Source of the DNA: Crystallibacter degradans
GTDB taxonomy: Bacteria > Actinomycetota > Actinomycetes > Actinomycetales > Micrococcaceae
NCBI RefSeq assembly: GCF_012952295.1
Contig: NZ_JABBCH010000002.1
Location: forward strand, 496,001 to 560,000
Length of the DNA stretch: 64,000 nucleotides
Reading direction: 5' to 3'
A model generated the notes under the pieces. It was not told the DNA's origin. It saw nothing but the letters and a program-made list of their open reading frames with translations, and did no database searches. Each line of letters opens with the position of its first letter. The stretch's first letter is position 1. This document shows, in pieces, positions 1 to 64,000 of the stretch. The position numbers were made by a program, and so were the translations under genes.

Positions 1-723
1 CAGCTCGGCGGTTACGGCCGCGGCCAGCGAGCAGCCTGCGCCGCTGACGGCTACCTCGCCGATCTTCGGTGCGCTGAGTACTTCGAGGGTCTCGCCGTCA
101 AAGAACACGTCCACGGCGTCCGGGCCTTCGAGGCGCACACCGCCCTTAGCCAGCACCGCTGCGCCGGAAGCTTCGTGGATGATGCGGGCGGCCTTCTCCA
201 GGTCCTCGACGTTGTTGATGGTGATGCCGGAGAGGGACTCGGCCTCGAAGTGGTTCGGTGTGACGAAGGTGGCCAGCGGCAGGACCTGGGCTTTGAGTGC
301 CTGGTCGGTGTCCAGTGCGTGGCCGGGTTCCTGGCCCTTGCAGATCAGGACGGGGTCCAGCACGATGTTGTCCCACTCCTGGTTGCCCAGCGCGGTGGCC
401 ACCGTGTCGATGGTGACGGGGGAGCCGAGCATGCCGATCTTGACGGTCTTCAACGAGCCCTCGTAGCAGGTCTGGATGGCTTCGAGCTGGTCGGCGATGA
501 CGTTCGCGTCGACCGGGACGAAGCGGTGGTTCCAGTTGTCCTTCGGGTTGAAGGAGACGATGCACGTCAGGGCGGTGATGCCGTAGGTACCGAGCTCCTG
601 GAAGGTCTTCAGGTCTGCCTGGGCACCCGCGCCACCGGTGGCTTCGGAGCCCGCAATGGTCAGCGTGATGGCAGGACGGGCAGTCAGGGCAGCGTCGGTG
701 GAAATGTCAGTGGAAGAAGGCAT
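1..723 (-). CDS. ThiD-family pyridoxine/hydroxymethylpyrimidine kinase (partial)
   Basis: Ribokinase-fold kinase of the ThiD/PdxK group; it phosphorylates hydroxymethylpyrimidine (thiamine pathway) and/or pyridoxal-type B6 vitamers in the cytosol. I read 241 codons from ATG at 723; the gene continues past base 1, so its C-terminus is missing. Visible motifs are the N-terminal IAGSEATGGAGAQADLKTF segment, GMLGS, the DPVLICKG substrate-loop cysteine, TPNHFEAE, and SGAGCS with a catalytic-position Cys231. The pair of cysteines (lid and catalytic) and the motif order resemble the ThiD-like pyridoxine kinases of Gram-positives (S. aureus PdxK) more than classical ThiD, so B6 kinase is slightly favoured by memory of that family; substrate cannot be settled from sequence. 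A weak -10 (GAAAAT) lies 6 nt before the ATG. Confidence 0.85.
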   Translation of the reverse strand, partial: MPSSTDISTDAALTARPAITLTIAGSEATGGAGAQADLKTFQELGTYGITALTCIVSFNPKDNWNHRFVPVDANVIADQLEAIQTCYEGSLKTVKIGMLGSPVTIDTVATALGNQEWDNIVLDPVLICKGQEPGHALDTDQALKAQVLPLATFVTPNHFEAESLSGITINNVEDLEKAARIIHEASGAAVLAKGGVRLEGPDAVDVFFDGETLEVLSAPKIGEVAVSGAGCSLAAAVTAEL

Positions 724-810
724 GCGTCCATTTTCCACCGTGACCCCCGCCGATGGCCAACCGGCGCGGTCCGCCCGCTGCACCGGCGTCGGCATCGGAC
801 CCGGCGCCCT

Positions 811-1311
811 TCAGTCGTAGACGGTCACGAGCTTCCACACGGAGGCCCTGCCGATGGCTGCGCACAGCCCGATCAGCGCGGCCAGCAGCAGCGTCTCCCA
901 TGCCGCCCCGCCGTACATCACGCTGAAGATCAGCCAGGCCACCAGGGTAATGACCACGAAGAACACCAGCACGTGGACCCATTGGCGCCGCACCGGCCGC
1001 AACGCCAGGCCCAGCAGGAAAGCGATGGGAGCCCCGATGATCAGGCCGATGCCGGCGGCGTAGAGCAGCACCACAAACGCCATACCGAAGGTCGGCCAGA
1101 CCTGCCGCCAGCTGAACGTGCCGCCGATGATCGAGATCAGCATCAGGGTGAGCGAGAAGGCGGCGATGGTGACGAAGAATCCGGTGAAGAACGCCAGCGG
1201 GCCGAACGTGACGCGATGGCCGGGCTTGTGATCCAGCAGTTGGTCAGCGAACTGCTCGTCCTCGGGCAGCCCCGGTTCGATAGGATCCGCGTTGGTCCCG
1301 TCCTGCGTCAT
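811..1311 (-). CDS. Conserved hypothetical membrane protein, four TM segments
   Basis: 166 residues. An acidic, polar N-terminal tail of about 35 residues is followed by four predicted membrane helices (about 40-62, 74-104, 110-130, 135-155) and a short C-terminus. I do not recognise a family and no catalytic motif is visible. Start chosen at ATG 1311 because GGAAGGGG sits about 6 nt upstream. The gene lies downstream of and divergent from the queuosine transporter, so the shared 250-base gap probably carries both promoters. Function unknown. Confidence 0.7.
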   Translation of the reverse strand: MTQDGTNADPIEPGLPEDEQFADQLLDHKPGHRVTFGPLAFFTGFFVTIAAFSLTLMLISIIGGTFSWRQVWPTFGMAFVVLLYAAGIGLIIGAPIAFLLGLALRPVRRQWVHVLVFFVVITLVAWLIFSVMYGGAAWETLLLAALIGLCAAIGRASVWKLVTVYD

Positions 1312-1564
1312 TGCGTGCCCCTTCCGAGGTCAGTGACAGTCGCCGCGGCACTGTCCTCTGCCGGCGCCGGACTGAGGGTCATCTACCCCCAGAATAGATC
1401 GAAGCGCCCTTAACACAACCGCTCAAGCTGCGGCGTGGGAGAATTGATGCCGGTCCGGGTGCAGACGGGCCCAGTGTTAATACAGCCAACGCTTTCGACG
1501 CCGGCACTACCGGCAGCATCGCAGCGTTGCGCGAACCACTACTTCCCAAAGGTACAAAACCACA

Positions 1565-2269
1565 ATGACTGACCTGCAGAAATCCCGCCCCGGCCACGCG
1601 CCGGCCAAGTTCGCCTCGATCGGCAGCCCCTACTTCGGCATCATGCTCGCGGCCATGGCAGTGGTGCTGATCCTCTCCAACATCGGCGCGTCCAAGGGCG
1701 TGGCCATCGGCCCGATCATTACCGACGGCGGTTTCTTCCTCTTCCCGCTGGCCTACATCCTTGGCGATGTGGTCAGCGAGGTGTACGGCTTCAAGGTGGC
1801 GCGCAAGGCCATCCTCACCACGTTCGCCCTGTCCGTTTTTGCCTCGCTTTGCTACTGGGTCATCATCGCGCTGCCCGGCTTCAACGACGATTTCGGCATC
1901 GCCAAGCAGGAAGCGCTGGAACTCGCCCTTGGCCCGGTGCCGCTGATTGTGCTCGCGAGCCTGCTGGGCTTCCTGGTCGGCCAGACACTGAACTCGTGGG
2001 TGCTGGTGAAGATGAAGGAGCGCTTCGGGGAGCGCAAGCTCTGGGCGCGGCTGATGGGCTCCACCGGCGTCGGCGAATTCGCGGACACCCTGATTTTCTG
2101 CTCGATCGCGGCCTCGGTCATCGGCATCACCGACATCCCCACGTTCGTGAACTACGTCGTCGTCGGCTTTGTCTACAAGACGCTGGTCGAGTTCCTCTTC
2201 GTTCCACTAACGACGGCGGCCATCGGCTGGGTGAAGAAGCGGGAACCTTCGTACGGGGTTGCGTCCTAA
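1565..2269 (+). CDS. yhhQ: Queuosine precursor transporter (QPTR/YhhQ family)
   Basis: 234-residue inner-membrane transporter of the YhhQ/COG1738 family, which imports queuosine precursors (queuine, preQ0 or preQ1) for tRNA modification. About six hydrophobic segments are visible. The family-typical stretches FFLFPLAYILGDVVSEVYG (about residues 57-75) and MGSTGVGEFADTLIF (about 161-175) are present. Start ATG 1565 has AAAGG about 12 nt upstream, a loose ribosome site. The tgt gene that uses the imported base lies 2.7 kb downstream on the other strand, and no de novo queC/D/E genes are in view, so salvage is the likely mode. I looked for a preQ1 riboswitch in 1420-1564 and could not identify one. 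Confidence 0.9.
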   Translation: MTDLQKSRPGHAPAKFASIGSPYFGIMLAAMAVVLILSNIGASKGVAIGPIITDGGFFLFPLAYILGDVVSEVYGFKVARKAILTTFALSVFASLCYWVIIALPGFNDDFGIAKQEALELALGPVPLIVLASLLGFLVGQTLNSWVLVKMKERFGERKLWARLMGSTGVGEFADTLIFCSIAASVIGITDIPTFVNYVVVGFVYKTLVEFLFVPLTTAAIGWVKKREPSYGVAS

Positions 2270-2315
2270 ACGCAGGCAGCATCCTCAACCCTGACCGTGC
2301 CCTGATGGCAGGGTC

Positions 2316-2729
2316 CTAGCGCGCGGTCCGTTTGCCCAAGGCCGCGGCGATCCGATCGGCAACGTCGTGCCAGTGATCGAGCATCTCCTCCCGCTCCGCG
2401 GCACTGGCCAGCTGCTCCTGGTGGAAGCCGATGGTGGTGCCTGCCTGCACCTGCATCAGGGTGATCTGCAGGATGGACTCGTGGTCCCAGGCCTGCGGCT
2501 CCCAGGTCAGCCTGATCCGCTCGTGCGGGTGGAATCTGCGGATTTCGCCCCGGGTACCGTCCGCGGTTTCATATTGGTCGCGGCGGCGGGCGCCCAGGGT
2601 CGTTTCGCCCAGCCACAGCGGCAGTCCCTCGCCGATGAGGAAGTCCCAGACCTGGGGCAACGGTGCCGGAACTGTCTTCCGGACGCCCATCTCCCAGCCC
2701 GCATCCTGCGTTAATCCTGTTGGAGTCAT
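2316..2729 (-). CDS. SRPBCC (START-like) domain protein
   Basis: 137 residues from ATG 2729. The pattern is that of the polyketide-cyclase/AHSA1 superfamily: KTVPAPLPQVWDFL at the N-terminus, a central FHPHERIRLTWEPQ strand pair, and a C-terminal amphipathic helix (about WHDVADRIAAAL). Such domains form a hydrophobic ligand cavity; ligand unknown. An in-frame TTG at 2765 would add 12 residues, but neither start has a convincing ribosome site. The gene is convergent with the transporter gene on its left and tail-to-head with the ZIP transporter gene on its right. It is the first of three SRPBCC proteins in the window. Confidence 0.7.
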   Translation of the reverse strand: MTPTGLTQDAGWEMGVRKTVPAPLPQVWDFLIGEGLPLWLGETTLGARRRDQYETADGTRGEIRRFHPHERIRLTWEPQAWDHESILQITLMQVQAGTTIGFHQEQLASAAEREEMLDHWHDVADRIAAALGKRTAR

Positions 2730-2825
2730 GTAAACCGGAATACCCGCTCGCAGGGCACGCGTCAATGGTCCGGACGACGGGAAAGTGCGGCGGGGAAGTG
2801 GGGGTGGAGAACTGAGCGGTCATCC

Positions 2826-3617
2826 TTAGGCGAGCGACAGCACGAACGACAGGACAAAACCGGCGGCGGTGCTGAGCGCAACCGCCGGGCCGCCGTGCTC
2901 GAACGCCTCGGGCATGAGTGTGTCCGCGAGCGACGCGATGACCGCACCGGCGGCGAAGGCCAGCGGCAGGGAGATCGTTTCCGGGTCGCTGCCCGAGAGG
3001 GGACCGGCCCCAATAACGACGGCGACGACGAGCAGCACGGCGCACGCCAGCCACAGGCCGAGGATGGTGCCCGTGGATTTGCCCTGGCTGCGCATGGAGG
3101 AGGCGCCGACGAGGGACTCCGGCAGGTTGGACACGAAGATCGCGGCCAGCAGGGCCAGCCCGCCGGTTCCTTCCGTGAGCGAGACGCCCAGTGCGACGTT
3201 CTCCGGCACGCCGTCGAGGGTGACGGCGGCCAGCAGGGCCATCCCTGCCGCGCCCCGGGTGGACTCCTTGCTGGGCGCGCGGTCCTCGGCGGCAGCGTTG
3301 GTGTCCAGTTTGGCACTGCCCTGGTATTTGTCGGCCGGGGTTGGCCGCTTCTTGGGCTGGGCCCAGCGGTCAAGCAGGGCGCTCAGGGCCGTGAAGACGG
3401 CCGCGCCCACGAAGAGCCCGATGGCTGCCCGCCAGATGCCGCCGTGCTGGTAGGCGTCCTGGAAGAGCTCGAAACTCAGGGCGGTGATCAGGGCGCCCGC
3501 CGCGAAGGACAGCAGCATGGCCAGGAAACGCTTGGGTAGTTCGAACTTCACTCCGATGAGCGCGCCCAGCACCAGTGCGCTGGAAGCCACGGCGCCAAAA
3601 ACCAGCGACGGTCCCAT
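2826..3617 (-). CDS. ZIP-family divalent metal transporter
   Basis: 263-residue polytopic membrane protein of the ZIP family, which moves Zn2+ or related divalent metals toward the cytosol. The diagnostic metal-site helices are present: TLDGVPENVALG (TM4) and NLPESLVGASSMR (TM5), separated by a typical spacing. A variable, charged cytoplasmic loop (about residues 85-120) lies between TM3 and TM4. The usual call would be GTG 3644, but TATACT lies exactly 6 nt before ATG 3617, so I place the start there as a leaderless mRNA. It is divergent from the DUF4126 gene with only about 60 bases between starts. It contains one copy of the CCAATAACGACGGCG repeat. Confidence 0.88.
   Translation of the reverse strand: MGPSLVFGAVASSALVLGALIGVKFELPKRFLAMLLSFAAGALITALSFELFQDAYQHGGIWRAAIGLFVGAAVFTALSALLDRWAQPKKRPTPADKYQGSAKLDTNAAAEDRAPSKESTRGAAGMALLAAVTLDGVPENVALGVSLTEGTGGLALLAAIFVSNLPESLVGASSMRSQGKSTGTILGLWLACAVLLVVAVVIGAGPLSGSDPETISLPLAFAAGAVIASLADTLMPEAFEHGGPAVALSTAAGFVLSFVLSLA
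3010..3024 (+). repeat. Repeated 15-mer CCAATAACGACGGCG, copy 1
   Basis: Exact copy, inside the ZIP gene (read in the gene as GTC GTT ATT G). Identical copies occur at 51977 and 56453, and a one-mismatch copy at 41397, all on the + strand. Confidence 0.7.
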
Positions 3618-3623
3618 GGCGCC

Positions 3624-3629
3624 AGTATA
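3624..3629 (-). promoter_or_regulatory. -10 hexamer TATACT, leaderless ZIP gene
   Basis: TATACT followed by 6 nt and ATG 3617, which puts the predicted +1 on the A of ATG. No convincing -35. Confidence 0.65.
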
Positions 3630-3666
3630 GAAGCCTTTGGCCACGTCAGACCCACAGATTTGGCAT

Positions 3667-3672
3667 TACTCT
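3667..3672 (+). promoter_or_regulatory. -10 hexamer TACTCT, leaderless DUF4126 gene
   Basis: TACTCT, 6 nt, ATG 3679. Divergent from the ZIP promoter; the two -10 elements are under 40 bases apart. Confidence 0.6.
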
Positions 3673-3678
3673 TATGCC

Positions 3679-5524
<1,846 letters not shown>

Positions 5525-5654
5525 CTATCCATTTTGCCTTATCCAGCGGGGCGGCCGGTTCCGCCGGGGCCTTGCCTGACCGCCTCCGGCGCAGGCAGCT
5601 CTTGTCCTCCTGCCGTGCGTCCGGCCGTGGCAGGCTGTAGAAATGTGATGAAAG

Positions 5655-6725
5655 GTGGTCAGCCGCATCGTGAAACATCATGTGCGCGAGTTTTTCCGCG
5701 TGGGTCCGGCCCGCCGGGACCATATTGTGGCCACCCGCTGTGCCGTCAGCGTGGGACTGCCGCTGCTCATCCTGCTGGCGACAGGCCGCTTCGACCTGAT
5801 GATCTTCGCGGCTTTCGGTGCCTTTACCGGTATTTACGGCCGCGGCGAGGCCCATGGGGTGAGGCTCCGGCATCAGGGCCAGTTCGGGGTGCTGATCCTG
5901 CTGGTCATGCTCGCGGGCGCGCTGACCTCGGCGGCCGGCGCCGGCGCCTGGGGAATCGTTTTCGGCACCACCATTGCGGCCGGGCTGTGGTCGCTGGCGG
6001 TGAACTACTTTCAGCTGCGGCCGGCCGGCGTCATCTTCTTTACGTTCGGCTACGCAGCCATCGGCTCTATCCCGCTGACGCCGCCGCTTTGGCAAGCGAT
6101 GCTGACCGGCCTGGCCAGCGTGGTGCTGGCCATGCTGATCGGCATCAGCAGCCGCTTGCGACCGGTCTGGCGGACCTCCATGGCCGCGCCCGAACGCCGC
6201 ATCCTGACTCCCGGGCGCTGGCGTGAATTTGGCGTCGAGGCCGGCGCCAACGCCGTTGCGGTCCTGGCCGCGGGGTCGCTGGCAACAACGGTGGGCCTGG
6301 GCCACAACTACTGGGCGATGGTAGCTGCCGTGGCACCGATCGCCGGCCCGAGCCTTGCGCAGCGCGTAAACAAGGGCGTCCACCGCATTCTGGGTACGTT
6401 TGCCGGTGTGGTTGCAGCCGGGCTGCTGCTGGCCCCGCATCCGGCACCCTGGGTCATGGTGCTGATAGTGATCGTGTTGCAGTTCGCTGCGGAGATGTTT
6501 GTGCTGCGCCACTACGCCCTGGCGCTCATCTTCATCACGCCGCTGGCACTCTTGATGACCGAACTGGCGGCACCTTCGGACCCGACCGTCCTGATGGTGG
6601 ACCGTGCCATCCAGACGGCCATCGGCGCGCTGGTAGGCCTTAGCCTGGTGTACCTGATGCATCAGCGCACGCTGCGGGAAAAGACCCGGCGCCGGCTGCG
6701 GAAGCACCGGGATCCCGAGGCCTGA
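5655..6725 (+). CDS. FUSC-like / aromatic-acid-exporter-type membrane protein
   Basis: 356 residues with two blocks of four to five membrane helices (about 25-165 and 195-335), separated by a polar loop, and a strongly basic C-terminus rich in Arg and Lys. This two-block layout and the RRILTPGRWREFGVEAG linker match the FUSC/YccS-like superfamily (fusaric acid and aromatic acid efflux), here in short form without a large soluble domain. The start is uncertain: GTG 5655 has an AAAGG that abuts it, GTG 5670 has it 15 nt away. It lies alone between tgt (divergent) and an SRPBCC gene (convergent). Substrate unknown. Confidence 0.7.
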   Translation: MVSRIVKHHVREFFRVGPARRDHIVATRCAVSVGLPLLILLATGRFDLMIFAAFGAFTGIYGRGEAHGVRLRHQGQFGVLILLVMLAGALTSAAGAGAWGIVFGTTIAAGLWSLAVNYFQLRPAGVIFFTFGYAAIGSIPLTPPLWQAMLTGLASVVLAMLIGISSRLRPVWRTSMAAPERRILTPGRWREFGVEAGANAVAVLAAGSLATTVGLGHNYWAMVAAVAPIAGPSLAQRVNKGVHRILGTFAGVVAAGLLLAPHPAPWVMVLIVIVLQFAAEMFVLRHYALALIFITPLALLMTELAAPSDPTVLMVDRAIQTAIGALVGLSLVYLMHQRTLREKTRRRLRKHRDPEA

Positions 6726-6761
6726 GGGTACAGGTCCCGGACTCAGCGCGCTTGCCGGCAG

Positions 6762-7553
6762 TTAGCGGACGGGCAGCTCGTCGCGGGAGCGGCTGCGGGT
6801 GGACAGCGGCTCCGAGGAGGGGAAGTACTGCGTCCGCCAGCCGTCCCAGGCCTCCCGGATGGCGGACAGTGACTTGGCACCCAAGCTGTAGGTGGTAATC
6901 AGAACCTGAATACCGCCGTCGGGCCTTTCATCCATGAGTTGGGGCATGGTGGCGAGGATCAGCAGGCCGTCTCCGTACTCGGCATAGGACTGGACCGTCA
7001 GCCCGAGTTGCGCTTCCGTGCGGAACCAGACCTTCCCGCTGATCGATTCGCCCGTGCTCAGGGTTGCCTCGTACGGCTCGTCGGGCTCCGGCAGGTCCGC
7101 CAGGCCCAGGCTCTGCAGGAGGCCGCCTTCGGGCACGGAATCAGCCGAAAAGTACGTGGTCTGCCGCGGCGTGTTCGGGTGCCGTTCGAGCATGAAACGC
7201 AGCTGCTGCAGGAACGTGGTCCACCCTTCGGTGAGGTCCTTGTCCCAATGCGCCATCTCCGATGCCGGGTCCAGGAGCCCGCGTTCGAGCGTCAGCTGGA
7301 CGCCGTCCTCAACCGGCTCGATGATGAAAGTGTCGCCGTTGCCCAACGTGAGCTTCTTATGGTCAGGGCTTTCGACGGCACCGGCAAAGTAAATCTCTTT
7401 GATCTCCTCATCGAGACCGTCCAGCTCCCAGCCGTGCCATTGCGCAAGCCGTTTCGGCTCGCGCAGCATCACCCATACCTGCTGGGCGTCTGCGTTGATG
7501 TGGACGCTGAGCTTGCGGGGACCAGATTCTGTTTTCACAGCGCTATCCGTCAT
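6762..7553 (-). CDS. SRPBCC (AHSA1-like) domain protein, two-domain length
   Basis: 263 residues. The N-terminal half has the AHSA1 pattern (VHINADAQQVWVMLREPKRLAQWHGW ... EGWTTFLQQLRFMLE), and the C-terminal half (about 140-250) is a second beta-rich segment ending in a long helix and an Arg/Ser tail, so a duplicated START-like fold is plausible. Ligand unknown. ATG 7553 is preceded by TAAAGT at 7 nt, a leaderless arrangement. The neighbouring gene upstream is the 300-residue unknown protein on the same strand but with its own promoter. Confidence 0.7.
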   Translation of the reverse strand: MTDSAVKTESGPRKLSVHINADAQQVWVMLREPKRLAQWHGWELDGLDEEIKEIYFAGAVESPDHKKLTLGNGDTFIIEPVEDGVQLTLERGLLDPASEMAHWDKDLTEGWTTFLQQLRFMLERHPNTPRQTTYFSADSVPEGGLLQSLGLADLPEPDEPYEATLSTGESISGKVWFRTEAQLGLTVQSYAEYGDGLLILATMPQLMDERPDGGIQVLITTYSLGAKSLSAIREAWDGWRTQYFPSSEPLSTRSRSRDELPVR

Positions 7554-7560
7554 GAGGCCG

Positions 7561-7566
7561 ACTTTA
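7561..7566 (-). promoter_or_regulatory. -10 hexamer TAAAGT, leaderless SRPBCC gene
   Basis: TAAAGT, 7 nt, ATG 7553. Confidence 0.55.
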
Positions 7567-7610
7567 CCCCGGGCCCCTTGGACTGGCCAGAGGTCTGCGC
7601 AGGCCGGGGA

Positions 7611-8513
7611 TCAGGGAGCGGTCAGCTTGCCGTTCAGTGCGCGGATGGCCACCAGTTCATTGGCGATGCGGCGGTCCAGCTCGGCCGGCTCGAGGGTCTC
7701 GGAGCCGCCATGGGTACGCAGGTACATCAGGGTGGACAGGCGTTCGACGCGCCATTCGTGCTCCGCAGATTGGTCTCCGGAGGCCATGGCCCGGTGAATC
7801 TCCGAGTCGTAGAGGTTGGGCTCGTTGAGCTGGCGCTGGCGCACCACTGCGTTCATCTTGGCGCGCAGCGGATCTTCTTCTTCCGCCTCATCCGGGGCAC
7901 GCATGGCGTCGCCGAGCCGCTGGGACTCATCGATGTCCCCGGCCTCATGGGTGATGTAAGCGGCGATGGCCAGCGTGGACTGGATCCACTTCCAACGGCC
8001 GAAGTTGCCGTCGAAGGGCAGGTCCGTCACCAGGCGGCAGACATTGAGAGCGTTGTCCTCATCCGCCAAGTCGACGAACAGCCGGTGGGCCAGATCCCGT
8101 ACATCCTGCAGATTGCTGCCGGCCTTGGTGTTCAGTCCCTTGCTCAGGCGGGCGGCGAGGCGCTGGACCCTGATGTCCTTCGGGTGGGCCCGCGCGGTGC
8201 CCACGATAACCGCCTCTGGCGTGCCCTCCTCGGCCGGGATCAGCTCAAGATCGCTGTTGGTCAGGACTGTCGGAGCCTTCTGGAAGGGCCGCGTGGAGGC
8301 AACCCGGATGCTCGAACCGTGGGCGATGCGGACCTGCGTTCCGTCGGCCAGCTTGGCAATCACCAGCGCCGGCGACCCGAAGTCATCCTTTTCGACGGCG
8401 GAGGACACCACCGCGGCCGATTGCTTTCCGCGCCGGCGCAGAAACATATGGCCCGGTTCAACCGCCTCAGCTTTGACATTGTGGACGTATGTCTGTGGCT
8501 GTTGCTCGGTCAT
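7611..8513 (-). CDS. Hypothetical protein, soluble, 300 residues
   Basis: I do not recognise this family. From ATG 8513 (GGAGG 7 nt upstream decides this over ATG 8528) the protein has no membrane segment. Residues 1-100 look like a small beta-rich domain (EPGHMFLRRRGKQSAAVV ... DGTQVRIAHGSSIRVA), and residues about 120-300 are helical, with a tetratricopeptide-like feel (LAHRLFVDLADEDNALNVCRLVTDL, KWIQSTLAIAAYITHEAGD). It ends in a helix rich in Glu, Arg and Ile. The Arthrobacter-like background suggests a lineage-specific conserved protein. A TATACT -10 is seen at 8547-8552 with a 27-nt leader. Confidence 0.7.
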   Translation of the reverse strand: MTEQQPQTYVHNVKAEAVEPGHMFLRRRGKQSAAVVSSAVEKDDFGSPALVIAKLADGTQVRIAHGSSIRVASTRPFQKAPTVLTNSDLELIPAEEGTPEAVIVGTARAHPKDIRVQRLAARLSKGLNTKAGSNLQDVRDLAHRLFVDLADEDNALNVCRLVTDLPFDGNFGRWKWIQSTLAIAAYITHEAGDIDESQRLGDAMRAPDEAEEEDPLRAKMNAVVRQRQLNEPNLYDSEIHRAMASGDQSAEHEWRVERLSTLMYLRTHGGSETLEPAELDRRIANELVAIRALNGKLTAP

Positions 8514-8546
8514 TGGGTGGTCCTCCAAAGCTCAGGGTCAAACCTC

Positions 8547-8552
8547 AGTATA
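8547..8552 (-). promoter_or_regulatory. -10 hexamer TATACT with normal SD leader
   Basis: TATACT on the minus strand; expected transcript start about 8540 gives a leader of about 27 nt that contains GGAGG before ATG 8513. It contrasts with the many leaderless starts nearby. Confidence 0.5.
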
Positions 8553-8738
8553 TGAATTTGTTACCTCGCAAGCCGAAGTTGCGCCACGCCGGTAGCACGT
8601 GGCAGCAGCCGGCGTCTTTTACGACGCACGGCTGAAGACGGCTGTCGCTAAGGACGCTGGTTGTCCTGCCCGGATCTGACGGCACGCCTGCACGCGGCCC
8701 TGCACCGAGCAGGCACCTGGCGTGAGGTCAACCGGCGG

Positions 8739-9278
8739 TCAGCGGCACCAGCCGGCATGGGCCAGCGCATGGCGCAGCAGGTTGCCGCGCCCGCCGACGA
8801 ACTCCGACTGGACCTCCGGGCTCAGGGCGTCGTCCGGCGTCATCCAGGTCAGTTCCAGCGCGTCCTGCCGGGGCTCACACTCACCGGTGACGGGTATCAG
8901 GTAGGCCAGCGCGACGCAGTGCTGGCGGTCATCCGTCATCCCGGTTTCCGACGGCGAGGGGAAGTACTCCGCCACGGTGAAGGGCACGGGGGAGGCCGGC
9001 AGCTGCGGGAACGCCAGCGGCCCAAGATCCTTTTCCAGATGCCGGATGAGCGCCGCACGGATGGTCTCCCGGTACATCACCCGCCCCGAGACAAAGGTCC
9101 GCACCATCTGCCCCTCGTCGGAAGCCTGCAGCAGGAGCCCGACTTCGGTCACATAGCCGAGGGAGTCCAGCCGTACCGGAACGGCCTCCACATAGACCAT
9201 GGGCAAACGCTGCCGGGCCTCGTAGAGATCCTCTTCGGAGAGCCAGCCTGGATACGGGTCGGGAGTGCGAACATTCAT
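8739..9278 (-). CDS. Nudix-fold family protein with degenerate Nudix box (DUF4916-like)
   Basis: 179 residues from ATG 9278. The segment from Gly65 to Gly86 (GRVMYRETIRAALIRHLEKDLG) keeps the spacing of a Nudix box, but the metal-binding glutamates are replaced (REUXEE is read as RHLEKD). Such actinobacterial Nudix-like proteins (DUF4916) are probably non-hydrolysing or altered in metal use. The rest is an alpha/beta fold starting PDPYPGWLSEEDLYEAR. The longer reading frame upstream (to 9536) lacks conservation-like features. TACAAC lies 6 nt before the ATG, a weak leaderless -10. Confidence 0.7.
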   Translation of the reverse strand: MNVRTPDPYPGWLSEEDLYEARQRLPMVYVEAVPVRLDSLGYVTEVGLLLQASDEGQMVRTFVSGRVMYRETIRAALIRHLEKDLGPLAFPQLPASPVPFTVAEYFPSPSETGMTDDRQHCVALAYLIPVTGECEPRQDALELTWMTPDDALSPEVQSEFVGGRGNLLRHALAHAGWCR

Positions 9279-9426
9279 GTACTTGTTGTACCGCACCGCT
9301 GATGCACCCGTCACGCGTGACCAGCCGGGAGGCGGCGGGTTTTCCGTAGAGCGTAAGCCGGCGGTGTGTGTTCCGGATGAATCGTTTGGCGTCCGGAGAT
9401 GCCTGCGCAGGGGCGGGAACCCGGGA

Positions 9427-10191
9427 TCAGGCCTGCTGCGGGCGTGTCTCACGGATGCTGATGTTGCCGCCGCCTGCGCCGCCTGCACTGTCAGACCCGT
9501 CCGGGTCCGGCACGAGGAGGACGCGGCCACCGGCATCCTCGGTCAGCCGCGACTGGAACCCAGCCGAGGCCAGCCTGTCGCGCAGAACCTCTAGCCCGCC
9601 GTCGTACTCGAAGCCGATGGCGATCCCGGCAACAGTGCCCTGCTGCACCATGATAATCCCGCCGTTCTTGGCCATGAAGTCAGCCCGGCCCACGTCTGTC
9701 AGATCGCGGTCCACCTGCCTGGAATCGGTCTGGCCATCATCCCGTGCCGTGGAACGCCGGCGGGCGCCGATATCCGTGAGCACCTTGGCTGCGGCGGACA
9801 GCTCGGTTGTGGTCCACAACGCGGCTACCGTGAGCGACGGATCCGCGTCGTGCGGTTCGGCCGCCTCGTTGGCCCGGTCCACCAAGAACACGGTGCCCTC
9901 CGGCGAGGTGACCTTCACGCTGCCGCCGTGGTCCGCCGAGAACGGTTCGGCCCGCGTTCCGGCTTCCTCCGTCCGGCGGCGGAATTCCTCCAAATCCCGC
10001 GCCTCGAAGCCGAGCGAAGTGACGCCGTCGTCGGGCCCTGCGGGCATGGCGTGGACCGCGAGCCGCCCGTGGCCGGCGTCGAACTCCATCCAGGTCTCGT
10101 AGTCCGCGGTGACGGCGAGCCCGAGCGCGGTCAGCAGGGCCTTGTACTCCTGCATGCGGGAGGTGTAGTGGACGGGGCGGACACGCAGCAT
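9427..10191 (-). CDS. VOC/glyoxalase-like protein, two-module
   Basis: 254 residues from ATG 10191, chosen because GAGGAG precedes it by 8-9 nt. Residues 1-115 form one vicinal-oxygen-chelate module (VRPVHYTSRMQEYKALLTALGL ... GTVFLVDRAN), and 125-230 a second (VAALWTTTELSAAAKVLTDIGAR ... GRVLLVPDPDG). The C-terminal tail is Gly-rich. Metal-ligand residues are not obvious in both modules, so enzyme activity is unproven. The gene is divergent from the YdeI-like gene. Confidence 0.65.
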   Translation of the reverse strand: MLRVRPVHYTSRMQEYKALLTALGLAVTADYETWMEFDAGHGRLAVHAMPAGPDDGVTSLGFEARDLEEFRRRTEEAGTRAEPFSADHGGSVKVTSPEGTVFLVDRANEAAEPHDADPSLTVAALWTTTELSAAAKVLTDIGARRRSTARDDGQTDSRQVDRDLTDVGRADFMAKNGGIIMVQQGTVAGIAIGFEYDGGLEVLRDRLASAGFQSRLTEDAGGRVLLVPDPDGSDSAGGAGGGNISIRETRPQQA

Positions 10192-10251
10192 TTTTTGTCT
10201 CCTCGGTAGCGGCCTCTTCCCAGAGTATGGTGCGGCGGCCGGTTGCGCGGC

Positions 10252-10257
10252 TAGTGT
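10252..10257 (+). promoter_or_regulatory. -10 hexamer TAGTGT, leaderless YdeI-like gene
   Basis: TAGTGT, 6 nt, ATG 10264. Confidence 0.6.
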
Positions 10258-10263
10258 GTGCGC

Positions 10264-10854
10264 ATGGCCGCCGAACTCCCCGAACTGCTGCTGCCCGACG
10301 CCGCCACCTGGCGCGCCTGGCTGGAGGAGAACCATGACAGCTCGCCCGGCGTGTGGCTGGTGCTGCACAAGAAGGGCGGAACCGTCACCACGCTCGACTA
10401 TGCCGGTGCCCTCGAAGAAGCGCTGTGTTTCGGCTGGATCGACGGGCAGGCCAAACGGCGCGACGCCGAGAGTTCCTTCCAGCGGTTCAGCCCGCGTGGC
10501 AAGCGCAGCATCTGGTCACTGCGCAATGTGGCGCGGATCGAGCAGCTGGAAGCGGCAGGCAAAATGCACGACGCCGGACGCGCGGCTGTCGCGGCGGCGC
10601 AGGCCGATGGGCGGTGGGACAAGGCCTATGCCGGACCGGCTACGGCGGAAGTGCCGGAGGATCTCGCGGCTGCGATCGCTGCGGAGCCTCAGGCTCAGGC
10701 CATGTTCGATGTGCTGACCTCGCAGAACCGGTTCGCGCTGATCTTCCGGCTCAGCCAGCTCAAGACGGAGGACGCCCGGCGGAAGAAGATTGCCGGTTTC
10801 GTGGAGATGCTGGCCCGGCACGAGGCGCCGTACCCGCAGAAGAAAAAGCCATAG
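10264..10854 (+). CDS. YdeI/OmpD-associated family protein
   Basis: 196-residue soluble protein. The segments TWRAWLEENHDSSPGVWLVLHKKG, TLDYAGALEEALCFGWIDGQAKR and WSLRNVARIEQLEAAGKM, followed by a helical C-terminus with RKKIAGFVEMLARHE, are the signature of the YdeI/bacteriocin-protection family (Pfam OmdA-type). Its molecular role is poorly known. I prefer ATG 10264 over GTG 10258 because a TAGTGT hexamer lies exactly 6 nt before it. The stop is one base from the stop of the convergent fbpC. Confidence 0.75.
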   Translation: MAAELPELLLPDAATWRAWLEENHDSSPGVWLVLHKKGGTVTTLDYAGALEEALCFGWIDGQAKRRDAESSFQRFSPRGKRSIWSLRNVARIEQLEAAGKMHDAGRAAVAAAQADGRWDKAYAGPATAEVPEDLAAAIAAEPQAQAMFDVLTSQNRFALIFRLSQLKTEDARRKKIAGFVEMLARHEAPYPQKKKP

Positions 10855-10855
10855 C

Positions 10856-11950
10856 TCAGGCAGGGAAAGCCACGCCCTCGCCGATCACGCGCAGGAACAG
10901 TTCAGAGCCGGGCTTGGCCAGCGTCGCGTTCCAGTGGCGGATGGTGATGGTCTCCCCGCGCTGCGTGTTTCCCAGGGCGTCCTCGGGTCCGTGCAGTTCC
11001 AGCCGAACCGTCACCTCGGGGCCGAAGAAGTCAGTCTCCAGCACGGTGCCTCTGATGGGGCCGGCGTCGGAAATGCGGATCTGCTCCGGGCGCAGCATCA
11101 GGTGCACCTTCCCCTGGCAGGTGGGCCGGCGGACCGGGATCCCGCCCAGCGCGCAAGTGGCCAGGGAACCCTGCAGCTCCGCGTTGAGGATCACCGCATC
11201 GCCCAGGAACTCCGCCGTCTCCCGGTCCGCGGGCCGGGTGTAAACCACAAAGGGGTTGCCGATCTGGGCCAGGACGCCGCGGCGCATCACCGCCACCTGG
11301 TCCGCGAAGGAGAGCGCCTCGGCCTGGTCGTGGGTGACCAGGATGGTGGTCACGCCGGCCGCCGCGAGGGTACGGGCCACCGCCTTGCGGGTGGCTACCC
11401 GGAGGCCTGCGTCCAGCGCGCTGAAGGGTTCGTCCAGCAGCATCAGTTCCGGCTCGCGGGCCAGCGCCCGGGCCAGGGCGACGCGCTGCTGCTGGCCGCC
11501 GGAGAGCTCGTCCGGCCGGCGCCCGGCGTGCTCGGGTTCCAGCGAGACCATGGCCAGCAGCTCCGCCACCCGGCCTTCCACCGCAGCCTTGGAGCCGAAC
11601 CGCTTCTTCTCCAGTCCGAAGGCGATATTGCGGCCCACGCTCAAGTGCGGGAACAGCGCGCCGTCCTGCGCCACGTAGCCCACGTTCCGCCGGTGCGCGG
11701 GAACCAGGCTGCCGCCGTTGGCCACCGCTGCCCCGTCGAGCGTAATGGAGCCGGAGTCCGGTGCCTCGAACCCGGCAATCAGCCGCAGCAGCGTGGTCTT
11801 GCCGCTGCCCGAGGGGCCCACGATCGCCGTCGTAATTCCGCGGTGGACGGACAGGCTGACGCCACGGAGCACGGACGTGTCGCCGAAGGACTTGGTGACG
11901 GCGTCGATGACCAGGTGGCTCTCCGACGTCGGCGTGTCAGCGGGGCTCAC
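10856..11950 (-). CDS. fbpC: Ferric iron ABC transporter, ATP-binding protein
   Basis: 364-residue ATPase that drives the FbpA/FbpB iron(III) importer at the inner face of the membrane. All motifs are visible: Walker A GPSGSGKT (45-52), Q-loop VAQDGALFP, signature LSGGQQQR, Walker B LMLLDEPFSALD, and H-loop LVTHD. A C-terminal TOBE/OB-type domain (about 260-364) is typical of the FbpC/PotA group. It starts 22 bases after the fbpB stop and is the last gene of the fbpABC operon, all under the IdeR-box promoter. Confidence 0.9.
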   Translation of the reverse strand: MSPADTPTSESHLVIDAVTKSFGDTSVLRGVSLSVHRGITTAIVGPSGSGKTTLLRLIAGFEAPDSGSITLDGAAVANGGSLVPAHRRNVGYVAQDGALFPHLSVGRNIAFGLEKKRFGSKAAVEGRVAELLAMVSLEPEHAGRRPDELSGGQQQRVALARALAREPELMLLDEPFSALDAGLRVATRKAVARTLAAAGVTTILVTHDQAEALSFADQVAVMRRGVLAQIGNPFVVYTRPADRETAEFLGDAVILNAELQGSLATCALGGIPVRRPTCQGKVHLMLRPEQIRISDAGPIRGTVLETDFFGPEVTVRLELHGPEDALGNTQRGETITIRHWNATLAKPGSELFLRVIGEGVAFPA

Positions 11951-11972
11951 GGGCTGGTTCCTTTCACGAAGG

Positions 11973-13754
11973 TCATTGCCCGGCAGCTTTCTGCGACTGG
12001 GTGTATAGCAGGTAGGTCATCGGCAGCGAGAGCAGGATCAGGATCAGCGCGTACGGCGCGGCGCCGGTGTAGTCGATCTCCGAGCTCAGCGCCCAGAAGC
12101 GGGTGGCCAGCGTGTTCACGCCCGTGGGCGCCAGCAGCAGCGTGGCGGTCAGCTCGTTGGCGATGCCCAGGAAAACCAGGGCGGCCCCGCCGGCCGCAGC
12201 GGGGGCGGTCAGGCGCAGGGTCACGCGGAAGAACGTCTTGGACGGCGAACTGCCCAGCGACCGTGCGGCTTCTTCGAGCTCCTGCGGCGCCTGCGCCAGC
12301 CCGGCCCGCAGGTTCACCAGGGCCCGCGGCAGGAAGAGCAACACGTAGGCGGCGATGACCAGCGGCACCGTTTGGTACAGCGGCCGCGCGAAGTTGATCG
12401 CCACGGTGATAAAGGCCAGCGCCACCACAATGCCAGGCAGCGAGGACGTGATGTAGTTGGTGCTCTCCAGCATCTTGGTGAACCAGCCGGGATACCGCAC
12501 GGCGAGCCATGCCACGGGGAACGCCAGCACCACGGTCAGCAGGGCACCGGCCAGGCCGAAACCGAGGGTCTGCAGCAGCGTCTCGCCGATCACGGGCAGG
12601 TTCCAGATTTCGGCTCCGCCGGCCACCAGCCAGCGCAGGATGTTGCCCAGCGGCACCCCGAGCGCCAGCACCGCCAGGGCCAGCACACCAACGACGGCGG
12701 CAACCCGGTACCGTCCCAGCGGCAAGGCAGGCGGGCGGCTGGCCACCCCGGAACCGATCCGGGCGTAACGGGCGTTGCCGCGCAGGCGGGATTCGGCGAG
12801 CAGCATCAGCAGGCAGATAAAGACCAGAACGCTGGCGAGCATATTGGCCGCCGCGCCGTTGAAAGTGGACTGGTACTGCTCCATGATCGCGGTGGTGAAG
12901 GTGGGGAACCGGATCATCGAAAACGCCCCGAATTCGGCCAGCAGGTGCAGGCCCACCAGCAGCGCGCCGCCGGTGATCGGCAGCCAGAGCTGGGGCAGGA
13001 TCACGCGGAAGAAAGTGCGCCAGCGTCCCAGCCCGAGGGACGCCGCGGACTGCTCGAGCGCGGGATCCATCCGGCGCAGGGCCGCGGCCGCGGGAATGTA
13101 GACCAGCGGGTAGTAGGAGAGCACCGAAATCAGCGTGCCGCCGCCAACCCCGCCCAGCGACGGAATGGTGCTCACCCAGGCGTAGCTGTTGACGAAAGCG
13201 GGTACGGCCAGCGGCGCGGCGAGCACCAGGGACCAGAACCTCGCGCCGGGCAGCTGCGTCCGCTCCACCAGCCAGGCCGCCGCAATGCCGATCACGATGC
13301 ACAGCGGCACCGTCGCCAGCACCAGCGCCACAGTGTTGAACAGCAGCTCGCCAACACGGGGCCGGAAGATCAGCTCGGCCGCCGTTTCCCAGCCGGTGGC
13401 CACCGTCATCACGATGACAAAGCCCAGCGGCACCAAGGTCGCCAGCGAAATAACGACGGCGGCCGCTACCGTTCCGTACGGCGCTCGCGCACCGCTGCGC
13501 CTGCGCTGAAGGGCGCGTCGAATCGGAGACGGGGTGCCGGGCAGCTGAGGTCCGGACGGAACGGAGTCGGCCGGAACAGTGCCGGATTGAACGGCACTGG
13601 ACGCAACCGTGGCTATAGGCAGAGCGTCGGTCGCCGTCGGTAAGTCCGGCCGCGCCAATAGGGACGGTCCATCCGAAACGTCAACAGACGGCGCACCGGT
13701 AGCCGGGACCGCAGGGCCCCGGCTACCGGTGTACGTTCGTGGATGAACCGACAT
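11973..13754 (-). CDS. fbpB: Ferric iron ABC transporter, fused permease
   Basis: 593-residue integral membrane permease with two binding-protein-dependent transport modules in one chain (about 100-340 and 345-590), the usual FbpB/SfuB layout with around 12 helices. EAA-type loops are visible: EQSAASLGLGRWRTFFRVILPQLW and EEAARSLGSSPSKTFFRVTLRL. The first about 90 residues form an unusual Ser/Pro/Ala-rich disordered extension before the first helix. It begins 8 bases after the fbpA stop, so translation is probably coupled. It contains a member of the AATAACGACGGCG motif family. Confidence 0.9.
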   Translation of the reverse strand: MSVHPRTYTGSRGPAVPATGAPSVDVSDGPSLLARPDLPTATDALPIATVASSAVQSGTVPADSVPSGPQLPGTPSPIRRALQRRRSGARAPYGTVAAAVVISLATLVPLGFVIVMTVATGWETAAELIFRPRVGELLFNTVALVLATVPLCIVIGIAAAWLVERTQLPGARFWSLVLAAPLAVPAFVNSYAWVSTIPSLGGVGGGTLISVLSYYPLVYIPAAAALRRMDPALEQSAASLGLGRWRTFFRVILPQLWLPITGGALLVGLHLLAEFGAFSMIRFPTFTTAIMEQYQSTFNGAAANMLASVLVFICLLMLLAESRLRGNARYARIGSGVASRPPALPLGRYRVAAVVGVLALAVLALGVPLGNILRWLVAGGAEIWNLPVIGETLLQTLGFGLAGALLTVVLAFPVAWLAVRYPGWFTKMLESTNYITSSLPGIVVALAFITVAINFARPLYQTVPLVIAAYVLLFLPRALVNLRAGLAQAPQELEEAARSLGSSPSKTFFRVTLRLTAPAAAGGAALVFLGIANELTATLLLAPTGVNTLATRFWALSSEIDYTGAAPYALILILLSLPMTYLLYTQSQKAAGQ

Positions 13755-13762
13755 GGGCAGTT

Positions 13763-14809
13763 CTACAACAGGCCGGCATCCGTCATGAGCTCAACAACCT
13801 TCTGGCTGTTCAGCTTGGCGGCGTCGACGGAGGGAGCTTCGAGCTCCTCGAGGGGTACCAGTCCTTCGCGCGGGGTGACATCCTTGCCCACCGGGTATTC
13901 GTAGTCGCTGCCGGCAGCCAGAGATTCCTGGCCCTGCTTGGAGGTGATGAATTCAAGGAACTGCATCGCCTCTTCCGGGTGCTTGGAGGACTTCAGGACG
14001 CCGCCGCCGGAGACGCTGACGAAGGCACCCGGGTCCTGGTTCTTGAAGTAGTGCGGGGCGACGTTGCCCGAGTTCTCGGCCGTCTCGGCCTGGTCCGCCG
14101 TGTAGTAGTAGTGGTAGATGACGGCGCCGTCGACCTCTCCGGTGTTGACGGCCTTCATGGCAGCGCCGTTCTTCGGGTAGGCCTTGGCATTCTCCTTCAT
14201 GGCCTTGAGCCATTCGGCGGTGGCCTCTTCGCCTTCGAGCTCCAGCATGGCGGAGACGATGGCCTGGAAGTCCGCTCCGCCGGGAGCAGCTCCCCACTTT
14301 CCGGCCCACTTGTCATCGGCCAGATCCATGATCGACGCCGGCAGGTCGGCTTCCTTCACCGCGTCCTTGTTGTACACAAAGACCGTGGACCGTGCCGCGA
14401 CGCCGGACCACTTGTTCGACGACGGCCGGTACTGTTCGGGCACGTTCTCCTGGACGGTGGAGGAGATGTCGGCGAAGAGCCCGGCGTTTTCCACCTGGGT
14501 CATGGCCGGGGAGTTCTCGGTGATGAAGACATCGGCGGGGGAGGCCTCGCCCTCGGCGATGATCTGGTTGCTCATCTCGGTGTCCTTGCCCTGGCGGACG
14601 TTGACCTTGATGCCGGTCTCGGCCTCGAACGCGTCCACCCAGGCCTGGGTCATCGACTCGTGCTGCGCGTTGTAGACGGTGATTTCGCCCGCTGCAGCGG
14701 CGGAGCCTTCGGGGGCCGGCGAGGCCGAGCCGGAGCCGCAGGCGGACAAGGTCAGTGCAGCGGCGGCGACAATGGCGGCTGCGGAAAGCTGCGGGAAGCG
14801 GATCTTCAT
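13763..14809 (-). CDS. fbpA: Ferric iron ABC transporter, substrate-binding lipoprotein
   Basis: 348-residue extracytoplasmic lipoprotein. ATG 14809 (AAAGG upstream) gives a short signal peptide ending in the lipobox LSAC with Cys24 as the lipidation site. The mature part has the type-2 periplasmic fold of FbpA-like transferrins: EITVYNAQHESMTQAWVDAFE, the MKAVNTGEVDGAVIYHYY segment with a Tyr run (HYYYTAD) that matches the paired iron-binding tyrosines of FbpA, and a C-terminal SKQGQESLAAGSDYEYPV helix pair. It captures Fe3+ for FbpBC. First gene of the operon, with an IdeR/DtxR box 64 bases upstream. Confidence 0.92.
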   Translation of the reverse strand: MKIRFPQLSAAAIVAAAALTLSACGSGSASPAPEGSAAAAGEITVYNAQHESMTQAWVDAFEAETGIKVNVRQGKDTEMSNQIIAEGEASPADVFITENSPAMTQVENAGLFADISSTVQENVPEQYRPSSNKWSGVAARSTVFVYNKDAVKEADLPASIMDLADDKWAGKWGAAPGGADFQAIVSAMLELEGEEATAEWLKAMKENAKAYPKNGAAMKAVNTGEVDGAVIYHYYYTADQAETAENSGNVAPHYFKNQDPGAFVSVSGGGVLKSSKHPEEAMQFLEFITSKQGQESLAAGSDYEYPVGKDVTPREGLVPLEELEAPSVDAAKLNSQKVVELMTDAGLL

Positions 14810-14872
14810 GGAGAACCTTTCAGGAAAATGAGGACCGGGTGCGGTCCCCACCGCAGAACCCGGAAAACAAGT

Positions 14873-14891
14873 TTAGGTTAGCCTTAGCTCA
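14873..14891 (-). promoter_or_regulatory. DtxR/IdeR iron box upstream of fbpABC
   Basis: Read on the minus strand the 19 bases are TGAGCTAAGGCTAACCTAA, matching 16 of 19 positions of the DtxR/IdeR consensus palindrome TTAGGTTAGSCTAACCTAA. It overlaps the likely -10 (TAACCT or TAAACT), which predicts iron-dependent repression of fbpABC. Confidence 0.85.
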
Positions 14892-14978
14892 CCTGTGCTC
14901 AGCCATTGTGGCAGAAGTCAAACGAAATAAGCAACAGCCACATGACTTATTGTCGAATCATGACAACGACGCCGGTTG

Positions 14979-16130
14979 TCAGGCGACGGAGGCGGCCGCC
15001 TCGAGCGTCATCCAGGCTTGCAGCTGGGTGGAAAGCTGCACCCGGCTGCCGGGCGGATAAGTGGTCTTGGCCGGCAGGACGGGATCCTTGGAAAACACCA
15101 GTACTTCCCATGTGCGGTGGTTCTCCAGCCGGCGGCCGGACCAGAAGGCGGCGGCGGTGTTGGCTACCAGCATGCGCGCCTGCTCCCGGGTATCTGCGGG
15201 CAGCCGCTCCGAGTTGGCGGCAACCGCCAGGTAGCGCGCCAGGATCCCGGTGAACAGTCCGCCGTCGCCGTCGCCGTGGGTGCGCAGCACGGGCAGGCCG
15301 TCATGTTCGATGGTTAGCCCTGCGGCCACCGCCTTGATCAGTTCCGCGGCCCGCTGCAGGTCTGCCTCCCGGCCCACTTCCAGCAGCGCCGCCAGCACCG
15401 GGCCTTGGTTGTAGCTGTAGATGTCCGGCACCAGCACCGGCTCGCCGCCCACGATGCGCAGCCCGTCCTGGTACAGCCCGGAATCGCCGTCGTAAAGTTT
15501 GTCATCCAGCCAGTCCAGCAGGGCCGCCGCGCGGTCCGTCTGGCCGATGCGGGCAAAGTGGAGGGCGGCCGGCGCCGTGGCGGGGGTGTTCTTGAAATCG
15601 CGCGTGGTGTTCCAGAACAACCCGCCGCCCAGGTCCGCGGTATGGGCTGATTCCAGCGCCGGCAGCAGGGCGCGGGCAGCGGCCCGGTTGCGGCACCGCG
15701 GCTTGCCCGTCGCGGCAGCCAGCGCGTCCAGGCGCCCGACGGCCAGCGCCAGCCAGGCCATGTCGTCGTAGTAGGAGTTGGTGAACCGGAAGCAGTTGCG
15801 CCACTTGATGCTGCGCAACAGACGCGCACCGAGCTGGCCGGCGCTGACGCCGAACCCGCCGTCGTAATGCTGCTGGCGTTCGAGTTCGCGCCAGCCCGCA
15901 TCCACCAGGCAGTCCAGATAGTGCGCCTGCCACCAGTAATGCCACGGCCCGACCAGCGGCAGATAGCTCTGCCGCGGCCTGGCCACCCCACCGAGATGGG
16001 TGAACGGGAGGCCCAACAGGCGCTGGCCGAAGTGCCGGACCACAGCGACGGCGGCCTCTTCCGCCCGGCCCGCGGCGAACTTGGGCTGGGGCGGGTGTTC
16101 GCCGGGAAGCTTGTTGGACTCTGCGACCAT
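14979..16130 (-). CDS. Glycoside hydrolase family 76-like protein
   Basis: 383 residues. The double-aspartate motif NSYYDDMAWLALA with upstream QHYDGGFG, and VPDIYSYNQGPVLAALLE, correspond to the (alpha/alpha)6-barrel GH76 family, whose characterised members cleave alpha-1,6-mannan. From ATG 16130 there is no signal peptide, so it looks cytosolic, which is unusual for a polysaccharide hydrolase; it may act on imported oligosaccharides. A longer reading frame starts at 16220, but TACGCT lies 6 nt before ATG 16130. It is divergent from the SDR gene. Confidence 0.8.
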   Translation of the reverse strand: MVAESNKLPGEHPPQPKFAAGRAEEAAVAVVRHFGQRLLGLPFTHLGGVARPRQSYLPLVGPWHYWWQAHYLDCLVDAGWRELERQQHYDGGFGVSAGQLGARLLRSIKWRNCFRFTNSYYDDMAWLALAVGRLDALAAATGKPRCRNRAAARALLPALESAHTADLGGGLFWNTTRDFKNTPATAPAALHFARIGQTDRAAALLDWLDDKLYDGDSGLYQDGLRIVGGEPVLVPDIYSYNQGPVLAALLEVGREADLQRAAELIKAVAAGLTIEHDGLPVLRTHGDGDGGLFTGILARYLAVAANSERLPADTREQARMLVANTAAAFWSGRRLENHRTWEVLVFSKDPVLPAKTTYPPGSRVQLSTQLQAWMTLEAAASVA

Positions 16131-16136
16131 CTGACC

Positions 16137-16142
16137 AGCGTA
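16137..16142 (-). promoter_or_regulatory. -10 hexamer TACGCT, leaderless GH76 gene
   Basis: TACGCT, 6 nt, ATG 16130. The same hexamer is used at 39937. Confidence 0.6.
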
Positions 16143-16256
16143 ACTGTCCCGGTCCGGGTATTCACAGGGACGTTGTGCCCGGTCGGCAGCCGTCCGAATG
16201 CGCTGTGCGCCGGACCACACTAGGCTGGCGGAAAGGATTCATTTCAGGAGGTTCAT

Positions 16257-17033
16257 GTGGAGATTGCCAATTCCGTTGCGCTGGTGACCGGGGGTGCGTC
16301 CGGCCTGGGGGCCGCCACTGCCCGCCGACTGTACGACGGCGGTGCCTCCGTTGTGCTCGTTGACCTCCCGGGATCCGCGGGGGCCGAATACGCGGCGGAA
16401 CTGGGGGAGCGGGCTGTCTTCGTACCGGCCGATGTGACCAGCGAGGAAGATGTGCAGGCGGCGGTTGATGCGGCCGTTTCGCTCGGCCCGCTGCGCGTCG
16501 TCGTCAATTGTGCCGGAGTTGCCACCCCGGGCAAGGTGCTGGGGCGCGGCGGCGTGCTTCCGCTGGAGAACTTCAGCAAGGTGGTGCAGATCAACCTCAT
16601 CGGGACCTTCAACGTGATCCGTCTGGCCGCCGCTGCCATGGTCGACACGGAACCGGTCAGTACGGACCTGGGCGGGCCCGAACGCGGCGTCATCATCAAC
16701 ACCGCGTCCGTGGCTGCCTTCGACGGGCAGGTCGGCCAGCCGGCGTACGCCGCTTCCAAGGGAGCCGTGGCTGCCATGACGCTGCCGATCGCCCGCGAAC
16801 TGGCGCGCTCGCTGATCCGCGTGGTCACCATTGCGCCGGGCATCTTCGAAACGCCGATGATGGCCGGACTGCCGCAGGAGGCGCAGGATTCGCTCGGGCA
16901 GCAGGTGCCGCATCCGTCCCGGCTGGGCCGGCCCGGCGAATACGCCAACCTCGCTGCGCACATCATCGACAACGCCATGCTCAACGGGGAGGTCATCCGG
17001 CTGGACGGCGCCATCCGGATGGCGCCACGCTAA
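16257..17033 (+). CDS. Short-chain dehydrogenase, 3-hydroxyacyl-CoA dehydrogenase type II-like
   Basis: 258-residue NAD(P)-dependent oxidoreductase. Rossmann motif TGGASGLG (10-17), DVTSEEDVQ acidic binding segment, NCAG, and the catalytic Tyr164-x3-Lys168 in YAASKGAV are all present; the closest recalled group is HSD17B10/3-hydroxyacyl-CoA dehydrogenase II. GTG 16257 is used with AGGAG 6 nt upstream; a TAGGCT at 16221 could be the -10. Its stop TAA overlaps the ATG of the acyl-CoA dehydrogenase gene, so the two form a coupled operon for acyl-CoA (fatty or amino acid) oxidation. Confidence 0.85.
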
Positions 17034-18259
17034 TGCCGGGCACGGAGAATATTGTGAATAGCGCGAACATGGCGGACCTGCTGCGGCCGGACTTCTACGG
17101 GTTCGAGTCCCTGCTCAGCGACCGGGAGCGGCTGAAGCTGGCCCAGCTGCGCGAGTTCCTGGCCGCCGAGGTCGAACCGCATGCGGTGGACTGGTGGAAC
17201 CGCGGCCGCTTTCCGGTGGAGCTGCTGCCGGGGCTGGCCGGGCTGGAGCTGAGCACACCGGTCCAGCAGGGCTACAGCCACCTGTTCGCCGGGCTGGTCA
17301 TCGCGGAAATGACCCGAGCCGACACGTCCATCGCCACTTTCTTCATGGTCCACCACGATCTGTTTGTGCAGGCGCTGTACGAGTTCGGCAGCACGGAGCA
17401 GAAGGCCCGACTGCTCGAGGACGCCCTGGCCCTGCGTATCACCGGTGCCTTCGCGCTGACCGAACCGGACCACGGTTCCGACGTCGCCGGCGGCATGGCG
17501 ACCACTGCGCGGCGCGAGGGCGACCAATGGATCCTCAACGGGGCCAAGCGGTGGATCGGCAACGGCACGTTCTGCGACTACATGCTGGTCTGGGCCCGGG
17601 ACGAAGACGCCGACGCGGTGCGCGGCTTCATTGTGGATTCGACGCTGGAGGGTTTCCGGGCGGAGCGGATCGGCAACAAGATCTCGCTGCGCACGGTGCA
17701 GAACGCGGACATCATCCTGGACAACGTGCGCGTTGCGGAAGCGGACCGGTTCGCCGGGATCAGCAGCTTCGACGACACCAAGCATCTGCTGCGGGGCTCG
17801 CGCATCATGGTGGGCTGGCAGGCGGTCGGCCAGCAGCTCGCGGCCTACGAGGTGGCCCGGCGGTATGCGCTGGAACGCAAGCAGTTCGGCCGCCCGATCG
17901 CCGGTTTCCAGCTGATCCAGGACCAGCTGGTGCGGATGCTCGGAAATGCCACGGCGTCGCTGGGCATGCTGGCCCGGGTCGCCCAGTTGCAGGAGGAAGG
18001 CCACACCGGCCCGCAGGGCACCCGGCACAGTGGGGCCGACATGGCGCAGGCCGCGCTGGCCAAGTCCTACACCTCGGCGCGGATGCGCGAGACCGTCTCG
18101 CTGGGCCGGTCCATTCTGGGCGGCAACGGGATTGTGACCGACTACCTGATGGCCAAGATCTTTTCCGACGCCGAAGCGATCTACACCTACGAGGGTTCGT
18201 ACGAGATCAACAGCCTGATTGTGGGCCGCGCGGTGACGGGGATTTCCGCGATCGTCTGA
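17033..18259 (+). CDS. Acyl-CoA dehydrogenase, glutaryl-CoA dehydrogenase-like
   Basis: 408-residue flavoenzyme. FAD/substrate motifs: ALTEPDHGSDVAGG (about 146-159), KRWIGNGTFCDYMLVWAR, RQ-type QFGRPIAGFQLIQ helix, and the C-terminal YTYEGSYEINSLIVGRAVTG, in which the Glu of YEG (near residue 387) is at the catalytic-base position. The C-terminal pattern is closest to glutaryl-CoA dehydrogenases. It starts at ATG 17033, overlapping the SDR stop (TAATG); GTG 17054 is an alternative. Substrate not provable from sequence. Confidence 0.85.
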   Translation: MPGTENIVNSANMADLLRPDFYGFESLLSDRERLKLAQLREFLAAEVEPHAVDWWNRGRFPVELLPGLAGLELSTPVQQGYSHLFAGLVIAEMTRADTSIATFFMVHHDLFVQALYEFGSTEQKARLLEDALALRITGAFALTEPDHGSDVAGGMATTARREGDQWILNGAKRWIGNGTFCDYMLVWARDEDADAVRGFIVDSTLEGFRAERIGNKISLRTVQNADIILDNVRVAEADRFAGISSFDDTKHLLRGSRIMVGWQAVGQQLAAYEVARRYALERKQFGRPIAGFQLIQDQLVRMLGNATASLGMLARVAQLQEEGHTGPQGTRHSGADMAQAALAKSYTSARMRETVSLGRSILGGNGIVTDYLMAKIFSDAEAIYTYEGSYEINSLIVGRAVTGISAIV

Positions 18260-18283
18260 GCGGCCTAAGAGCCAGTAGCCTGT

Positions 18284-19102
18284 TCAGACCGGCAGCTTCT
18301 CGCCGGCGGTGACGGCGAAGGGCAGCTGGTTCGCCGCCACCGGCGCCGGGCATACCGCGTACTCGGTGAAGGCAAACGGGTAGTTCTGCGCGCGGTTGAA
18401 ATCCAGTAGCACGGTTCCGTCCAGCGCAGGTGGCGGCACGTCGAGGAAGCGCCAGGCCGCCGTATCAAGTCCATTGGTCGCGTCGCGGAAGGTCACCCGT
18501 AGCGCGCCCGTTTCCGGTTCGAACTCGGCTTGCAGCCGGTAGCTTGAGCCCTGGTAGTTGAACGTGATCCCGCCGGCCAGCACCGCGGTCAGCGAGGTAT
18601 CGCTGCGGGCCGTAGAGATGCGCGCAACCTGGGGCGAGAGGTACGGAACATAGCTGCCCTTGATGATCCAGTCCGGATCGAAGTCGAAGACCGGCACGCC
18701 GCTGAAATCCTGCTGTGCAGGGGTGGAGGCGGCGCGGGTGCGGATCAGATAGCGGCCGTCGCGTCTGGCCAGCTCCACCGCCACAGCTTCCGTGCCGCCG
18801 CACCAGCGCACCCACATCGTCTGGCTGCGCTCGGCCACCGTCTTGGTGAGGATCCCGCGGACCGGTGTGCCGCCGTCGTACGTCACGAAGCCATCCGAGG
18901 CACCGGCGTTCAGGGCCGCCACCCGGAGGTCCGCGCTCCACAGCCCGGGGACAAGGTCGACGGCGGACGGCTCGGCGGCGAGCCACTGGAACGAGGTGAG
19001 GGTCAGCAGCCCGAAGTCTTCGGCCAAAGCGTCGTTGCGCTTTCTGTGCCAGGCATCGAACTCGGCTTCGGCCGTAGTGATCTCGTTTTCCAGGCTGGTC
19101 AA
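18284..19102 (-). CDS. DUF1684 family protein
   Basis: 272-residue protein. The C-terminal signature DFNRAQNYPFAFTEYAVCPAPVAANQLPFAVTAGEK is diagnostic of DUF1684 (a Cys and an invariant NRA..P..FT.Y). The N-terminal half carries FGLLTLTSFQWLA, a typical start of the domain. Biochemical role unknown; family members are predicted soluble. The start is TTG 19102, decided by AAGGAG four bases upstream. Convergent with the acyl-CoA dehydrogenase gene with 24 bases between. Confidence 0.8.
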   Translation of the reverse strand: MTSLENEITTAEAEFDAWHRKRNDALAEDFGLLTLTSFQWLAAEPSAVDLVPGLWSADLRVAALNAGASDGFVTYDGGTPVRGILTKTVAERSQTMWVRWCGGTEAVAVELARRDGRYLIRTRAASTPAQQDFSGVPVFDFDPDWIIKGSYVPYLSPQVARISTARSDTSLTAVLAGGITFNYQGSSYRLQAEFEPETGALRVTFRDATNGLDTAAWRFLDVPPPALDGTVLLDFNRAQNYPFAFTEYAVCPAPVAANQLPFAVTAGEKLPV

Positions 19103-19235
19103 GACGCTCCTTGGGGCTGGCTGGGGCTGTCACCGCCCACCCGGGGCTGTATCAGCACAGTCTGCCCCGGGGGCCGCTGCAAGACAAGCCGCACCGGGAG
19201 GTCCGCGGGAGGTTACCGGAAGCAGTGCCGGGCGC

Positions 19236-19241
19236 TAGCCT
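19236..19241 (+). promoter_or_regulatory. -10 hexamer TAGCCT, leaderless VOC gene
   Basis: TAGCCT, 7 nt, ATG 19249; TTACCG at 19213-19218 with a 17-base spacer is a possible -35. Confidence 0.55.
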
Positions 19242-19248
19242 AGGATCC

Positions 19249-19635
19249 ATGATCACTTCCGTGCACACGCTGATCTACTCCGACGAGCCAACGGCTACCC
19301 GGGCGTTCCTGCGCGACGTACTGCAGTGGCCCTCGATTCCCGACGCCGGCTCGGGCGAGGACTGGCTGATTTTCAAGACCGGTCCGAGCGAGCTGGGCGT
19401 CCATCCGACCAGCGGTGTCTGGGAAGGCGAGGAATTTTCCGCCCCGCGCCACCACCAGATCGCCTTGATGTGCGACGATCTGGCGGCCACCATGTTTGAA
19501 CTGGAAAGCCGCGGCGCGAACTTCCGTGGGGAAGCAACGGACATGGGCTTCGGCACCGGCGCGATGCTGCAGGTGCCCGGCGCCGACGACATTCTGCTGT
19601 ACCAGCCCTCGCACACGCCCGCGTTCAATCTGTAG
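19249..19635 (+). CDS. VOC (glyoxalase/bleomycin-resistance-like) protein
   Basis: 128-residue single VOC domain of the glyoxalase fold: VHTLIYSDEPTATRAFLRDVLQWP at the start, DWLIFKTGPSELGVHP in the middle, RHHQIALMCDDLAATMFELESRG opening the second beta-alpha-beta-beta-beta unit, and a terminal GADDILLYQPSH. Metal-binding His and Glu candidates exist (His in HTL, His in RHHQ), so metalloenzyme activity is possible. No SD; the start is the leaderless ATG 19249. The ppc gene follows after 28 bases with its own SD and may share the transcript. Confidence 0.75.
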   Translation: MITSVHTLIYSDEPTATRAFLRDVLQWPSIPDAGSGEDWLIFKTGPSELGVHPTSGVWEGEEFSAPRHHQIALMCDDLAATMFELESRGANFRGEATDMGFGTGAMLQVPGADDILLYQPSHTPAFNL

Positions 19636-19663
19636 GGGCGGTTGATGGCACAGGAGGGTTTTC

Positions 19664-22453
19664 ATGCCTGAAGGGGATCTCGATGCCAGGCTCCGCGCGG
19701 ATGTCCGCCGCGTCAGCACGCTGCTGGGGCAATCGCTGGTGCGCCAGCACGGCCCGGAGCTGCTGGAGCTGGTGGAGCAGGTGCGGCTGCTGACGAAGGA
19801 GTCCAAGGAGGCGGCCCGCGGGGGCGGGGAGGCCAGCGGGCCCTGGACGGCGCGGGACGTGGCGGACCAGGTGCGGGAATTGCTGGCGGGACTGCCCACT
19901 GTCCAGGCGACGCAGCTGGTGCGGGCCTTCGCCTTCTACTTCCATCTGGCCAATGCGGCCGAGCAGGTCCACCGCGTCCGGACCCTGCAGACCCGGCCGG
20001 AACAGGACGGCTGGCTGGCCAAGGCGGTGGCGGACGTGGCCACGAAGGCGGGCCCGGCGGCGCTGCAAGAGGCCGTGGACGCGCTGGATGTACGACCGGT
20101 CTTCACCGCCCACCCCACCGAAGCATCGCGCCGTTCGGTGCTGGATAAGCTGCGCAAGCTCTCCGATGTGCTGGCGGTGCGGACCGCAGAGGACAGCGTG
20201 GCCAGGCGGCGGCAGGACCGCAGGCTGGCGGAAATTATCGACCAGATGTGGCAGACGGACGAGCTGCGGCAGGTGCGGCCCAGCCCGGTGGATGAGGCCC
20301 GCAACGCCCTCTACTACCTCGACAACATTTTCCGCGGCGCGGTCCCGGAACTGTTGGCCGACCTGGCGGAGCTGCTGGACGCGCACGGCGCGTCCCTGTC
20401 CGCCGAGCGCTCGCCGCTGCGGTTCGGCAGCTGGATCGGCGGCGACCGGGACGGCAACCCGAACGTCACCGCAGACGTAACGCGGGAGATCCTCGCCCTG
20501 CAGAACCAGCACGCCGTGCGGATCGGGATCGAGCAGATTGACGAGCTGATCTCGGTGTTGTCCAACTCCACGGCGCTCGCCGTGGCGGAGCCGGAGCTGC
20601 TGGAATCCATTCAGCAGGATCTGGAAAAGCTGCCCGGGCTGGATAAGCGCGTGCTCGTGCTCAATGCCCAGGAGCCGTACAGGCTGAAGCTCACGTGCAT
20701 CAAGGCGAAATTGATGAACACCTCCGCCCGCGTCCGGAACGGCACCGCACACCAGCCTGGGCGGGACTACGCCTCCGCCACGCACGTGCTGGACGAGCTG
20801 GGGCTGCTGGAACGATCGCTGCGTGCCCACGGGTCCTCGCTGGCGGCGGATGGAGCGCTGGCGGGGGTGCGGCGGATCATGTCCGCCGTCGGACTGAACC
20901 TGGCCACGCTGGATGTCCGCGAGCATGCCGAGCGGCACCACGCCGTCGTCGGTGTGTTGATGGACCGGCTGGGCGAACTGCCCGGGCGTTATGCGGACCT
21001 GGAGCGGGCGGAGCGCCAGGTTCTGCTGTCGAAGGAGCTTGCCTCCCGCCGTCCGCTGGCGCCGGTGCCGGCTCCGCTGGCAGGCGAGGAAGCCAAGACG
21101 TACGCGGTGTTCGGCGAAATCCAGCGGGCTTTGGAGACCTACGGCTCGAACGTCGTGGAGACGTACATCGTGTCCATGACCCGCGGTCCTGACGACGTGC
21201 TGGCCGCCGTGGTGCTGGCGCGGGAAGCCGGCCTGCTGCGGCTGCACGGCGGGGACGCGTTTGCCCGCATCGGCTTCGCGCCGCTGCTGGAAACAGTGGA
21301 GGAGCTGCGCCGGTCCGGGCGGATTCTGGACGGGCTGCTGGCGGATCCGCAGTACCGCGAGATTGTCCGGCTCCGCGGCGACGTGCAGGAAGTTATGCTC
21401 GGGTACTCGGATTCGAACAAGGAATCCGGCGTGCTGACCAGCCTCTGGGAAATCCACCAGACGCAGCGGGTCCTGCGCGATGTAGCCGCCAAACACGGTG
21501 TCCGGCTGCGGCTTTTCCACGGCCGCGGGGGATCTGTGGGCCGTGGCGGAGGGCCCACCTACGACGCCATCCTCGCCCAGCCGAACGGCGTGCTGGAAGG
21601 CGAAATCAAGTTCACCGAGCAGGGCGAAGTCATTTCGGACAAGTACTCACTGCAGACGCTGGCACGGGAGAACCTGGAACTGGCGCTGGCGGCTGTGCTC
21701 GAAGGCTCTGCGCTGCACCGGGAGCCGCGCACCTCCGCCAGTGAACGCCAACGCTACGGGAAGGTGATGGAGACCGTCTCCGACGCGTCCTTCCGTTGCT
21801 ACCGGGAGCTCATTGAGGATCCGGACCTGCCGGAGTATTTCTTCACCTCGACGCCGGTGGAACAACTGGGCTCGCTGAAGATCGGCTCACGTCCTTCCAT
21901 GCGGCCGGATTCAGGCGCCGGACTGGAAGGGCTTCGCGCCATCCCGTGGGTTTTCGGCTGGACCCAGTCGCGGCAGATCGTGCCCGGCTGGTACGGCGTC
22001 GGTTCCGGGTTGAAGGCCGCGCGCGAGGCCGGTCATGGGGAGATGCTGCAGGAGATGGCGGACCGGTGGCACTTTTTCCAGACCGTGGTCTCCAATGTGG
22101 AAATGACGTTGGTCAAGACGGACCTGGACATCGCCGCGCACTATGCGGCCACGCTGGTGCCTGCCCGGCTGCAGCACCTGTTCGACCGGATCCGCGAGGA
22201 GTTCGAGCTCACGGTGGCCGAGGTCCGGCGCCTCACCGGCGAAGTGCGGTTGCTGGACAACCAGCCGGTGCTCAAAAAGTCGTTGGAGGTGCGGGACCAG
22301 TATCTGGATCCGATCTCCTACATGCAGGTGGAGCTGCTGCGCAGGATGCGCGAGAACGGGACCTCGGGCGGCGGTGCACCGGATGAAAGCCTGCAGCGGG
22401 CCATGCTGATCACGGTCAACGGGGTGGCGGCGGGCCTGCGCAACACGGGCTGA
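19664..22453 (+). CDS. ppc: Phosphoenolpyruvate carboxylase
   Basis: 929-residue cytosolic enzyme that carboxylates PEP to oxaloacetate (anaplerosis). Signatures: [16 protein letters not shown] with the catalytic His near 149, [10 protein letters not shown] (about 579-588), [19 protein letters not shown] (about 617-635) with the mobile phosphate loop, and the conserved C-terminal LRNTG. Length fits the family. ATG 19664 has GAGGG a few bases upstream. Its transcript ends at the 17-bp hairpin at 22486. With pckG (59031) and the PEP-utilising gene (60999) in the same window, it belongs to the PEP-pyruvate-oxaloacetate node. Confidence 0.97.
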
Positions 22454-22485
22454 GGCCGGCATGGTCAGTGGGTGCACCCACGGAC

Positions 22486-22524
22486 AGGAAATGCCCGGAT
22501 GGAACCTCCATCCGGGCATTTCCT
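22486..22524. terminator. Strong bidirectional hairpin terminator
   Basis: A perfect 17-bp stem (AGGAAATGCCCGGATGG) with a 5-base loop lies between the convergent ppc and transporter genes. The A-rich/T-rich stem ends can serve both directions. Confidence 0.85.
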
Positions 22525-22548
22525 CTTCAGCTGTTCGGTGCGGCGGCG

Positions 22549-23892
22549 TCAGTCGAGGTTGACCTTGGTGCCTTCCGGCGTGGCGCGGACGGCAATGGTA
22601 CCGGCGAGGATGACGGAGATCCAGAACGCTCCGACCAGCCAGATGCTGCCGTTGACCGCGATCATCAGGCCGGTGGCGATCATCGGGGTGAAGCCGGCAC
22701 CGAGCACCGAAGCGCCCTGATAGGACAGCGAGGCGCCGGTGTAGCGCATGCGGGTGGGGAACTGCTCGGCGATGTAGGCGCCGATGGGGCCGAAGAGGGC
22801 GCCCTGGACAATGCCGTTGCCGACCACGATGGCGACGGCGAAGCCCCACAGCGTCCCGTTGCTCAGCAGGATCAGCAGCGGGTAGGCCAGCACAATGCCG
22901 GTGATGCCCGCGACGGTAAGGACCTTGCGGCGGCCGACCCGGTCACTGAGCCGCGCGGTGTAGAAGCACATGATCAGGGTGAGGACGGCGCCTGCCGCCT
23001 TCCAGTTGAGTACCCCGGAGCGGTCCACTCCGTTGCCGACGGCGATGGAAACGCCCCACACGGTCAGGATGCCCTGGCAGGCGTAGAAGCTCATGGTGGC
23101 GATCAGGGCAACAACAACGGCGCGCGGATGGTTGCGCAGCACGTCGAAGAGCGGCATGCGCTTCTTTTCGCCGGCTTCCTGCAGCTTCTGGAACATCGGC
23201 GTTTCAGCAACCTTGAGCCGGATGATCATACCGACGGCGATCAGTACCGCGCTGAGCAGGAACGGGATGCGCCAGCCCCACTGGAGGAACGCATCGCCGG
23301 TCAGGGCGGACGTCAGCGAAACCACCAGGGTGGCGAGTACGGCACCGGCGGGGCCGCCGGCGGTGGCGAAGGAAGTGGCTAGGCCTCGCTTCTTCTGCGG
23401 TGCGGACTCCAGCGCCATCAAGGCGGCGCCGCCCCATTCGCCGCCCACGGCAACGCCCTGGATGACGCGCAGTGTCACCAGCAGCACCGGGGCGAGGATG
23501 CCGATCACGGCGGTGGTGGGCAGCAGGCCGATGAGGACCGTCGAGGCGCCCATTAGCAGCATGGACAGCACGAGCATTTTCTTGCGCCCGACCTTGTCGC
23601 CGAAGTGGCCGAAGACGATTCCGCCGAGCGGACGCGCCAGATAGCCGGCGGCAAGCGTCGCGAAAGAGGCGAACAGGCCGAAGGCGGGGCTGAGATTGGC
23701 AAAGAATACGGTATTGAAAACGATGCTGGCCGCGGTCGCGTACAAGATGAAGTCGTAGTACTCGATGGCGCTGCCGATGAAGCTGGACGCGAGGATCCGG
23801 CGCATGTCCTTCGTGTTCAAGGACTCGGAGCCGGACTGGTGCTGCGGTGCGGACGGTGCGGACTGCGTAACGGTCGTCAGTGACTCGGACAC
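22549..23892 (-). CDS. MFS transporter, metabolite:H+ symporter (MHS) family
   Basis: 447-residue, 12-helix major facilitator of the shikimate/alpha-ketoglutarate type. Marks: YYDFILYATAASIVFNTVFF in helix 1, GGIVFGHFGDKVGRKKMLVLSM (the MFS loop 2-3 motif), RVIQGVAVGGEWGGAALMALE and the C-terminal-half loop RLSDRVGRRKVLTVAG. I choose GTG 23892 because AGGAGG is 5 nt upstream; an upstream ATG (23937) has nothing comparable. It follows the metallo-hydrolase gene by 62 bases on the same strand, and the pair is divergent from a LysR regulator, suggesting regulated uptake and hydrolysis of one organic acid or ester. Confidence 0.85.
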   Translation of the reverse strand: MSESLTTVTQSAPSAPQHQSGSESLNTKDMRRILASSFIGSAIEYYDFILYATAASIVFNTVFFANLSPAFGLFASFATLAAGYLARPLGGIVFGHFGDKVGRKKMLVLSMLLMGASTVLIGLLPTTAVIGILAPVLLVTLRVIQGVAVGGEWGGAALMALESAPQKKRGLATSFATAGGPAGAVLATLVVSLTSALTGDAFLQWGWRIPFLLSAVLIAVGMIIRLKVAETPMFQKLQEAGEKKRMPLFDVLRNHPRAVVVALIATMSFYACQGILTVWGVSIAVGNGVDRSGVLNWKAAGAVLTLIMCFYTARLSDRVGRRKVLTVAGITGIVLAYPLLILLSNGTLWGFAVAIVVGNGIVQGALFGPIGAYIAEQFPTRMRYTGASLSYQGASVLGAGFTPMIATGLMIAVNGSIWLVGAFWISVILAGTIAVRATPEGTKVNLD

Positions 23893-23954
23893 AATTCCTC
23901 CTGATGATGAGGTCGAGGGATCTGGGGAGGGGTTCATGGATGGAGCGCTAGGAA

Positions 23955-24980
23955 TCAGCGGGACGGGCGGAGTTCGATGTGTTCGAGGTCCGCCGGTACG
24001 TGGAAGGTGCCGTGGAAATGTTCCGCGGCCTGCTTCCAGACGGAATCGTCGGCCATGCCGGGAACGAGGTGGTGCAGGGCCAGTTGTTTGGCGCCGGCCT
24101 CGTTGGCGACCTTTGCGGCGTCGCGGACGCTGGTGTGCGACTTGTAGTGGTGGTCCCTGGCTGCCCGGGAGCCTTCGTCCGTCTTGTCCGCGTACAGAGC
24201 CTCGACAAAATCGAAGTCGATAGCCTCGTGCAGCAGCAGGTCGGTGTCCTGCGCCAACGTGACCATGTTCTGCGTGTAGGTAGTGTCGCCGGAGAACGTC
24301 ACCGAGCCCTCCGCAGTATCGAAGCGGAACCCGAAGGCCGGTGCCACCGGAGGGTGCTCCACCAGGATGGCCGAGACCTTGACGAGGTCGTCTTCGTAGA
24401 TCACGAACGGATCCATGGCCGGCGTCGGGTTCTCGTTCGGGTGGTAGCCGATGTCCTGCGGAATCTCGATATCGGACGCTTCGAACAGCTCAAACGGGGA
24501 CGGGCGCAGGCTGTCGATGATCCTGTCGTTGAGATCCGTGGCGTGCGCGTACATCAACTGCTCGAACATTTCGTGGGTTCCGGGAGTCGGACAGTGCGGG
24601 GCCACCGGGACGGGCTCAACCGTGGCGCGCGGTGAGGTGTACGGCAGCATGCCGCGGTTGCCGGGACCGATGATCCGGACGGGATCATTGCGCCGGTCGA
24701 GAAGGTCGTACAGCCCGAAAATGGCAAGGCTGGCCAGATCCACGGTGTGGTCGGAGTGCAGGTGGGTGAGGAAGATGCCGCGCAGGTTGGCCAGCTTCAG
24801 GCCGGCCTGGCTCAGACGCCGGCCAACACCGTGTCCGCAGTCCACCAGGTAGAAGGAATCCCCGACGACGACGGCGGTGGCGATTCCGGTCCGGTTGTTT
24901 TCCTCAGCGGGCGTCCACCACCGGGGCCCGCCGGCCGTGCCGAGCGTGACGATGCGGGGCTTGAGGTGCGACGCGGTCAT
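23955..24980 (-). CDS. Metallo-beta-lactamase-fold hydrolase (RNase Z/arylsulfatase-like)
   Basis: 341 residues with the zinc motif FLTHLHSDHTVDL, VTFSGDTTYTQNMV (metal Asp), and a late ALHHLVPG His, the order of the RNase Z/ElaC-like branch of the MBL fold. The long insertion (about 110-190) and the lack of a tRNA exosite make a small-molecule hydrolase likelier than tRNase Z. ATG 24980 has GAGGAG about 8 nt upstream. First gene of a two-gene operon with the MHS transporter, and divergent from a LysR gene, so the product probably acts on the transported compound. Confidence 0.75.
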   Translation of the reverse strand: MTASHLKPRIVTLGTAGGPRWWTPAEENNRTGIATAVVVGDSFYLVDCGHGVGRRLSQAGLKLANLRGIFLTHLHSDHTVDLASLAIFGLYDLLDRRNDPVRIIGPGNRGMLPYTSPRATVEPVPVAPHCPTPGTHEMFEQLMYAHATDLNDRIIDSLRPSPFELFEASDIEIPQDIGYHPNENPTPAMDPFVIYEDDLVKVSAILVEHPPVAPAFGFRFDTAEGSVTFSGDTTYTQNMVTLAQDTDLLLHEAIDFDFVEALYADKTDEGSRAARDHHYKSHTSVRDAAKVANEAGAKQLALHHLVPGMADDSVWKQAAEHFHGTFHVPADLEHIELRPSR

Positions 24981-25049
24981 GGATACTCCTCGAGATGAAG
25001 AACGCTGATTTCTTCAAGTGTGTCTGCTGTCACATAATGTGTATAGTCA

Positions 25050-25060
25050 ATCAATTTGAT
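25050..25060. promoter_or_regulatory. Putative LysR operator ATCAATTTGAT
   Basis: ATCAA-T-TTGAT dyad in the 100-base gap between the divergent metallo-hydrolase and LysR genes. Position and symmetry fit a LysR-type binding site; identity of the regulator is inferred from proximity. Confidence 0.5.
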
Positions 25061-25080
25061 GAAGTTCATAAGGGGAGTTG

Positions 25081-26022
25081 ATGGCAGAGTTCACCATTCG
25101 CCAACTGCAGTACTTCGTTGCCGTACTGGACCACGGCTCCGTCACGGCGGCCGCGAAGGAATCGAATATCTCGCAGGCGGCGGCCTCCATGGCCATCGCC
25201 CAGTTGGAGCACGCCGTAGGTGTTGATCTGCTGATCCGGACCCGCGCGAAGAAAGTGGTGGCAACGCCGGCGGGAGTGGAGCTCGCGGCGAGGGCAAGGC
25301 ACATCCTGAGCATGATTGGCGACATCGAGGGGGCCGTTGCCGGCGGGTTTGATGACATGCGGGGGCCGTTGCGCGCGGGCTGCAGCCCCACCCTGTCCCC
25401 GCGCTTGTTGCCTGGTCTGGTGGACTATTTCAGCCGGGAGTATCCGGCGGTGGACGTCTCATTTCATGAGGACAGCGCTGCCGAACTGCAGCAGGAGGTC
25501 TTGGAAGGGCGGATCGATCTCGCCCTGATCTACTCGCTGCAGGCCGTCGACGGCGTGGAGCTGGCGGAAATCGCCCGGGTGAAACCGCACCTGATGCTGT
25601 CGGCGACGCATCCGCTGGCAGGCCAGGAGTCCATTACCTTCGCCCAGGTACAGGATGAATGGGCCATCCTTCATGACGTGCCGCCCACCATCGAAAGGGT
25701 GACCGGCATGATGCGCGCCGTGGGCGTCGAGCCGAAACTCCGCTGGCCCAGCACGGACATGGAAACCATCCGCTCCCTTGTTGCCCGCGGCCTGGGCTAT
25801 TCCATGGTCAATACCCGCCCGGTAAACGACACAACGGGGGACGGGCTCAAGGTCGCCTATGTTCCGCTTGCCGACGAGCTGCCGCCTAACGCCGTGGTCG
25901 CCGCCCTGCCGCCCGGGACCCGCGTCCCGCGGCGGGTCAAAGAGTCGATCCGTTTCCTCCGGGAGACTGCATCGTCCGCTCCGTCCGCCGGCGAACCTGG
26001 AGAGGGTGCCGTGCCCCGATAA
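25081..26022 (+). CDS. LysR-family transcriptional regulator
   Basis: 313 residues. N-terminal winged HTH (FTIRQLQYFVAVLDHGSVTAAAKESNISQAAASMAIAQLE, about 3-43) followed by a periplasmic-binding-like effector domain (about 90-295). ATG 25081 has GGGGAG 4-9 nt before it. Divergent from the MBL hydrolase/MHS transporter operon, which it most likely controls together with itself through the shared gap. Effector unknown; an organic acid is plausible from the transporter type. Confidence 0.88.
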   Translation: MAEFTIRQLQYFVAVLDHGSVTAAAKESNISQAAASMAIAQLEHAVGVDLLIRTRAKKVVATPAGVELAARARHILSMIGDIEGAVAGGFDDMRGPLRAGCSPTLSPRLLPGLVDYFSREYPAVDVSFHEDSAAELQQEVLEGRIDLALIYSLQAVDGVELAEIARVKPHLMLSATHPLAGQESITFAQVQDEWAILHDVPPTIERVTGMMRAVGVEPKLRWPSTDMETIRSLVARGLGYSMVNTRPVNDTTGDGLKVAYVPLADELPPNAVVAALPPGTRVPRRVKESIRFLRETASSAPSAGEPGEGAVPR

Positions 26023-26025
26023 AGT
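26020..26025 (+). promoter_or_regulatory. -10 hexamer TAAAGT, leaderless small gene
   Basis: TAAAGT, 6 nt, ATG 26032. It overlaps the LysR stop codon, so the small gene has its own promoter although it directly follows. Confidence 0.6.
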
Positions 26026-26031
26026 GGACGG

Positions 26032-26340
26032 ATGCCTTCCTTCCGAGCCCAGCTCAACATCACTGGCCTGCGCCCCGGACACGTTCCGGAGCAGGTGATG
26101 GAGGCCGCTGTCGCTGCCGTCGGCTCCGCCCACGTGGTCGAAGCGAACCAGCTCGACGTCGTTGCCGGGGTTCCGCGGATCACCGTGCGTTTCACCGTGG
26201 ATCCGAATGCGTACGACGCCGAAAACCGCCAGGCGCTGCAGGCCGCTGCCAACATGCGCCATGCCGTGGAGCAGGTCGCCGTCACAGAGAGGCTCGCAGT
26301 CCTGCGCCGCAGCCGGGGAACGTGGCAGACGCTGCGCTGA
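26032..26340 (+). CDS. Hypothetical protein, 102 residues
   Basis: I do not recognise the family. A small alpha/beta protein: strand (SFRAQLNITGL), helix (PEQVMEAAVAAVGS), strands (HVVEANQLDVVAG, RITVRFTVD), then a helix-rich C-terminus with AALQAAANMRHAVEQVA. No membrane segment, no Cys. The leaderless start at 26032 with TAAAGT 6 nt upstream supports a real gene. Confidence 0.65.
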   Translation: MPSFRAQLNITGLRPGHVPEQVMEAAVAAVGSAHVVEANQLDVVAGVPRITVRFTVDPNAYDAENRQALQAAANMRHAVEQVAVTERLAVLRRSRGTWQTLR

Positions 26341-26442
26341 CCTCGACCTGCAGCTCCCCGATGTGCCAGGGCTCCGGGGCGTCCCGGAGCAATTGCACTT
26401 CGGAGCCAGCGCCCAAAACGGAGCCAAAGAGGCAGCGCGCGG

Positions 26443-27300
26443 TCAGATCTCGGGAACGTAGCCGCGGCGAAAGGCCCGGCGCTCCTCGTGCCCCACCCGG
26501 AACCGGCGCGATGTCCCGCAGACCAGCACAAAGAAGAAACCGAAGCCCGCCGCGATGACCACCGGCACGGAATCCAGATCACCCAGCAGCCGGGACATCG
26601 CGATCCAGCCCAGCCCCCAGCACAAGGCCACCACCGCGGACATGCGGCCGCGGTGGGTCATCGCCACCACCGCTCCGGCAAAGGAGACCACGCCGAGGGT
26701 GATGACCGCCCAGACGTCGGCGCCCCAGCCGAACAGGTCGATCTCGCGCAGCGTGAGCCAGCTGGCTGCGTTGGCGCCTGCCGCCACCAGAATCCAGCCG
26801 GTGTACAGCCCTACCGGAGCATCTGTGAGGAGCCCATCAACGAGGGACTTTGTCGGATACCGGGTCAGGAAGTAGACCGCGGCCAGCAGCACGGCCAGCA
26901 GCAGGATCATGACGATCAGGCTCAGCCCCACATTCGAGGCCTGCGCGCTCAGGATCCAGCAGGCATTGAGGACCAGCGAGGCAGCCACCAGCCAGCCGGC
27001 GGCGCGCTGGCGCGGGGCGCGGCGCTGTGCCGGCCACCACTGGAAGATGGTGTAGCCGACCAGCCCCAGGTAGATCGCCGACCAGATGCTGAACGCGCCG
27101 GAAGCCGGGGCCAGCAGTGTGAAGTCGGGGGCGAACGCGCCCCCGGCCGTGTCCTTGATGGCTGTGCCGCCCAGCAGGCCGCCACCGCGCGCGCCCATCA
27201 GCAGCGCGAACACCAGGCTCGCGCTGACCGCGAGTTGGCGGGCCATGTCGGTGGCGAGGATCGTCCGGGTCTTGTGGAGGTAGGGTTTCACGGTGTCCAT
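26443..27300 (-). CDS. TspO/MBR-related membrane protein
   Basis: About 285 residues with seven hydrophobic segments. The stretch SGAFSIWSAIYLGLVGYTIFQWWPAQR resembles the Trp-rich second helix of the longer TspO-related proteins, and LNACWILSAQ and GWILVAAGANAASWL repeat the pattern. Likely integral membrane, ligand unknown. Start uncertain: ATG 27300 is used; GTG 27357 is a longer option, and no good SD exists. It lies 34 bases after the DedA gene in the same direction and is probably co-transcribed. Confidence 0.6.
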   Translation of the reverse strand: MDTVKPYLHKTRTILATDMARQLAVSASLVFALLMGARGGGLLGGTAIKDTAGGAFAPDFTLLAPASGAFSIWSAIYLGLVGYTIFQWWPAQRRAPRQRAAGWLVAASLVLNACWILSAQASNVGLSLIVMILLLAVLLAAVYFLTRYPTKSLVDGLLTDAPVGLYTGWILVAAGANAASWLTLREIDLFGWGADVWAVITLGVVSFAGAVVAMTHRGRMSAVVALCWGLGWIAMSRLLGDLDSVPVVIAAGFGFFFVLVCGTSRRFRVGHEERRAFRRGYVPEI

Positions 27301-27334
27301 GGCGGATTGGATCGAAGCGGGGCGGTCACTTCTG

Positions 27335-27958
27335 CTACTCCTCGACGTCGACTGCACCCCTGAACACCGGCGCCGGCTGGCTGCGGCGGCGCAGGCTGAT
27401 GACGGCAGCTATGGCCGTGCCCACCAGTATGCCAATCACCGTGCCCAAAACAAGATTCACCCAGAACGGCAGATCCGTGGCGAGCCCGGTGGCCAGCCCC
27501 AGCCCGGTCATCCACAGGGCCCAGATGGTGGACCCCGAAGCGGACAAAACCAGGAAGGTGTTCAGGGGGACGTCTGCCAGCCCCGCCGCCGCGACAGATG
27601 CGGTCCGGCCGCCGGGGATAAAGCGGGCGGCGACAATGGCCGCATAGGTGGAGGACCGGCCGGCCTTCTCAAGCGCCTGGGTGACTGCGCGGTCGACCCT
27701 GCGGCCCCACCGGTACCGGTTGAGCAAAGTGTTAATGCCGCCGCGGAACAGCAGGAACAGCAGCACGTCCCCGGCCATGCTGCCGGCAAACGCGGTCAGG
27801 ACCACCAGCGGCAGAATCAGCTCGCCGTGGGCCAGCAGCGTGCCGCCGCCGATGACCATGATTTCCGACGGCGCGGCAGGCATGGGGGCATCCAGAACGA
27901 CCATGAGCAAGGTCATCGGATAGTACAGCCATTGCCACGGCCCTTCGGGGATTTCCAC
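27335..27958 (-). CDS. DedA/SNARE-associated (VTT-like) membrane protein
   Basis: 207 residues with five hydrophobic segments. DedA hallmarks: APMPAAPSEIMVIGGGTLLA, FAGSMAGDVLLFLLFRGG with an acidic residue, and the strongly conserved ARFIPGGRTASVAAAG motif (the F-x-R-x3-G box with arginines). Members are undecaprenyl-phosphate or lipid flippase-type proteins. GTG 27958 is 6 nt after TAGATT, a leaderless start, and is divergent from the macrodomain gene with 46 bases between the two start codons. Confidence 0.8.
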   Translation of the reverse strand: MEIPEGPWQWLYYPMTLLMVVLDAPMPAAPSEIMVIGGGTLLAHGELILPLVVLTAFAGSMAGDVLLFLLFRGGINTLLNRYRWGRRVDRAVTQALEKAGRSSTYAAIVAARFIPGGRTASVAAAGLADVPLNTFLVLSASGSTIWALWMTGLGLATGLATDLPFWVNLVLGTVIGILVGTAIAAVISLRRRSQPAPVFRGAVDVEE

Positions 27959-27964
27959 CTCCCC

Positions 27965-27970
27965 AATCTA
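27965..27970 (-). promoter_or_regulatory. -10 hexamer TAGATT, leaderless GTG start
   Basis: TAGATT, 6 nt, GTG 27958. Confidence 0.55.
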
Positions 27971-28004
27971 CCGGCAATGCCCCGCCGATGGCAGAGTACA
28001 AAGA

Positions 28005-28523
28005 ATGGAGATCAGGATTCTCGAAGGGGACATCACCCGCCGCGAGGTGGACGCCGTGGTCAATGCGGCGAACTCGAGCCTGTTGGGCGGGGGAGGTGTG
28101 GACGGCGCCATCCACCGCGCTGCCGGTCCGGAGCTGCTGGCCGCCTGCCGGGAACTGCGGTCCTCGCAGCTGCCGGATGGTCTGCCGGTCGGTTCCGCCG
28201 TCGCCACGGAGGCCTTCCGGTTACCCGCCCGCTGGGTCATCCACACCGTGGGCCCCAACCTGCACGCCGGCCAGAACGATCCGGCCCTGCTGGCGTCCTG
28301 CTTCCGCGAGAGCCTCCGCGTGGCCGATGAACTCGGCGCCCGGTCCGTGGCCTTTCCGGCGATCAGCGCCGGGGTCTACGGCTGGGACGGCGGCAGCGTT
28401 GCACTGGCGGGGCTGGGTGAAGCCATGAAGTACGACGGCGGGGTCCAGCTCATCGAGTTCGTGCTGTTCTCTGCCGGGTTGGCAGAGACCTTCCGTGCCG
28501 TCCACCGGAGCCTGCTGGGCTAA
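28005..28523 (+). CDS. Macrodomain protein (MacroD-type ADP-ribose hydrolase)
   Basis: 172-residue single macrodomain. The ribose and phosphate loops are intact: GDITRREVDAVVNAANSSLLGGGGVDGAIHRAAG (residues 9-42) and FPAISAGVYGW (about 119-129). Proteins of this MacroD/YmdB group remove O-acetyl-ADP-ribose or protein mono-ADP-ribose. ATG 28005 has CAGAGT 7 nt upstream (weak leaderless -10). It is the only gene in view tied to ADP-ribose metabolism; the neighbours (DedA, FRG relic) give no functional clue. Confidence 0.9.
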   Translation: MEIRILEGDITRREVDAVVNAANSSLLGGGGVDGAIHRAAGPELLAACRELRSSQLPDGLPVGSAVATEAFRLPARWVIHTVGPNLHAGQNDPALLASCFRESLRVADELGARSVAFPAISAGVYGWDGGSVALAGLGEAMKYDGGVQLIEFVLFSAGLAETFRAVHRSLLG

Positions 28524-28565
28524 TAGCGCGCTCGCAGTGGAGTGTTGCTTGGGGCGGCCGCTTCC

Positions 28566-29115
28566 TCAGGCGTCGCGCGGGTTTCGCACGGGGTCACGCG
28601 GACTGTAGTAGCGCCGCAGCCAGCGGGACAGGCCGTCGGTGACGTCGGACATGGTGGAAAAGATCGCGGCCTGGTTCACAATGCGCTCATCCAGCGAAGG
28701 CGGTTCGAAAAACAACGGGATGCTGCGTCCGTCATCGTCGCGGAACCGGTCGAACTTGGAGAGGGTGTAGGCCGAGCGCGTGAGCATCTCCGTGGTGAAG
28801 AGTCCGCCGCCTGCCGGTTCGATCTCGCTGCGCAGTTCCGGCGGCAGCAGCGTATGGGCTGCCGCATAATCCACGCACCAGACCGCACCGGCTTCCTCAT
28901 ACCGGGAGGTGTTCCCTGGTGGCAAAGTGCAGCGCGACGTAGGGGTGAATGGCTCCAGCCCAGCAGCCGCGTGGGCAGGTCGCGCTCCGCGGAGGTGTGG
29001 CCTCGGTAGCCACCGCGACACGGATGTGCGGACGGGAGGGCTGCCACCGGTCCTGCGTCAGGGCGGCGATCAGACCGTAGAGATCGTCCGGATCAACCTC
29101 CACGACGGATTCCAT
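28566..29115 (-). pseudogene. Decayed FRG-domain gene
   Basis: Three successive minus-strand frames carry consecutive pieces of one FRG-domain protein. From 29115, frame A reads DPDDLYGLIAALTQDRW; a second frame reads GYRGH then directly LPTRLLGWSHSP; frame A again gives YVALHFATREH; a third frame gives YEEAGAVWCVD and PLFFEPPSLDERIVNQ, and ends FSTMS-DVTDGLSRWLRRYYSPRD. FRG proteins normally have about 60 residues between the FRG motif and LPTRLLDW, and about 50 between FSxMS and GLxxWLRRYY; both blocks are missing. The whole is about 183 codons against roughly 290 expected, with at least two frameshifts. I infer a relic, not a functional gene. Confidence 0.8.
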
Positions 29116-29172
29116 CGCGGACTTCCCTCCTTCCCGCCTGCCCTGCTGTCCTTGCCGTCCCCACGGCCGGTG

Positions 29173-29916
29173 CTACGTGGCACCCCGGCGCACGGCCTCG
29201 TCCACCGCGGTGGCGATCCCGCCGCGGTACGGTTCACCATGGCCGGGCAACGCGGTGCCGGCGCCGGTCTCGGCCAGCAATTCCAGCGATTTCAACGCCT
29301 GCCGGGTGTCTGCCGTGGCGGCAGCGGAGACAATGTGCGGCCCGCGCTTACCGGTGTACGGATCAAGGGTGACCAGGGCATCTCCGGTGATGATGGTGTC
29401 CCGTTCGGGGAAATGGAGTGCGCAGTGGCCCTCGGTATGGCCGGGGGTATGGATAACCGCCGGCGCGCCGGGCAACTGCAGGCCCGCCTCGGCGCCCAGC
29501 ACACGAAGATCCGTGACGCCCCGGACATTGAGCGCTCCGGCCAGCGTCATCCGGGTCAGGATGGGAACGCAGGCGGGGTACTTGAAGGGGTAGGCCAGCC
29601 GGTTCTTTTCGTGCTTGTACCGGTACGGGTGCTCGGCGATATAACTGTCGCCCGGATGTGCATAGACCGGCACATCGAGGTCATGCTGGACCCTGGCGGC
29701 GAACCCAAGGTGGTCGAAATGCGCGTGCGTGAGGACCAGCGCGGAAATGTCCCGGGTTGAACGGCCAAGCTCGCGGATGGCAGCGACGGTCATCTTCCAC
29801 ATCGCGGGCAGGCCGGAGTCGACCAGCATGATCTGGTCGCCGTCCTCGACGATGTAGCAGTTCACGTTGGCATGCTCGATGAGATGGATCTTCTCGGCTA
29901 CATTGCGATGGAACAT
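29173..29916 (-). CDS. Metallo-beta-lactamase-fold hydrolase (glyoxalase II-like)
   Basis: 247 residues. The zinc-site motif LVLTHAHFDHLGFAAR (about 59-74), HTPGHTEGHCALHFP and ITGDALVTLDPYTG are in the order of the MBL fold, and the C-terminal ALPGHGEPYRGG supplies the last His. Substrate unknown; similar proteins act on thioesters or lactones. ATG 29916 has GAGGG about 9 nt upstream. It lies between the FRG relic and the pseudouridine synthase without clear operon linkage. Confidence 0.8.
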   Translation of the reverse strand: MFHRNVAEKIHLIEHANVNCYIVEDGDQIMLVDSGLPAMWKMTVAAIRELGRSTRDISALVLTHAHFDHLGFAARVQHDLDVPVYAHPGDSYIAEHPYRYKHEKNRLAYPFKYPACVPILTRMTLAGALNVRGVTDLRVLGAEAGLQLPGAPAVIHTPGHTEGHCALHFPERDTIITGDALVTLDPYTGKRGPHIVSAAATADTRQALKSLELLAETGAGTALPGHGEPYRGGIATAVDEAVRRGAT

Positions 29917-30116
29917 GGCAGTGCCCTCTTATCGGTGTTTGGCACCGGCCGGCCGGACCCTTCGCCGCTACCGCTCACGGCCCGATCGGACAACGGCTCG
30001 TTGACTCGACTCTAACCACGTAGGGCCGGCCGTGTAAGGGGCTCGGCCAAAACGCGCATTTCGCTCGCGCAGTTTGATCGCTCGCTCTGCTCGGCTCGGC
30101 CCGGCGGCCCGGCTGC

Positions 30117-31049
30117 TCAGCGGCGGGCAGGCTCCGGAGCGGCGGCGGCTGCCCACTCGGAGAGCTCCAGCCGACTGCGGTATTCGACCGGGGCGCCGGA
30201 GAGCGGATCGGTGAACCTAACGCCGCGGGCCAGCAGCTGCAGCGGCCGGCTGTAATCGTCCGGGGCCTTGTCCAGCAGGACCGGGTAGAACGGATCGTGC
30301 AGGATGCCCACTCCCAGCGAGGCCATATGCACGCGCAGCTGGTGGGTCTTGCCGGTATGCGGTTCCAGCCGGTACTTGCCAAGCACCCCGCGGGCTTCCT
30401 CCAGCTCGATCCGGGTCTCGGCGTTGAACTCGCCGGCCACCACCTCGGCCAGCAGATAGGTGCGGGACTTGACCATCCGGTTGCGCACGACGAGCGGGAA
30501 CTGAAGCCGCTGGTCCACCGCCGCGATCGCCTCGTACTCCTTTTCCACCAGGCGCTTTTCGAAGAGCACTTGGTAGTTGCCGCGGGTGGCCGGATTGGTG
30601 GAAAAGAGCAGCACGCCGGCCGTAAGGCGGTCCAGCCGGTGCATGGGAATCAGGTCCGGGATGCCGAGTTGGACGCGCAGGCGGACCAGTGCCGACTCGC
30701 TGATATAGGTTCCGCCCGGCGTGGTCGGGAGGAAATGGGGCTTGTCCACTACCAGGATGTTCTCGTCCTGATGCAGAATGTTCAGTTCCACCGGCAGCCG
30801 TTCCTCGGCCGGCAGCGTCCGGTAGTACCAAATGAAGGTGTGCTCCTCCAGCAGGGTGCCCCGGTGAAGCCGCACACCGCCCTCGCCGACAATCTCGCCG
30901 CGGTCGAAACGGTCCTTGATGCCCTCCGGGTCCACGTGTCCCCAGCGGTGCAGCATGTAGTCCAGCGCCGTCTGCCACGGCCCGTTGCCGGGCAGTCGCA
31001 GCCTGGTGGCGTTAACGCCGTCGCGCACGGGGAGGGGGGATTTCATCAC
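30117..31049 (-). CDS. RluA-family RNA pseudouridine synthase
   Basis: 310-residue cytosolic enzyme that isomerises uridine in rRNA or tRNA. The catalytic motif MHRLDRLTAGVLLFS (Asp in HRLD) and the KTHQLRVHMASLGVGILHDPFYPV segment are both clear, and the N-terminal part is RluA-like (VVDKPHFLPTTPGG). Target site not predictable; RluA or RluD-type dual enzymes are candidates. GTG 31049, immediately followed by ATG 31046, is preceded by TACCCT at 6 nt. Confidence 0.88.
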   Translation of the reverse strand: MMKSPLPVRDGVNATRLRLPGNGPWQTALDYMLHRWGHVDPEGIKDRFDRGEIVGEGGVRLHRGTLLEEHTFIWYYRTLPAEERLPVELNILHQDENILVVDKPHFLPTTPGGTYISESALVRLRVQLGIPDLIPMHRLDRLTAGVLLFSTNPATRGNYQVLFEKRLVEKEYEAIAAVDQRLQFPLVVRNRMVKSRTYLLAEVVAGEFNAETRIELEEARGVLGKYRLEPHTGKTHQLRVHMASLGVGILHDPFYPVLLDKAPDDYSRPLQLLARGVRFTDPLSGAPVEYRSRLELSEWAAAAAPEPARR

Positions 31050-31055
31050 CCTTCA

Positions 31056-31061
31056 AGGGTA
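31056..31061 (-). promoter_or_regulatory. -10 hexamer TACCCT, leaderless GTG start
   Basis: TACCCT, 6 nt, GTG 31049 (followed at once by an ATG). Confidence 0.5.
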
Positions 31062-31140
31062 CCGGCGCCCGGCGCAGCCGTCGTCCGGCCGCTGCTGCCC
31101 AAACCCGCCGCCAGCGCCGCTGCCATTCCGGCCGAAAGAG

Positions 31141-31171
31141 ATGACAGCAACCCCTGGCCCTGCCCTATAGT
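31141..31171 (+). promoter_or_regulatory. Promoter of DUF4193 gene (ATGACA ... TATAGT)
   Basis: TATAGT at 31166-31171 with ATGACA at 31141-31146 (spacer 19). Expected leader about 67 nt with GGAGG before ATG 31245, so this gene is leadered, unlike many neighbours. Confidence 0.55.
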
Positions 31172-31244
31172 GGGGAACCAACGTTCTTGCGGGAGCGTGC
31201 TGAAGCGTACGAGGACGGTCAACAGTTGAAAGTGGAGGCCCGCG

Positions 31245-31544
31245 ATGGCGACAGATTACGATGCACCGCGAAAGTCGACCGAGGACGAGCCCGAAGAGTC
31301 CATTGAAGAGCTGAAAGCACACAAGACTGACAACCGGTCTCCGGAAATCGAGGTGGACGAAGCGGACGCGGCCGAAGGCTTCGAACTGCCCGGCGCCGAT
31401 CTCTCCGGCGAGGAGCTCCAGGTCAGGATCATCCCGCCCGGCGAGGATGAATTCACCTGTTCATCCTGCTTCCTGATCCGGCACCATTCCATGCTCGCGC
31501 GGGAGCAGGACGGCCTGTTCTACTGCAAGGACTGCGAAGGCTAG
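31245..31544 (+). CDS. DUF4193 zinc-ribbon protein
   Basis: 99-residue actinobacterial protein: MATDYDAPRK start, a long acidic middle (about 15-50), and the DELQVRI-like ELQVRIIPPGEDEFTCSSC segment with a C-terminal zinc ribbon formed by Cys72, Cys75, Cys94 and Cys97. This is the DUF4193 signature; a role in transcription or RNA polymerase contact is often supposed but not established. GGAGG precedes the ATG. Its stop is one base from the stop of the convergent DUF6541 gene. Confidence 0.88.
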   Translation: MATDYDAPRKSTEDEPEESIEELKAHKTDNRSPEIEVDEADAAEGFELPGADLSGEELQVRIIPPGEDEFTCSSCFLIRHHSMLAREQDGLFYCKDCEG

Positions 31545-31545
31545 C

Positions 31546-33498
31546 TCAGCTGCAACCGGTGATCCGGTAAAGAGCCGCGTCTCCTTCGCTGTCCATGAGC
31601 TCGAAACCGTTCTCCGCACCCAGGTCCCGCAGCCCCGGCTGGATGCTGGTTTCGCCCGGGTGCACCGAACTCGTGCCGAAGTCCAGGACAAACTCCACGC
31701 CGGTCGCCCGCACAGCTTCGCAGACCGCCGGGTCCGTGGCCATCTCGTCCAGCTTCTGAAGAATGAGCTTCCCGTTGACGGCTGGGGAGGTAGTGCCGGA
31801 AGGCAGCAGCGTCTGGATCCCCGTGTACGAGTAGGACAAGGATGCCCCGGTCATCGGATTGCCAACGACGACGGCGTCCGCCGGTACCTGCTCGGGCAGC
31901 CGTTTGATCAGGGCGAGTTCGTCCTCGGTGAGCAGGTACGAATCGTCAGTGAACCGGTACTTGAACGCCGCTTCCTGGATGCTGCGCTGGGCGGCGAACA
32001 GCGGCGCGACCGCCAGCGCCACGATGGTCAGCACCGCCGTGGCGGCCGGCCGGAACCACACCGGCTGCTTCTTCTCCTTGCGCGCCAGCCAGGCCCGGAA
32101 GAAGGACCGTGCCGTCCCGGCCAGCGCCACGCCGCCTAAGGAGGCGATCAGGATGCCGGCCACCGGAAGCATGGCGCTGATCCGGAAAAAGTCGTTGTAC
32201 CAGATCCCGGCCACCAGCCAGCGGATCAGCGGAGCTTCCTTCCAGTTGCCCACCACGAAAATCACGGCGGCGACCAGATAGATCCCCAGGACCCAGCGGT
32301 GCTTGCGCACATTAAGTACGACGGCGGCCCCCACGATGGTGAGCACCGTCGCCAGGATTCCGATGGGCCGGTAGAGCGGGGCATGCACCACCACCTCCCA
32401 GAGCGCCAGGAGCGCGTTGCCCATGTTGTCCCAGTTTTCCGAGCTGCTGCGCGCCGGCCGGAGCAGTGCCCACAGGACGCCGAGGACCACCAGGTAGGCC
32501 ACGGTGCCGAGCCCGGCCTTCGTCTTGTCGCGGGAAGTACCCGAGCGGGAGACGCGGTACGCCGCAGCCAGTACCATCGGCGTCGCAAGCGCCAGCAGTC
32601 CCATCACGGTGGCCGGATGCGCCAGCGCCATGCCCGGTACCAGCCCGGCCAGCAGCAGGACGTTGCCCTCGGTGGAGATGGTGCCGGGCAGGCCGATTCG
32701 CAGCAACTGGATCACCAGGCCGAGGGCGGCGGGCAGGATGGCGATGGAGAGCATGAACGGATAGACCACGCCGAATTCCAGCAACAGGTAGGGAAAGCTG
32801 CTGAAGGCGGTGGAGAGCACCGCGGCCACCAGCAGCGGCATCATCCGTTCGCCGGTAATGCGGCTGACCAGGAAGAGGCAGCCGGTGCTCCAGATGCCGG
32901 TGATCAGGACAATGTTGGTGACGTTGATGGCGGCGGCCACGGGGAGGCTGGCGGTGGTCATGACCAAGGAAACGACGGCGTGCCAGCCGGCCGGGTAGAA
33001 GACTCCCTGGTCCGTGGTGCCCAGGTAGCCCAGCGTCAGCGAGGAGGCATTGGAAGTGTCCGCGATGTAGCGCAGGGCATTGAGGTGGAAGATGTTGTCG
33101 TGCGATTGGGCGATGTTTTCCGGCGACCCGATGATCCAGAACATGTAGCCGGCCAGCGGCACGGCCGAGACCGCCCAGGTAATCGCGACCGTCCGCCAGG
33201 GCGCCGGGGCCGATGCTGCGGTGTGTTCGCGGTGCAGCCGGTTCCGCATCAACCGCCGCAGCCACCACAGGGCAACCGCAACCACCACGGTAACCAGCAG
33301 CAGCGTTGGCCAGGCCCAGGGCAGTCCGGTCAGGCCGCCGAGTTCCGCGGCGACCACCATGGCGGTGATGCTGAACGGACCGGCCACGGCGACCAGCGCC
33401 AGGCGGCGCAGGCCCAGGACACTGCCCCAGAGCAGGCCGGGTCCGAAGACCAGCACCACGGCCGTCACGAAGGCCGGGATGGTCTCGACCCAGCTCAT
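31546..33498 (-). CDS. Large multi-pass membrane protein, DUF6541-like
   Basis: 650 residues with about 14 membrane helices spread over residues 1-530, then an extracytoplasmic C-terminal domain (about 530-650). The FVTAVVLVFGPGLLWGSVLGLR start, the GSPENIAQSHDNIFHLNALRYI loop with conserved acidic residues, and GWHAVVSLVM are as in DUF6541 proteins, which resemble GT-C glycosyltransferases. A role in envelope glycan assembly is a fold-based inference only. AAGGGGG precedes ATG 33498. It is followed downstream by DUF4193 in the opposite direction. Confidence 0.7.
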   Translation of the reverse strand: MSWVETIPAFVTAVVLVFGPGLLWGSVLGLRRLALVAVAGPFSITAMVVAAELGGLTGLPWAWPTLLLVTVVVAVALWWLRRLMRNRLHREHTAASAPAPWRTVAITWAVSAVPLAGYMFWIIGSPENIAQSHDNIFHLNALRYIADTSNASSLTLGYLGTTDQGVFYPAGWHAVVSLVMTTASLPVAAAINVTNIVLITGIWSTGCLFLVSRITGERMMPLLVAAVLSTAFSSFPYLLLEFGVVYPFMLSIAILPAALGLVIQLLRIGLPGTISTEGNVLLLAGLVPGMALAHPATVMGLLALATPMVLAAAYRVSRSGTSRDKTKAGLGTVAYLVVLGVLWALLRPARSSSENWDNMGNALLALWEVVVHAPLYRPIGILATVLTIVGAAVVLNVRKHRWVLGIYLVAAVIFVVGNWKEAPLIRWLVAGIWYNDFFRISAMLPVAGILIASLGGVALAGTARSFFRAWLARKEKKQPVWFRPAATAVLTIVALAVAPLFAAQRSIQEAAFKYRFTDDSYLLTEDELALIKRLPEQVPADAVVVGNPMTGASLSYSYTGIQTLLPSGTTSPAVNGKLILQKLDEMATDPAVCEAVRATGVEFVLDFGTSSVHPGETSIQPGLRDLGAENGFELMDSEGDAALYRITGCS

Positions 33499-33526
33499 AG
33501 TCCCCCTTCTGGAATTCTGTTGCTAA

Positions 33527-34333
33527 TCATATGGTCTCGGGCTGGCAGCGCGGGCAGAAATACAGGTCCCGCTCCGTTAGCTCCGTCTCGCCCAGCTTGG
33601 CATGGACTACCGGGGTGCGGCAGCGCAGGCAGGGCTGCCCGGCCCGGCCGTAGACCCAGACCGGACTCGCGTTCCGGCCTGCCGGCCCGCCGGTGGTGTT
33701 GCGCCGGTTCCGGTCTTTGTTCGCTTCAAGCAGGGTCTTGGCCAGCTGCACGATCCGGGGCAGGTCCGGTACCTGGCCTACCTTCGCCAGCGGGTGCACG
33801 CCGGCCAGGAAACAGAGCTCGCAGCGGTAGATGTTGCCGATGCCGGCGAGGTTCCGCTGGTCCAGCAGCGCCAGGCCGATGCCGCGCTCCGGATCGGACC
33901 GCAGCCGCCGCAGCGCTTCCTCCGCGTCCCAATCCAGGCCCAGCAGATCCGGCCCCAGATGGCCCACTGCCTTGGCTTCCTCCGCCGTCGGTATGACTTC
34001 GAGGATGCCCAGCAGGAATCCGACGGCGGTGGCCGGCTTGGTCTCCAGCACCACGCGGGCCTGGAACGCGGGCTTGTTCCACCGCTGGCCGGGAGCGTAG
34101 ATCCGCCAGCTGCCGTCCATCAGCAGGTGGGAATGAATGCTCAGTTCCCCGGCGGGTCCGGAGGCGCGCATCAGCAGGTGCTTGCCGCGGGAGATGACGT
34201 TGTCCACGGTGTTGCCCGCGAGGTCCAGGGTGGCCAGCTTGGGCACGCGGAAGTCGGAGCGCAGCAGCACTTGCCCGGCCAGCGCGGCGTGCAGGCTGCG
34301 CGCGGTGCGCCAGACGTTGTCCCCCTCAGGCAC
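33527..34333 (-). CDS. Formamidopyrimidine/endonuclease VIII-type DNA glycosylase (Nei2-like)
   Basis: 268-residue base-excision repair enzyme. The N-terminal MPEGDNVWRTAR supplies catalytic Pro2 and Glu3; the helix-two-turn-helix core QRNLAGIGNIYRCELCFLAGVHP and a zinc finger near the C-terminus (Cys-Leu-Arg-Cys and CPRC) complete the Fpg/Nei fold. Mycobacterial Nei2 is adjacent to lhr in the same way. The GTG start lies 8 bases inside the Lhr stop region (GTGCCTGA), so translation is coupled to lhr. Confidence 0.92.
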   Translation of the reverse strand: MPEGDNVWRTARSLHAALAGQVLLRSDFRVPKLATLDLAGNTVDNVISRGKHLLMRASGPAGELSIHSHLLMDGSWRIYAPGQRWNKPAFQARVVLETKPATAVGFLLGILEVIPTAEEAKAVGHLGPDLLGLDWDAEEALRRLRSDPERGIGLALLDQRNLAGIGNIYRCELCFLAGVHPLAKVGQVPDLPRIVQLAKTLLEANKDRNRRNTTGGPAGRNASPVWVYGRAGQPCLRCRTPVVHAKLGETELTERDLYFCPRCQPETI

Positions 34334-37300
34334 GGAACCTCAGTCCCCGCGGCGTGGTGTAGAAGCCGGCGCCGGTCAGTGCCCGGGCCACGTCCGTGTC
34401 GAGCACGGGTGCGCCGTTCACCTTCTCCACGGCCATCTTGTCCGCGGCGCCGCGGCGGATGATGCCGACCAACGCCTCGGCACACAGCGTCAGCGCGTCC
34501 GGATCCTCGGTGAAGGTCAGCAGCGTCTTGCCGCCGCGCTCCACATACAGGGCCAGCTCCCCGTCCACCAGCACCACCAGCGCACCGGCCTTGCGGCCCG
34601 GCCGGTGTCCGCCGTCCTGCACCGGCCAGGCCAACGCCGCCCCGTACGGATTGGCCGGATCCGTGGCGGCGAGCGCGAGCGCGGACGGGGCCTGCTCGCC
34701 AAGCTGTGCATCGCGGTTGAAGGAGCGCAGCCGGTCCACGGTGGCGGGTACGGCGAACTGCGCGGCGCCGAGGTGCTCGATGAAGTAGCCGCGCCGGCAG
34801 CGACCGCTTTCCTCCAGCCGCGCCAGCACCTTGTAGAGCAGCCCGAAGCCGCCCGGAATCCCTTCATTGGCCACCGAGCCGCGGGTCACCACGCCGTAGC
34901 GGTCCAGCATCAGTTCGGCGGTGGCATGCGCGTGGATGGTCGGATCCGCTTCCGGCGCCGGCAGCAGCGACCAGCGCCCGGCCGCGAGCGGAAGTGACGC
35001 TCGTCCAGGGTGTCCCGCTCCTGCGCCCGGCCTCAGCCCGGCACCCGAGCCAAAGCCGCTCCCTGCGCCGAGCCCGTGAATCCGCCCGATCCGGCCCAGC
35101 CGTGCCGAGCGGGCGCGCGGCGCGGACGGCCGCTGCTTGTGTGCGGTGGTTCCGCCGGCGAGCAGGGCGCGCACCGGGGTGAACGTGTCATTGGTGATCC
35201 GCCCGGCCCAGACCAGTTCCCACAGGGCCGTCACGACGTCGGCGTCCGTGGCCTGCGTGCCGGCGGCCGCCAGCGCGTCCGCGAGTTGGCGGAAGAAGAA
35301 AGCTGCGCCGCCGAACTGCCCGCCGGAGGCAAGCAGGTTCAGCAGTTCGTACTGCAGCACGCTGGGCTCGAAATCGGGCTGCGGATTCAGCGTCAGCGGG
35401 GCGTTCTCGGCCAACTGCAACGTGATCCAGCCGTCGTTTCCCGCCAGTGAACCGGCGCCCGCCCACAGCACCTCGCCGGTGGCGGTCAGCTCGTCAAGCA
35501 TCGACGGCGCGTAATTGGCCACGCGGGTGCCCAGGATCAGCGGCTCCCAGGCCGACGCCGGCACGGGCACGCCGGAGAGCTGGTCGATCACGGTGGCCAC
35601 ACCGTCGAGTCCCCGCAGGCCGGAGCCGACGTTCTGCCAGACCGGCAGGAACCGCGCGTAGGTGGCCGGATCCACCGGCTCCACTTCCTGCCGGAGGGCG
35701 GCCAGCGAACGGCGGCGGATCTTGCGCAGCACCTCGACATCGCACCACTCCACCACACCGGTCACCGGCGGGACGGCGCTTTCCGGCGGACGGAACTCAC
35801 CCTCGGCCACGCGCCCGTCCTTGAGCAGCCGGCGCAGCGCGGTGTCGACCACGGCCACGCCGAGCCCCAGCCGGGCCGCGCATTCCGGCGCGGTGAACGG
35901 TCCGTGCGTGCGGGCGTACCGGCCCACCAGGTCCCCGAGCGGATCCGCCACCGGCTCGATGAACGCCAGCGGCACCCCCATCGGCAGCGGCACCCCGAGT
36001 GCGTCGCGCAGCCGCGCGGCGTCTTCGACGGCGGCCCAACGCCCGACGCCGGCAATGCCCACCTTGAGTGCGCGGTTGGCTTTGGCCAGTTCCGCCAGCA
36101 GTGGCTCGACATAGGCCACGGCGGCATCGTCCACCGCAGCCTCGCTGTCCGGCGTCGTGGTCTCGGCTGCTGCCGGCCCCGCGCCCTCGGGGAGATCGAC
36201 GCGCAAGGCGATTTCCGCCGTCGTGAGCGGTCCGAGCAACCGGAGCAGGTCCGCGATGCCCTCGATGCCGCGGACCTTCCGGTCCTCGCTGAGGCGCTGG
36301 AGCTCGCGCTCCGTGCGGGCGATGATGTCCGCGTCCAGCAGTTCGCGCAGTTCCGCCCGGCCCAGCAAGTCATTGAGCAGCGACGGATCCAGCGAGAGGG
36401 CCGCCGCGCGCCGCTCGGCCAGCGGGGAGTCGCCTTCGTAGAGGAAGGACGCCACGTAGCCGTAGAGCAGCGAGCGGGCGAACGGGGACGGTTGCGGCGT
36501 GGTGGTCTCGAGGATGCGCAGTTCCCGACGCTCGATGGAAGAGGCGATGTCTTTCAAAGCGGGCAGGTCGTAGACATCCTGCAGGCATTCGCGCACGGTT
36601 TCGAGCACGATGGGAAAGGTGGGGTACTTCCGGGCGACATCCAGCAGCTGGGCCGAGCGCTGGCGCTGCTGCCACAGGGGGGTGCGTTTGGCCGGGTTCT
36701 GCCGGGGGAGCAGCAGGGCACGGGCGGCGCACTCGCGGAACCGGGACGCGAAGAGTGCCGAGCCGCCGACCTCGGCCGTGACGATCTGGTCCAGCTCCTC
36801 CGGATCGAACAGGAACAGCTCCGCGCCCGGCGGCTCGTCCTCCATCATCGGCACGCGCAGCACAATGCCGTCATCTGCGGCCATGGCGGAGCCATCCATA
36901 CCGTAGCGCTGGTGCAGCCGGGCGCCGACGGCGAGGGCCCAGGGCGCGTGCACGGGCATGCCGAACGGGCTGTGCAGCACCACCCGCCAGTCGCCGAGCT
37001 CGTCATGGAAGCGCTCCACCACCAGTGCCCGGTCGCTGGGCACCACGTCCGTGGCCTGCCGCTGCTCGGCCAGATAGGCCACCAGGTTGGCGGCGGCCCA
37101 TTCATCCAGGCCGTTGCTGCGCAGCCGTTCCAGTGCCGGCTCCTCGGCTGTTGCGGACAGCTCGCGCACAAAGGCGCCCAGCGCGCGGCCCAGCTCAACC
37201 GGGCGGCCGAGCGAATCGCCCTTCCAGAACGGGAGTTTGCCGGGCTGGCCGAAGGCGGGGGAAACCAGCACCCGGTCATGGGTGATGTCTTCGATCCGCC

Positions 37301-39191
37301 AGCTCGTGGCGCCCAGCGCGAAGACATCCCCGACGCGCGATTCGTAGACCATCTCCTCGTCCAGCTCGCCGACCCGCCTGCCGCCCTTGCCCGCGCCGTC
37401 TTCGGAGCCCACGAGGTACACGCCGAAGAGCCCGCGGTCCGGAATGGTGCCGCCGGAGGTGACCGCGAGCCGCTGGGCGCCGGGTCGCCCGGTGATGGTT
37501 CCGGCCACGCGGTCCCAGATAATCCGCGGGCGCAGCTCGGCGAACTCGTCCGAAGGATAGCGGCCCGCGAGCAGGTCCAGCGTGGCCTCGAAGGCTGAGC
37601 GCGGCAGCGTGCCGAAGGGTGCGGAACGGCGTACGACGTCGAACCATTCCTCTACCTCCACGGGACCCAACGCTGTGGCCGCCACCGTTTGCTGGGCGAG
37701 GATGTCCAATGGGTTCGCCGGAATGTAGAGCGGCTCGATCCGCCCGGCCAGCATGCGCTCCACCGTGACCGTGGTGTTGACCAGGTCCTGGCGGTGTTTG
37801 GGGAACAGGACGCCCTGCGAGGTCTCGCCGACCTGGTGCCCGGCCCGGCCTACGCGCTGCAGCCCGCTGGCCACCGACTGCGGGGATTCCACCTGGACTA
37901 CCAGGTCAACGGCGCCCATGTCGATACCCAGTTCCAGGCTGGACGTGGCGACCACGCAGCGCAGCCGGCCGGACTTCAGGTCATCCTCGATCAGCGCCCG
38001 CTGGTCCTTGCTGACCGAACCGTGGTGGGCACGCGCCAGCAGCGGCTCCGCGCCGGAAACCGTTCCCGCCTGGGCCATGATCTGCGCAGGCATGCGGGAC
38101 GGGGAGCCGGTCATGGCCGGGCTGGCCGCTGTGGCACTTCCGGCGCCGGCCGAAGGCCCGTCGGCCCCGGCGGCATTGTCCGGTGGCTGTTCCGTCGCCC
38201 AGACCTCGGCGGCCGCCTGACGCTCTGCCCAGATTTCGTTGAAGCGGGCCGTGAGCCGTTCGGCCAGGCGCCGGGAGTTGGCGAAGACAATGGTGGACCG
38301 GTTTGCCGCGATCAGGTCCACGATCTTCTCTTCGACATGCGGCCAGATGGATGCCGGCTGTGCGCCCGGCCCGAGCTCCTCCGCCGACGGTGCCGCCAGC
38401 GCCGTCATGTCCTCCACCGGGACGGAGACGGTCAGGTCCCACTTCTTTTGCGACGGCGGCGCCACGATTTCCACCGGCGAGCTGCCGCCGAGGAAACGGG
38501 CCACCGTCTCCAGCGGTTCAACCGTGGCCGAAAGCCCGATCCGCTGGGCCCGCTTCGGCAGCAGCGCATCCAGCCGCTCCAGCGAGAGCGCCAAATGCGC
38601 CCCGCGCTTGGTCCCGGCCACGGCGTGGACTTCGTCCACAATGACCGTGTCCACCGCAGCCAGCGTCTCGCGCGCCTTGGAGGTCAGCATCAGGAACAGG
38701 GATTCCGGCGTCGTAATCAGGATGTCCGGCGGGTGGGTGAGCAGTCGGCGCCGGTCCGACGCCGGGGTGTCCCCGGACCGGACGCCGACAGTGATGTCCG
38801 GGGCGGGCAGGCCCAGGCGCCTGGCAGTCTGGGTGATGCCGATCAGCGGCGCGCGCAAGTTCCGTTCCACGTCCACGCCCAGGGCCTTCAGCGGGGAGAT
38901 ATAGAGGACTTTAGTGCCGCGGGAGGGTTTTTTGCCGCGCTTGCCTGCCGGAAGTTCTTCGATCGGCAGCTCCGGGGCCTGCTCGGCCGCGGTGATGAAG
39001 CCATCGAGCGCCCAGAGGAAGGCTGCCAGCGTCTTGCCGGATCCGGTAGGAGCGACCACCAGCGCGTGGGAGCCGGCCGAAATGGCGTTCCAGGCGCCCT
39101 CTTGCGCATCCGTGGGCGCGCTGAAGGCCCCGGCGAACCACGCGCTGGTGGCCGGGGAGAACCTGGAGAGAACCGGCGAGCTGTTTTCGAT
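34326..39191 (-). CDS. lhr: Lhr-type DNA helicase with predicted ATC start
   Basis: 1621 residues if translated from ATC 39191. Superfamily 2 helicase for DNA repair: Q-motif segment SAPTDAQEGAW (24-34), Walker A APTGSGKT (47-54), VDEVHAVAGTKRG (DEVH box, residues about 182-194), and VGRAGHQVG motif VI, followed by the large Lhr-specific C-terminal domain typical of the 1500-residue family. No ATG, GTG or TTG exists between the in-frame stop TAG (39201-39203) and GTG 39059, which falls inside VVAPTGSGKT and would remove the Q-motif. The ATC codon is 6 nt after TAGTCT, the same spacing as other leaderless starts here. Paired with nei2. Confidence 0.9.
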   Translation of the reverse strand: MENSSPVLSRFSPATSAWFAGAFSAPTDAQEGAWNAISAGSHALVVAPTGSGKTLAAFLWALDGFITAAEQAPELPIEELPAGKRGKKPSRGTKVLYISPLKALGVDVERNLRAPLIGITQTARRLGLPAPDITVGVRSGDTPASDRRRLLTHPPDILITTPESLFLMLTSKARETLAAVDTVIVDEVHAVAGTKRGAHLALSLERLDALLPKRAQRIGLSATVEPLETVARFLGGSSPVEIVAPPSQKKWDLTVSVPVEDMTALAAPSAEELGPGAQPASIWPHVEEKIVDLIAANRSTIVFANSRRLAERLTARFNEIWAERQAAAEVWATEQPPDNAAGADGPSAGAGSATAASPAMTGSPSRMPAQIMAQAGTVSGAEPLLARAHHGSVSKDQRALIEDDLKSGRLRCVVATSSLELGIDMGAVDLVVQVESPQSVASGLQRVGRAGHQVGETSQGVLFPKHRQDLVNTTVTVERMLAGRIEPLYIPANPLDILAQQTVAATALGPVEVEEWFDVVRRSAPFGTLPRSAFEATLDLLAGRYPSDEFAELRPRIIWDRVAGTITGRPGAQRLAVTSGGTIPDRGLFGVYLVGSEDGAGKGGRRVGELDEEMVYESRVGDVFALGATSWRIEDITHDRVLVSPAFGQPGKLPFWKGDSLGRPVELGRALGAFVRELSATAEEPALERLRSNGLDEWAAANLVAYLAEQRQATDVVPSDRALVVERFHDELGDWRVVLHSPFGMPVHAPWALAVGARLHQRYGMDGSAMAADDGIVLRVPMMEDEPPGAELFLFDPEELDQIVTAEVGGSALFASRFRECAARALLLPRQNPAKRTPLWQQRQRSAQLLDVARKYPTFPIVLETVRECLQDVYDLPALKDIASSIERRELRILETTTPQPSPFARSLLYGYVASFLYEGDSPLAERRAAALSLDPSLLNDLLGRAELRELLDADIIARTERELQRLSEDRKVRGIEGIADLLRLLGPLTTAEIALRVDLPEGAGPAAAETTTPDSEAAVDDAAVAYVEPLLAELAKANRALKVGIAGVGRWAAVEDAARLRDALGVPLPMGVPLAFIEPVADPLGDLVGRYARTHGPFTAPECAARLGLGVAVVDTALRRLLKDGRVAEGEFRPPESAVPPVTGVVEWCDVEVLRKIRRRSLAALRQEVEPVDPATYARFLPVWQNVGSGLRGLDGVATVIDQLSGVPVPASAWEPLILGTRVANYAPSMLDELTATGEVLWAGAGSLAGNDGWITLQLAENAPLTLNPQPDFEPSVLQYELLNLLASGGQFGGAAFFFRQLADALAAAGTQATDADVVTALWELVWAGRITNDTFTPVRALLAGGTTAHKQRPSAPRARSARLGRIGRIHGLGAGSGFGSGAGLRPGAGAGHPGRASLPLAAGRWSLLPAPEADPTIHAHATAELMLDRYGVVTRGSVANEGIPGGFGLLYKVLARLEESGRCRRGYFIEHLGAAQFAVPATVDRLRSFNRDAQLGEQAPSALALAATDPANPYGAALAWPVQDGGHRPGRKAGALVVLVDGELALYVERGGKTLLTFTEDPDALTLCAEALVGIIRRGAADKMAVEKVNGAPVLDTDVARALTGAGFYTTPRGLRFRA

Positions 39192-39197
39192 AGTTCG

Positions 39198-39203
39198 AGA
39201 CTA
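39198..39203 (-). promoter_or_regulatory. -10 hexamer TAGTCT before a predicted ATC start of lhr
   Basis: TAGTCT, 6 nt, ATC 39191. The TAG of this hexamer is also the in-frame stop that bounds the lhr reading frame. This is the only predicted non-ATG/GTG case. Confidence 0.6.
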
Positions 39204-39237
39204 TCGCCCGCCGCCGACAGGATGCATCCGCCGGCGG

Positions 39238-39930
39238 TTATGCGGCCACAAAAGTGCCGACCGTCATGAGCACCACGGCCTCGTTGGCGCAGCCGATCGT
39301 CTCCTGCGGCGCGGTCAGCCAGGCGGTGTCATTCGGCGAGTAGACACGCACTCCGGCCACATCCGCCTGGTTGCACTCGGGACCGTAGTTGCCGGCGTTG
39401 GTCTGCTGCAGCTGGGCCACGGCGGATTCGCCCGGCGCCAGCGCCACGGTCACCTTCTCCGCTGCGGTATCCCGGTCCGCCGGCGCGCCGACCTGGTTGC
39501 CTGCGGCGTCTACGTAGGACACCCCGGGGTAGCCGCGGACGGTGCAGTCTTCAGAGTCGATGTTGGTGACCACCAGGCTGCGGTAGACGCTGCCGGCCGC
39601 CCCGGCACCCGGCTCGGTCTTGATGGCAGCTTCCAACTGGTCTGCCTTGCATTCGCCCGTTTCGGCGATTCCCTCGGCTGGAGCGTCCGTCGCTTCGGCA
39701 GCCGGGGCGGAGGTTTCTGCTTCCTCCGCCGGCGCACTTTCAGTCGCGGCGGAGCCGGATCCCGACGCCGAACCGGAGGCCTGGTCCGAGGCCTCGGGGG
39801 CGGTGGACGAGGTGGCAGGAGCGCTGCCGGCGGGCTCCTGGGATTCCGACTGGCCGCAGCCGGCCAGCAGTACAGCACAACCCATCAGAACTGCCGCTGC
39901 TGCACCGGGCAGCTTGTTACGTTTCACCAT
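39238..39930 (-). CDS. DUF4232 domain lipoprotein
   Basis: 230-residue secreted lipoprotein: signal peptide ending in LLAGC with Cys25 as lipidation site, then a Ser/Ala/Glu/Thr-rich low-complexity stalk (about 27-90), then a DUF4232 beta-sandwich (about 90-230: ECKADQLEAAI ... SLVVTNIDSEDCTVRGYPGVSYVDAAG). Cell-surface exposed; function unknown. It is leaderless: TACGCT 6 nt before ATG 39930, with TTGACT 16 bases further up, the best complete leaderless promoter on the minus strand. It ends 35 bases before the lhr -10. Confidence 0.82.
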   Translation of the reverse strand: MVKRNKLPGAAAAVLMGCAVLLAGCGQSESQEPAGSAPATSSTAPEASDQASGSASGSGSAATESAPAEEAETSAPAAEATDAPAEGIAETGECKADQLEAAIKTEPGAGAAGSVYRSLVVTNIDSEDCTVRGYPGVSYVDAAGNQVGAPADRDTAAEKVTVALAPGESAVAQLQQTNAGNYGPECNQADVAGVRVYSPNDTAWLTAPQETIGCANEAVVLMTVGTFVAA

Positions 39931-39936
39931 GACACC

Positions 39937-39964
39937 AGCGTAAGGCCAGCTGGCCCGGAGTCAA
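39937..39964 (-). promoter_or_regulatory. Leaderless promoter TTGACT-16-TACGCT
   Basis: TTGACT (39959-39964), 16 bases, TACGCT (39937-39942), 6 nt, ATG 39930. Confidence 0.75.
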
Positions 39965-40016
39965 CGAAACCCGGCCGCCAAGGACCGGGTTTCGCAGACT
40001 TTTTGCAGAGCGTTCG

Positions 40017-40808
40017 TTACTTCTTCACTCCGCGGGTGCGTACCAGTGCCGCAACACCCGCGAGCAGCCCCAGCAGTCCGGCCCCGAGGCCGACCCAGCC
40101 GGCCGTGCCCGCACCGCCGTCGTTGTTTCCACCGCCACCGGCCGCGGAGGTGCTGGACGCCTGCTCCTTGTCGGCGGAGCCGCCTTCAGCCGTGCCCTGG
40201 CCGTGGCCGGCTGCCTCGGCCGCGGTCACCGCGAACGACGGCGCAGGGGACTCAAGGTCGTGGGAGTCCTGGCCCGCTTCGGCCACCTGCGCCCAGTCCG
40301 TGGCGCCCTCGGTGCAGGTCTGCAGTACGGGGAACGTCAGCGTTTCGCCTTCGGCCACGGGCAGTTGCACCTGGATCTGGAGGGCATCTCGGACGCCGTC
40401 GGCCAGGGGTTCCTTGGCGGTGTAAACAATTTCGCTGACCCGCTTGGTGATGGTGGTGCCGTTCTCGAGCTTCTTGGGCGTCTCCAGGGCCTCCTCGACC
40501 TTCTCGACCTCCCAGCCCGGATGCGCCGTGGGCGTGGCGTCATCGATCTGCGCCGGCAGGCTGATGGCGATTTCCGTGGTGGGCGCACTTTCGCAGCCGT
40601 GCGCAAAGTCGAAGGTGAGCAGGGACGAGGATCCGGCGGCCGTGCTGTCCGGGGTGACATGGACGTGGGCCGAGGCCGCGGCGGCACCGACGCCGAGCAG
40701 TCCGATGGTCGCGGCGGCGGCAAGCCCGGTGCGCAGGGTGCGCGCCGTGCGGCGGGTGGTGCGGGCATCGCCGGCAGTGCGGGCGGTGTGCGTTATCTGG
40801 GTGGTCAT
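40017..40808 (-). CDS. YcnI/DUF1775 family copper-associated exported protein
   Basis: 263 residues: signal peptide cleaved near ASA-His48, giving a mature N-terminal His-Val-His (histidine-brace candidate for Cu). The DUF1775 fold follows: VTPDSTAAGSSSLLTFDFAHGC, PTAHPGWEVEKVEE with a Trp, and KRVSEIVYTAKEPLADG. A Gly/Ser/Asn linker and a C-terminal membrane helix (about 233-255, with a basic end) anchor it to the outer face of the membrane. YcnI proteins bind Cu(II) and act in copper acquisition or resistance. AAAGG precedes the ATG. It forms an operon with the downstream-annotated membrane gene, whose promoter bears a TACAGACTGTA palindrome. Confidence 0.85.
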   Translation of the reverse strand: MTTQITHTARTAGDARTTRRTARTLRTGLAAAATIGLLGVGAAAASAHVHVTPDSTAAGSSSLLTFDFAHGCESAPTTEIAISLPAQIDDATPTAHPGWEVEKVEEALETPKKLENGTTITKRVSEIVYTAKEPLADGVRDALQIQVQLPVAEGETLTFPVLQTCTEGATDWAQVAEAGQDSHDLESPAPSFAVTAAEAAGHGQGTAEGGSADKEQASSTSAAGGGGNNDGGAGTAGWVGLGAGLLGLLAGVAALVRTRGVKK

Positions 40809-40906
40809 GGCTATTACCTTTCAGGGTGCGCCAACAGGGCGCGGTGAGCTGGATGGCCTGCGCGATGGCCGGGCTGTTGCCCGCAGGGCGCCGCAAGCCG
40901 GATGGC

Positions 40907-41566
40907 TTAGTGAAAGGAAAATGCCGGGGGCCCGCGCAGCGGCTCCAGCTTCAGTTGGCATAGGGTCCGGGGGCGCAGCAGCGCACCTGGTGCCGGCGCG
41001 GTATGAGCGGGACGAATGGGAAGAACGACGGCGGAGGGCAGCTTGGCGAGCGGCCGCAGCCAGGCGGCAAGCGCCCAGACGGCCTCTTCGCCCCGGACCA
41101 GGAGCAGTCCGGTCAGCGCGGCGGCGAGCATGTGGGCGCCGACCATGGCGGCACCATGCCCGGCCGGCCCGTGTGCAGCAACACCAGCAGCGCTGGCGGC
41201 ACCGGCCACGCATTCCAGCGACCCGGCCCCCGCATAGGCGTGGTGGCCCGCTTCGGTGCACACCGCCGTCGTACTTAGTACGGTGAAGGCCTGGTGCAGT
41301 GCCAGTTGGCTGCCCGCGAGAATGGCGGCCATGGTGGTGGGGCCGAGTTTGCGTCCGGCTAGCAAGGTCACCGGCAGCAGCGTCAGCACGCTCAGGCCAA
41401 TAACGACGCCGGTGGCCGGCATGGTGCCACCGCCGGCCACGTGCGCGGCGGCGGCGAGGCAAAGCACGGTGGCGCTCACGGCGGCGGCACGGAGCAGGCG
41501 GAAGGGGGCGAGGCTGACAGCGACAGTGCTGACGGGTGCCGGGCCCAAGAGTGCCGCGGAATGCAT
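40907..41566 (-). CDS. Hypothetical membrane protein, copper-operon partner
   Basis: 219 residues with five hydrophobic segments (about 25-45, 50-70, 76-96, 120-150, 150-165) and a His/Cys-rich loop (STTAVCTEAGHHAYAGAGSLEC) that could bind metal, then a proline-rich C-terminal tail. I do not recognise a named family. GGGAGG precedes ATG 41566. It is transcribed first, ahead of the YcnI gene with a 98-base gap, and thus likely belongs to copper handling. Holds one mismatch copy of the CCAATAACGACGGCG repeat. Confidence 0.65.
   Translation of the reverse strand: MHSAALLGPAPVSTVAVSLAPFRLLRAAAVSATVLCLAAAAHVAGGGTMPATGVVIGLSVLTLLPVTLLAGRKLGPTTMAAILAGSQLALHQAFTVLSTTAVCTEAGHHAYAGAGSLECVAGAASAAGVAAHGPAGHGAAMVGAHMLAAALTGLLLVRGEEAVWALAAWLRPLAKLPSAVVLPIRPAHTAPAPGALLRPRTLCQLKLEPLRGPPAFSFH
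41397..41411 (+). repeat. CCAATAACGAC repeat, one mismatch copy
   Basis: CCAATAACGACGCCG; differs from the 15-mer at one base (GCCG for GGCG). Inside the YcnI-partner membrane gene, same strand orientation as the others. Confidence 0.6.
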
Positions 41567-41592
41567 GGCTGCCTCCCTTCCTGCCCTTCTTC

Positions 41593-41603
41593 TACAGTCT
41601 GTA
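41593..41603. promoter_or_regulatory. Candidate operator TACAGACTGTA overlapping a promoter
   Basis: An 11-base dyad (TACAG-A-CTGTA on the minus strand) lies just after a TAGACT hexamer on the minus strand, that is, over the expected transcript start of the YcnI operon. It resembles CopY/BlaI-type boxes (TACAnnTGTA) but has a 3-base centre. Confidence 0.55.
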
Positions 41604-41665
41604 AAAGTCTAGCCGCCAGGGACCCGCGCGCCTCAAATCATGTGTCCGGCAAAGCCCCTGTTGCC

Positions 41666-42133
41666 TCACTCGTGATGGTAGGGGCGGCCGCTTGCAATTT
41701 CCTGAGCCCGGTAGAGCTGTTCGATCAGGATGAGCCGGACCATCTGGTGCGGGAACACCAGCTTAGACAGGGACCAGACGAAGTCAGCGCGCTGGTGGAT
41801 GCTCTGGTCCACGCCGTAGGCGCCGCCGATGATCAACGTGATATTGCGCGAGGTATCCAGCGGCGCCTGCAGCGTGCGGGCCAGTGTGGGGGAGTCGATG
41901 TTCTTGCCGCGCTCGTCCAGCAGGATGACAAAGTCGTTGGCGTACTTGCCGCCGAGCTTGCCCAGCAGTTGCTCGGATTCCTCCTTGCGGGCAGCGTCGT
42001 GCTCGCGGGCGGAGTGCGGGATGGGCAGCCAGGTGACATCGAACGGCTTCTTCATCCGCTTTTCGTAGCGGTCGATCCCCTCGGCCACCCAGGACTCGTG
42101 CTTGCGGCCGACGGTCAGAATGCGAAGTGCCAT
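41666..42133 (-). CDS. rlmH: 23S rRNA (pseudouridine1915-N3)-methyltransferase RlmH
   Basis: 155-residue SPOUT methyltransferase that methylates pseudouridine 1915 in helix 69 of 23S rRNA. The C-terminal knot residues LIIGGAYGVDQSI, LSKLVFPHQMVRLILIEQLYRAQEI and the terminal HHE are exactly as in RlmH. Family length (about 155). Start ATG 42133; CAAGAT is 6 nt upstream. No SD is needed if leaderless. It lies between the copper operon and the flotillin gene with 90 bases to the latter. Confidence 0.95.
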   Translation of the reverse strand: MALRILTVGRKHESWVAEGIDRYEKRMKKPFDVTWLPIPHSAREHDAARKEESEQLLGKLGGKYANDFVILLDERGKNIDSPTLARTLQAPLDTSRNITLIIGGAYGVDQSIHQRADFVWSLSKLVFPHQMVRLILIEQLYRAQEIASGRPYHHE

Positions 42134-42139
42134 TGGACT

Positions 42140-42145
42140 ATCTTG
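42140..42145 (-). promoter_or_regulatory. -10 hexamer CAAGAT, leaderless rlmH
   Basis: CAAGAT, 6 nt, ATG 42133. The first base differs from the TANNNT form. Confidence 0.45.
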
Positions 42146-42223
42146 TCACCCGGCTGTGGACCGGCGGGCCAAGAGACGCCCAGCCGAACCAGGAGCCTCC
42201 CCGCCGAGCCAGGGGACTTACCG

Positions 42224-43585
42224 CTAACTGCCGGCGTGCTCGTTGTTGTCAGAGGCCGCAAGCAGATCCGTGCTGGTTCCGGTAGCCCCCGCCTTGGATG
42301 TCTTTTCGGCGGTCATGTTCCGGGCGACGTCGGTCAGATCCACGCCGGTCATCGTCTTGAGCATGGAGAGCGTTTCCACCAGGTTGGTGGAGATGTTCTG
42401 GCTGAGCTTGCTCTCGCCGTCGTTGGAGATGACGTTCAGCTCCGAGATGTTGGCGTAGGGTGCGGCCAGTTCGTGCGCGATCAGGGGGAGCGTGTCCAGC
42501 ATCCGGTCCAGCACTGCGGCGTCGTTGAACTGCTTGTAGGCTTCGGCCTTCGCAAGTGTGGATGCGGCCTCCGCTTCACCCTGCGCGCGGATGGCGGCGG
42601 CCTTGGCTGCACCTTCAAGCTCCACGGCCTTGGCTTCGTTTTCGCGCCGCGCCAGTTCGGCTTCGGCGGCCAGCATGGACTGGGTCTTGGCGGCCTCGGC
42701 GATCTGCACCTGGCGGTAACGCTCGGCATCGGCCGGCCGGCGCACTTCGGTGTCCAGTTGCTTGGCCTTCAGTTCCGCCTGGCGGACGGCGACCAGTTCT
42801 TCCTGCTCCAGGATCCGCTGGCGTTGCGCGGCTTCGGCCAGCGGGCCGGCGGCGTTGGCTGCAGCCAGCCGGGCGTCGGTCTCTTCCTTGATATCGGCCT
42901 GCTTCAGGGCCAGCGTGCGCTGGGCGATGGCAACCTTCTCGTCGGCCAGCGCCTGTGCTTCGGAGGCTTCGCGCGTGGCCGACGCCTCGGCGATAGCAGC
43001 CAGCTTGGCCACCTCGGCGGCCTGCGGGCGGCCCATGTTGTTGATGTAGTCGCCCTCATCGTCCACGGCCGAGATCTGGAAGGTGTCGATGACCAGGCCC
43101 TGGTTGTTCATGGAGTGCTCGGCCTCTTCGGAAACCGAGGCGGCGAAGGACGCACGGTCCTGGATGATCTGCTCCACCGTCAACGTTCCGACGACGGCGC
43201 GCAGCGAGCCCGCCAGGATTTCCTGCGTGTAGTGGTCGATCTGGTCCTGCTGGTTCAGGAAACGCTGGGCGGCCCGGCGGATGGAGATATCGTCACCGCC
43301 AACCTTGACCTGCGCAACGCCGGTGAGCTGGAGCTGGATGCCGTTCTTCGAGATACCGTCGATTTCCACCCGGATCTGGCGCGAGGCCAGCGACATGGTG
43401 TAGGCCCGCTGGATGAACGGGTACACAATGACTCGTCCGCCGGAGACCACCCGCTGGTCATCCTGGCCGCCCCGGCCGGTAATGATCAGCGCCTCGGAAG
43501 GACCCGCCACACGGTACGCCCGCATGAAACTGAAAATAATGATGAGAACGACGACGACGAGAACGGCTGGCAGAACTAACTCCAC
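42224..43585 (-). CDS. Flotillin (YqiK/SPFH family) membrane scaffold protein
   Basis: 453 residues from GTG 43585. One N-terminal membrane helix (VELVLPAVLVVVVLIIIFSFMRAYRV), the SPFH domain (about 20-200), then a long Ala/Glu-rich coiled coil (about 180-345: ASATREASEAQALADEKV, AEEAKRQRILEQEELV-like heptads) and a C-terminal domain ending NNEHAGS. Assembles into membrane microdomains. AGAAAG precedes GTG 43585; TTG 43624 is an alternative. It occurs alone, without an obvious NfeD partner. Confidence 0.88.
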   Translation of the reverse strand: MELVLPAVLVVVVLIIIFSFMRAYRVAGPSEALIITGRGGQDDQRVVSGGRVIVYPFIQRAYTMSLASRQIRVEIDGISKNGIQLQLTGVAQVKVGGDDISIRRAAQRFLNQQDQIDHYTQEILAGSLRAVVGTLTVEQIIQDRASFAASVSEEAEHSMNNQGLVIDTFQISAVDDEGDYINNMGRPQAAEVAKLAAIAEASATREASEAQALADEKVAIAQRTLALKQADIKEETDARLAAANAAGPLAEAAQRQRILEQEELVAVRQAELKAKQLDTEVRRPADAERYRQVQIAEAAKTQSMLAAEAELARRENEAKAVELEGAAKAAAIRAQGEAEAASTLAKAEAYKQFNDAAVLDRMLDTLPLIAHELAAPYANISELNVISNDGESKLSQNISTNLVETLSMLKTMTGVDLTDVARNMTAEKTSKAGATGTSTDLLAASDNNEHAGS

Positions 43586-43737
43586 GGCGGACTGCTTTCT
43601 TTGCGAGACTGGCAGGACAGACAACCGCCGTTGTCTGGTGCGTCACTCCGGCGGCCCCACTTCGATCCTAGGGCATGGGCATTGGAAGCTTTCACCTGCC
43701 TGTGGAGAACCGCCAGCCTGTGGAGAAAAGCCGGTGC

Positions 43738-44574
43738 TTACCGCTCGGGGAACTTGCGCACGGTGAGGATCTGCGCTGCCTTGCCCACCAGGCCCCGCTC
43801 GTCGTAAAGGTCAGTGGCGGTCATGCCGACGCCGGACGCGCCGAAGTGCACGCGGGCGTCCATGCCGGTCCATTCGCCCTCAGGCTGGCGGAACAGATGC
43901 ACGGTCAGGTCCAAGTTGGGGAACATGTACTCCCGCGGGCTTTGCCGGACGGCGATGCCGTTGGCTGTGTCAACATGGCCCAGGAAGCGGGCAATGGGCT
44001 CGGATTCCTCGCCGTCGACAATCGCGTACGGCGTGCGCATCCAGGCGGCCCCGCTGCCCGGGCCGCGGTCCTCGACGGACAGGAATTCGGTGGAGCGGAT
44101 GAAGCCCCCGTCCCAGACCGACTCCATTTCATAGGGCCGGCATTCGGCCGGCGGCTTGAGCCGTCCGCCTTCGCCGCCGGCCACTTCGCTGGTGTCCCCG
44201 GTGAGGAGGCGCCAGACCAGGGCGCGGATGGCCGGGCGGCCGGTGCCGCTGAGCGTCGCCTCGATCAACTCGATCGTGCGGCCGGGACGGACCACTTCCG
44301 TTGTCACTTCGATTTCGCCGCCCGGGATGACCCCGAGGATCTCGAAGGTGACCTGGCTCAGCGCCACTTCCGGCCGCGGATGGTTCTGCTGCACCGCATG
44401 GATCAGCAGGCCCGAGGCGCTGGCCATGTGCTGCTCGTGCGCATTCCAGGCGCCCTGCGAGTGCAGGGTCGAGTGGAAGCGGGTGTCGTCCAACCGGATG
44501 TAGTAGGCGTCCGGAATCGTTTCGCCCGCGGCACCAATGTGTTCGGTCGTGGTGGTGGTGAGGGAGTCGGCCAT
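43738..44574 (-). CDS. Thioesterase, double-hotdog acyl-CoA thioesterase-like
   Basis: 278 residues. Two hotdog units: residues about 35-135 (FHSTLHSQGAWNAHEQHMASASGLLIHAVQQNHPRPEVALSQVTFEILGVIPGGEIEV) and about 175-275 (LGHVDTANGIAVRQSPREYMFPNLDLTVHLFRQPEGEWTGMDAR). This matches the acyl-CoA thioesterase (TesB-like/4HBT_3) family that hydrolyses CoA esters in the cytosol. Catalytic residues not fixed. Leaderless start: TAAAGT 6 nt before ATG 44574. Divergent and next to a TDT carrier gene on the same strand upstream. Confidence 0.75.
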   Translation of the reverse strand: MADSLTTTTTEHIGAAGETIPDAYYIRLDDTRFHSTLHSQGAWNAHEQHMASASGLLIHAVQQNHPRPEVALSQVTFEILGVIPGGEIEVTTEVVRPGRTIELIEATLSGTGRPAIRALVWRLLTGDTSEVAGGEGGRLKPPAECRPYEMESVWDGGFIRSTEFLSVEDRGPGSGAAWMRTPYAIVDGEESEPIARFLGHVDTANGIAVRQSPREYMFPNLDLTVHLFRQPEGEWTGMDARVHFGASGVGMTATDLYDERGLVGKAAQILTVRKFPER

Positions 44575-44580
44575 GGTCCA

Positions 44581-44586
44581 ACTTTA
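44581..44586 (-). promoter_or_regulatory. -10 hexamer TAAAGT, leaderless thioesterase gene
   Basis: TAAAGT, 6 nt, ATG 44574; TCCACA 17 bases above could be a weak -35. Confidence 0.6.
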
Positions 44587-44614
44587 GTTACCGCCGCCGA
44601 GGATGTGGAATCGC

Positions 44615-45682
44615 TCAGGCCGCGGCGGGTTTCGGCCGGGTGGCGCGGCGGAAAAGCGTGGCGCGCAGGTGCAGGCACATAAACGTGAACGTGGTGAACC
44701 AGACGGCGCAGGCCACCCAGATCCAGACCGCGCCGATGCCCTCGACAATCGGGAGGCTGTCCGCCTGGCCCAGGGTCAGGCAGGCGACCGCGTACATCCC
44801 GACGGGAAACACAATGCTCCACCAGGTGGCGTCGTACCGCAGCGGCACGCGGTGCCGAAAGTGCCGCCACCAGCCGGCGGCGATGAGGGCCGGAATCAGC
44901 CAGGTGGCGAAGGACCAGCACACTACCGAGAGCCCGGCCACCAGACCACGCGTGGCGGTGACCATCGGGGCATCGTCCATCTCCACAATCCGGGCGCCGG
45001 CGACCACGGAGATCGCCATCGCGCCCATCGCCACCCAGTAGGGCGGGGTCAGGTCCTCGGGCTTGAGCCGGTAGAGCATCATGCGCAGCGCCACGAAGAT
45101 GCCGCACGCCGCGTAGAGGAAGATGCCGATGGACCAGCAGAACAGCGCGACAACGGCGAGCTCGCGGCGGAGCGACGGCAGGGCCGGTTCAATGGTCGCG
45201 GCGGCCACGGCGCAGGACTGTGCGGCAACGGACCAGATGAACCACGTGCCGTTCGCCGTCGCGGTCACCGGGCGGGCGGTTCTGCCCAGCACGGCTGTCC
45301 AGGGCACCACGTAGCCGAGCAGCAGCCAGGCGATGAAGCCGAGCCCGAGCAAACCTGTTGTCCAGCCGATCTGGCCGTCCATGGAGAGCCTGATGCCCAG
45401 CACGTTGGTTCCGGCGACGAAGGTGAAGAATCCGAAGCCCCTGCGCGGATCGTTGAAGTCCTCGGAGAAGTTGTGGCGGTGGCGGACCAGCCGGAGCACA
45501 TGCAGCGCCAGCAGCAGTACGTAGCCGGAGGCGCAAACTGCCAGCAAGATTAACGACGGCGTCGTGAAGCCTTGGATCTGCAGCGCGATGGAGACGATGC
45601 CGCTGCCCATCACCAGCGCGAAGTAGCCCGGCGCCAGCGTCGCGACAGCCTGGTCCATCCTGCTGCTCAAACCCGTCTGCAC
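44615..45682 (-). CDS. TDT family transporter (TehA/Mae1/SLAC1-like)
   Basis: 355 residues with ten predicted helices, the TDT/SLAC1-like fold: LAPGYFALVMGSGIVSIALQI (helix 1 with the Gly-rich core), NVLGIRLSM, and FSTWLIPALIAAGWWR. Members export or import C4-dicarboxylates, tellurite or sulfite; substrate not predictable. GTG 45682 is preceded by TAAGCT at 6 nt. The preceding gene (thioesterase) is 40 bases downstream on the same strand. Confidence 0.8.
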   Translation of the reverse strand: MQTGLSSRMDQAVATLAPGYFALVMGSGIVSIALQIQGFTTPSLILLAVCASGYVLLLALHVLRLVRHRHNFSEDFNDPRRGFGFFTFVAGTNVLGIRLSMDGQIGWTTGLLGLGFIAWLLLGYVVPWTAVLGRTARPVTATANGTWFIWSVAAQSCAVAAATIEPALPSLRRELAVVALFCWSIGIFLYAACGIFVALRMMLYRLKPEDLTPPYWVAMGAMAISVVAGARIVEMDDAPMVTATRGLVAGLSVVCWSFATWLIPALIAAGWWRHFRHRVPLRYDATWWSIVFPVGMYAVACLTLGQADSLPIVEGIGAVWIWVACAVWFTTFTFMCLHLRATLFRRATRPKPAAA

Positions 45683-45688
45683 TGCTCC

Positions 45689-45694
45689 AGCTTA
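45689..45694 (-). promoter_or_regulatory. -10 hexamer TAAGCT, leaderless TDT gene (GTG)
   Basis: TAAGCT, 6 nt, GTG 45682. Confidence 0.5.
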
Positions 45695-45930
45695 TCCACG
45701 GTCCTGCGCTGGGACCGGGCCAGGGCAAAACAATAGCCCCGCAACCGTGGGGATCGCGCCCCTACTGACACCCCCGCCATCAAGCGTCACACCCCAAAAA
45801 TCGCTGAAATTACGGGGTCTTGCAACATTTACTCACAGGCCCAAACGCCCTCTCGCACCGACGAAGAATCGGCCTGGCGGCACACAATTCAGCTATGGAC
45901 ACCGAGTCGAAGTCCGCGCCGGAATCGACA

Positions 45931-46446
45931 TCACAGGTAGGTGAAACGAGCGTCGTAATCGGTGGCCATGCCCGCGACCACTCCTTCGAGCAGCGTGTTG
46001 ACGTCCACACCGGCCTTAGCCAGTGCCGGTAGCACGATCGCTTCTTCCTTCTCAATCCGGAGTGCGATGAGCACTACCAGGGCCCGGGCACACCGCGCGG
46101 CCTCCTGCTCGGTGTCCGCCTGCTCGATCTCCTCGACGAGTTTAAGCATGAACTTGTGATCAGTTTCCAGCGTTGCGACGAGGTGTTCGGCGCCAATGCT
46201 GCGAGCCTCTTGGTACACGACTCCGGCCTCAGTCTGCAAATGGGCCAGGACGTCGCCGTGGAGGAACTCCACGAGGATGCTTCGGGCCTGCCGGTCGTCC
46301 TCGCGACCATCCGCCGCTGCCGTGAGCCTGTCGGCGCGGTCGACCAGTGCCGCCCACAGCCTTTCATGGTGGCTCCGTGAAGAATGAGCGGTTGCGCCGA
46401 CGTCCTCGTCGGGCTGGTCCGCGTCGAATTCTGTTGAGTGTGTCAT
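45931..46446 (-). CDS. Hemerythrin-like (HHE cation-binding) protein
   Basis: 171 residues. Four-helix hemerythrin-like fold: SSRSHHERLWAALVDRADRLT, FLHGDVLAHLQTEAGVVYQEAR, and LRIEKEEAIVLPALAKAG, which supply the His/Glu di-iron ligands of HHE proteins (oxygen, NO or redox sensing and buffering). ATG 46446 has GGAGG about 8 nt upstream. Adjacent to an sdhB relic and the SulP/ArsR operon; no operon partner is clear. Confidence 0.8.
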   Translation of the reverse strand: MTHSTEFDADQPDEDVGATAHSSRSHHERLWAALVDRADRLTAAADGREDDRQARSILVEFLHGDVLAHLQTEAGVVYQEARSIGAEHLVATLETDHKFMLKLVEEIEQADTEQEAARCARALVVLIALRIEKEEAIVLPALAKAGVDVNTLLEGVVAGMATDYDARFTYL

Positions 46447-46845
46447 TTGATGTCCTCCATCGTTGTCGTCATCGACCGTCCGGTGTAGTACTGGCGCGTT
46501 AGTGCCTATTGGATTGACGATACTGCGCTGGCTCCGGCGAGTACATGATTCAGATCAGGCTCATTCACCTTGTGCTACCACCATCTGGTTGGGTAGGCCC
46601 GAAAGCACGTCGTGGTTAAGTTGGGAGATCATATCGAGCGGGATTCCCGCGGGGCAGACCGCTGTGCATTCGCCGATTATGTGTGCAGCCGCCGAACCCT
46701 TCCGCGTCGTTGTGGGCGGTCATGAAGACTGCGCGTGAACCGCGTTCAGGCCGCCGCGCGGTCCAGGATGAGGTCTTTGATCACCTATCTCTCTCTGGCG
46801 GAAAAACCTGGTGAGAGCTTGGGAATGGCAACCCGGTGCAGCGCA
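46447..46845. other. Gene-poor gap holding the sdhB relic
   Basis: Nearly 400 bases between the hemerythrin start and the SulP stop. It contains the sdhB relic and, presumably, the hemerythrin promoter (no clear -10 seen). The + strand reading frame 46463-46738 has no recognisable domain. Confidence 0.5.
46561..46784 (-). pseudogene. Relic of succinate dehydrogenase iron-sulfur subunit (sdhB)
   Basis: On the minus strand a GTG at 46784 begins VIKDLILDRAA, which matches the conserved VIKDLVVDRSAFDRI of SdhB, and stops. After a gap, ATGACCGCCC reads TAHNDAEGFGGCT, then a +1 shift to IGECTAVCPAGIPLDMISQLNHDVL and TGA at 46561. These are the cysteine-rich third Fe-S cluster segment of SdhB in the actinobacterial/Bacteroidetes-type enzyme. 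About 60 internal codons are missing and one frameshift is present. Only this fragment remains; no sdhC or sdhA is in view. Confidence 0.75.
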
Positions 46846-48510
46846 CTATCGTGTGCGCCGCACCGCCGTCGTTGTTTGTTGCCGGATACGCGACACGTGG
46901 CTGCGGGCGTGTTTCACCGCTGGTTCCATCTCTGCGAACAGGTGTTTGTGGTGGCGCAAAGATTCCAGCACGCCCACGTGTTTTGCCAGCTTCAGGTGCC
47001 GCTCCTGGATCCCCTTGATGAGGACCGTGATCCCGCGGCGTTCCAGGGCCGTCACGAGTTCGGCGATGACTCTTGCCCCGGTGGCATCGAGGATCTGCAG
47101 CTGGGACATCCGGATGATGACCACGTGGACATTGCGGATGGCGCTCACCCGTTCCAGCACGCGCTCGGAGGCCCCGAAGAACAGAGCCCCATCGAGGCGG
47201 AAGAGGGCGATCTGTTCATCTCCGTCCTGTGCCGGACCGGGAAGTTCTTCGCGGTGCACGCCGCTGGTTTTGACCAGTGAACGCAGTGCGAAGAAGGCAG
47301 CGACGACGATGCCGATTTCCACCGCCTGGATCAGGTCGAAGGACACGGTAATGACGGCCGTGACGAAAAACGTGACGGTGTCGGCACGGGTAGATCCGAT
47401 GACGCTGCGCAGGGTCGCCGGGGAGATCATCCGGAAGGCCGTCACCATCAGCACGCCGGAGAGCGCGGCCAGCGGGATTTGTCCCACCGGCCCGGTGGCC
47501 AGGTAGACGACGCCGAGGAGTACCAGGGCGTGCACGATCGTGGAGGCGCGGGTCTTTGCGCCGGCCCTGATGTTGACGGCAGTCCGGGCGATGGCGCCGG
47601 TCGCCGGCATACCGCCGAAGAAGCCTGAAGCCACGGATGCCAGGCCCTGGCCCACCAGCTCCCGGTCCGGATCATAGGGGCCTGTGTCCGAGATCGACGC
47701 GGCGACCCGAGCCGAAAGCAGTGACTCGATGGCCGCCAGCGCCGCGATGGTCAGGGCGGGAGCAAGCAGCGTTGTGACCAGGGCCAGGTCGAAGAAGGGA
47801 ACGGACGGTGCCGGCAGTGAGTTCGGCAGGTCACCGATTCTCGTAACGGGGAGCCCGGCCAAACCGGCGACCAAGGTGGCGACAATGATGCCGATGATGG
47901 AGCCGGGCAGTTGCGGATGGATCTTCGGGGCGACAAGCATGATTGCGGCGACAATCAGGACCAGGACAACGGGCCAGAATAGGGTGGAGAAGTCTGTGTT
48001 CTGCAGTGATTGGAACGCAGCGACGGCGGCATTGGTGCTGTCGCCGGCTGGAACGCCGAAGGCAGCCGGGACCTGCTGCAGGAAGATGATGATGGCGATG
48101 CCCAGGGTGAAGCCCTCAATCACCGGCCACGGAATGTAGCCAACCGCGCGGCCGAGTTTCAGGGCGCCGGCGACCAGAACGACGACGCCGGCCATGATCG
48201 TCACGAGGGCCAGGGACTGCATGCCGTGCAGGGCAATAACCGGGGCGAGCACCACTACCATGGCACCGGTCGGGCCAGAAACCTGGACATTGGAACCGCC
48301 GAAAACAGCGGCCACAATCCCGGCCACGATGGCGGTGATGAGTCCGGCGGCGGCACCGGCTCCCGAGCTGACGCCGAAGGCCAGGGCCAGCGGCAGGGCA
48401 ACGATGCCCACCGTGATCCCGGCAACCAGATCATTCTTCCAACTGCTCTTCAGCGGCGCATAGTCTGCCTTGCCCGGCAGCAGCTGGCGGGCCGAGCTCA
48501 GGAGGTTCAC
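46846..48510 (-). CDS. SulP-family anion transporter with STAS domain
   Basis: 554 residues. About 12 membrane helices (residues 20-410; GSNVQVSGPTGAMVVVLAPVIA and GGMPATGAIARTAVNIRAGAKTR are SulP signatures) and a C-terminal STAS domain (about 425-530: DGALFFGASERV ... ILDATGARVIAELVTALERRGI). Transports sulfate, bicarbonate or other inorganic anions. It begins with GTG at 48510, overlapping the ArsR stop in GTGA, so it is cotranslated with the regulator. Probably derepressed when the ArsR effector (metal/metalloid or thiol stress) is present. Confidence 0.9.
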   Translation of the reverse strand: MNLLSSARQLLPGKADYAPLKSSWKNDLVAGITVGIVALPLALAFGVSSGAGAAAGLITAIVAGIVAAVFGGSNVQVSGPTGAMVVVLAPVIALHGMQSLALVTIMAGVVVLVAGALKLGRAVGYIPWPVIEGFTLGIAIIIFLQQVPAAFGVPAGDSTNAAVAAFQSLQNTDFSTLFWPVVLVLIVAAIMLVAPKIHPQLPGSIIGIIVATLVAGLAGLPVTRIGDLPNSLPAPSVPFFDLALVTTLLAPALTIAALAAIESLLSARVAASISDTGPYDPDRELVGQGLASVASGFFGGMPATGAIARTAVNIRAGAKTRASTIVHALVLLGVVYLATGPVGQIPLAALSGVLMVTAFRMISPATLRSVIGSTRADTVTFFVTAVITVSFDLIQAVEIGIVVAAFFALRSLVKTSGVHREELPGPAQDGDEQIALFRLDGALFFGASERVLERVSAIRNVHVVIIRMSQLQILDATGARVIAELVTALERRGITVLIKGIQERHLKLAKHVGVLESLRHHKHLFAEMEPAVKHARSHVSRIRQQTTTAVRRTR

Positions 48511-48887
48511 GGCCGGTCCTCTGCGCTCGCCGGTCCATTGGGGAGGGCCATGGACAGTTCAAGATTCTTCTGGGTGGTGGTCAGCACTTCGGTCAGCAGG
48601 CTGCGGGCCACCGTCAGCAGGTCAGCGACCTGCGGGTAGGCCAGCCGGTAAAACACCTGCAGGCCGCGGCGCTCGGCCAGTACCAGATGATGGCGCCGCA
48701 ATACGGACAGGTGCTGCGAAAGGTTCGAAGCTTCCTGGCCCGTGCCGGCAATGAGGTCGGCTACGGAAACCTGGGGCGACTCCGCCAGGAGTTCCAGCAC
48801 GCGGATGCGTACCGGATGGGCAAGGCCTTTGAAGAGGTTCGCTTTGACCTCGTAAAGCGGGGCGTGGAAATCGGGTTGGTCGACCAT
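48507..48887 (-). CDS. ArsR/SmtB-family repressor of the SulP operon
   Basis: 126 residues. Winged HTH with NLFKGLAHPVRIRVLELLAE, VSVADLIAGTGQEASNLSQHLSVLRRHHLV, and an aromatic YRLAYPQVADLLTVA C-terminal helix. No cysteine metal motif (e.g. ELCVCDL) is present, so the inducer may be non-metal or sensed elsewhere. ATG 48887; only a weak SD. Stop overlaps the SulP start. The operator candidate TAATTCATTGATTTA is 13 bases upstream. Confidence 0.85.
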   Translation of the reverse strand: MVDQPDFHAPLYEVKANLFKGLAHPVRIRVLELLAESPQVSVADLIAGTGQEASNLSQHLSVLRRHHLVLAERRGLQVFYRLAYPQVADLLTVARSLLTEVLTTTQKNLELSMALPNGPASAEDRP

Positions 48888-48899
48888 GGGCAGCTCTCT

Positions 48900-48914
48900 T
48901 AATTCATTGATTTA
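48900..48914. promoter_or_regulatory. Candidate ArsR operator TAATTCATTGATTTA
   Basis: 15-base imperfect dyad (one mismatch per arm around a central T/A) immediately upstream of the arsR-sulP operon, between TATGAT-like -10 at about 48923-48928 (minus strand) and the ATG. Size and AT content fit ArsR-type operators. Confidence 0.55.
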
Positions 48915-49189
48915 GGATTCCATCATATAACAATCCGCGAATGGGAAAGGCCCCTGTCGGACCGAGGAAGGCTATCGATGCAAGTCGCGTCCGCGCTCTC
49001 CGCTGTGCGTCGTGTGCGGGCCAGGCTGGCGCGTCGGTCCCGGGCAGGCATTGAGGCCCCAAGGGTGGAAGTTCTCACACTGCCAACCTGGACCCGGGGC
49101 TAAGCCAGGGACAAGGGCCGCGGTCGCCATTGTCAAGACCGGCCTGATTCTTTGCTCCACGCATGCTCATATGGGTATATGATGGTTGC
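48915..49189. other. Intergenic region between two ArsR operons
   Basis: 275 bases between divergent operons. It contains the minus-strand promoter of arsR-sulP, a 41-codon plus-strand ORF from 48976 without known features, and the plus-strand TATGAT of the second ArsR gene. No RNA gene seen. Confidence 0.4.
49178..49183 (+). promoter_or_regulatory. -10 hexamer TATGAT, leaderless arsR
   Basis: TATGAT, 6 nt, ATG 49190. It settles the start over the upstream ATG 49163. Confidence 0.7.
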
Positions 49190-49531
49190 ATGGCACGAGC
49201 AGCGACAACATCGGATGTATTCAACGCGATCGCCGAGCCGCGGCGTCGGGAGATCCTAGTGCTGCTGCGGGCGGGTGAGCGGCCGGTGATCGAGTTGGCC
49301 CAGGAGCTGGGGATACCCCAGCCGGGGGCATCCAAACATCTGCGCGTGCTCCGAGAAGTCGGGCTGGTGCGGGACCGCAAGGCTGGCAAGCAACGCATGT
49401 ACGGCCTTGACGCTCGTGGGCTGCGAGCTGTCCATGAGTGGACCGGCGGGTTCGAGCAGTTTTGGAACGAGAGCTTTGACCGTCTGGACACCTACGTGCA
49501 GGAACTCAAGCAGGCAAAACAGGAGGGGTAG
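49190..49531 (+). CDS. ArsR/SmtB-type regulator of the AHSA1/DHFR-like operon
   Basis: 113 residues. Winged HTH: TSDVFNAIAEPRRREILVLLRAGERPVIELAQELGIPQPGASKHLRVLREVGLV, then the KAGKQRMYGL wing and a long C-terminal helix (WTGGFEQFWNESFDRLDTYVQELKQ). It is of the SRPBCC-associated ArsR type. ATG 49190 is leaderless. Followed after 3 bases by the AHSA1 gene, then by the DHFR-like gene that overlaps it by one base: a three-gene operon typical of this family trio. Confidence 0.88.
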   Translation: MARAATTSDVFNAIAEPRRREILVLLRAGERPVIELAQELGIPQPGASKHLRVLREVGLVRDRKAGKQRMYGLDARGLRAVHEWTGGFEQFWNESFDRLDTYVQELKQAKQEG

Positions 49532-49534
49532 CTG

Positions 49535-50041
49535 ATGAGCCAGGTTGGACGAGGAACTCCGGCGCAGTCCGCGACGGCCGACCGCGAGATTATGATCTCC
49601 AGGGTCATCGACGCCCCACGGGACCTGGTGTTCGAGGCGTTCACCGACGTGCGGCACCTGGCGCGGTGGTGGGGGCCGGAGGGGTTCACCACGACCACGC
49701 ACTCGTTCGAGTTCCGCGTCGGCGGGGAGTGGGACTTCGTGATGCACGGACCGGACGGGACGGACTACACCGAGTGGATCACTTGGACCGAGATCGCACC
49801 GCCGGAGCGGATCGCAATGCTGCACGGTGAGTCCCGCGGCGACCCGAACGCCTTCCGGTCGGTCCTGACGTTCGAATCTGACGGTGCGGCGACCCGGATC
49901 GAGATGTGCACGGTGTTCCCCACCAAGGAGCTGCGCGACGAGGCTGCCGAGAAGCATCACGCAATCGAGGGGGGACAGCAGACCCTGGGCAAACTGGCTG
50001 CATACGTCACCGAGATCGTTCGGAAGGGGGCGGAGGGCTGA
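49535..50041 (+). CDS. AHSA1/SRPBCC domain protein
   Basis: 168 residues: DREIMISRVIDAPRDLVFEAFTDVRHLARWWGPEGFTTTTHSFEFRVGGEWDFVMHGPDGTDY is a canonical AHSA1-type START-like fold with the WWGP motif; C-terminal helix KLAAYVTEIVRK. A hydrophobic ligand-binding protein of unknown ligand. Sits 3 bases after the ArsR stop and its TGA overlaps the ATG of the DHFR-like gene. Belongs to the ArsR-AHSA1-RibD-like operon. Confidence 0.88.
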   Translation: MSQVGRGTPAQSATADREIMISRVIDAPRDLVFEAFTDVRHLARWWGPEGFTTTTHSFEFRVGGEWDFVMHGPDGTDYTEWITWTEIAPPERIAMLHGESRGDPNAFRSVLTFESDGAATRIEMCTVFPTKELRDEAAEKHHAIEGGQQTLGKLAAYVTEIVRKGAEG

Positions 50042-50661
50042 TGGCCGGGAAGGTGTTCTTCAGCGTGTCGATGTCGTTGGACGGGTTTATCGCACCCGAA
50101 TCCTCCGAGGAATTGATGGGGCAACAGTGGATGGAACTGCAGCAGTGGATCTTCCCGCAGCGGTTCCTTCGGGAGAACCTGAAGCTTGGCGAGGGCGGCG
50201 AGGAGGGGCGCGATAACGACATCGTGAGGGAGACGTTCGAGCGCACGGGCGCGAGCGTGATGGGCAAGCGCATGTTCGACGCCGGCGAGCATGCGTGGCC
50301 GGAGGAGGCTCCGTTCCACACACCGGTGTTCGTCGTGACGCACGAGAAACGTGACCCCTGGGAGCGTCCGGGTGGGACCACCTTCCACTTCGTCAACGAC
50401 GGCTTCGAGTCCGCGCTCGACCAGGCCCGCGAGGCCGCTGGCGACCGCGACGTGCGCATCGCAGGTGGCGGCGCGACGATTCTGGAGTACGTAAACGCCG
50501 GCCTGATTGACGAGTTCTCGATCGCGCTGTCACCCGTGCTGTTCGGCGCCGGAATCCGCCTGTTCGAGGGCGTGGACGCGGGCCGCGTGGCCCTGGAGCC
50601 GGTCCGCGCGGAACCTTCGCCAAGGGTGGCGCACCTGACCTACGCAGTCCGGGAGCGGTAG
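50041..50661 (+). CDS. Dihydrofolate reductase-like (RibD C-terminal) protein
   Basis: 206 residues of the DHFR/RibD-C fold (Pfam RibD_C): GKVFFSVSMSLDGFIAPESSEEL, GASVMGKRMFD, and DVRIAGGGATILEYVNAGLIDEFSIALSPVLFGAGIRLFEG. Likely NADPH-dependent reductase of unknown substrate, not canonical FolA. Last gene of the ArsR operon; TGATG overlap with the preceding stop. No terminator is visible right after the stop. Confidence 0.85.
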   Translation: MAGKVFFSVSMSLDGFIAPESSEELMGQQWMELQQWIFPQRFLRENLKLGEGGEEGRDNDIVRETFERTGASVMGKRMFDAGEHAWPEEAPFHTPVFVVTHEKRDPWERPGGTTFHFVNDGFESALDQAREAAGDRDVRIAGGGATILEYVNAGLIDEFSIALSPVLFGAGIRLFEGVDAGRVALEPVRAEPSPRVAHLTYAVRER

Positions 50662-50838
50662 CCGCACGGCGGACGAGAAGAAACACCCACGGCTTGGGCA
50701 TGATTTGATCAGAGACTCGGCCACCTTTGTAAGCGGGTCGATCGCAAACTGCCCGTTGCCCTGGCGATGCCAAAGCACAGACCCCTCGATGATTTTGTTA
50801 CCGCCGCCTTACTGCGTGGCGGATTCCTGGGCAAAACA

Positions 50839-50880
50839 AAGCCCCTGCTTCCCTTTGTTCATATACGGAAGCAGGGGCTT
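50839..50880 (-). terminator. Terminator of tRNA-Ser
   Basis: Minus-strand stem of 14 bp (GGAAGCAGGGGCTT pairing with AAGCCCCTGCTTCC) with a 14-base loop, followed on the minus strand by TTTGTTTTG. It lies 6 bases beyond the tRNA CCA end. Confidence 0.85.
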
Positions 50881-50886
50881 GCTAAT

Positions 50887-50974
50887 TGGCGGTGACGGTG
50901 GGATTTGAACCCACGTTGGCTTGCACCAAACAACATTTCGAGTGTTGCACCTTCGGCCGCTCGGACACGTCACC
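50887..50974 (-). tRNA. tRNA-Ser (CGA)
   Basis: Cloverleaf on the minus strand: acceptor GGTGACG/CGTCACC, discriminator G, encoded CCA (50887-50889), long variable arm as in class II tRNA-Ser, T-loop GTTCAAATC. Anticodon stem CAACA/TGTTG with loop CTCGAAA, anticodon CGA, reading UCG. Confidence 0.93.
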
Positions 50975-51075
50975 AGACGCGTCAACTTTACCGGTAGTTG
51001 GGCTGTGGCCCAAAACGGCGCGTCAGTAGCCAGTCCGCAGCCTGGCGCAAGCTCTGATTTCCGCAAAAAGCGCGG

Positions 51076-51561
51076 CTACATTTCGACGACGTCGTTCTTG
51101 CCGACGTCGGGCTGTTCACCGGTGACCATTCCTTTGGCGAGCTTGAACAGCGTGGCAACCTTCGGGGAGTCCGACGCCCAGTATTCGGCGGTGTCTGCCG
51201 CGACCCGGATCAAGGCCACCGTGGGATCATCCTTCCCGTTCTCGAACCAGGGCTCGACGGCGGGGCTCCACAGGTCGTCGATCTTCGGCCTGTTGTGCAC
51301 AATGTCCGCGGTACCGGAGATGGAGAGGTAGCCGCCGCCCGCATGGACCGAGACGTTGACCTGCCGGTTGGCGCGGATCTCGTCGGCCTTGGGGGAGGGG
51401 TCCTGGGTGAAGAACCAGAGCAGGCCGTCGAACTCCACTGACTGGAGGGCCAGCGGACGGCTGACCAGCTGGTTGTCGGCGTTCACAGTGGTCAGCACCG
51501 CGATGTCGGCGTCCTTGAGGATCTTGGCTACTTCTTGATGTCCGTTTTCTTGGTTAGTCAT
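51076..51561 (-). CDS. Pyridoxamine 5'-phosphate oxidase-like (general stress protein 26-type) protein
   Basis: 161 residues from ATG 51561 (AAAGGA about 7 nt upstream decides against 51591). Split-barrel FMN/F420-binding fold of the PPOX family: ADIAVLTTVNADNQLVSRPLALQSVEFDGLLWFFTQDPSPKADEIRAN, GYLSISGTADI, and PKIDDLWSPAVEPWFENGKDDPTVALIRV. General stress protein 26 is the closest recalled type. Likely cytosolic flavin- or deazaflavin-dependent reductase of unknown substrate. Adjacent to tRNA-Ser. Confidence 0.85.
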   Translation of the reverse strand: MTNQENGHQEVAKILKDADIAVLTTVNADNQLVSRPLALQSVEFDGLLWFFTQDPSPKADEIRANRQVNVSVHAGGGYLSISGTADIVHNRPKIDDLWSPAVEPWFENGKDDPTVALIRVAADTAEYWASDSPKVATLFKLAKGMVTGEQPDVGKNDVVEM

Positions 51562-51603
51562 CGCTATCCTTTCGGGTTCCGGAAATGCCAAGCCTACTTG
51601 CTG

Positions 51604-52083
51604 TTAGCCCGATGGCCCATCGCGATGGGACTCGAAGAACTCCCGCAGCACGTTCCCGCACTCATCGGCCCGGACCTCGGGATAGACCTCTACCCAATGG
51701 TTGAGCCGGCGCTCGCGGAGAATGTCGAACACGCTGCCAGCCGCTCCGGCCTTTTCGTCCCAGGCGCCGAACACTACTTTGGGAACCCGGGCGAGAACCA
51801 CCGCGCCGGCACACATGGCGCACGGCTCCAGCGTGACCACCAGGGTGCAACCCTCCAGCCGCCAGGAGTCCAGCTTTCGCGCCGCCTCGCGAATGGCCAC
51901 CATTTCCGCGTGTGCGGTGGGGTCGTGGTGGGCTTCGCGCTCATTCCGTCCCGTTCCGATGACCGTGCCGTCCGGACCAATAACGACGGCGCCGATGGGT
52001 ACGTCCGCGGTCGCGAGGGCGAGGCGCGCCTGTTCCAGCGCGAGGCCCATCCACTCGCTGTGCAGCGGATCGGCAGGCATCAT
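51604..52083 (-). CDS. tadA: tRNA(adenosine34) deaminase TadA
   Basis: 159 residues. Zinc deaminase signature TAHAEMVAI with His58 and catalytic Glu60, and PCAMC with Cys88 and Cys91, then GAWDEKAGAAGS, the TadA-type core; the C-terminal region matches TadA length. It converts adenosine to inosine at wobble position 34 of tRNA-Arg(ACG), whose gene lies at 58638-58714 in this window. ATG 52083 gives the standard length; an upstream ATG (52200) would add 39 unlikely residues. Contains one exact CCAATAACGACGGCG copy. Divergent from upp. Confidence 0.93.
   Translation of the reverse strand: MMPADPLHSEWMGLALEQARLALATADVPIGAVVIGPDGTVIGTGRNEREAHHDPTAHAEMVAIREAARKLDSWRLEGCTLVVTLEPCAMCAGAVVLARVPKVVFGAWDEKAGAAGSVFDILRERRLNHWVEVYPEVRADECGNVLREFFESHRDGPSG
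51977..51991 (+). repeat. Repeated 15-mer CCAATAACGACGGCG, copy in tadA
   Basis: Exact copy, read in tadA as GTC GTT ATT G (AVVIG). Confidence 0.7.
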
Positions 52084-52205
52084 GTGCTCAATTGTTGCCG
52101 CGGGCGCTGGTTCGGACAACTTCGGCCGGACCCGGGGCAACTCTGGACAACTCCGGAGAGCTCCCGGCAACTTGGGGTTGTTTGTGCTGCCTATCCGCAT
52201 GACTG

Positions 52206-52211
52206 TAACTT
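52206..52211 (+). promoter_or_regulatory. -10 hexamer TAACTT, leaderless upp
   Basis: TAACTT, 6 nt, ATG 52218; TTGTGC at 52182-52187 with an 18-base spacer is a possible -35. Confidence 0.65.
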
Positions 52212-52217
52212 TGACGC

Positions 52218-52856
52218 ATGCGCGTACTCGAAGTGGACCACCCTCTTGTTGCCCACAAACTCACAGTTCTCCGCGACAAGACCACTCCGTCGCCCGTATT
52301 CCGCCAGCTGACCGAAGAGCTGGTGACGCTGCTGGCCTACGAGGCCACACGGGACGTGCGGACGGAACCGGTGGAAATCGAGACGCCTGTGACCAGGACT
52401 GTCGGAACCGCCTTCACTAAGCCCACCCCGCTGGTGGTGCCCATTCTCCGCGCCGGACTCGGCATGCTCGAGGGCATGACCAAGCTGGTTCCCACGGCGG
52501 AGGTCGGCTTCCTCGGGATGGCACGCAATGAGGAGACGCTCGAGGCCATCACCTATGCCGAACGTCTGCCGGCCGATCTGACCGGCCGCCAGGTCTTCGT
52601 GCTGGATCCGATGCTAGCCACCGGCGGCACCCTGCGCGAAGCGATCAGGTTCCTGTTCAAGCGCGGCGCCGCCGACGTGACCTGCATTTGCCTGCTCGGT
52701 GCTCCCGAGGGCCTGAAGATGCTCGAGGCCGAACTGGGCGACGCGGACAACGTGACCATCGTGCTGGCTTCGGTGGATGACCGGCTGGATGAAAACGCCT
52801 ATATCGTTCCCGGTCTCGGCGACGCGGGGGACCGGCTGTACGGTATCGCCGGCTGA
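52218..52856 (+). CDS. upp: Uracil phosphoribosyltransferase
   Basis: 212 residues, cytosolic salvage enzyme making UMP from uracil and PRPP. The start [28 protein letters not shown], the central PILRAGLGM, the PRPP loop [14 protein letters not shown] (about 131-144) and the terminal [15 protein letters not shown] are canonical. The start is leaderless at ATG 52218. It is divergent from tadA and is followed by a 514-base gap with no gene. Confidence 0.97.
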
Positions 52857-53370
52857 CCTGAACCTGAGAAGCACCTCCAGCCGGTTGTGCTACGGGCCGG
52901 GACCATGCGCTGAGCAGTCCATATAGTGGGACACTTGCATCTTTGCAGGCATCTATGATCGTTCAAACTGCATATGCATACTGTCAACGTGCATGAATAT
53001 GCCCTGACTCCGCGCCGTATCAGCCATAAGGCACCTTATAATTATTCAGGTCCTTGAATGTGAGTTGGAACACAAAAGGGGCGGAAATCTCACGATGCGA
53101 GACGAATCGGCTTTTGTTACTTGCACGTACCGTTTATTACGGACAAAATCAGAGACGTGAACAACATTTCAACAGCATCTGCAGCCGCAGCAATCCTGCC
53201 CGGATCCCATTCCGGATGGACCCCGTGCTGTTGTCGAATGCAGGCCTAACTCACCACCCAAGAGTTATCCAGGCAATTCATCTGTCCGATGGCGGGCAAA
53301 CAGCATCCCGTGCGGGCATACCATGCATTCGCGCCGCGATGACGGCCATTCACATATGAGGTTTTAGAAC
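52857..53370 (+). other. Long non-coding gap upstream of the orphan winged-helix gene
   Basis: 514 bases, less GC-rich than the genes around it. Contains a perfect TGCATATGCA dyad near 52973-52982 with further GCAT/ATGC units around it, and a perfect TATAAT at 53037-53042. If TATAAT is used, the following gene has a leader of about 320 nt. The plus-strand ORF 53054-53359 has no domain and is rejected. No clear riboswitch or RNA gene. Confidence 0.5.
53037..53042 (+). promoter_or_regulatory. Consensus -10 TATAAT, long leader
   Basis: Perfect TATAAT, the only exact match noticed in the window; no clear -35. Would start a leader of about 320 nt for the winged-helix gene. Confidence 0.45.
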
Positions 53371-54219
53371 ATGTCAGTTTCATCCGGATACGTCCACATC
53401 TCCGTCCGCAACGCCCAAAACCGGGCCGCCGCAGCGCAGCGTCAGGGCTTCAACCGCCCGCAGTACGGCGCGCCCCAGGCAAATCCCGGCCAGCAGTACC
53501 GTGTGCTCCGCGCTGTTCCCGGGCAGTTCGACGGCGATGCCGCCAACCCGACCACCGCTCCCACCCCGGTGATCACCCCCAATGGGGAACCAGGCCCGCA
53601 GGCAGTGTCAGCTGACACTGTTGCTCGCGGGTTTGTTTTGTATGTAGGCCTGGACGAGTCCGCAGCCGCGGCAGCCGGTACGTCTCTGACACAGCTTGCT
53701 TCCCAGATCCGCTCCTATGTCCAGACCCTGGTTCCCGGAGCGCAAAGCCACGCCGCGGTCGCACTGGCACCTGCCGAAGCGCAGGGCGAGAATATCGACG
53801 TCGTCCGCCAGGCACTGGGGGATCCGACCGTCAGTCGCCGTCCCCGGACCGAGGTCCAGGCGCGGACGGTGCACGCGGCGCAGCAGTCGAGCCGTCCCAG
53901 CGGTGTGCTGATCGACCTGTCCCGCCGCGAGGTCCATCTGGATGGCGAAACCCTGAACCTGACTTTCAAGGAATTCGAACTGCTGAACTACCTGGTGGAA
54001 AATGCCACCCGGACCGTGGGCCGCGACGAGCTGCTCTCCGGTCTGTGGAAGAACGCCGAAGAGGTGCCGAACGAGCGCACCATCGACGTGCACATCCGCC
54101 GCCTGCGTTCCAAGCTCGGGCGCCTGGCCAACACCGTGCGCACCGTCCGCGGCCAGGGTTACCGGTTCTACGAGCACCCCGAGGTTGTTGTCTGGGCCGC
54201 TCCGGAGTACTCCATCTAA
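53371..54219 (+). CDS. Orphan OmpR-type winged-helix regulator without receiver domain
   Basis: 282 residues. The C-terminal half (about 178-272) is an OmpR/PhoB-type DNA-binding domain: VLIDLSRREVHLDGETLNLTFKEFELLNYLVENATRTVGRDELLSGLW ... ERTIDVHIRRLRSKLGRL ... VRGQGYRFY. The N-terminal 175 residues lack the receiver Asp phosphorylation site and read as a Gln/Ala/Pro-rich region (about 1-75) followed by an alpha/beta domain (about 85-160: GFVLYVGLDESAAAAAGTSLTQLASQIRSYVQTLVPGAQSHAAVALAPAE). No kinase gene is nearby. Terminator follows. Its leader is unusually long. Confidence 0.85.
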   Translation: MSVSSGYVHISVRNAQNRAAAAQRQGFNRPQYGAPQANPGQQYRVLRAVPGQFDGDAANPTTAPTPVITPNGEPGPQAVSADTVARGFVLYVGLDESAAAAAGTSLTQLASQIRSYVQTLVPGAQSHAAVALAPAEAQGENIDVVRQALGDPTVSRRPRTEVQARTVHAAQQSSRPSGVLIDLSRREVHLDGETLNLTFKEFELLNYLVENATRTVGRDELLSGLWKNAEEVPNERTIDVHIRRLRSKLGRLANTVRTVRGQGYRFYEHPEVVVWAAPEYSI

Positions 54220-54234
54220 CTCCTGCTTATGGCC

Positions 54235-54264
54235 CGAGGGCGTCTCCACAAGGAGGCGCCCTCG
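54235..54264. terminator. Hairpin terminator after the winged-helix gene
   Basis: Stem CGAGGGCGTCTCC pairing with GGAGGCGCCCTCG (one G-U), 4-base loop ACAA, followed by a weak T-run. Confidence 0.8.
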
Positions 54265-54306
54265 CCGCTTTAAGTCCGGCAACCGCTTGCGCCGTTTAGA
54301 GCCCGG

Positions 54307-55758
54307 TTAGAGTCCGTATTCCTCCAACAGCCGGAGCCAGACTTCGCTGATGGTGGGGTAGGCCGGAACCGCATGCCAGAGGCGATCCACCGGAACTTGG
54401 CCGACGACGGCGATGGTCGCCGCGTGCAGCAGCTCACTGACATCGGGCCCGGCGAAGGTGGCGCCAAGAATGACTTTGCGGTCCTCGTCGATCACCAGCT
54501 GCGCCCAACCGTCATATCCGTCGGCGTGCAGCGCGGAGCCGGCGACGGCGATCGGCAGTTCTACGGCCGTGGCATTGGCGCCATCCTCCCGCGCCTGCTC
54601 AAGTGTCAGCCCGACCATCGCCACTTCCGGATCCGTGAAGACCACGGACGGTACCGCAGCCTCGTCCGCGGTGGCCGCGAACCGGCTCCACGGTTCCGGA
54701 GTGCCGCCGCCCAGGTCGCCCGCGGCCCTTGCAGCGATCGCCTCTCCGGTGGCACGGGCCTCGTACTTCCCCTGGTGGGTCAGGAGCGCCTTGCCCGCGG
54801 CGTCTCCGACAGCGTAAAGCCAGCCGCCCTCGACACCGGCCACCTGGCCGCTGGAGTCGGTCTCGAGTTTCTCGGGGACCACGCCGACGGTTTCAAGCCC
54901 CAGGTCAGCCAGGGCCGGATGGCGCCCGGTGGAAACCAGCAGCTTGGCGCCACTGACAATCGAAGGCGCGGCGCCGCCGTGGTTCTTAGTTGGCGCCAGC
55001 GTCAGATGGATGCCTGAGTCATTCTGCGTGGCCTTCTGGGTGGTGGTATGCAGCCGGACGTCGATGCCCTCCTCGCGCAGCCCGGCCTCCACCAGGCGGC
55101 GTGCCGGCTCCGGATAATTAGCCAACAGGTCGCCCCGGGCAACCAGCGTGACGGCCGCTCCAAGCCGTGCATAGGCCTGCGCCAGTTCCGCCCCGGACAC
55201 GCCGCCGCCGAGCACCAGCAGGTTTTGGGGAATCTCCTGTGATGCGGTGGCCTCCCGGGTGCCCCAGAAGTCCACACTGTCCAAACCCTCGATCGGCGGG
55301 ACCGTGGGCACCGAGCCGGTGGCGAGTACGACGGCGTGACCAGCCTCGATGGAGGTGGCCGTGCCGTCCTCCGCGGCCAGTTCCACTGTGCGGGTACCGG
55401 TCAGCCGGGCGGCGCCGCGGAGCAGTTCGATGCCCACGCCGTGCACCCATTCCACCTGCGACTTGTCATCCCAGTGCGAGGTGAAGCCGTCCCTACGCTT
55501 GAGCACTGCGTCGACATCCAGCGTCCCGGTGACTGCCTGCTTGGCGCCGTCTATGCTCCGCGCGGCATTCAACGCGGTGCCAGAGCGCAAAAGTGCCTTT
55601 GAAGGCATACATGCCCAGTAGGAGCACTCACCGCCCACCAGCGCCTTTTCGAGCAGGACGGTCTCCAAGCCGCCGCGCGCGGTACGTTCGGCAACGTTCT
55701 CGCCAACGGCACCAGCGCCAATAACTACTACATCCACCTTCATCGTCTGATCCGCCAT
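54307..55758 (-). CDS. NAD(P)/FAD-dependent oxidoreductase, class I disulfide-reductase family
   Basis: 483 residues. FAD-binding VVIGAGAVGENVAERTARGG; redox-pair cysteines C45-x4-C50 (GGECSYWACMPSK); NAD-binding LVLGGGVSGAELAQAYARLGA; second FAD site LYAVGDAAGKALLTHQGKYEA; dimerisation tail AVPAYPTISEVWLRLLEEYG. In lipoamide dehydrogenase the corresponding tail is AHPTLSE; here the catalytic His is replaced by Tyr, so the protein is probably not a normal disulfide reductase (a quinone- or NADH-oxidase-like role is possible). Start ATG 55758. Divergent from sixA. Confidence 0.85.
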   Translation of the reverse strand: MADQTMKVDVVVIGAGAVGENVAERTARGGLETVLLEKALVGGECSYWACMPSKALLRSGTALNAARSIDGAKQAVTGTLDVDAVLKRRDGFTSHWDDKSQVEWVHGVGIELLRGAARLTGTRTVELAAEDGTATSIEAGHAVVLATGSVPTVPPIEGLDSVDFWGTREATASQEIPQNLLVLGGGVSGAELAQAYARLGAAVTLVARGDLLANYPEPARRLVEAGLREEGIDVRLHTTTQKATQNDSGIHLTLAPTKNHGGAAPSIVSGAKLLVSTGRHPALADLGLETVGVVPEKLETDSSGQVAGVEGGWLYAVGDAAGKALLTHQGKYEARATGEAIAARAAGDLGGGTPEPWSRFAATADEAAVPSVVFTDPEVAMVGLTLEQAREDGANATAVELPIAVAGSALHADGYDGWAQLVIDEDRKVILGATFAGPDVSELLHAATIAVVGQVPVDRLWHAVPAYPTISEVWLRLLEEYGL

Positions 55759-55824
55759 GCTCCGAGCCTTGCAGCTGCTCCGCCCGGGCACAAGGGACAC
55801 AAAGGATCGATTAGGCGCCGCCGC

Positions 55825-55830
55825 TAGACT
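55825..55830 (+). promoter_or_regulatory. -10 hexamer TAGACT, leaderless sixA
   Basis: TAGACT, 6 nt (CGGAGG), ATG 55837. Confidence 0.6.
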
Positions 55831-55836
55831 CGGAGG

Positions 55837-56358
55837 ATGAGCGAGCACCACATCAAGAAGCTGCTGATCCTGCGCCATGCCAAGGCGGCCTGGCCGCTGG
55901 GCGTGGAGGATCACGAGCGGCCGCTGGCGCAGCGAGGGCACAATGAGGCGCCGCTGATCGGCCGGTGGATGGTGGAGCAGGGCCACATTCCTGACTTCAT
56001 TCTGTGCTCGTCCGCGCTTCGGACCCGGCAGACCTGCACCTGGATCTGCAACGAGCTCGGCGACAAGGCGCCCACCCCGATGCTCTCCGACGGAATCTAC
56101 GAAGCCTCAGCCACGCAGGTACTTAGCGAGATCAACCAGCTCCCGGACACCATCACGAGCTTGCTGGTGATCAGCCACATGCCCGCGGTGCAGAACCTGG
56201 CCATGCGGCTCGCCTCGGTAGAATCGGACGAGGAGTCGGTGATGGACATGGCCTTGCACTACCCGACATCGGGCCTGACGGTCTTCGAACATGAGAAGAG
56301 CTGGGCCGAACTTGATGGACGCGACGCCAAGCTGACGCGGTTCGTCGTGCAGCGCTGA
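55837..56358 (+). CDS. Histidine phosphatase SixA-like
   Basis: 173 residues of the histidine-phosphatase (phosphoglycerate-mutase-like) superfamily, SixA branch: KLLILRHAKAAW with the phospho-acceptor His14, then the PLAQRGHNEAPLIGRWM segment, CSSALRTRQTC, and the late VISHMPAVQNLA His. SixA-type enzymes dephosphorylate phosphohistidine or small phosphorylated molecules. Start ATG 55837 is leaderless with TAGACT. Divergent from the flavin oxidoreductase gene. Confidence 0.88.
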   Translation: MSEHHIKKLLILRHAKAAWPLGVEDHERPLAQRGHNEAPLIGRWMVEQGHIPDFILCSSALRTRQTCTWICNELGDKAPTPMLSDGIYEASATQVLSEINQLPDTITSLLVISHMPAVQNLAMRLASVESDEESVMDMALHYPTSGLTVFEHEKSWAELDGRDAKLTRFVVQR

Positions 56359-56452
56359 GCCGGCAAGCCCCAGAACCGCCGACGTCCGCTGAGGAATAAG
56401 GCACAGACGCCAGAGCAGTTCGGAAAAGCTCACTAATGCTCCCACTCAGTAT

Positions 56453-56467
56453 CCAATAACGACGGCG
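56453..56467 (+). repeat. Repeated 15-mer CCAATAACGACGGCG, intergenic copy
   Basis: Exact copy outside any gene; decisive against a pure codon explanation. Confidence 0.75.
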
Positions 56468-56640
56468 TTGGCTTGCCCTGCTCTAATGCGCGCTGCAGGG
56501 CTTACGGCCCGCCGCAAGTACTTCGCCCATCGCATGCCTTCGGCCAGTCGCAAGAACCGGTGCCGAAAAGTTTTCTGCTGTTTTCTGCCCTTCTCCATCC
56601 AATGGTGTGTGCGTGGTCACAAACTGTCGGTGCTGGTTCA

Positions 56641-56646
56641 TAGGGT
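56641..56646 (+). promoter_or_regulatory. -10 hexamer TAGGGT, leaderless DUF222 gene
   Basis: TAGGGT, 6 nt, ATG 56653. Confidence 0.6.
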
Positions 56647-56652
56647 GGGTGT

Positions 56653-58266
56653 ATGGAAGATTTCCAGTTTGATTTCATACCGGCGCCGGACCGGGACCGT
56701 GGCCTGCGGGCGCTCGGTTTGGCGGGGAGTTCGCTGCTGGAAATCATGCTGCACAAACTCCTCCTCGATGCGTGGGCCGAGGAGAATCTGGCCTTCGGCG
56801 GCCGGCGCTCGGAGCCCTTCGACGAAGCCGCAGAGGAGGCCGGCCAGGTGCTGGCGAAGGCTGCGGTGCTGCCGGAGGCGCCGGGCCTGCCGGAAGGCTG
56901 GGAGGACCTGGCGCCGGAGGCGCTGACTGCAGTTCTTGGGCGGATTGATCCGGAGGCCCTGGATGATGTCGGGACCATTGATTACCTGCAGGCGTCCGCG
57001 AAAACCGTGGCGTGGCTGCAGTCCGGCCGGGTGAAGGCGTTGAACCGGTTCACCGAGCTGCGCCCGGACGAGGGCGCGGAGACCGGCAACGCGCACGGGT
57101 TCTCCTCCTGCGCCGCGACGGAGATCGCCGCTGCCCTGGCCCAGCCCCGCGGGGCTGCGCAGAAGGACCTCGCCGAGGCCGCGCAGCTGTGCGGGCATTT
57201 GCCGGCCACGGTGGAGGCGATGGCCGCCGGGGAGGTGGATCTGCCGCGGGCGACCGCGATCGCCCGCGGCTCCGCCGACCTGCCCGAGAACCTGCTGCCT
57301 GCGTTCGAGGCAGGGGTCCTGCCTAAAGCCGGCAAGGTCACCGTGGAGAGTGTGCGGGCCCGTGCGCGTAAGGCGCGTGAACGGCTGCACCCGGAAAGCC
57401 TCACCGTCCGCCACGAAAAAGCGAACCAGTCCCGCAACGTCGGTCTCGTGCCGCAGGATGACGGGATGGCCGAAGTCTGGTTCCGCTGCAGCGCGGACAA
57501 GGCGGTGATGGTGTTCAACCTGGTCCAGGCCCTCGCGAAGAAGCTGCAAGGCCCCGACGAGGCCCGGACCCTGCCCCAGCTGCGCGCCGACGTCATCACC
57601 GACCTGGTCCCCAACAACTCAGGCGCGTGTAACGGCACAGGCAACACCACCGGCACCTGCACGGGCGCCGGCGCAGCTACCGGTACCGGTAACGGAACCT
57701 GTACCGGCGCGGGGACGGGCAACGGGGCCGGGGCCGGCGTGACGGCCAGTGTCGCGGTCACGTTGTCGTTGGAAACCGCGGCAAGGTTGAGCGAGGAGCC
57801 CGGCGAACTCGCCGGGTACGGGCCGATCCCGCCCGAAATGACCCGGAACCTCGCCGGACTGGCGAAATCCTGGCTGCTGGTGCTCACGGATGAATACGAT
57901 AAAGCGATCGCCGCGGCGAAAGACCTCAGACACCCGCCCGAATGGCTCAAACGACTCGTCCGCTTACGTGACGGGCACTGCAGCGGACCCGGCTGCCGCG
58001 TGGAAGCCCGATTCTGCGAAGTAGATCACACCATCGCCTGGGAAGACGGCGGCAAAACAGTGCTGGAAAATCTTAAGGCCGCCTGCAAACCCGACCACAT
58101 TTCAAAACACGCCGGCGGCTGGAAAGTCACCCAGAATGCCGACGGCAGCACCGTCTGGAAATCGCGCACTGGCCACGAATGGACCAGCACACCCGAAAAC
58201 AGCTGGTCCATACGCCCGCCAACCGAACCACCACCACCGGACCTCTACACCCCACCACCGTTCTAG
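56653..58266 (+). CDS. HNH endonuclease with DUF222 domain (13E12 repeat type)
   Basis: 537 residues. The DUF222 N-terminal region (about 95-310: ALAQPRGAAQKDLAEAAQLCGHLPATVEAMAAGEVDLPRATAIARG) is followed by an insertion of about 45 residues (around 321-364) made of Gly, Thr, Asn, Ala and Cys in NGTGNTTGTCTGAG-like units, then the HNH domain (about 430-500): LVRLRDGHCSGPGCRVEARFCEVDHTIAWEDGGKTVLENLKAACKPDHISKH. HNH ligands are present (the second HH is PDH). These genes are common as multi-copy families in actinobacteria and are likely mobile or repair-associated; function unproven. Leaderless ATG 56653. Confidence 0.88.
   Translation: MEDFQFDFIPAPDRDRGLRALGLAGSSLLEIMLHKLLLDAWAEENLAFGGRRSEPFDEAAEEAGQVLAKAAVLPEAPGLPEGWEDLAPEALTAVLGRIDPEALDDVGTIDYLQASAKTVAWLQSGRVKALNRFTELRPDEGAETGNAHGFSSCAATEIAAALAQPRGAAQKDLAEAAQLCGHLPATVEAMAAGEVDLPRATAIARGSADLPENLLPAFEAGVLPKAGKVTVESVRARARKARERLHPESLTVRHEKANQSRNVGLVPQDDGMAEVWFRCSADKAVMVFNLVQALAKKLQGPDEARTLPQLRADVITDLVPNNSGACNGTGNTTGTCTGAGAATGTGNGTCTGAGTGNGAGAGVTASVAVTLSLETAARLSEEPGELAGYGPIPPEMTRNLAGLAKSWLLVLTDEYDKAIAAAKDLRHPPEWLKRLVRLRDGHCSGPGCRVEARFCEVDHTIAWEDGGKTVLENLKAACKPDHISKHAGGWKVTQNADGSTVWKSRTGHEWTSTPENSWSIRPPTEPPPPDLYTPPPF
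57616..57742 (+). repeat. GC-rich low-complexity repeat tract in the DUF222-HNH gene
   Basis: About 127 bases of imperfect (GGCACCGGTAACGG)-like units coding Gly/Thr/Asn/Cys; the repeat lies between DUF222 and HNH domains and is an in-frame linker expansion. Confidence 0.75.
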
Positions 58267-58272
58267 GAATGA

Positions 58273-58301
58273 TTGACGCCACCAAGTCGTCAACGTACCC
58301 T
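58273..58301 (+). promoter_or_regulatory. Leaderless promoter TTGACG-17-TACCCT
   Basis: TTGACG (58273-58278), 17 bases, TACCCT (58296-58301), 6 nt, ATG 58308. The best complete promoter seen in the window. Confidence 0.8.
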
Positions 58302-58307
58302 GACGGC

Positions 58308-58523
58308 ATGGCCTCAGAAACTGGTCTCAGCCAAGCAGAAGGTGGCGATCCGCTGCAGGAACTCGGCGCTATTCGCAAGGCCCGACAGCAATTGGAGCGG
58401 CAGGAGCACTACTGGGTGCTGCAAGCTCGGAACGCCGACGTCGGTTGGGCGGCCATTGCCGCAGTCCTGGGTGTGAGCAAGCAGGCGGCTCATCAAAAGT
58501 TTCGCAAGCGGCCGGCCGAGTGA
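58308..58523 (+). CDS. Small helix-turn-helix protein
   Basis: 71 residues. Charged helix (LQELGAIRKARQQLERQEHYWVLQARNAD) followed by WAAIAAVLGVSKQAAHQKFRKR, an AsnC/sigma-4-like HTH common in short Streptomyces-type proteins. The start is set by a full leaderless promoter (TTGACG, 17, TACCCT, 6 nt) rather than by the longer readings at 58179 or 58269. A DNA-binding role is likely; target unknown. Confidence 0.78.
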   Translation: MASETGLSQAEGGDPLQELGAIRKARQQLERQEHYWVLQARNADVGWAAIAAVLGVSKQAAHQKFRKRPAE

Positions 58524-58598
58524 TGTAAGAGAGTCGACTGACGCAGGGGATCAGTCTGATCGCGCACCGTCTGCAGACAAATGGTTCCGGAAACAAAA

Positions 58599-58631
58599 AT
58601 GAGGCCCGGTCAAATATTGACCGAGCCTCAT
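58599..58631 (-). terminator. Terminator of tRNA-Arg
   Basis: Minus-strand stem ATGAGGCTCGGTCAA pairing with TTGACCGGGCCTCAT (one G-U) and 3-base loop, followed by TTTTTG on the minus strand. Confidence 0.88.
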
Positions 58632-58637
58632 CTCGAA

Positions 58638-58714
<77 letters not shown>

Positions 58715-59030
58715 TTTGGCCTCGCGGCCGGATATAACTCTAGCGTGTTTCCCTCCGGTCACCAAATCGGCGCTGGGGTGAGGATCGCCACCCCTCAAAA
58801 CTCGCGGGATCATGCGGATGGCTTGCCATTGAGGCCCTCGATGACTAATGTGAACTAGACCGGTCTATATGACCTTTATCACTTAAACCGTGATGCTCGA
58901 AAGGAAAAACCCTGATTTTCCGCGGTTGACAGGACTACCCATCAGTGTTCCGCGTTACAAAGCTGCAGTCCGGTCTACTCCATGGCCCATAGCATCAATA
59001 CACACCACTGGCCCGAGAAAGGGAAGAGTC
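58715..59030 (+). other. pckG leader and regulatory gap
   Basis: 316 bases between tRNA-Arg and pckG. Contains the TAGACCGGTCTA palindrome at 58856-58867 and a candidate -10 (TATCACT-like, 58876-58882). No RNA gene. The long reading frame that starts at 58890 is an N-terminal overextension of pckG. Confidence 0.5.
58856..58867. promoter_or_regulatory. Perfect 12-base palindrome TAGACCGGTCTA upstream of pckG
   Basis: TAGACC/GGTCTA. Its length and centre match TetR-type operators; lies about 164 bases before the pckG ATG. Confidence 0.6.
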
Positions 59031-60872
59031 ATGGGCGATAACGCGCGTCAGCCGGTTCTTGACGAAACACTCAAGAACGCACCAACTACACACGCCAAGC
59101 TTCTGGCCTGGGTTGCCGAAGTTTCCGAGCTGACGCAGCCCGACTCAGTCTATTGGGTGGACGGTTCGGAAGCCGAGAACAAGAAGCTGACGGATGAACT
59201 GGTCGAGGCAGGCACGCTCAAGCGGCTGAACCCCGAGCTGTTCCCGAACTCCTTTGCCGGCTCCTCCGATCCCAAGGACGTGGCCCGCGTCGAGGAGCGG
59301 ACGTTTATCTGCTCCGAGAACGAACGCGACTCCGGCTTCACCAACAACTGGATGGATCCGGCCAAGATGAAGGGCATCCTGCGGGAGCGCTTCGCCGGCA
59401 GCATGCGTGGCCGCACCATGTATGTGATTCCGTTCGTCATGGGACACCTGGACGCTGAAGATCCGAAGTTCGGCGTCGAAATTACCGACAGCGCTTACGT
59501 GGTGGCTTCCATGCGCATCATGGCCCGCATCGGCTCGGATGTGCTGCGCAAGATCGAACAGCTGGATGCCTTCTTCGTGCCGGCCCTGCACTCCGTAGGC
59601 GCTCCGCTGGAGCCGGGCGAGCAAGACGTTCCGTGGCCGTGCAACGAGGAGAAGTGGATTGTCCACTTCCCCGAGGAGCGTTCCATCTGGTCCTACGGTT
59701 CCGGCTACGGCGGCAACGCGCTGCTGGGCAAGAAGTGCTACTCCCTGCGCATCGCGTCCGTCATGGCCCGCGACGAGGGCTGGCTTGCCGAGCACATGCT
59801 GATCCTCAAGCTGACCAGCCCGGAGAACAAGGCGTACCACATCGCCGCTGCCTTCCCCTCGGCCTGTGGCAAGACCAATCTGGCCCTGCTGGATCCGACC
59901 ATCGAGGGATGGAAGGCCGAGACCCTCGGCGACGACATCAACTGGATGCGCTTCGGCAAGGAAGGCGAGCTGCGGGCGGTCAACCCCGAGTTCGGCCTGT
60001 TCGGTGTTGCGCCGGGTACGGGGTGGAGCACCAACCCCAACGCCATGCGCGCCATTGCCAAGGGCAACTCCATCTTCACCAACGTGGCGCTGACCGACGA
60101 CGGCGGTGTCTGGTGGGAGGGCATGACGGATGAAGTTCCCGAGCACCTGACCGACTGGCAGGGCAACGAATGGACCCCGGAGTCCGGCCGTCCCGCCGCG
60201 CACCCGAACTCGCGGTTCTGCACGCCGATCGACCAGGTCGACATGCTGGCACCGGAGTACCACGACCCGCAGGGCGTGGCCATCGACGCCATCCTCTTCG
60301 GCGGACGCCGCAAGACCACCATCCCGCTGGTCACCGAGGCCCGCGACTGGACCAACGGCATCTTCATGGGCTCCACGCTGTCCTCGGAAACCACTGCCGC
60401 TGCAGCCGGTGCCGTGGGCGTGGTCCGCCGCGATCCGATGGCGATGCTGCCCTTCATTGGGTACGACGCCGGTGACTACCTGCGCCACTGGATCACCGTT
60501 TCCGGCAAGGGCAACCAGGAGCGTCTGCCCAAGATCTTCTTGGTCAACTGGTTCCGCCGCACGGCCGACGGTGGCTTCGCGTGGCCGGGCTTCGGGGACA
60601 ACTCCCGAGTGCTGAAGTGGGCCATCGAACGGATCGAAGGCAAGGCCAAGGCCACGGAAACGCCGATCGGCTTCGTGCCGACGCCGGACTCCCTCGATCT
60701 CACCGGTCTAGACATGACGCCGGAACAGGTTGAGGAAGCCGTCAAGGTTGATCCTGCTGAATGGGCCGAAGAGCTCAAGGGCATCGAGGAATGGTACGCC
60801 CGCTTCGGGGAGTCCCTGCCGGAGCAGCTGTCCGCACAGCTGAAGGTGCTGCAGGAGCGCTTCGCCGCTTAA
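59031..60872 (+). CDS. pckG: Phosphoenolpyruvate carboxykinase (GTP)
   Basis: 613 residues from ATG 59031 (AGGGAAG upstream), the usual length. Gluconeogenic: oxaloacetate + GTP to PEP + GDP + CO2. Visible: [18 protein letters not shown] (GTP/P-loop kinase-1a at 275-282), [10 protein letters not shown] (kinase-2 with metal Asp), [18 protein letters not shown], and [12 protein letters not shown]. The longer frame (start 58890) lacks conservation in its first 47 codons. Upstream is TAGACCGGTCTA, a TetR-type operator candidate. With ppc it sets the PEP-oxaloacetate direction. Confidence 0.97.
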
Positions 60873-60897
60873 GGTTCCCTGCCGCTCGGACCGTACG

Positions 60898-60933
60898 GAA
60901 GCAGGTCCCGACAATTGAGTCGGGGCCTGCTTC
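60898..60933 (+). terminator. pckG terminator
   Basis: Stem GAAGCAGG-T-CCCGAC pairing with GTCGGG-G-CCTGCTTC, 6-base loop, followed by TTTC. Confidence 0.85.
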
Positions 60934-60998
60934 TTTCAATCGGCTTCCGGCGTATCTTGTAGAGGACCGGCCGTCCGCGACCTCGGAGGATCCTCAGT

Positions 60999-63578
60999 AT
61001 GACTGAAAGCGCATTGGTGGGACGGCTGGCAGGGTTCGGCGCCGGGGATATCGCTTTGGCAGGCGGCAAGGGTGCCAACCTCGGTGAGCTGATCCGCACC
61101 GGCTTTCCCGTGCCGGACGGCTTCGTCATTACCACCCGGGCCTACGCCACCCTGCTGGACTCCACACCACTGGGCGCGAAACTGGCGGAACTGCTGCAAT
61201 CCGGCGCGCACGGCGCCAGTATTAGGGCGGAATTTGCGGCCACGAGCGTTCCGCCAAAGATCCGGGCGGCAGTGGCGGATGCGTATGCACTGCTGGGTTC
61301 GAAGCCAGTAGCCGTGCGGTCGAGCGCCACCGCCGAGGACCTGCCGGGCGCAGCCTTCGCCGGCCAGCAGGACACCTACCTCAATGTTGTCGGCGAGGAT
61401 GCAGTGATCCAGGCCGTTGCGGATTGCTGGGCCTCGCTCTGGACGGACCGGGCGATCACGTACCGCCAGCGGCAGGGGATCGACCCGCACGAGGTGGCTA
61501 TCGCCGTCGTCGTTCAGGAGATGGTTCCGGCAGAGATGGCCGGCGTGATGTTCGGCGCGAACCCCGTGACCGGTGCGCGGGACGAGATTGTCGTGGATGC
61601 CAGCGGCGGGCTGGGGGAAGCCGTGGTCTCCGGCCTGGTTACTCCGGACCACTATGTCCTCGACAGCGCTGGGCGCCTGAGGGATTATGCCCCTGGCCGA
61701 CGTGAAGTAGTGATTCACGCGTACGACGACGGCGGAACCGGCGAGACCCGAGCCGCCAGCGAGAACGGCGGGACTAGCGATGTCCCCGGTGGCAGCGAGG
61801 GCCGCGGTCGCGTCCGGGCCAACGAGGGCCTGCAGCCATCGCTTAGCCCGGCACAGCTCACGGAACTGGCGCGGCTGGCGCGGCAGGCGGCGGAGCTGTT
61901 CGGCCGGCCGCAGGACATGGAGTGGGCGGTAGCCGGGGACCGGATCTATGTCCTGCAGTCACGTCCGATGACAGCACTGCCGCCACAGCCGCTGAAACTG
62001 AACCGGTTCCAGAAGCTGATGGGGCCGTTCTTCCTCGAAATGTTCACGCAGCGGCCCTACCCATTGGATGCCTCGGGCTGGATGGATCAGGGAATCGGCG
62101 CCATGCTCCGGGGAATGGCGGGCAGCGTCGGCGTCCGGTTCCCGACCATTGAACAGCTGCTGCCGGAAGAGGACGGGGTGGTGGTCCGGCTGGTCCCGCC
62201 GATCCCGCGGCCAACGCTCCGGACCCTGGCCGCACCCTTGTCCATCGCCCTGCGCGTCCGCCGGTTCAAGCCGGACAAGTGGACCGAGGACGGCCGGTTC
62301 ACCGCGTTCCTGGCTGAGGTGGACCAGCTGAATGCCAGGGATCCGGAGCTGCTGCGCTGGCACGAAGTCATCCGGTTGGCCGAGGACGCCTTCGCCGCGA
62401 TCCACTGGATTACCGAACTGCGGGCGGCCTATCTGCCCGGGGCGTTTGTCCCGCAGGCGAAGCTGCGCTTGTTATTGCTGCTGCTGGGCAAGCCCCGGCT
62501 GGCCTCTGGGCTGGTCGCCGGCGCCGAAACCCGCACCAGCCAGGCCAACCGTGCTCTGGAGCAGTTGGCGGAGGGCGTCCAGCGCGATCCTGCTCTCTCC
62601 GCGGCGTTTGATGAATTGGCCACAGCGGAGCTGCTCGTCCGGCTGAATGAGCCCGAGTTCGCCGGCTTCCGCGCTGATTTCGACGCTTTCCTGACAGAGT
62701 ACGGCCACCGCGAGACAGTCAGCATTGTGCTCAGCAGCGCACCCACCTGGTCCGGCGCTCCCGACGTGGTGCTCGGCCTGGTCAAAGCGATGCTGGGCGA
62801 ACGGCACCAGGGCGCCGACCAGACCGGACAGGCCTTGCGGGAGCTGGAGCGGCATCCAGCCCTCCGGTTCGGACCGCTCCGGCGCCAGGTCCTGGGCGCC
62901 GTCGCGGGCGCGAAAGCCGGCATGGCGTTCCGCGAAGACACCCACTTCTACGCCACCAAGCTGCTGCCGCCGCTGCGCCGGGCGCTGCTGGAGCTCGGGC
63001 AGAGGCTGGCCGCGGCCGGCGTGCTGGAGTCACCGGACCAGGTCCACCACCTGCGCTTCGACGAACTCCAAGCGATGACAAGCGGGGGCGGAGGCGGTAG
63101 CGGTGGCGGCGCGGTACTGCCGGCCGCCGAACGCGAGCGGTACCGCCGCGTGGTGCTGGCGCGCGAGGCAAAGCGCCGCGAGCTCGAAGGTATTCCGCTG
63201 CTGCCGACGGATGCCCTCTTCGCCGGCAGTCGCCGGCACGGGTATGCCCTGGTTTCCGGCACAGCGGCCAGCGCAGGCCGGGCGGCCGGACGGGTCCGGG
63301 TGATCCGCTCGCCGGTGGACTTTGGCACCTTGGTGAGCGGGGAGATTCTCGTGTGCCCGTACACCAATCCCTCGTGGACGCCCTTGTTCCAGCGCGCCGC
63401 CGCCGTCGTGGTGGACGCTGGCGGCCTTGGCTCGCACGCCGCGATCGTCGCGCGCGAGTACGGCATTCCCGCGGTGATGGGAACCGGTACCGGAACGGAT
63501 GTGCTGCGGGACGGTCAGCAGGTTCTCGTGGATGGTTCGGCCGGTCTGGTCCTGCCCGCCGGCGATGAGCGCGCCTGA
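60999..63578 (+). CDS. Rifampicin phosphotransferase-like / PEP-synthase-like enzyme
   Basis: 859 residues. N-terminal ATP-grasp (PPDK-N-like; AGGKGANLGELIRTGFPVPDGFVITTRAY near 20-48, SAEDLPGAAFAGQQDTYLNVVG), a central domain (about 345-720) that lacks the PEP-binding TIM barrel, and a C-terminal swivelling His domain (GGLGSHAAIVAREYGIPAVMG, catalytic His near 812). This is the order of rifampicin phosphotransferases (Rph); a true PEP synthase would have a C-terminal barrel after the His domain. The rifamycin-associated element found upstream of many rph genes (palindrome GGGGCTTGCGGCAAGCCCC) is absent in 60934-60998. A Gly-rich linker (about 695-702) precedes the His domain. ATG 60999 with GGAGGATCC upstream. 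Confidence 0.85.
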   Translation: MTESALVGRLAGFGAGDIALAGGKGANLGELIRTGFPVPDGFVITTRAYATLLDSTPLGAKLAELLQSGAHGASIRAEFAATSVPPKIRAAVADAYALLGSKPVAVRSSATAEDLPGAAFAGQQDTYLNVVGEDAVIQAVADCWASLWTDRAITYRQRQGIDPHEVAIAVVVQEMVPAEMAGVMFGANPVTGARDEIVVDASGGLGEAVVSGLVTPDHYVLDSAGRLRDYAPGRREVVIHAYDDGGTGETRAASENGGTSDVPGGSEGRGRVRANEGLQPSLSPAQLTELARLARQAAELFGRPQDMEWAVAGDRIYVLQSRPMTALPPQPLKLNRFQKLMGPFFLEMFTQRPYPLDASGWMDQGIGAMLRGMAGSVGVRFPTIEQLLPEEDGVVVRLVPPIPRPTLRTLAAPLSIALRVRRFKPDKWTEDGRFTAFLAEVDQLNARDPELLRWHEVIRLAEDAFAAIHWITELRAAYLPGAFVPQAKLRLLLLLLGKPRLASGLVAGAETRTSQANRALEQLAEGVQRDPALSAAFDELATAELLVRLNEPEFAGFRADFDAFLTEYGHRETVSIVLSSAPTWSGAPDVVLGLVKAMLGERHQGADQTGQALRELERHPALRFGPLRRQVLGAVAGAKAGMAFREDTHFYATKLLPPLRRALLELGQRLAAAGVLESPDQVHHLRFDELQAMTSGGGGGSGGGAVLPAAERERYRRVVLAREAKRRELEGIPLLPTDALFAGSRRHGYALVSGTAASAGRAAGRVRVIRSPVDFGTLVSGEILVCPYTNPSWTPLFQRAAAVVVDAGGLGSHAAIVAREYGIPAVMGTGTGTDVLRDGQQVLVDGSAGLVLPAGDERA

Positions 63579-63600
63579 CGCTGGGTGCGCTTAACAGCGA

Positions 63601-63628
63601 CGGCGGCCCGGACGTTTCCGGGCCGCCG
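63601..63628. terminator. Bidirectional GC-rich terminator
   Basis: Perfect stem CGGCGGCCCGG / CCGGGCCGCCG, 6-base loop, between the convergent Rph-like gene and the flavohemoprotein gene. No immediate T-run; GTTTTTTT lies about 30 bases further on the + strand. Confidence 0.65.
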
Positions 63629-63664
63629 ACTGTTGGGATGGTGGCTGGTTTTTTTCGAGGGGCC

Positions 63665-64000
63665 TTAGTTGGCCGAGGCGAGCCAGAGATCCGGGCCGAA
63701 GACCTCGTAGTGGATCTTGGTGGCGGGGATGCCGGCGTCGATCGCCTGGTTGCGGATGGACTTCATGAACGGCAGCGGGCCGCAGACGTAGACGGAGGCG
63801 TCGGTCGGCAGTTCCACATCCTGCAGGGTCATGAAGCCTGTGCTGGCGCCTTCGGCCGGCTCTTCGAGCCACAGCTTGAGGTTGGCGCCGTCGAGCTTTT
63901 CGATGTCGTTGACCATCTGGTCGCGCAACGCCCAGGCTTCCAGGTTCTTCTCCGCGTGCAGGACCATTACTTCGCGGCTGGAACCCTGCCGGGCCAGGGA
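63665..64000 (-). CDS. hmp: Flavohemoprotein C-terminus (nitric oxide dioxygenase), partial
   Basis: 111 codons, cut by the window edge. MVLHAEKNLEAWALRDQMVND, YVCGPLPFMKSIRNQAIDAG and IHYEVFGP match the NAD-binding end of Hmp, whose role is NO detoxification: globin haem + FAD reductase converts NO and O2 to nitrate. The globin and FAD parts lie beyond base 64000. Related reductases without globin (e.g. ferredoxin or phthalate reductases) cannot be fully excluded, but the terminal EVFGPDL tail is typical of flavohemoglobins. Confidence 0.8.
   Translation of the reverse strand, partial: SLARQGSSREVMVLHAEKNLEAWALRDQMVNDIEKLDGANLKLWLEEPAEGASTGFMTLQDVELPTDASVYVCGPLPFMKSIRNQAIDAGIPATKIHYEVFGPDLWLASAN

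Follow-up and report, generated by a model that had tools for sequence, protein, structure and literature searches.

The closest described counterparts of the locus reported here are the leaderless mRNAs of mycobacteria (Shell et al. 2015, PMC4633059), which carry their start codon at the 5' end and have no Shine-Dalgarno sequence. As reported in that study for M. smegmatis, a selection among all 64 codons at position +1 of a leaderless reporter returned ATG or GTG in all but 547 of 343,242 reads, while ATC was used as a negative control in leaderless tests and gave 0.2% at a leadered site with a Shine-Dalgarno sequence (PMC4633059). The same source describes a purine at +1 as usual for M. tuberculosis transcription starts, and Ribo-RET in that species is reported to have revealed no enrichment of ATC at leadered starts (PMC9094748). 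In E. coli, IF3 is reported to disfavour weak third-base pairs in vitro, for example AUC/UAU and AUC/AAU (PMC10158994), and to counter both non-canonical codons and leaderless mRNAs, for which initiation by 70S ribosomes has been proposed (PMC2268962). In a leaderless fore-cistron of C. glutamicum, an engineered change of AUG to AUC lowered expression (PMC10367133).

Start codons other than AUG and GUG provide a second point of comparison. E. coli pcnB is said to begin with AUU or AUA. The same codons serve as starts in S. aureus cvfC1, ccpN and infC, where a conserved, weak start limits expression and is described as accompanied by extended Shine-Dalgarno motifs (PMC13009471). In Staphylothermus marinus, an ATC start was proposed for the ribosomal protein gene L12ae by alignment, because the gene was without a valid start (PMC2678158). 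The third set of related systems comprises the PafBC-dependent P1 promoters, among them mycobacterial recA P1 and that of the lhr-nei2 operon; the RecA-independent DNA-damage motif has been given as tTGTCRgtg-8 nt-TannnT (PMC5656591), and PafBC-mediated induction has been reported for lhr-nei2 (PMC11323726).

The lhr gene of Crystallibacter degradans, which encodes a DNA-repair helicase, resembles each of these systems in part. As in the mycobacterial leaderless mRNAs, its start codon is proposed to lie at the 5' end with no Shine-Dalgarno sequence ahead of it; whereas AUG or GUG alone are used at +1 in the mycobacterial case, the lhr site reads ATC, or AUC in the mRNA (PMC4633059). With the PafBC-dependent P1 promoters it shares a TGTCRG box, a spacing of 10 nt and a TAnnnT element before the gene, and the PafC-type helix-turn-helix family is also present in this genome, a likeness at the level of sequence. 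The S. aureus genes offer a parallel in that their start codon, weak and other than AUG, is conserved and limits expression, but differ in their extended Shine-Dalgarno motifs (PMC13009471), since none of five types of Shine-Dalgarno-like string was found at lhr (positions 39150-39260). The L12ae gene of S. marinus is likened to lhr by an ATC start deduced from alignment for want of a valid one; it is archaeal, and the part of the account drawn on here gives no promoter or transcript geometry (PMC2678158).

The lhr locus and its putative start codon

The gene lies on the minus strand of the window, by which we mean the whole 64,000-nucleotide stretch of DNA analysed. The features of the locus, in the direction of transcription, are as follows.

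39238..39930, minus strand: upstream gene encoding a DUF4232 protein (Pfam PF14016, 107.7 bits against a cut-off of 27)
39201..39227, minus strand: 8-codon ATG...TAG frame overlapping the putative promoter, in the lhr frame
39214..39219, minus strand: TGTCGG box of a putative PafBC-type (RecA-independent) DNA-damage promoter, by motif match, 10 nt before the -10 element
39198..39203, minus strand: putative -10 element TAGTCT, whose TAG is also the in-frame stop bounding the open reading frame
39189..39191, minus strand: proposed start codon ATC, with its A (39191) as the proposed transcription start; in frame, 6 nt past the -10 element, in the place taken by ATG or GTG at most other lhr loci
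39135..39161, minus strand: conserved FSPATSAWF in the N-terminal region of Lhr, lying upstream of GTG 39059
39057..39059, minus strand: GTG, start of the mechanical ORF call (1577 aa), rejected here as the start
34326..39191, minus strand: lhr coding sequence for an Lhr-type large helicase-related protein of 1621 residues, read from ATC 39191 through the TGA whose last base is 34326

The lhr frame is bounded by TAG 39203-39201 and by the TGA ending at 34326, and the codons that follow the TAG read TCT CGA ACT ATC (39191) GAA AAC AGC TCG CCG GTT CTC TCC AGG TTC. The open frame translates as SRTIENSSPVLSRFSPATSAWFAGAFSAPTDAQEGAWNAISAGSHALVVAPTGSGKT. Its product matched the NCBIfam profile NF007284 with 1760.3 bits (cut-off 1496) over residues 3-1619, and carries the Pfam domains DEAD, Helicase_C, WH_Lhr, DEAD_assoc and WH2/WH3/WH4_Lhr. 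By this full-length profile match, together with the Lhr winged-helix domains, the protein is an Lhr helicase.

A preliminary description of this DNA had noted that no in-frame ATG, GTG or TTG lies between TAG 39203-39201 and GTG 39059, and that TAGTCT, whose TAG is the bounding stop, stands exactly 6 nt ahead of ATC; both points hold on re-reading the sequence. It had also placed the coding sequence for the expected Lhr N-terminus directly from ATC 39191, in agreement with the match to NF007284 from residue 3 and the position of FSPATSAWF upstream of GTG 39059. One detail was slightly off, in that a start at GTG 39059 had been said to cut through Walker A. Since this GTG encodes the first V of VVAPTGSGKT, the cut would fall just before Walker A, which would be kept; what would go is the conserved N-terminus, 44 codons from ATC that include FSPATSAWF and the PTDAQ region.

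The site in sister species

The comparison with related Micrococcaceae genomes suggested in the preliminary description was made through an lhr search covering 59 relatives plus ten genomes of the genus (the window genome being G000). The gene was found in nine of the ten genus genomes, seven of which have ATC at the site; in the tenth, G005, lhr was unmatched with a 199-aa query, and an 867-aa query brought up only weak matches to helicases. The three closest sister species (G004, G002 and G007) have the identical sequence TAG TCT CGA ACT ATC GAA AAC AGC TCG CCG GTT. G009 and G001 read TAGTCT CGGATAC ATC GGA/GGC ACA/ACC AAC, with ATC in frame 7 nt past TAGTCT, and G006 reads TAGGCT CAGACC ATC GGT ATG, with an ATG two codons past ATC. 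At the same site G008 and G003 have ATG (TAGGCT GGGCACG ATG GGA). The whole ATC triplet, beyond its A alone, is kept in three sub-clades. Because separate assemblies of other species share the ATC, the sequencing error that had been offered as an alternative is very unlikely.

A tree was built from 27 Lhr protein stretches, and the history of the codon was judged on it by eye. The genus was supported at 99/97. Within it, G009 and G001 (ATC) formed one sub-clade and G000, G004, G002 and G007 (ATC) another; the third, joined at 94/89, united G006 (ATC...ATG) with the pair G008 and G003 (ATG), and the branching order of the three sub-clades had no resolution in this tree. The shortest history, judged by eye, is one in which ATC was gained once and changed to ATG in G008/G003, as against three separate gains. 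It appears that most of the genus has retained ATC and that one sub-clade has exchanged it for ATG, and the fact that the ATG of G008/G003 stands in the same place supports this place as that of the start codon.

The arrangement of the upstream sequence bears on how ribosomes would reach the ATC. The DUF4232 gene lies on the same strand as lhr and ends 46 nt ahead of ATC, and in four sisters an ATG...TAG frame (GTG in G004) ends 9 nt before it. Lhr might then be made mainly from a longer transcript, on which ribosomes ending at DUF4232 or at the 8-codon frame re-initiate at ATC 39191; AUC would still be the start codon, on an mRNA with a leader. Post-termination starts at non-canonical codons are described with inactive ribosome recycling factor (PMC2268962). 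However, the 8-codon frame has no same-frame counterpart in G009, G001 and G006, all of which have ATC, none of the five types of Shine-Dalgarno-like string occurs in 39150-39260, and the promoter with its 6-7 nt geometry is conserved far more widely. We regard re-initiation as unlikely, if a reading to be taken seriously, and favour a leaderless start at the same codon.

TAGTCT provides the in-frame stop in the four sisters; in G009 and G001 it falls out of frame with lhr, whose reading frame stays open upstream. In these two genomes the only in-frame TTG or GTG lies farther upstream, within the promoter box or next to it. An N-terminally longer Lhr could arise from such starts, or from an upstream ATG combined with read-through of the TAG, and ATG 39227 is indeed in frame with that TAG. 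Against this, no upstream start is common to the sub-clades, and those present sit within or next to the promoter; the 60 nt upstream of ATC are without third-position bias (for example, 6/6/6 at the three codon positions between G000 and G004, in an ungapped comparison that indels inflate). We give a longer Lhr a very slim chance.

Selection on the codons of lhr

The ratio dN/dS was computed over 668-686 codons, from about the first 690 of about 1620. The four ATC sisters gave 0.025-0.062 and the ATG pair G008/G003 gave 0.064; for the other ATC pair, G009/G001, the value was 0.183, and for pairs between sub-clades 0.106-0.205. The gene is under purifying selection, and a decaying lhr is contradicted by these values. 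The absence of a canonical start codon could in principle reflect either a sequencing error or a start lost from a decaying gene; with the same sequence in the assemblies of four species, open frames that span 1606-1722 codons across all seven genomes with ATC, and dN/dS at 0.025-0.062 among sisters and 0.183 in G009/G001, we find this reading scarcely credible. The idea of a lost start codon holds in one respect, in that an ATG seems to have turned into ATC, but the gene nevertheless stayed under selection.

Selection can be followed upstream of GTG 39059. Across the six sister pairs, the 30 codons 39161-39072 show 2-6 synonymous and 0 non-synonymous changes, which contradicts GTG 39059 as the start. 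Closer to ATC, codons 2 and 3 after it differ between G009 and G001 in their third positions only (GGA/GGC, ACA/ACC). In this pair the stretch of 15 codons that begins at ATC and reaches the FxxxTxxWF motif carries 6 non-synonymous against 5 synonymous changes, and this tail is therefore loosely constrained.

These data also bear on the alternative that ATC marks the transcription start alone, and that translation begins at another downstream non-canonical codon (such as GTT, CTC, ACG or ATT) or at GTG 39059. In its favour, ATC is no accepted leaderless start and a purine at +1 is reported as usual for M. tuberculosis transcription starts (PMC4633059). Yet sisters have CTT or CTG in place of the CTC codon, codons 39161-39072 vary only synonymously among them, and the full ATC, beyond its A, is kept in three sub-clades. 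We consider a downstream start decidedly improbable, and translation from the ATC itself remains the reading that we prefer.

A survey of lhr loci

To the genus comparison we added a survey of 231 loci (L001-L231), which came down to 220 distinct ones once nine duplicates had been removed together with L066, which was too short, and L131, a pattern match at the lhr of the window itself. Micrococcaceae make up much of the sample, whose loci are phylogenetically non-independent; a wider search matched 285 of 295 genomes, from which 20 new loci and 100 stretches were used, mainly by similarity order. The promoter score and its thresholds were chosen after a stricter search for TAnnnT had left many loci unmatched, owing to -10 elements that begin with another base. 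Because the scoring was defined with some of the data already in view, and one family weighs heavily in the sample, the survey counts are descriptive.

A promoter score of at least 7.9 was reached by 173 of the 220 distinct loci. The in-frame codon 6-7 nt past the -10 element was ATG in 109 of these, GTG in 49, ATC in 7 and another codon in 8, and all seven ATC loci belong to the window's genus. With the threshold at 8.9, ATC was found in 6 of 139 loci and other codons in 7; at 6.9 the corresponding numbers were 7 of 204 and 17. The geometry of the lhr ATC is the same as that of the 158 loci with ATG or GTG 6-7 nt past the -10 element. Each of the eight exceptions (L010, L023, L028, L056, L057, L091, L095 and L226) has an in-frame ATG further downstream, ahead of FxxxTxxWF.

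In L010 (= L033), L226 and L023 the promoter is followed by an out-of-frame GTG near the leaderless distance, with the in-frame ATG further downstream, and these loci perhaps have a short leaderless frame ahead of lhr.

Lack of a canonical start is rare for lhr: no ATG, GTG or TTG lies between the in-frame stop and FxxxTxxWF in 6 of the 220 loci. Four of the six are those of the window genome and its three closest sisters; the others are L016 (G028) and L166 (G119), from another genus of the family, in which CTG occupies the position of the ATG found in L174 and L212 of that genus. This CTG lies 14 nt past a TAG that, judged by eye, maybe ends an overlapping upstream gene (...EVGPYRIQ*), making a coupled CTG start possible in L016 and L166.

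A putative PafBC-type promoter

The sequence ahead of lhr reads cTGTCGGcg-GCGGGCGA-TAGTCT. It agrees with the published DNA-damage motif at all capital-letter positions and in spacing, and deviates at two lower-case positions (c for the leading t; gcg for gtg). By sequence it is a match to the PafBC-type (P1) motif, and PafBC-dependent induction by DNA damage is predicted. The preliminary description had mentioned neither this promoter nor the published restriction of leaderless starts to ATG and GTG in M. smegmatis. All ten genus genomes have the HTH_PafC family; as 5 of 14 control genomes gave a match to it too, its presence in the genus is weak support.

Within the C. degradans genome, the promoter pattern followed by ATG or GTG at 6-7 nt gave 9 matches, against 4 for the reversed control, and of the nine, seven lead into an in-frame ORF that is 109 codons long or longer. 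A DUF222-HNH protein (Pfam) is among the products. Two further ORFs behind these matches encode what we take to be an SbcD-like protein and a DnaQ-type exonuclease-like protein. A promoter of this type occurs in the window at 56625-56655 (plus strand), with ATG 6 nt past the -10 element, ahead of a DUF222-HNH (Pfam) gene; a like promoter with ATG at 6 nt is found at L232 (G000:C1:373466-373496), and its product is closely similar to that of the gene behind window 56625-56655.

With ATC in place of ATG or GTG, the pattern gave 1 match in this genome, lhr itself, against 1 match for the reversed control. Over the ten genus genomes it gave 12 matches, six of them lhr, against 6 control matches; the lhr of G001 was missed because its box reads TGACGG. 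Since the six non-lhr matches equal the control count, matches outside lhr are at chance level, and the evidence for the lhr ATC lies in its place. On the same count we rejected the idea that ATC starts form a broader class behind promoters of this type. Four of the six non-lhr matches have at most 20 codons from ATC.

The other two, L244 (G009) and L246 (G001), are a second match to the promoter with ATC that has a similar look in both genomes; their frames run for 430 and 122 codons and are dissimilar in sequence, and both matches fall within the yield of the control pattern.

Discussion

Leaderless initiation at AUC is the best-supported reading of this locus, and we think it likely to be right. 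In its favour are the promoter match and its geometry, the lack of any other shared start, the presence of ATG or GTG at this site in 158 of 173 promoter-bearing loci, the ATC of seven of the nine lhr-bearing genus genomes, and the selection seen on codons downstream. Against it weigh the codon selection at +1 in M. smegmatis, as published, which left only ATG and GTG and used ATC as a negative control (PMC4633059); the promoter-plus-ATC matches outside lhr, which equal the control (6 against 6 in ten genomes); the genus sequences in which a canonical codon is at hand, with TTG or GTG upstream in G009/G001 and ATG two codons past ATC in G006; the loosely constrained tail of G009/G001; the lack of an lhr match in G005; and the published Ribo-RET, IF3 and C. 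glutamicum results cited above. A search of open-access papers returned no natural leaderless AUC start among the matches listed.

From these comparisons we infer a sequence of events running from the transcription start to the initiating tRNA, the form of the ribosome, and a low efficiency and its use. A PafBC-type DNA-damage promoter would drive transcription of lhr, with the A of ATC 39191 as the start site; with this A as the likely +1, the mRNA would begin AUCGAAAAC and would be leaderless, its 5' end being the AUC. Ribosomes, perhaps whole 70S particles as proposed for leaderless mRNAs, would initiate at this codon, and the free 5' end may let initiation escape the codon check. The ordinary initiator tRNA (anticodon CAU) would read AUC, with a C-C mismatch tolerated at the third position. 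The AUC start would probably be inefficient, and Lhr could in this way be kept low until DNA damage raises transcription.

The tRNA genes of the genome speak to the decoding step. There are 48 at the Rfam threshold, in 40 stretches, which were searched with one initiator-type stem pattern. The pattern occurs in two tRNA stretches, both with the anticodon CAU; no dedicated AUC initiator was found with it among the 48 tRNAs, the sole GAT tRNA being called as tRNA-Ile and lacking the initiator stem pattern, and a special initiator tRNA for AUC was on this basis set aside. As both initiator-type tRNAs are CAU, decoding of AUC would fall to the normal initiator, through a C-C mismatch, and the start should be weak.

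More broadly, we lean towards the view that the genus keeps AUC as a natural leaderless start, either because its ribosomes accept the codon at a free 5' end or because a weak start holds Lhr low until the promoter is activated. Gene callers limited to ATG, GTG and TTG would trim 44 codons off lhr in these species, which is what happened in the mechanical ORF list, and they may likewise conceal further leaderless genes that begin in unusual ways. The choice of first codon in leaderless mRNAs is poorly understood, and the stated mycobacterial rule is AUG or GUG only. The conserved AUC, together with sister species that have ATG in its place, would form a ready series for the study of codon discrimination without a Shine-Dalgarno sequence, and, if true, a natural AUC start in this Arthrobacter-like genus would be a testable exception to the mycobacterial leaderless rule.
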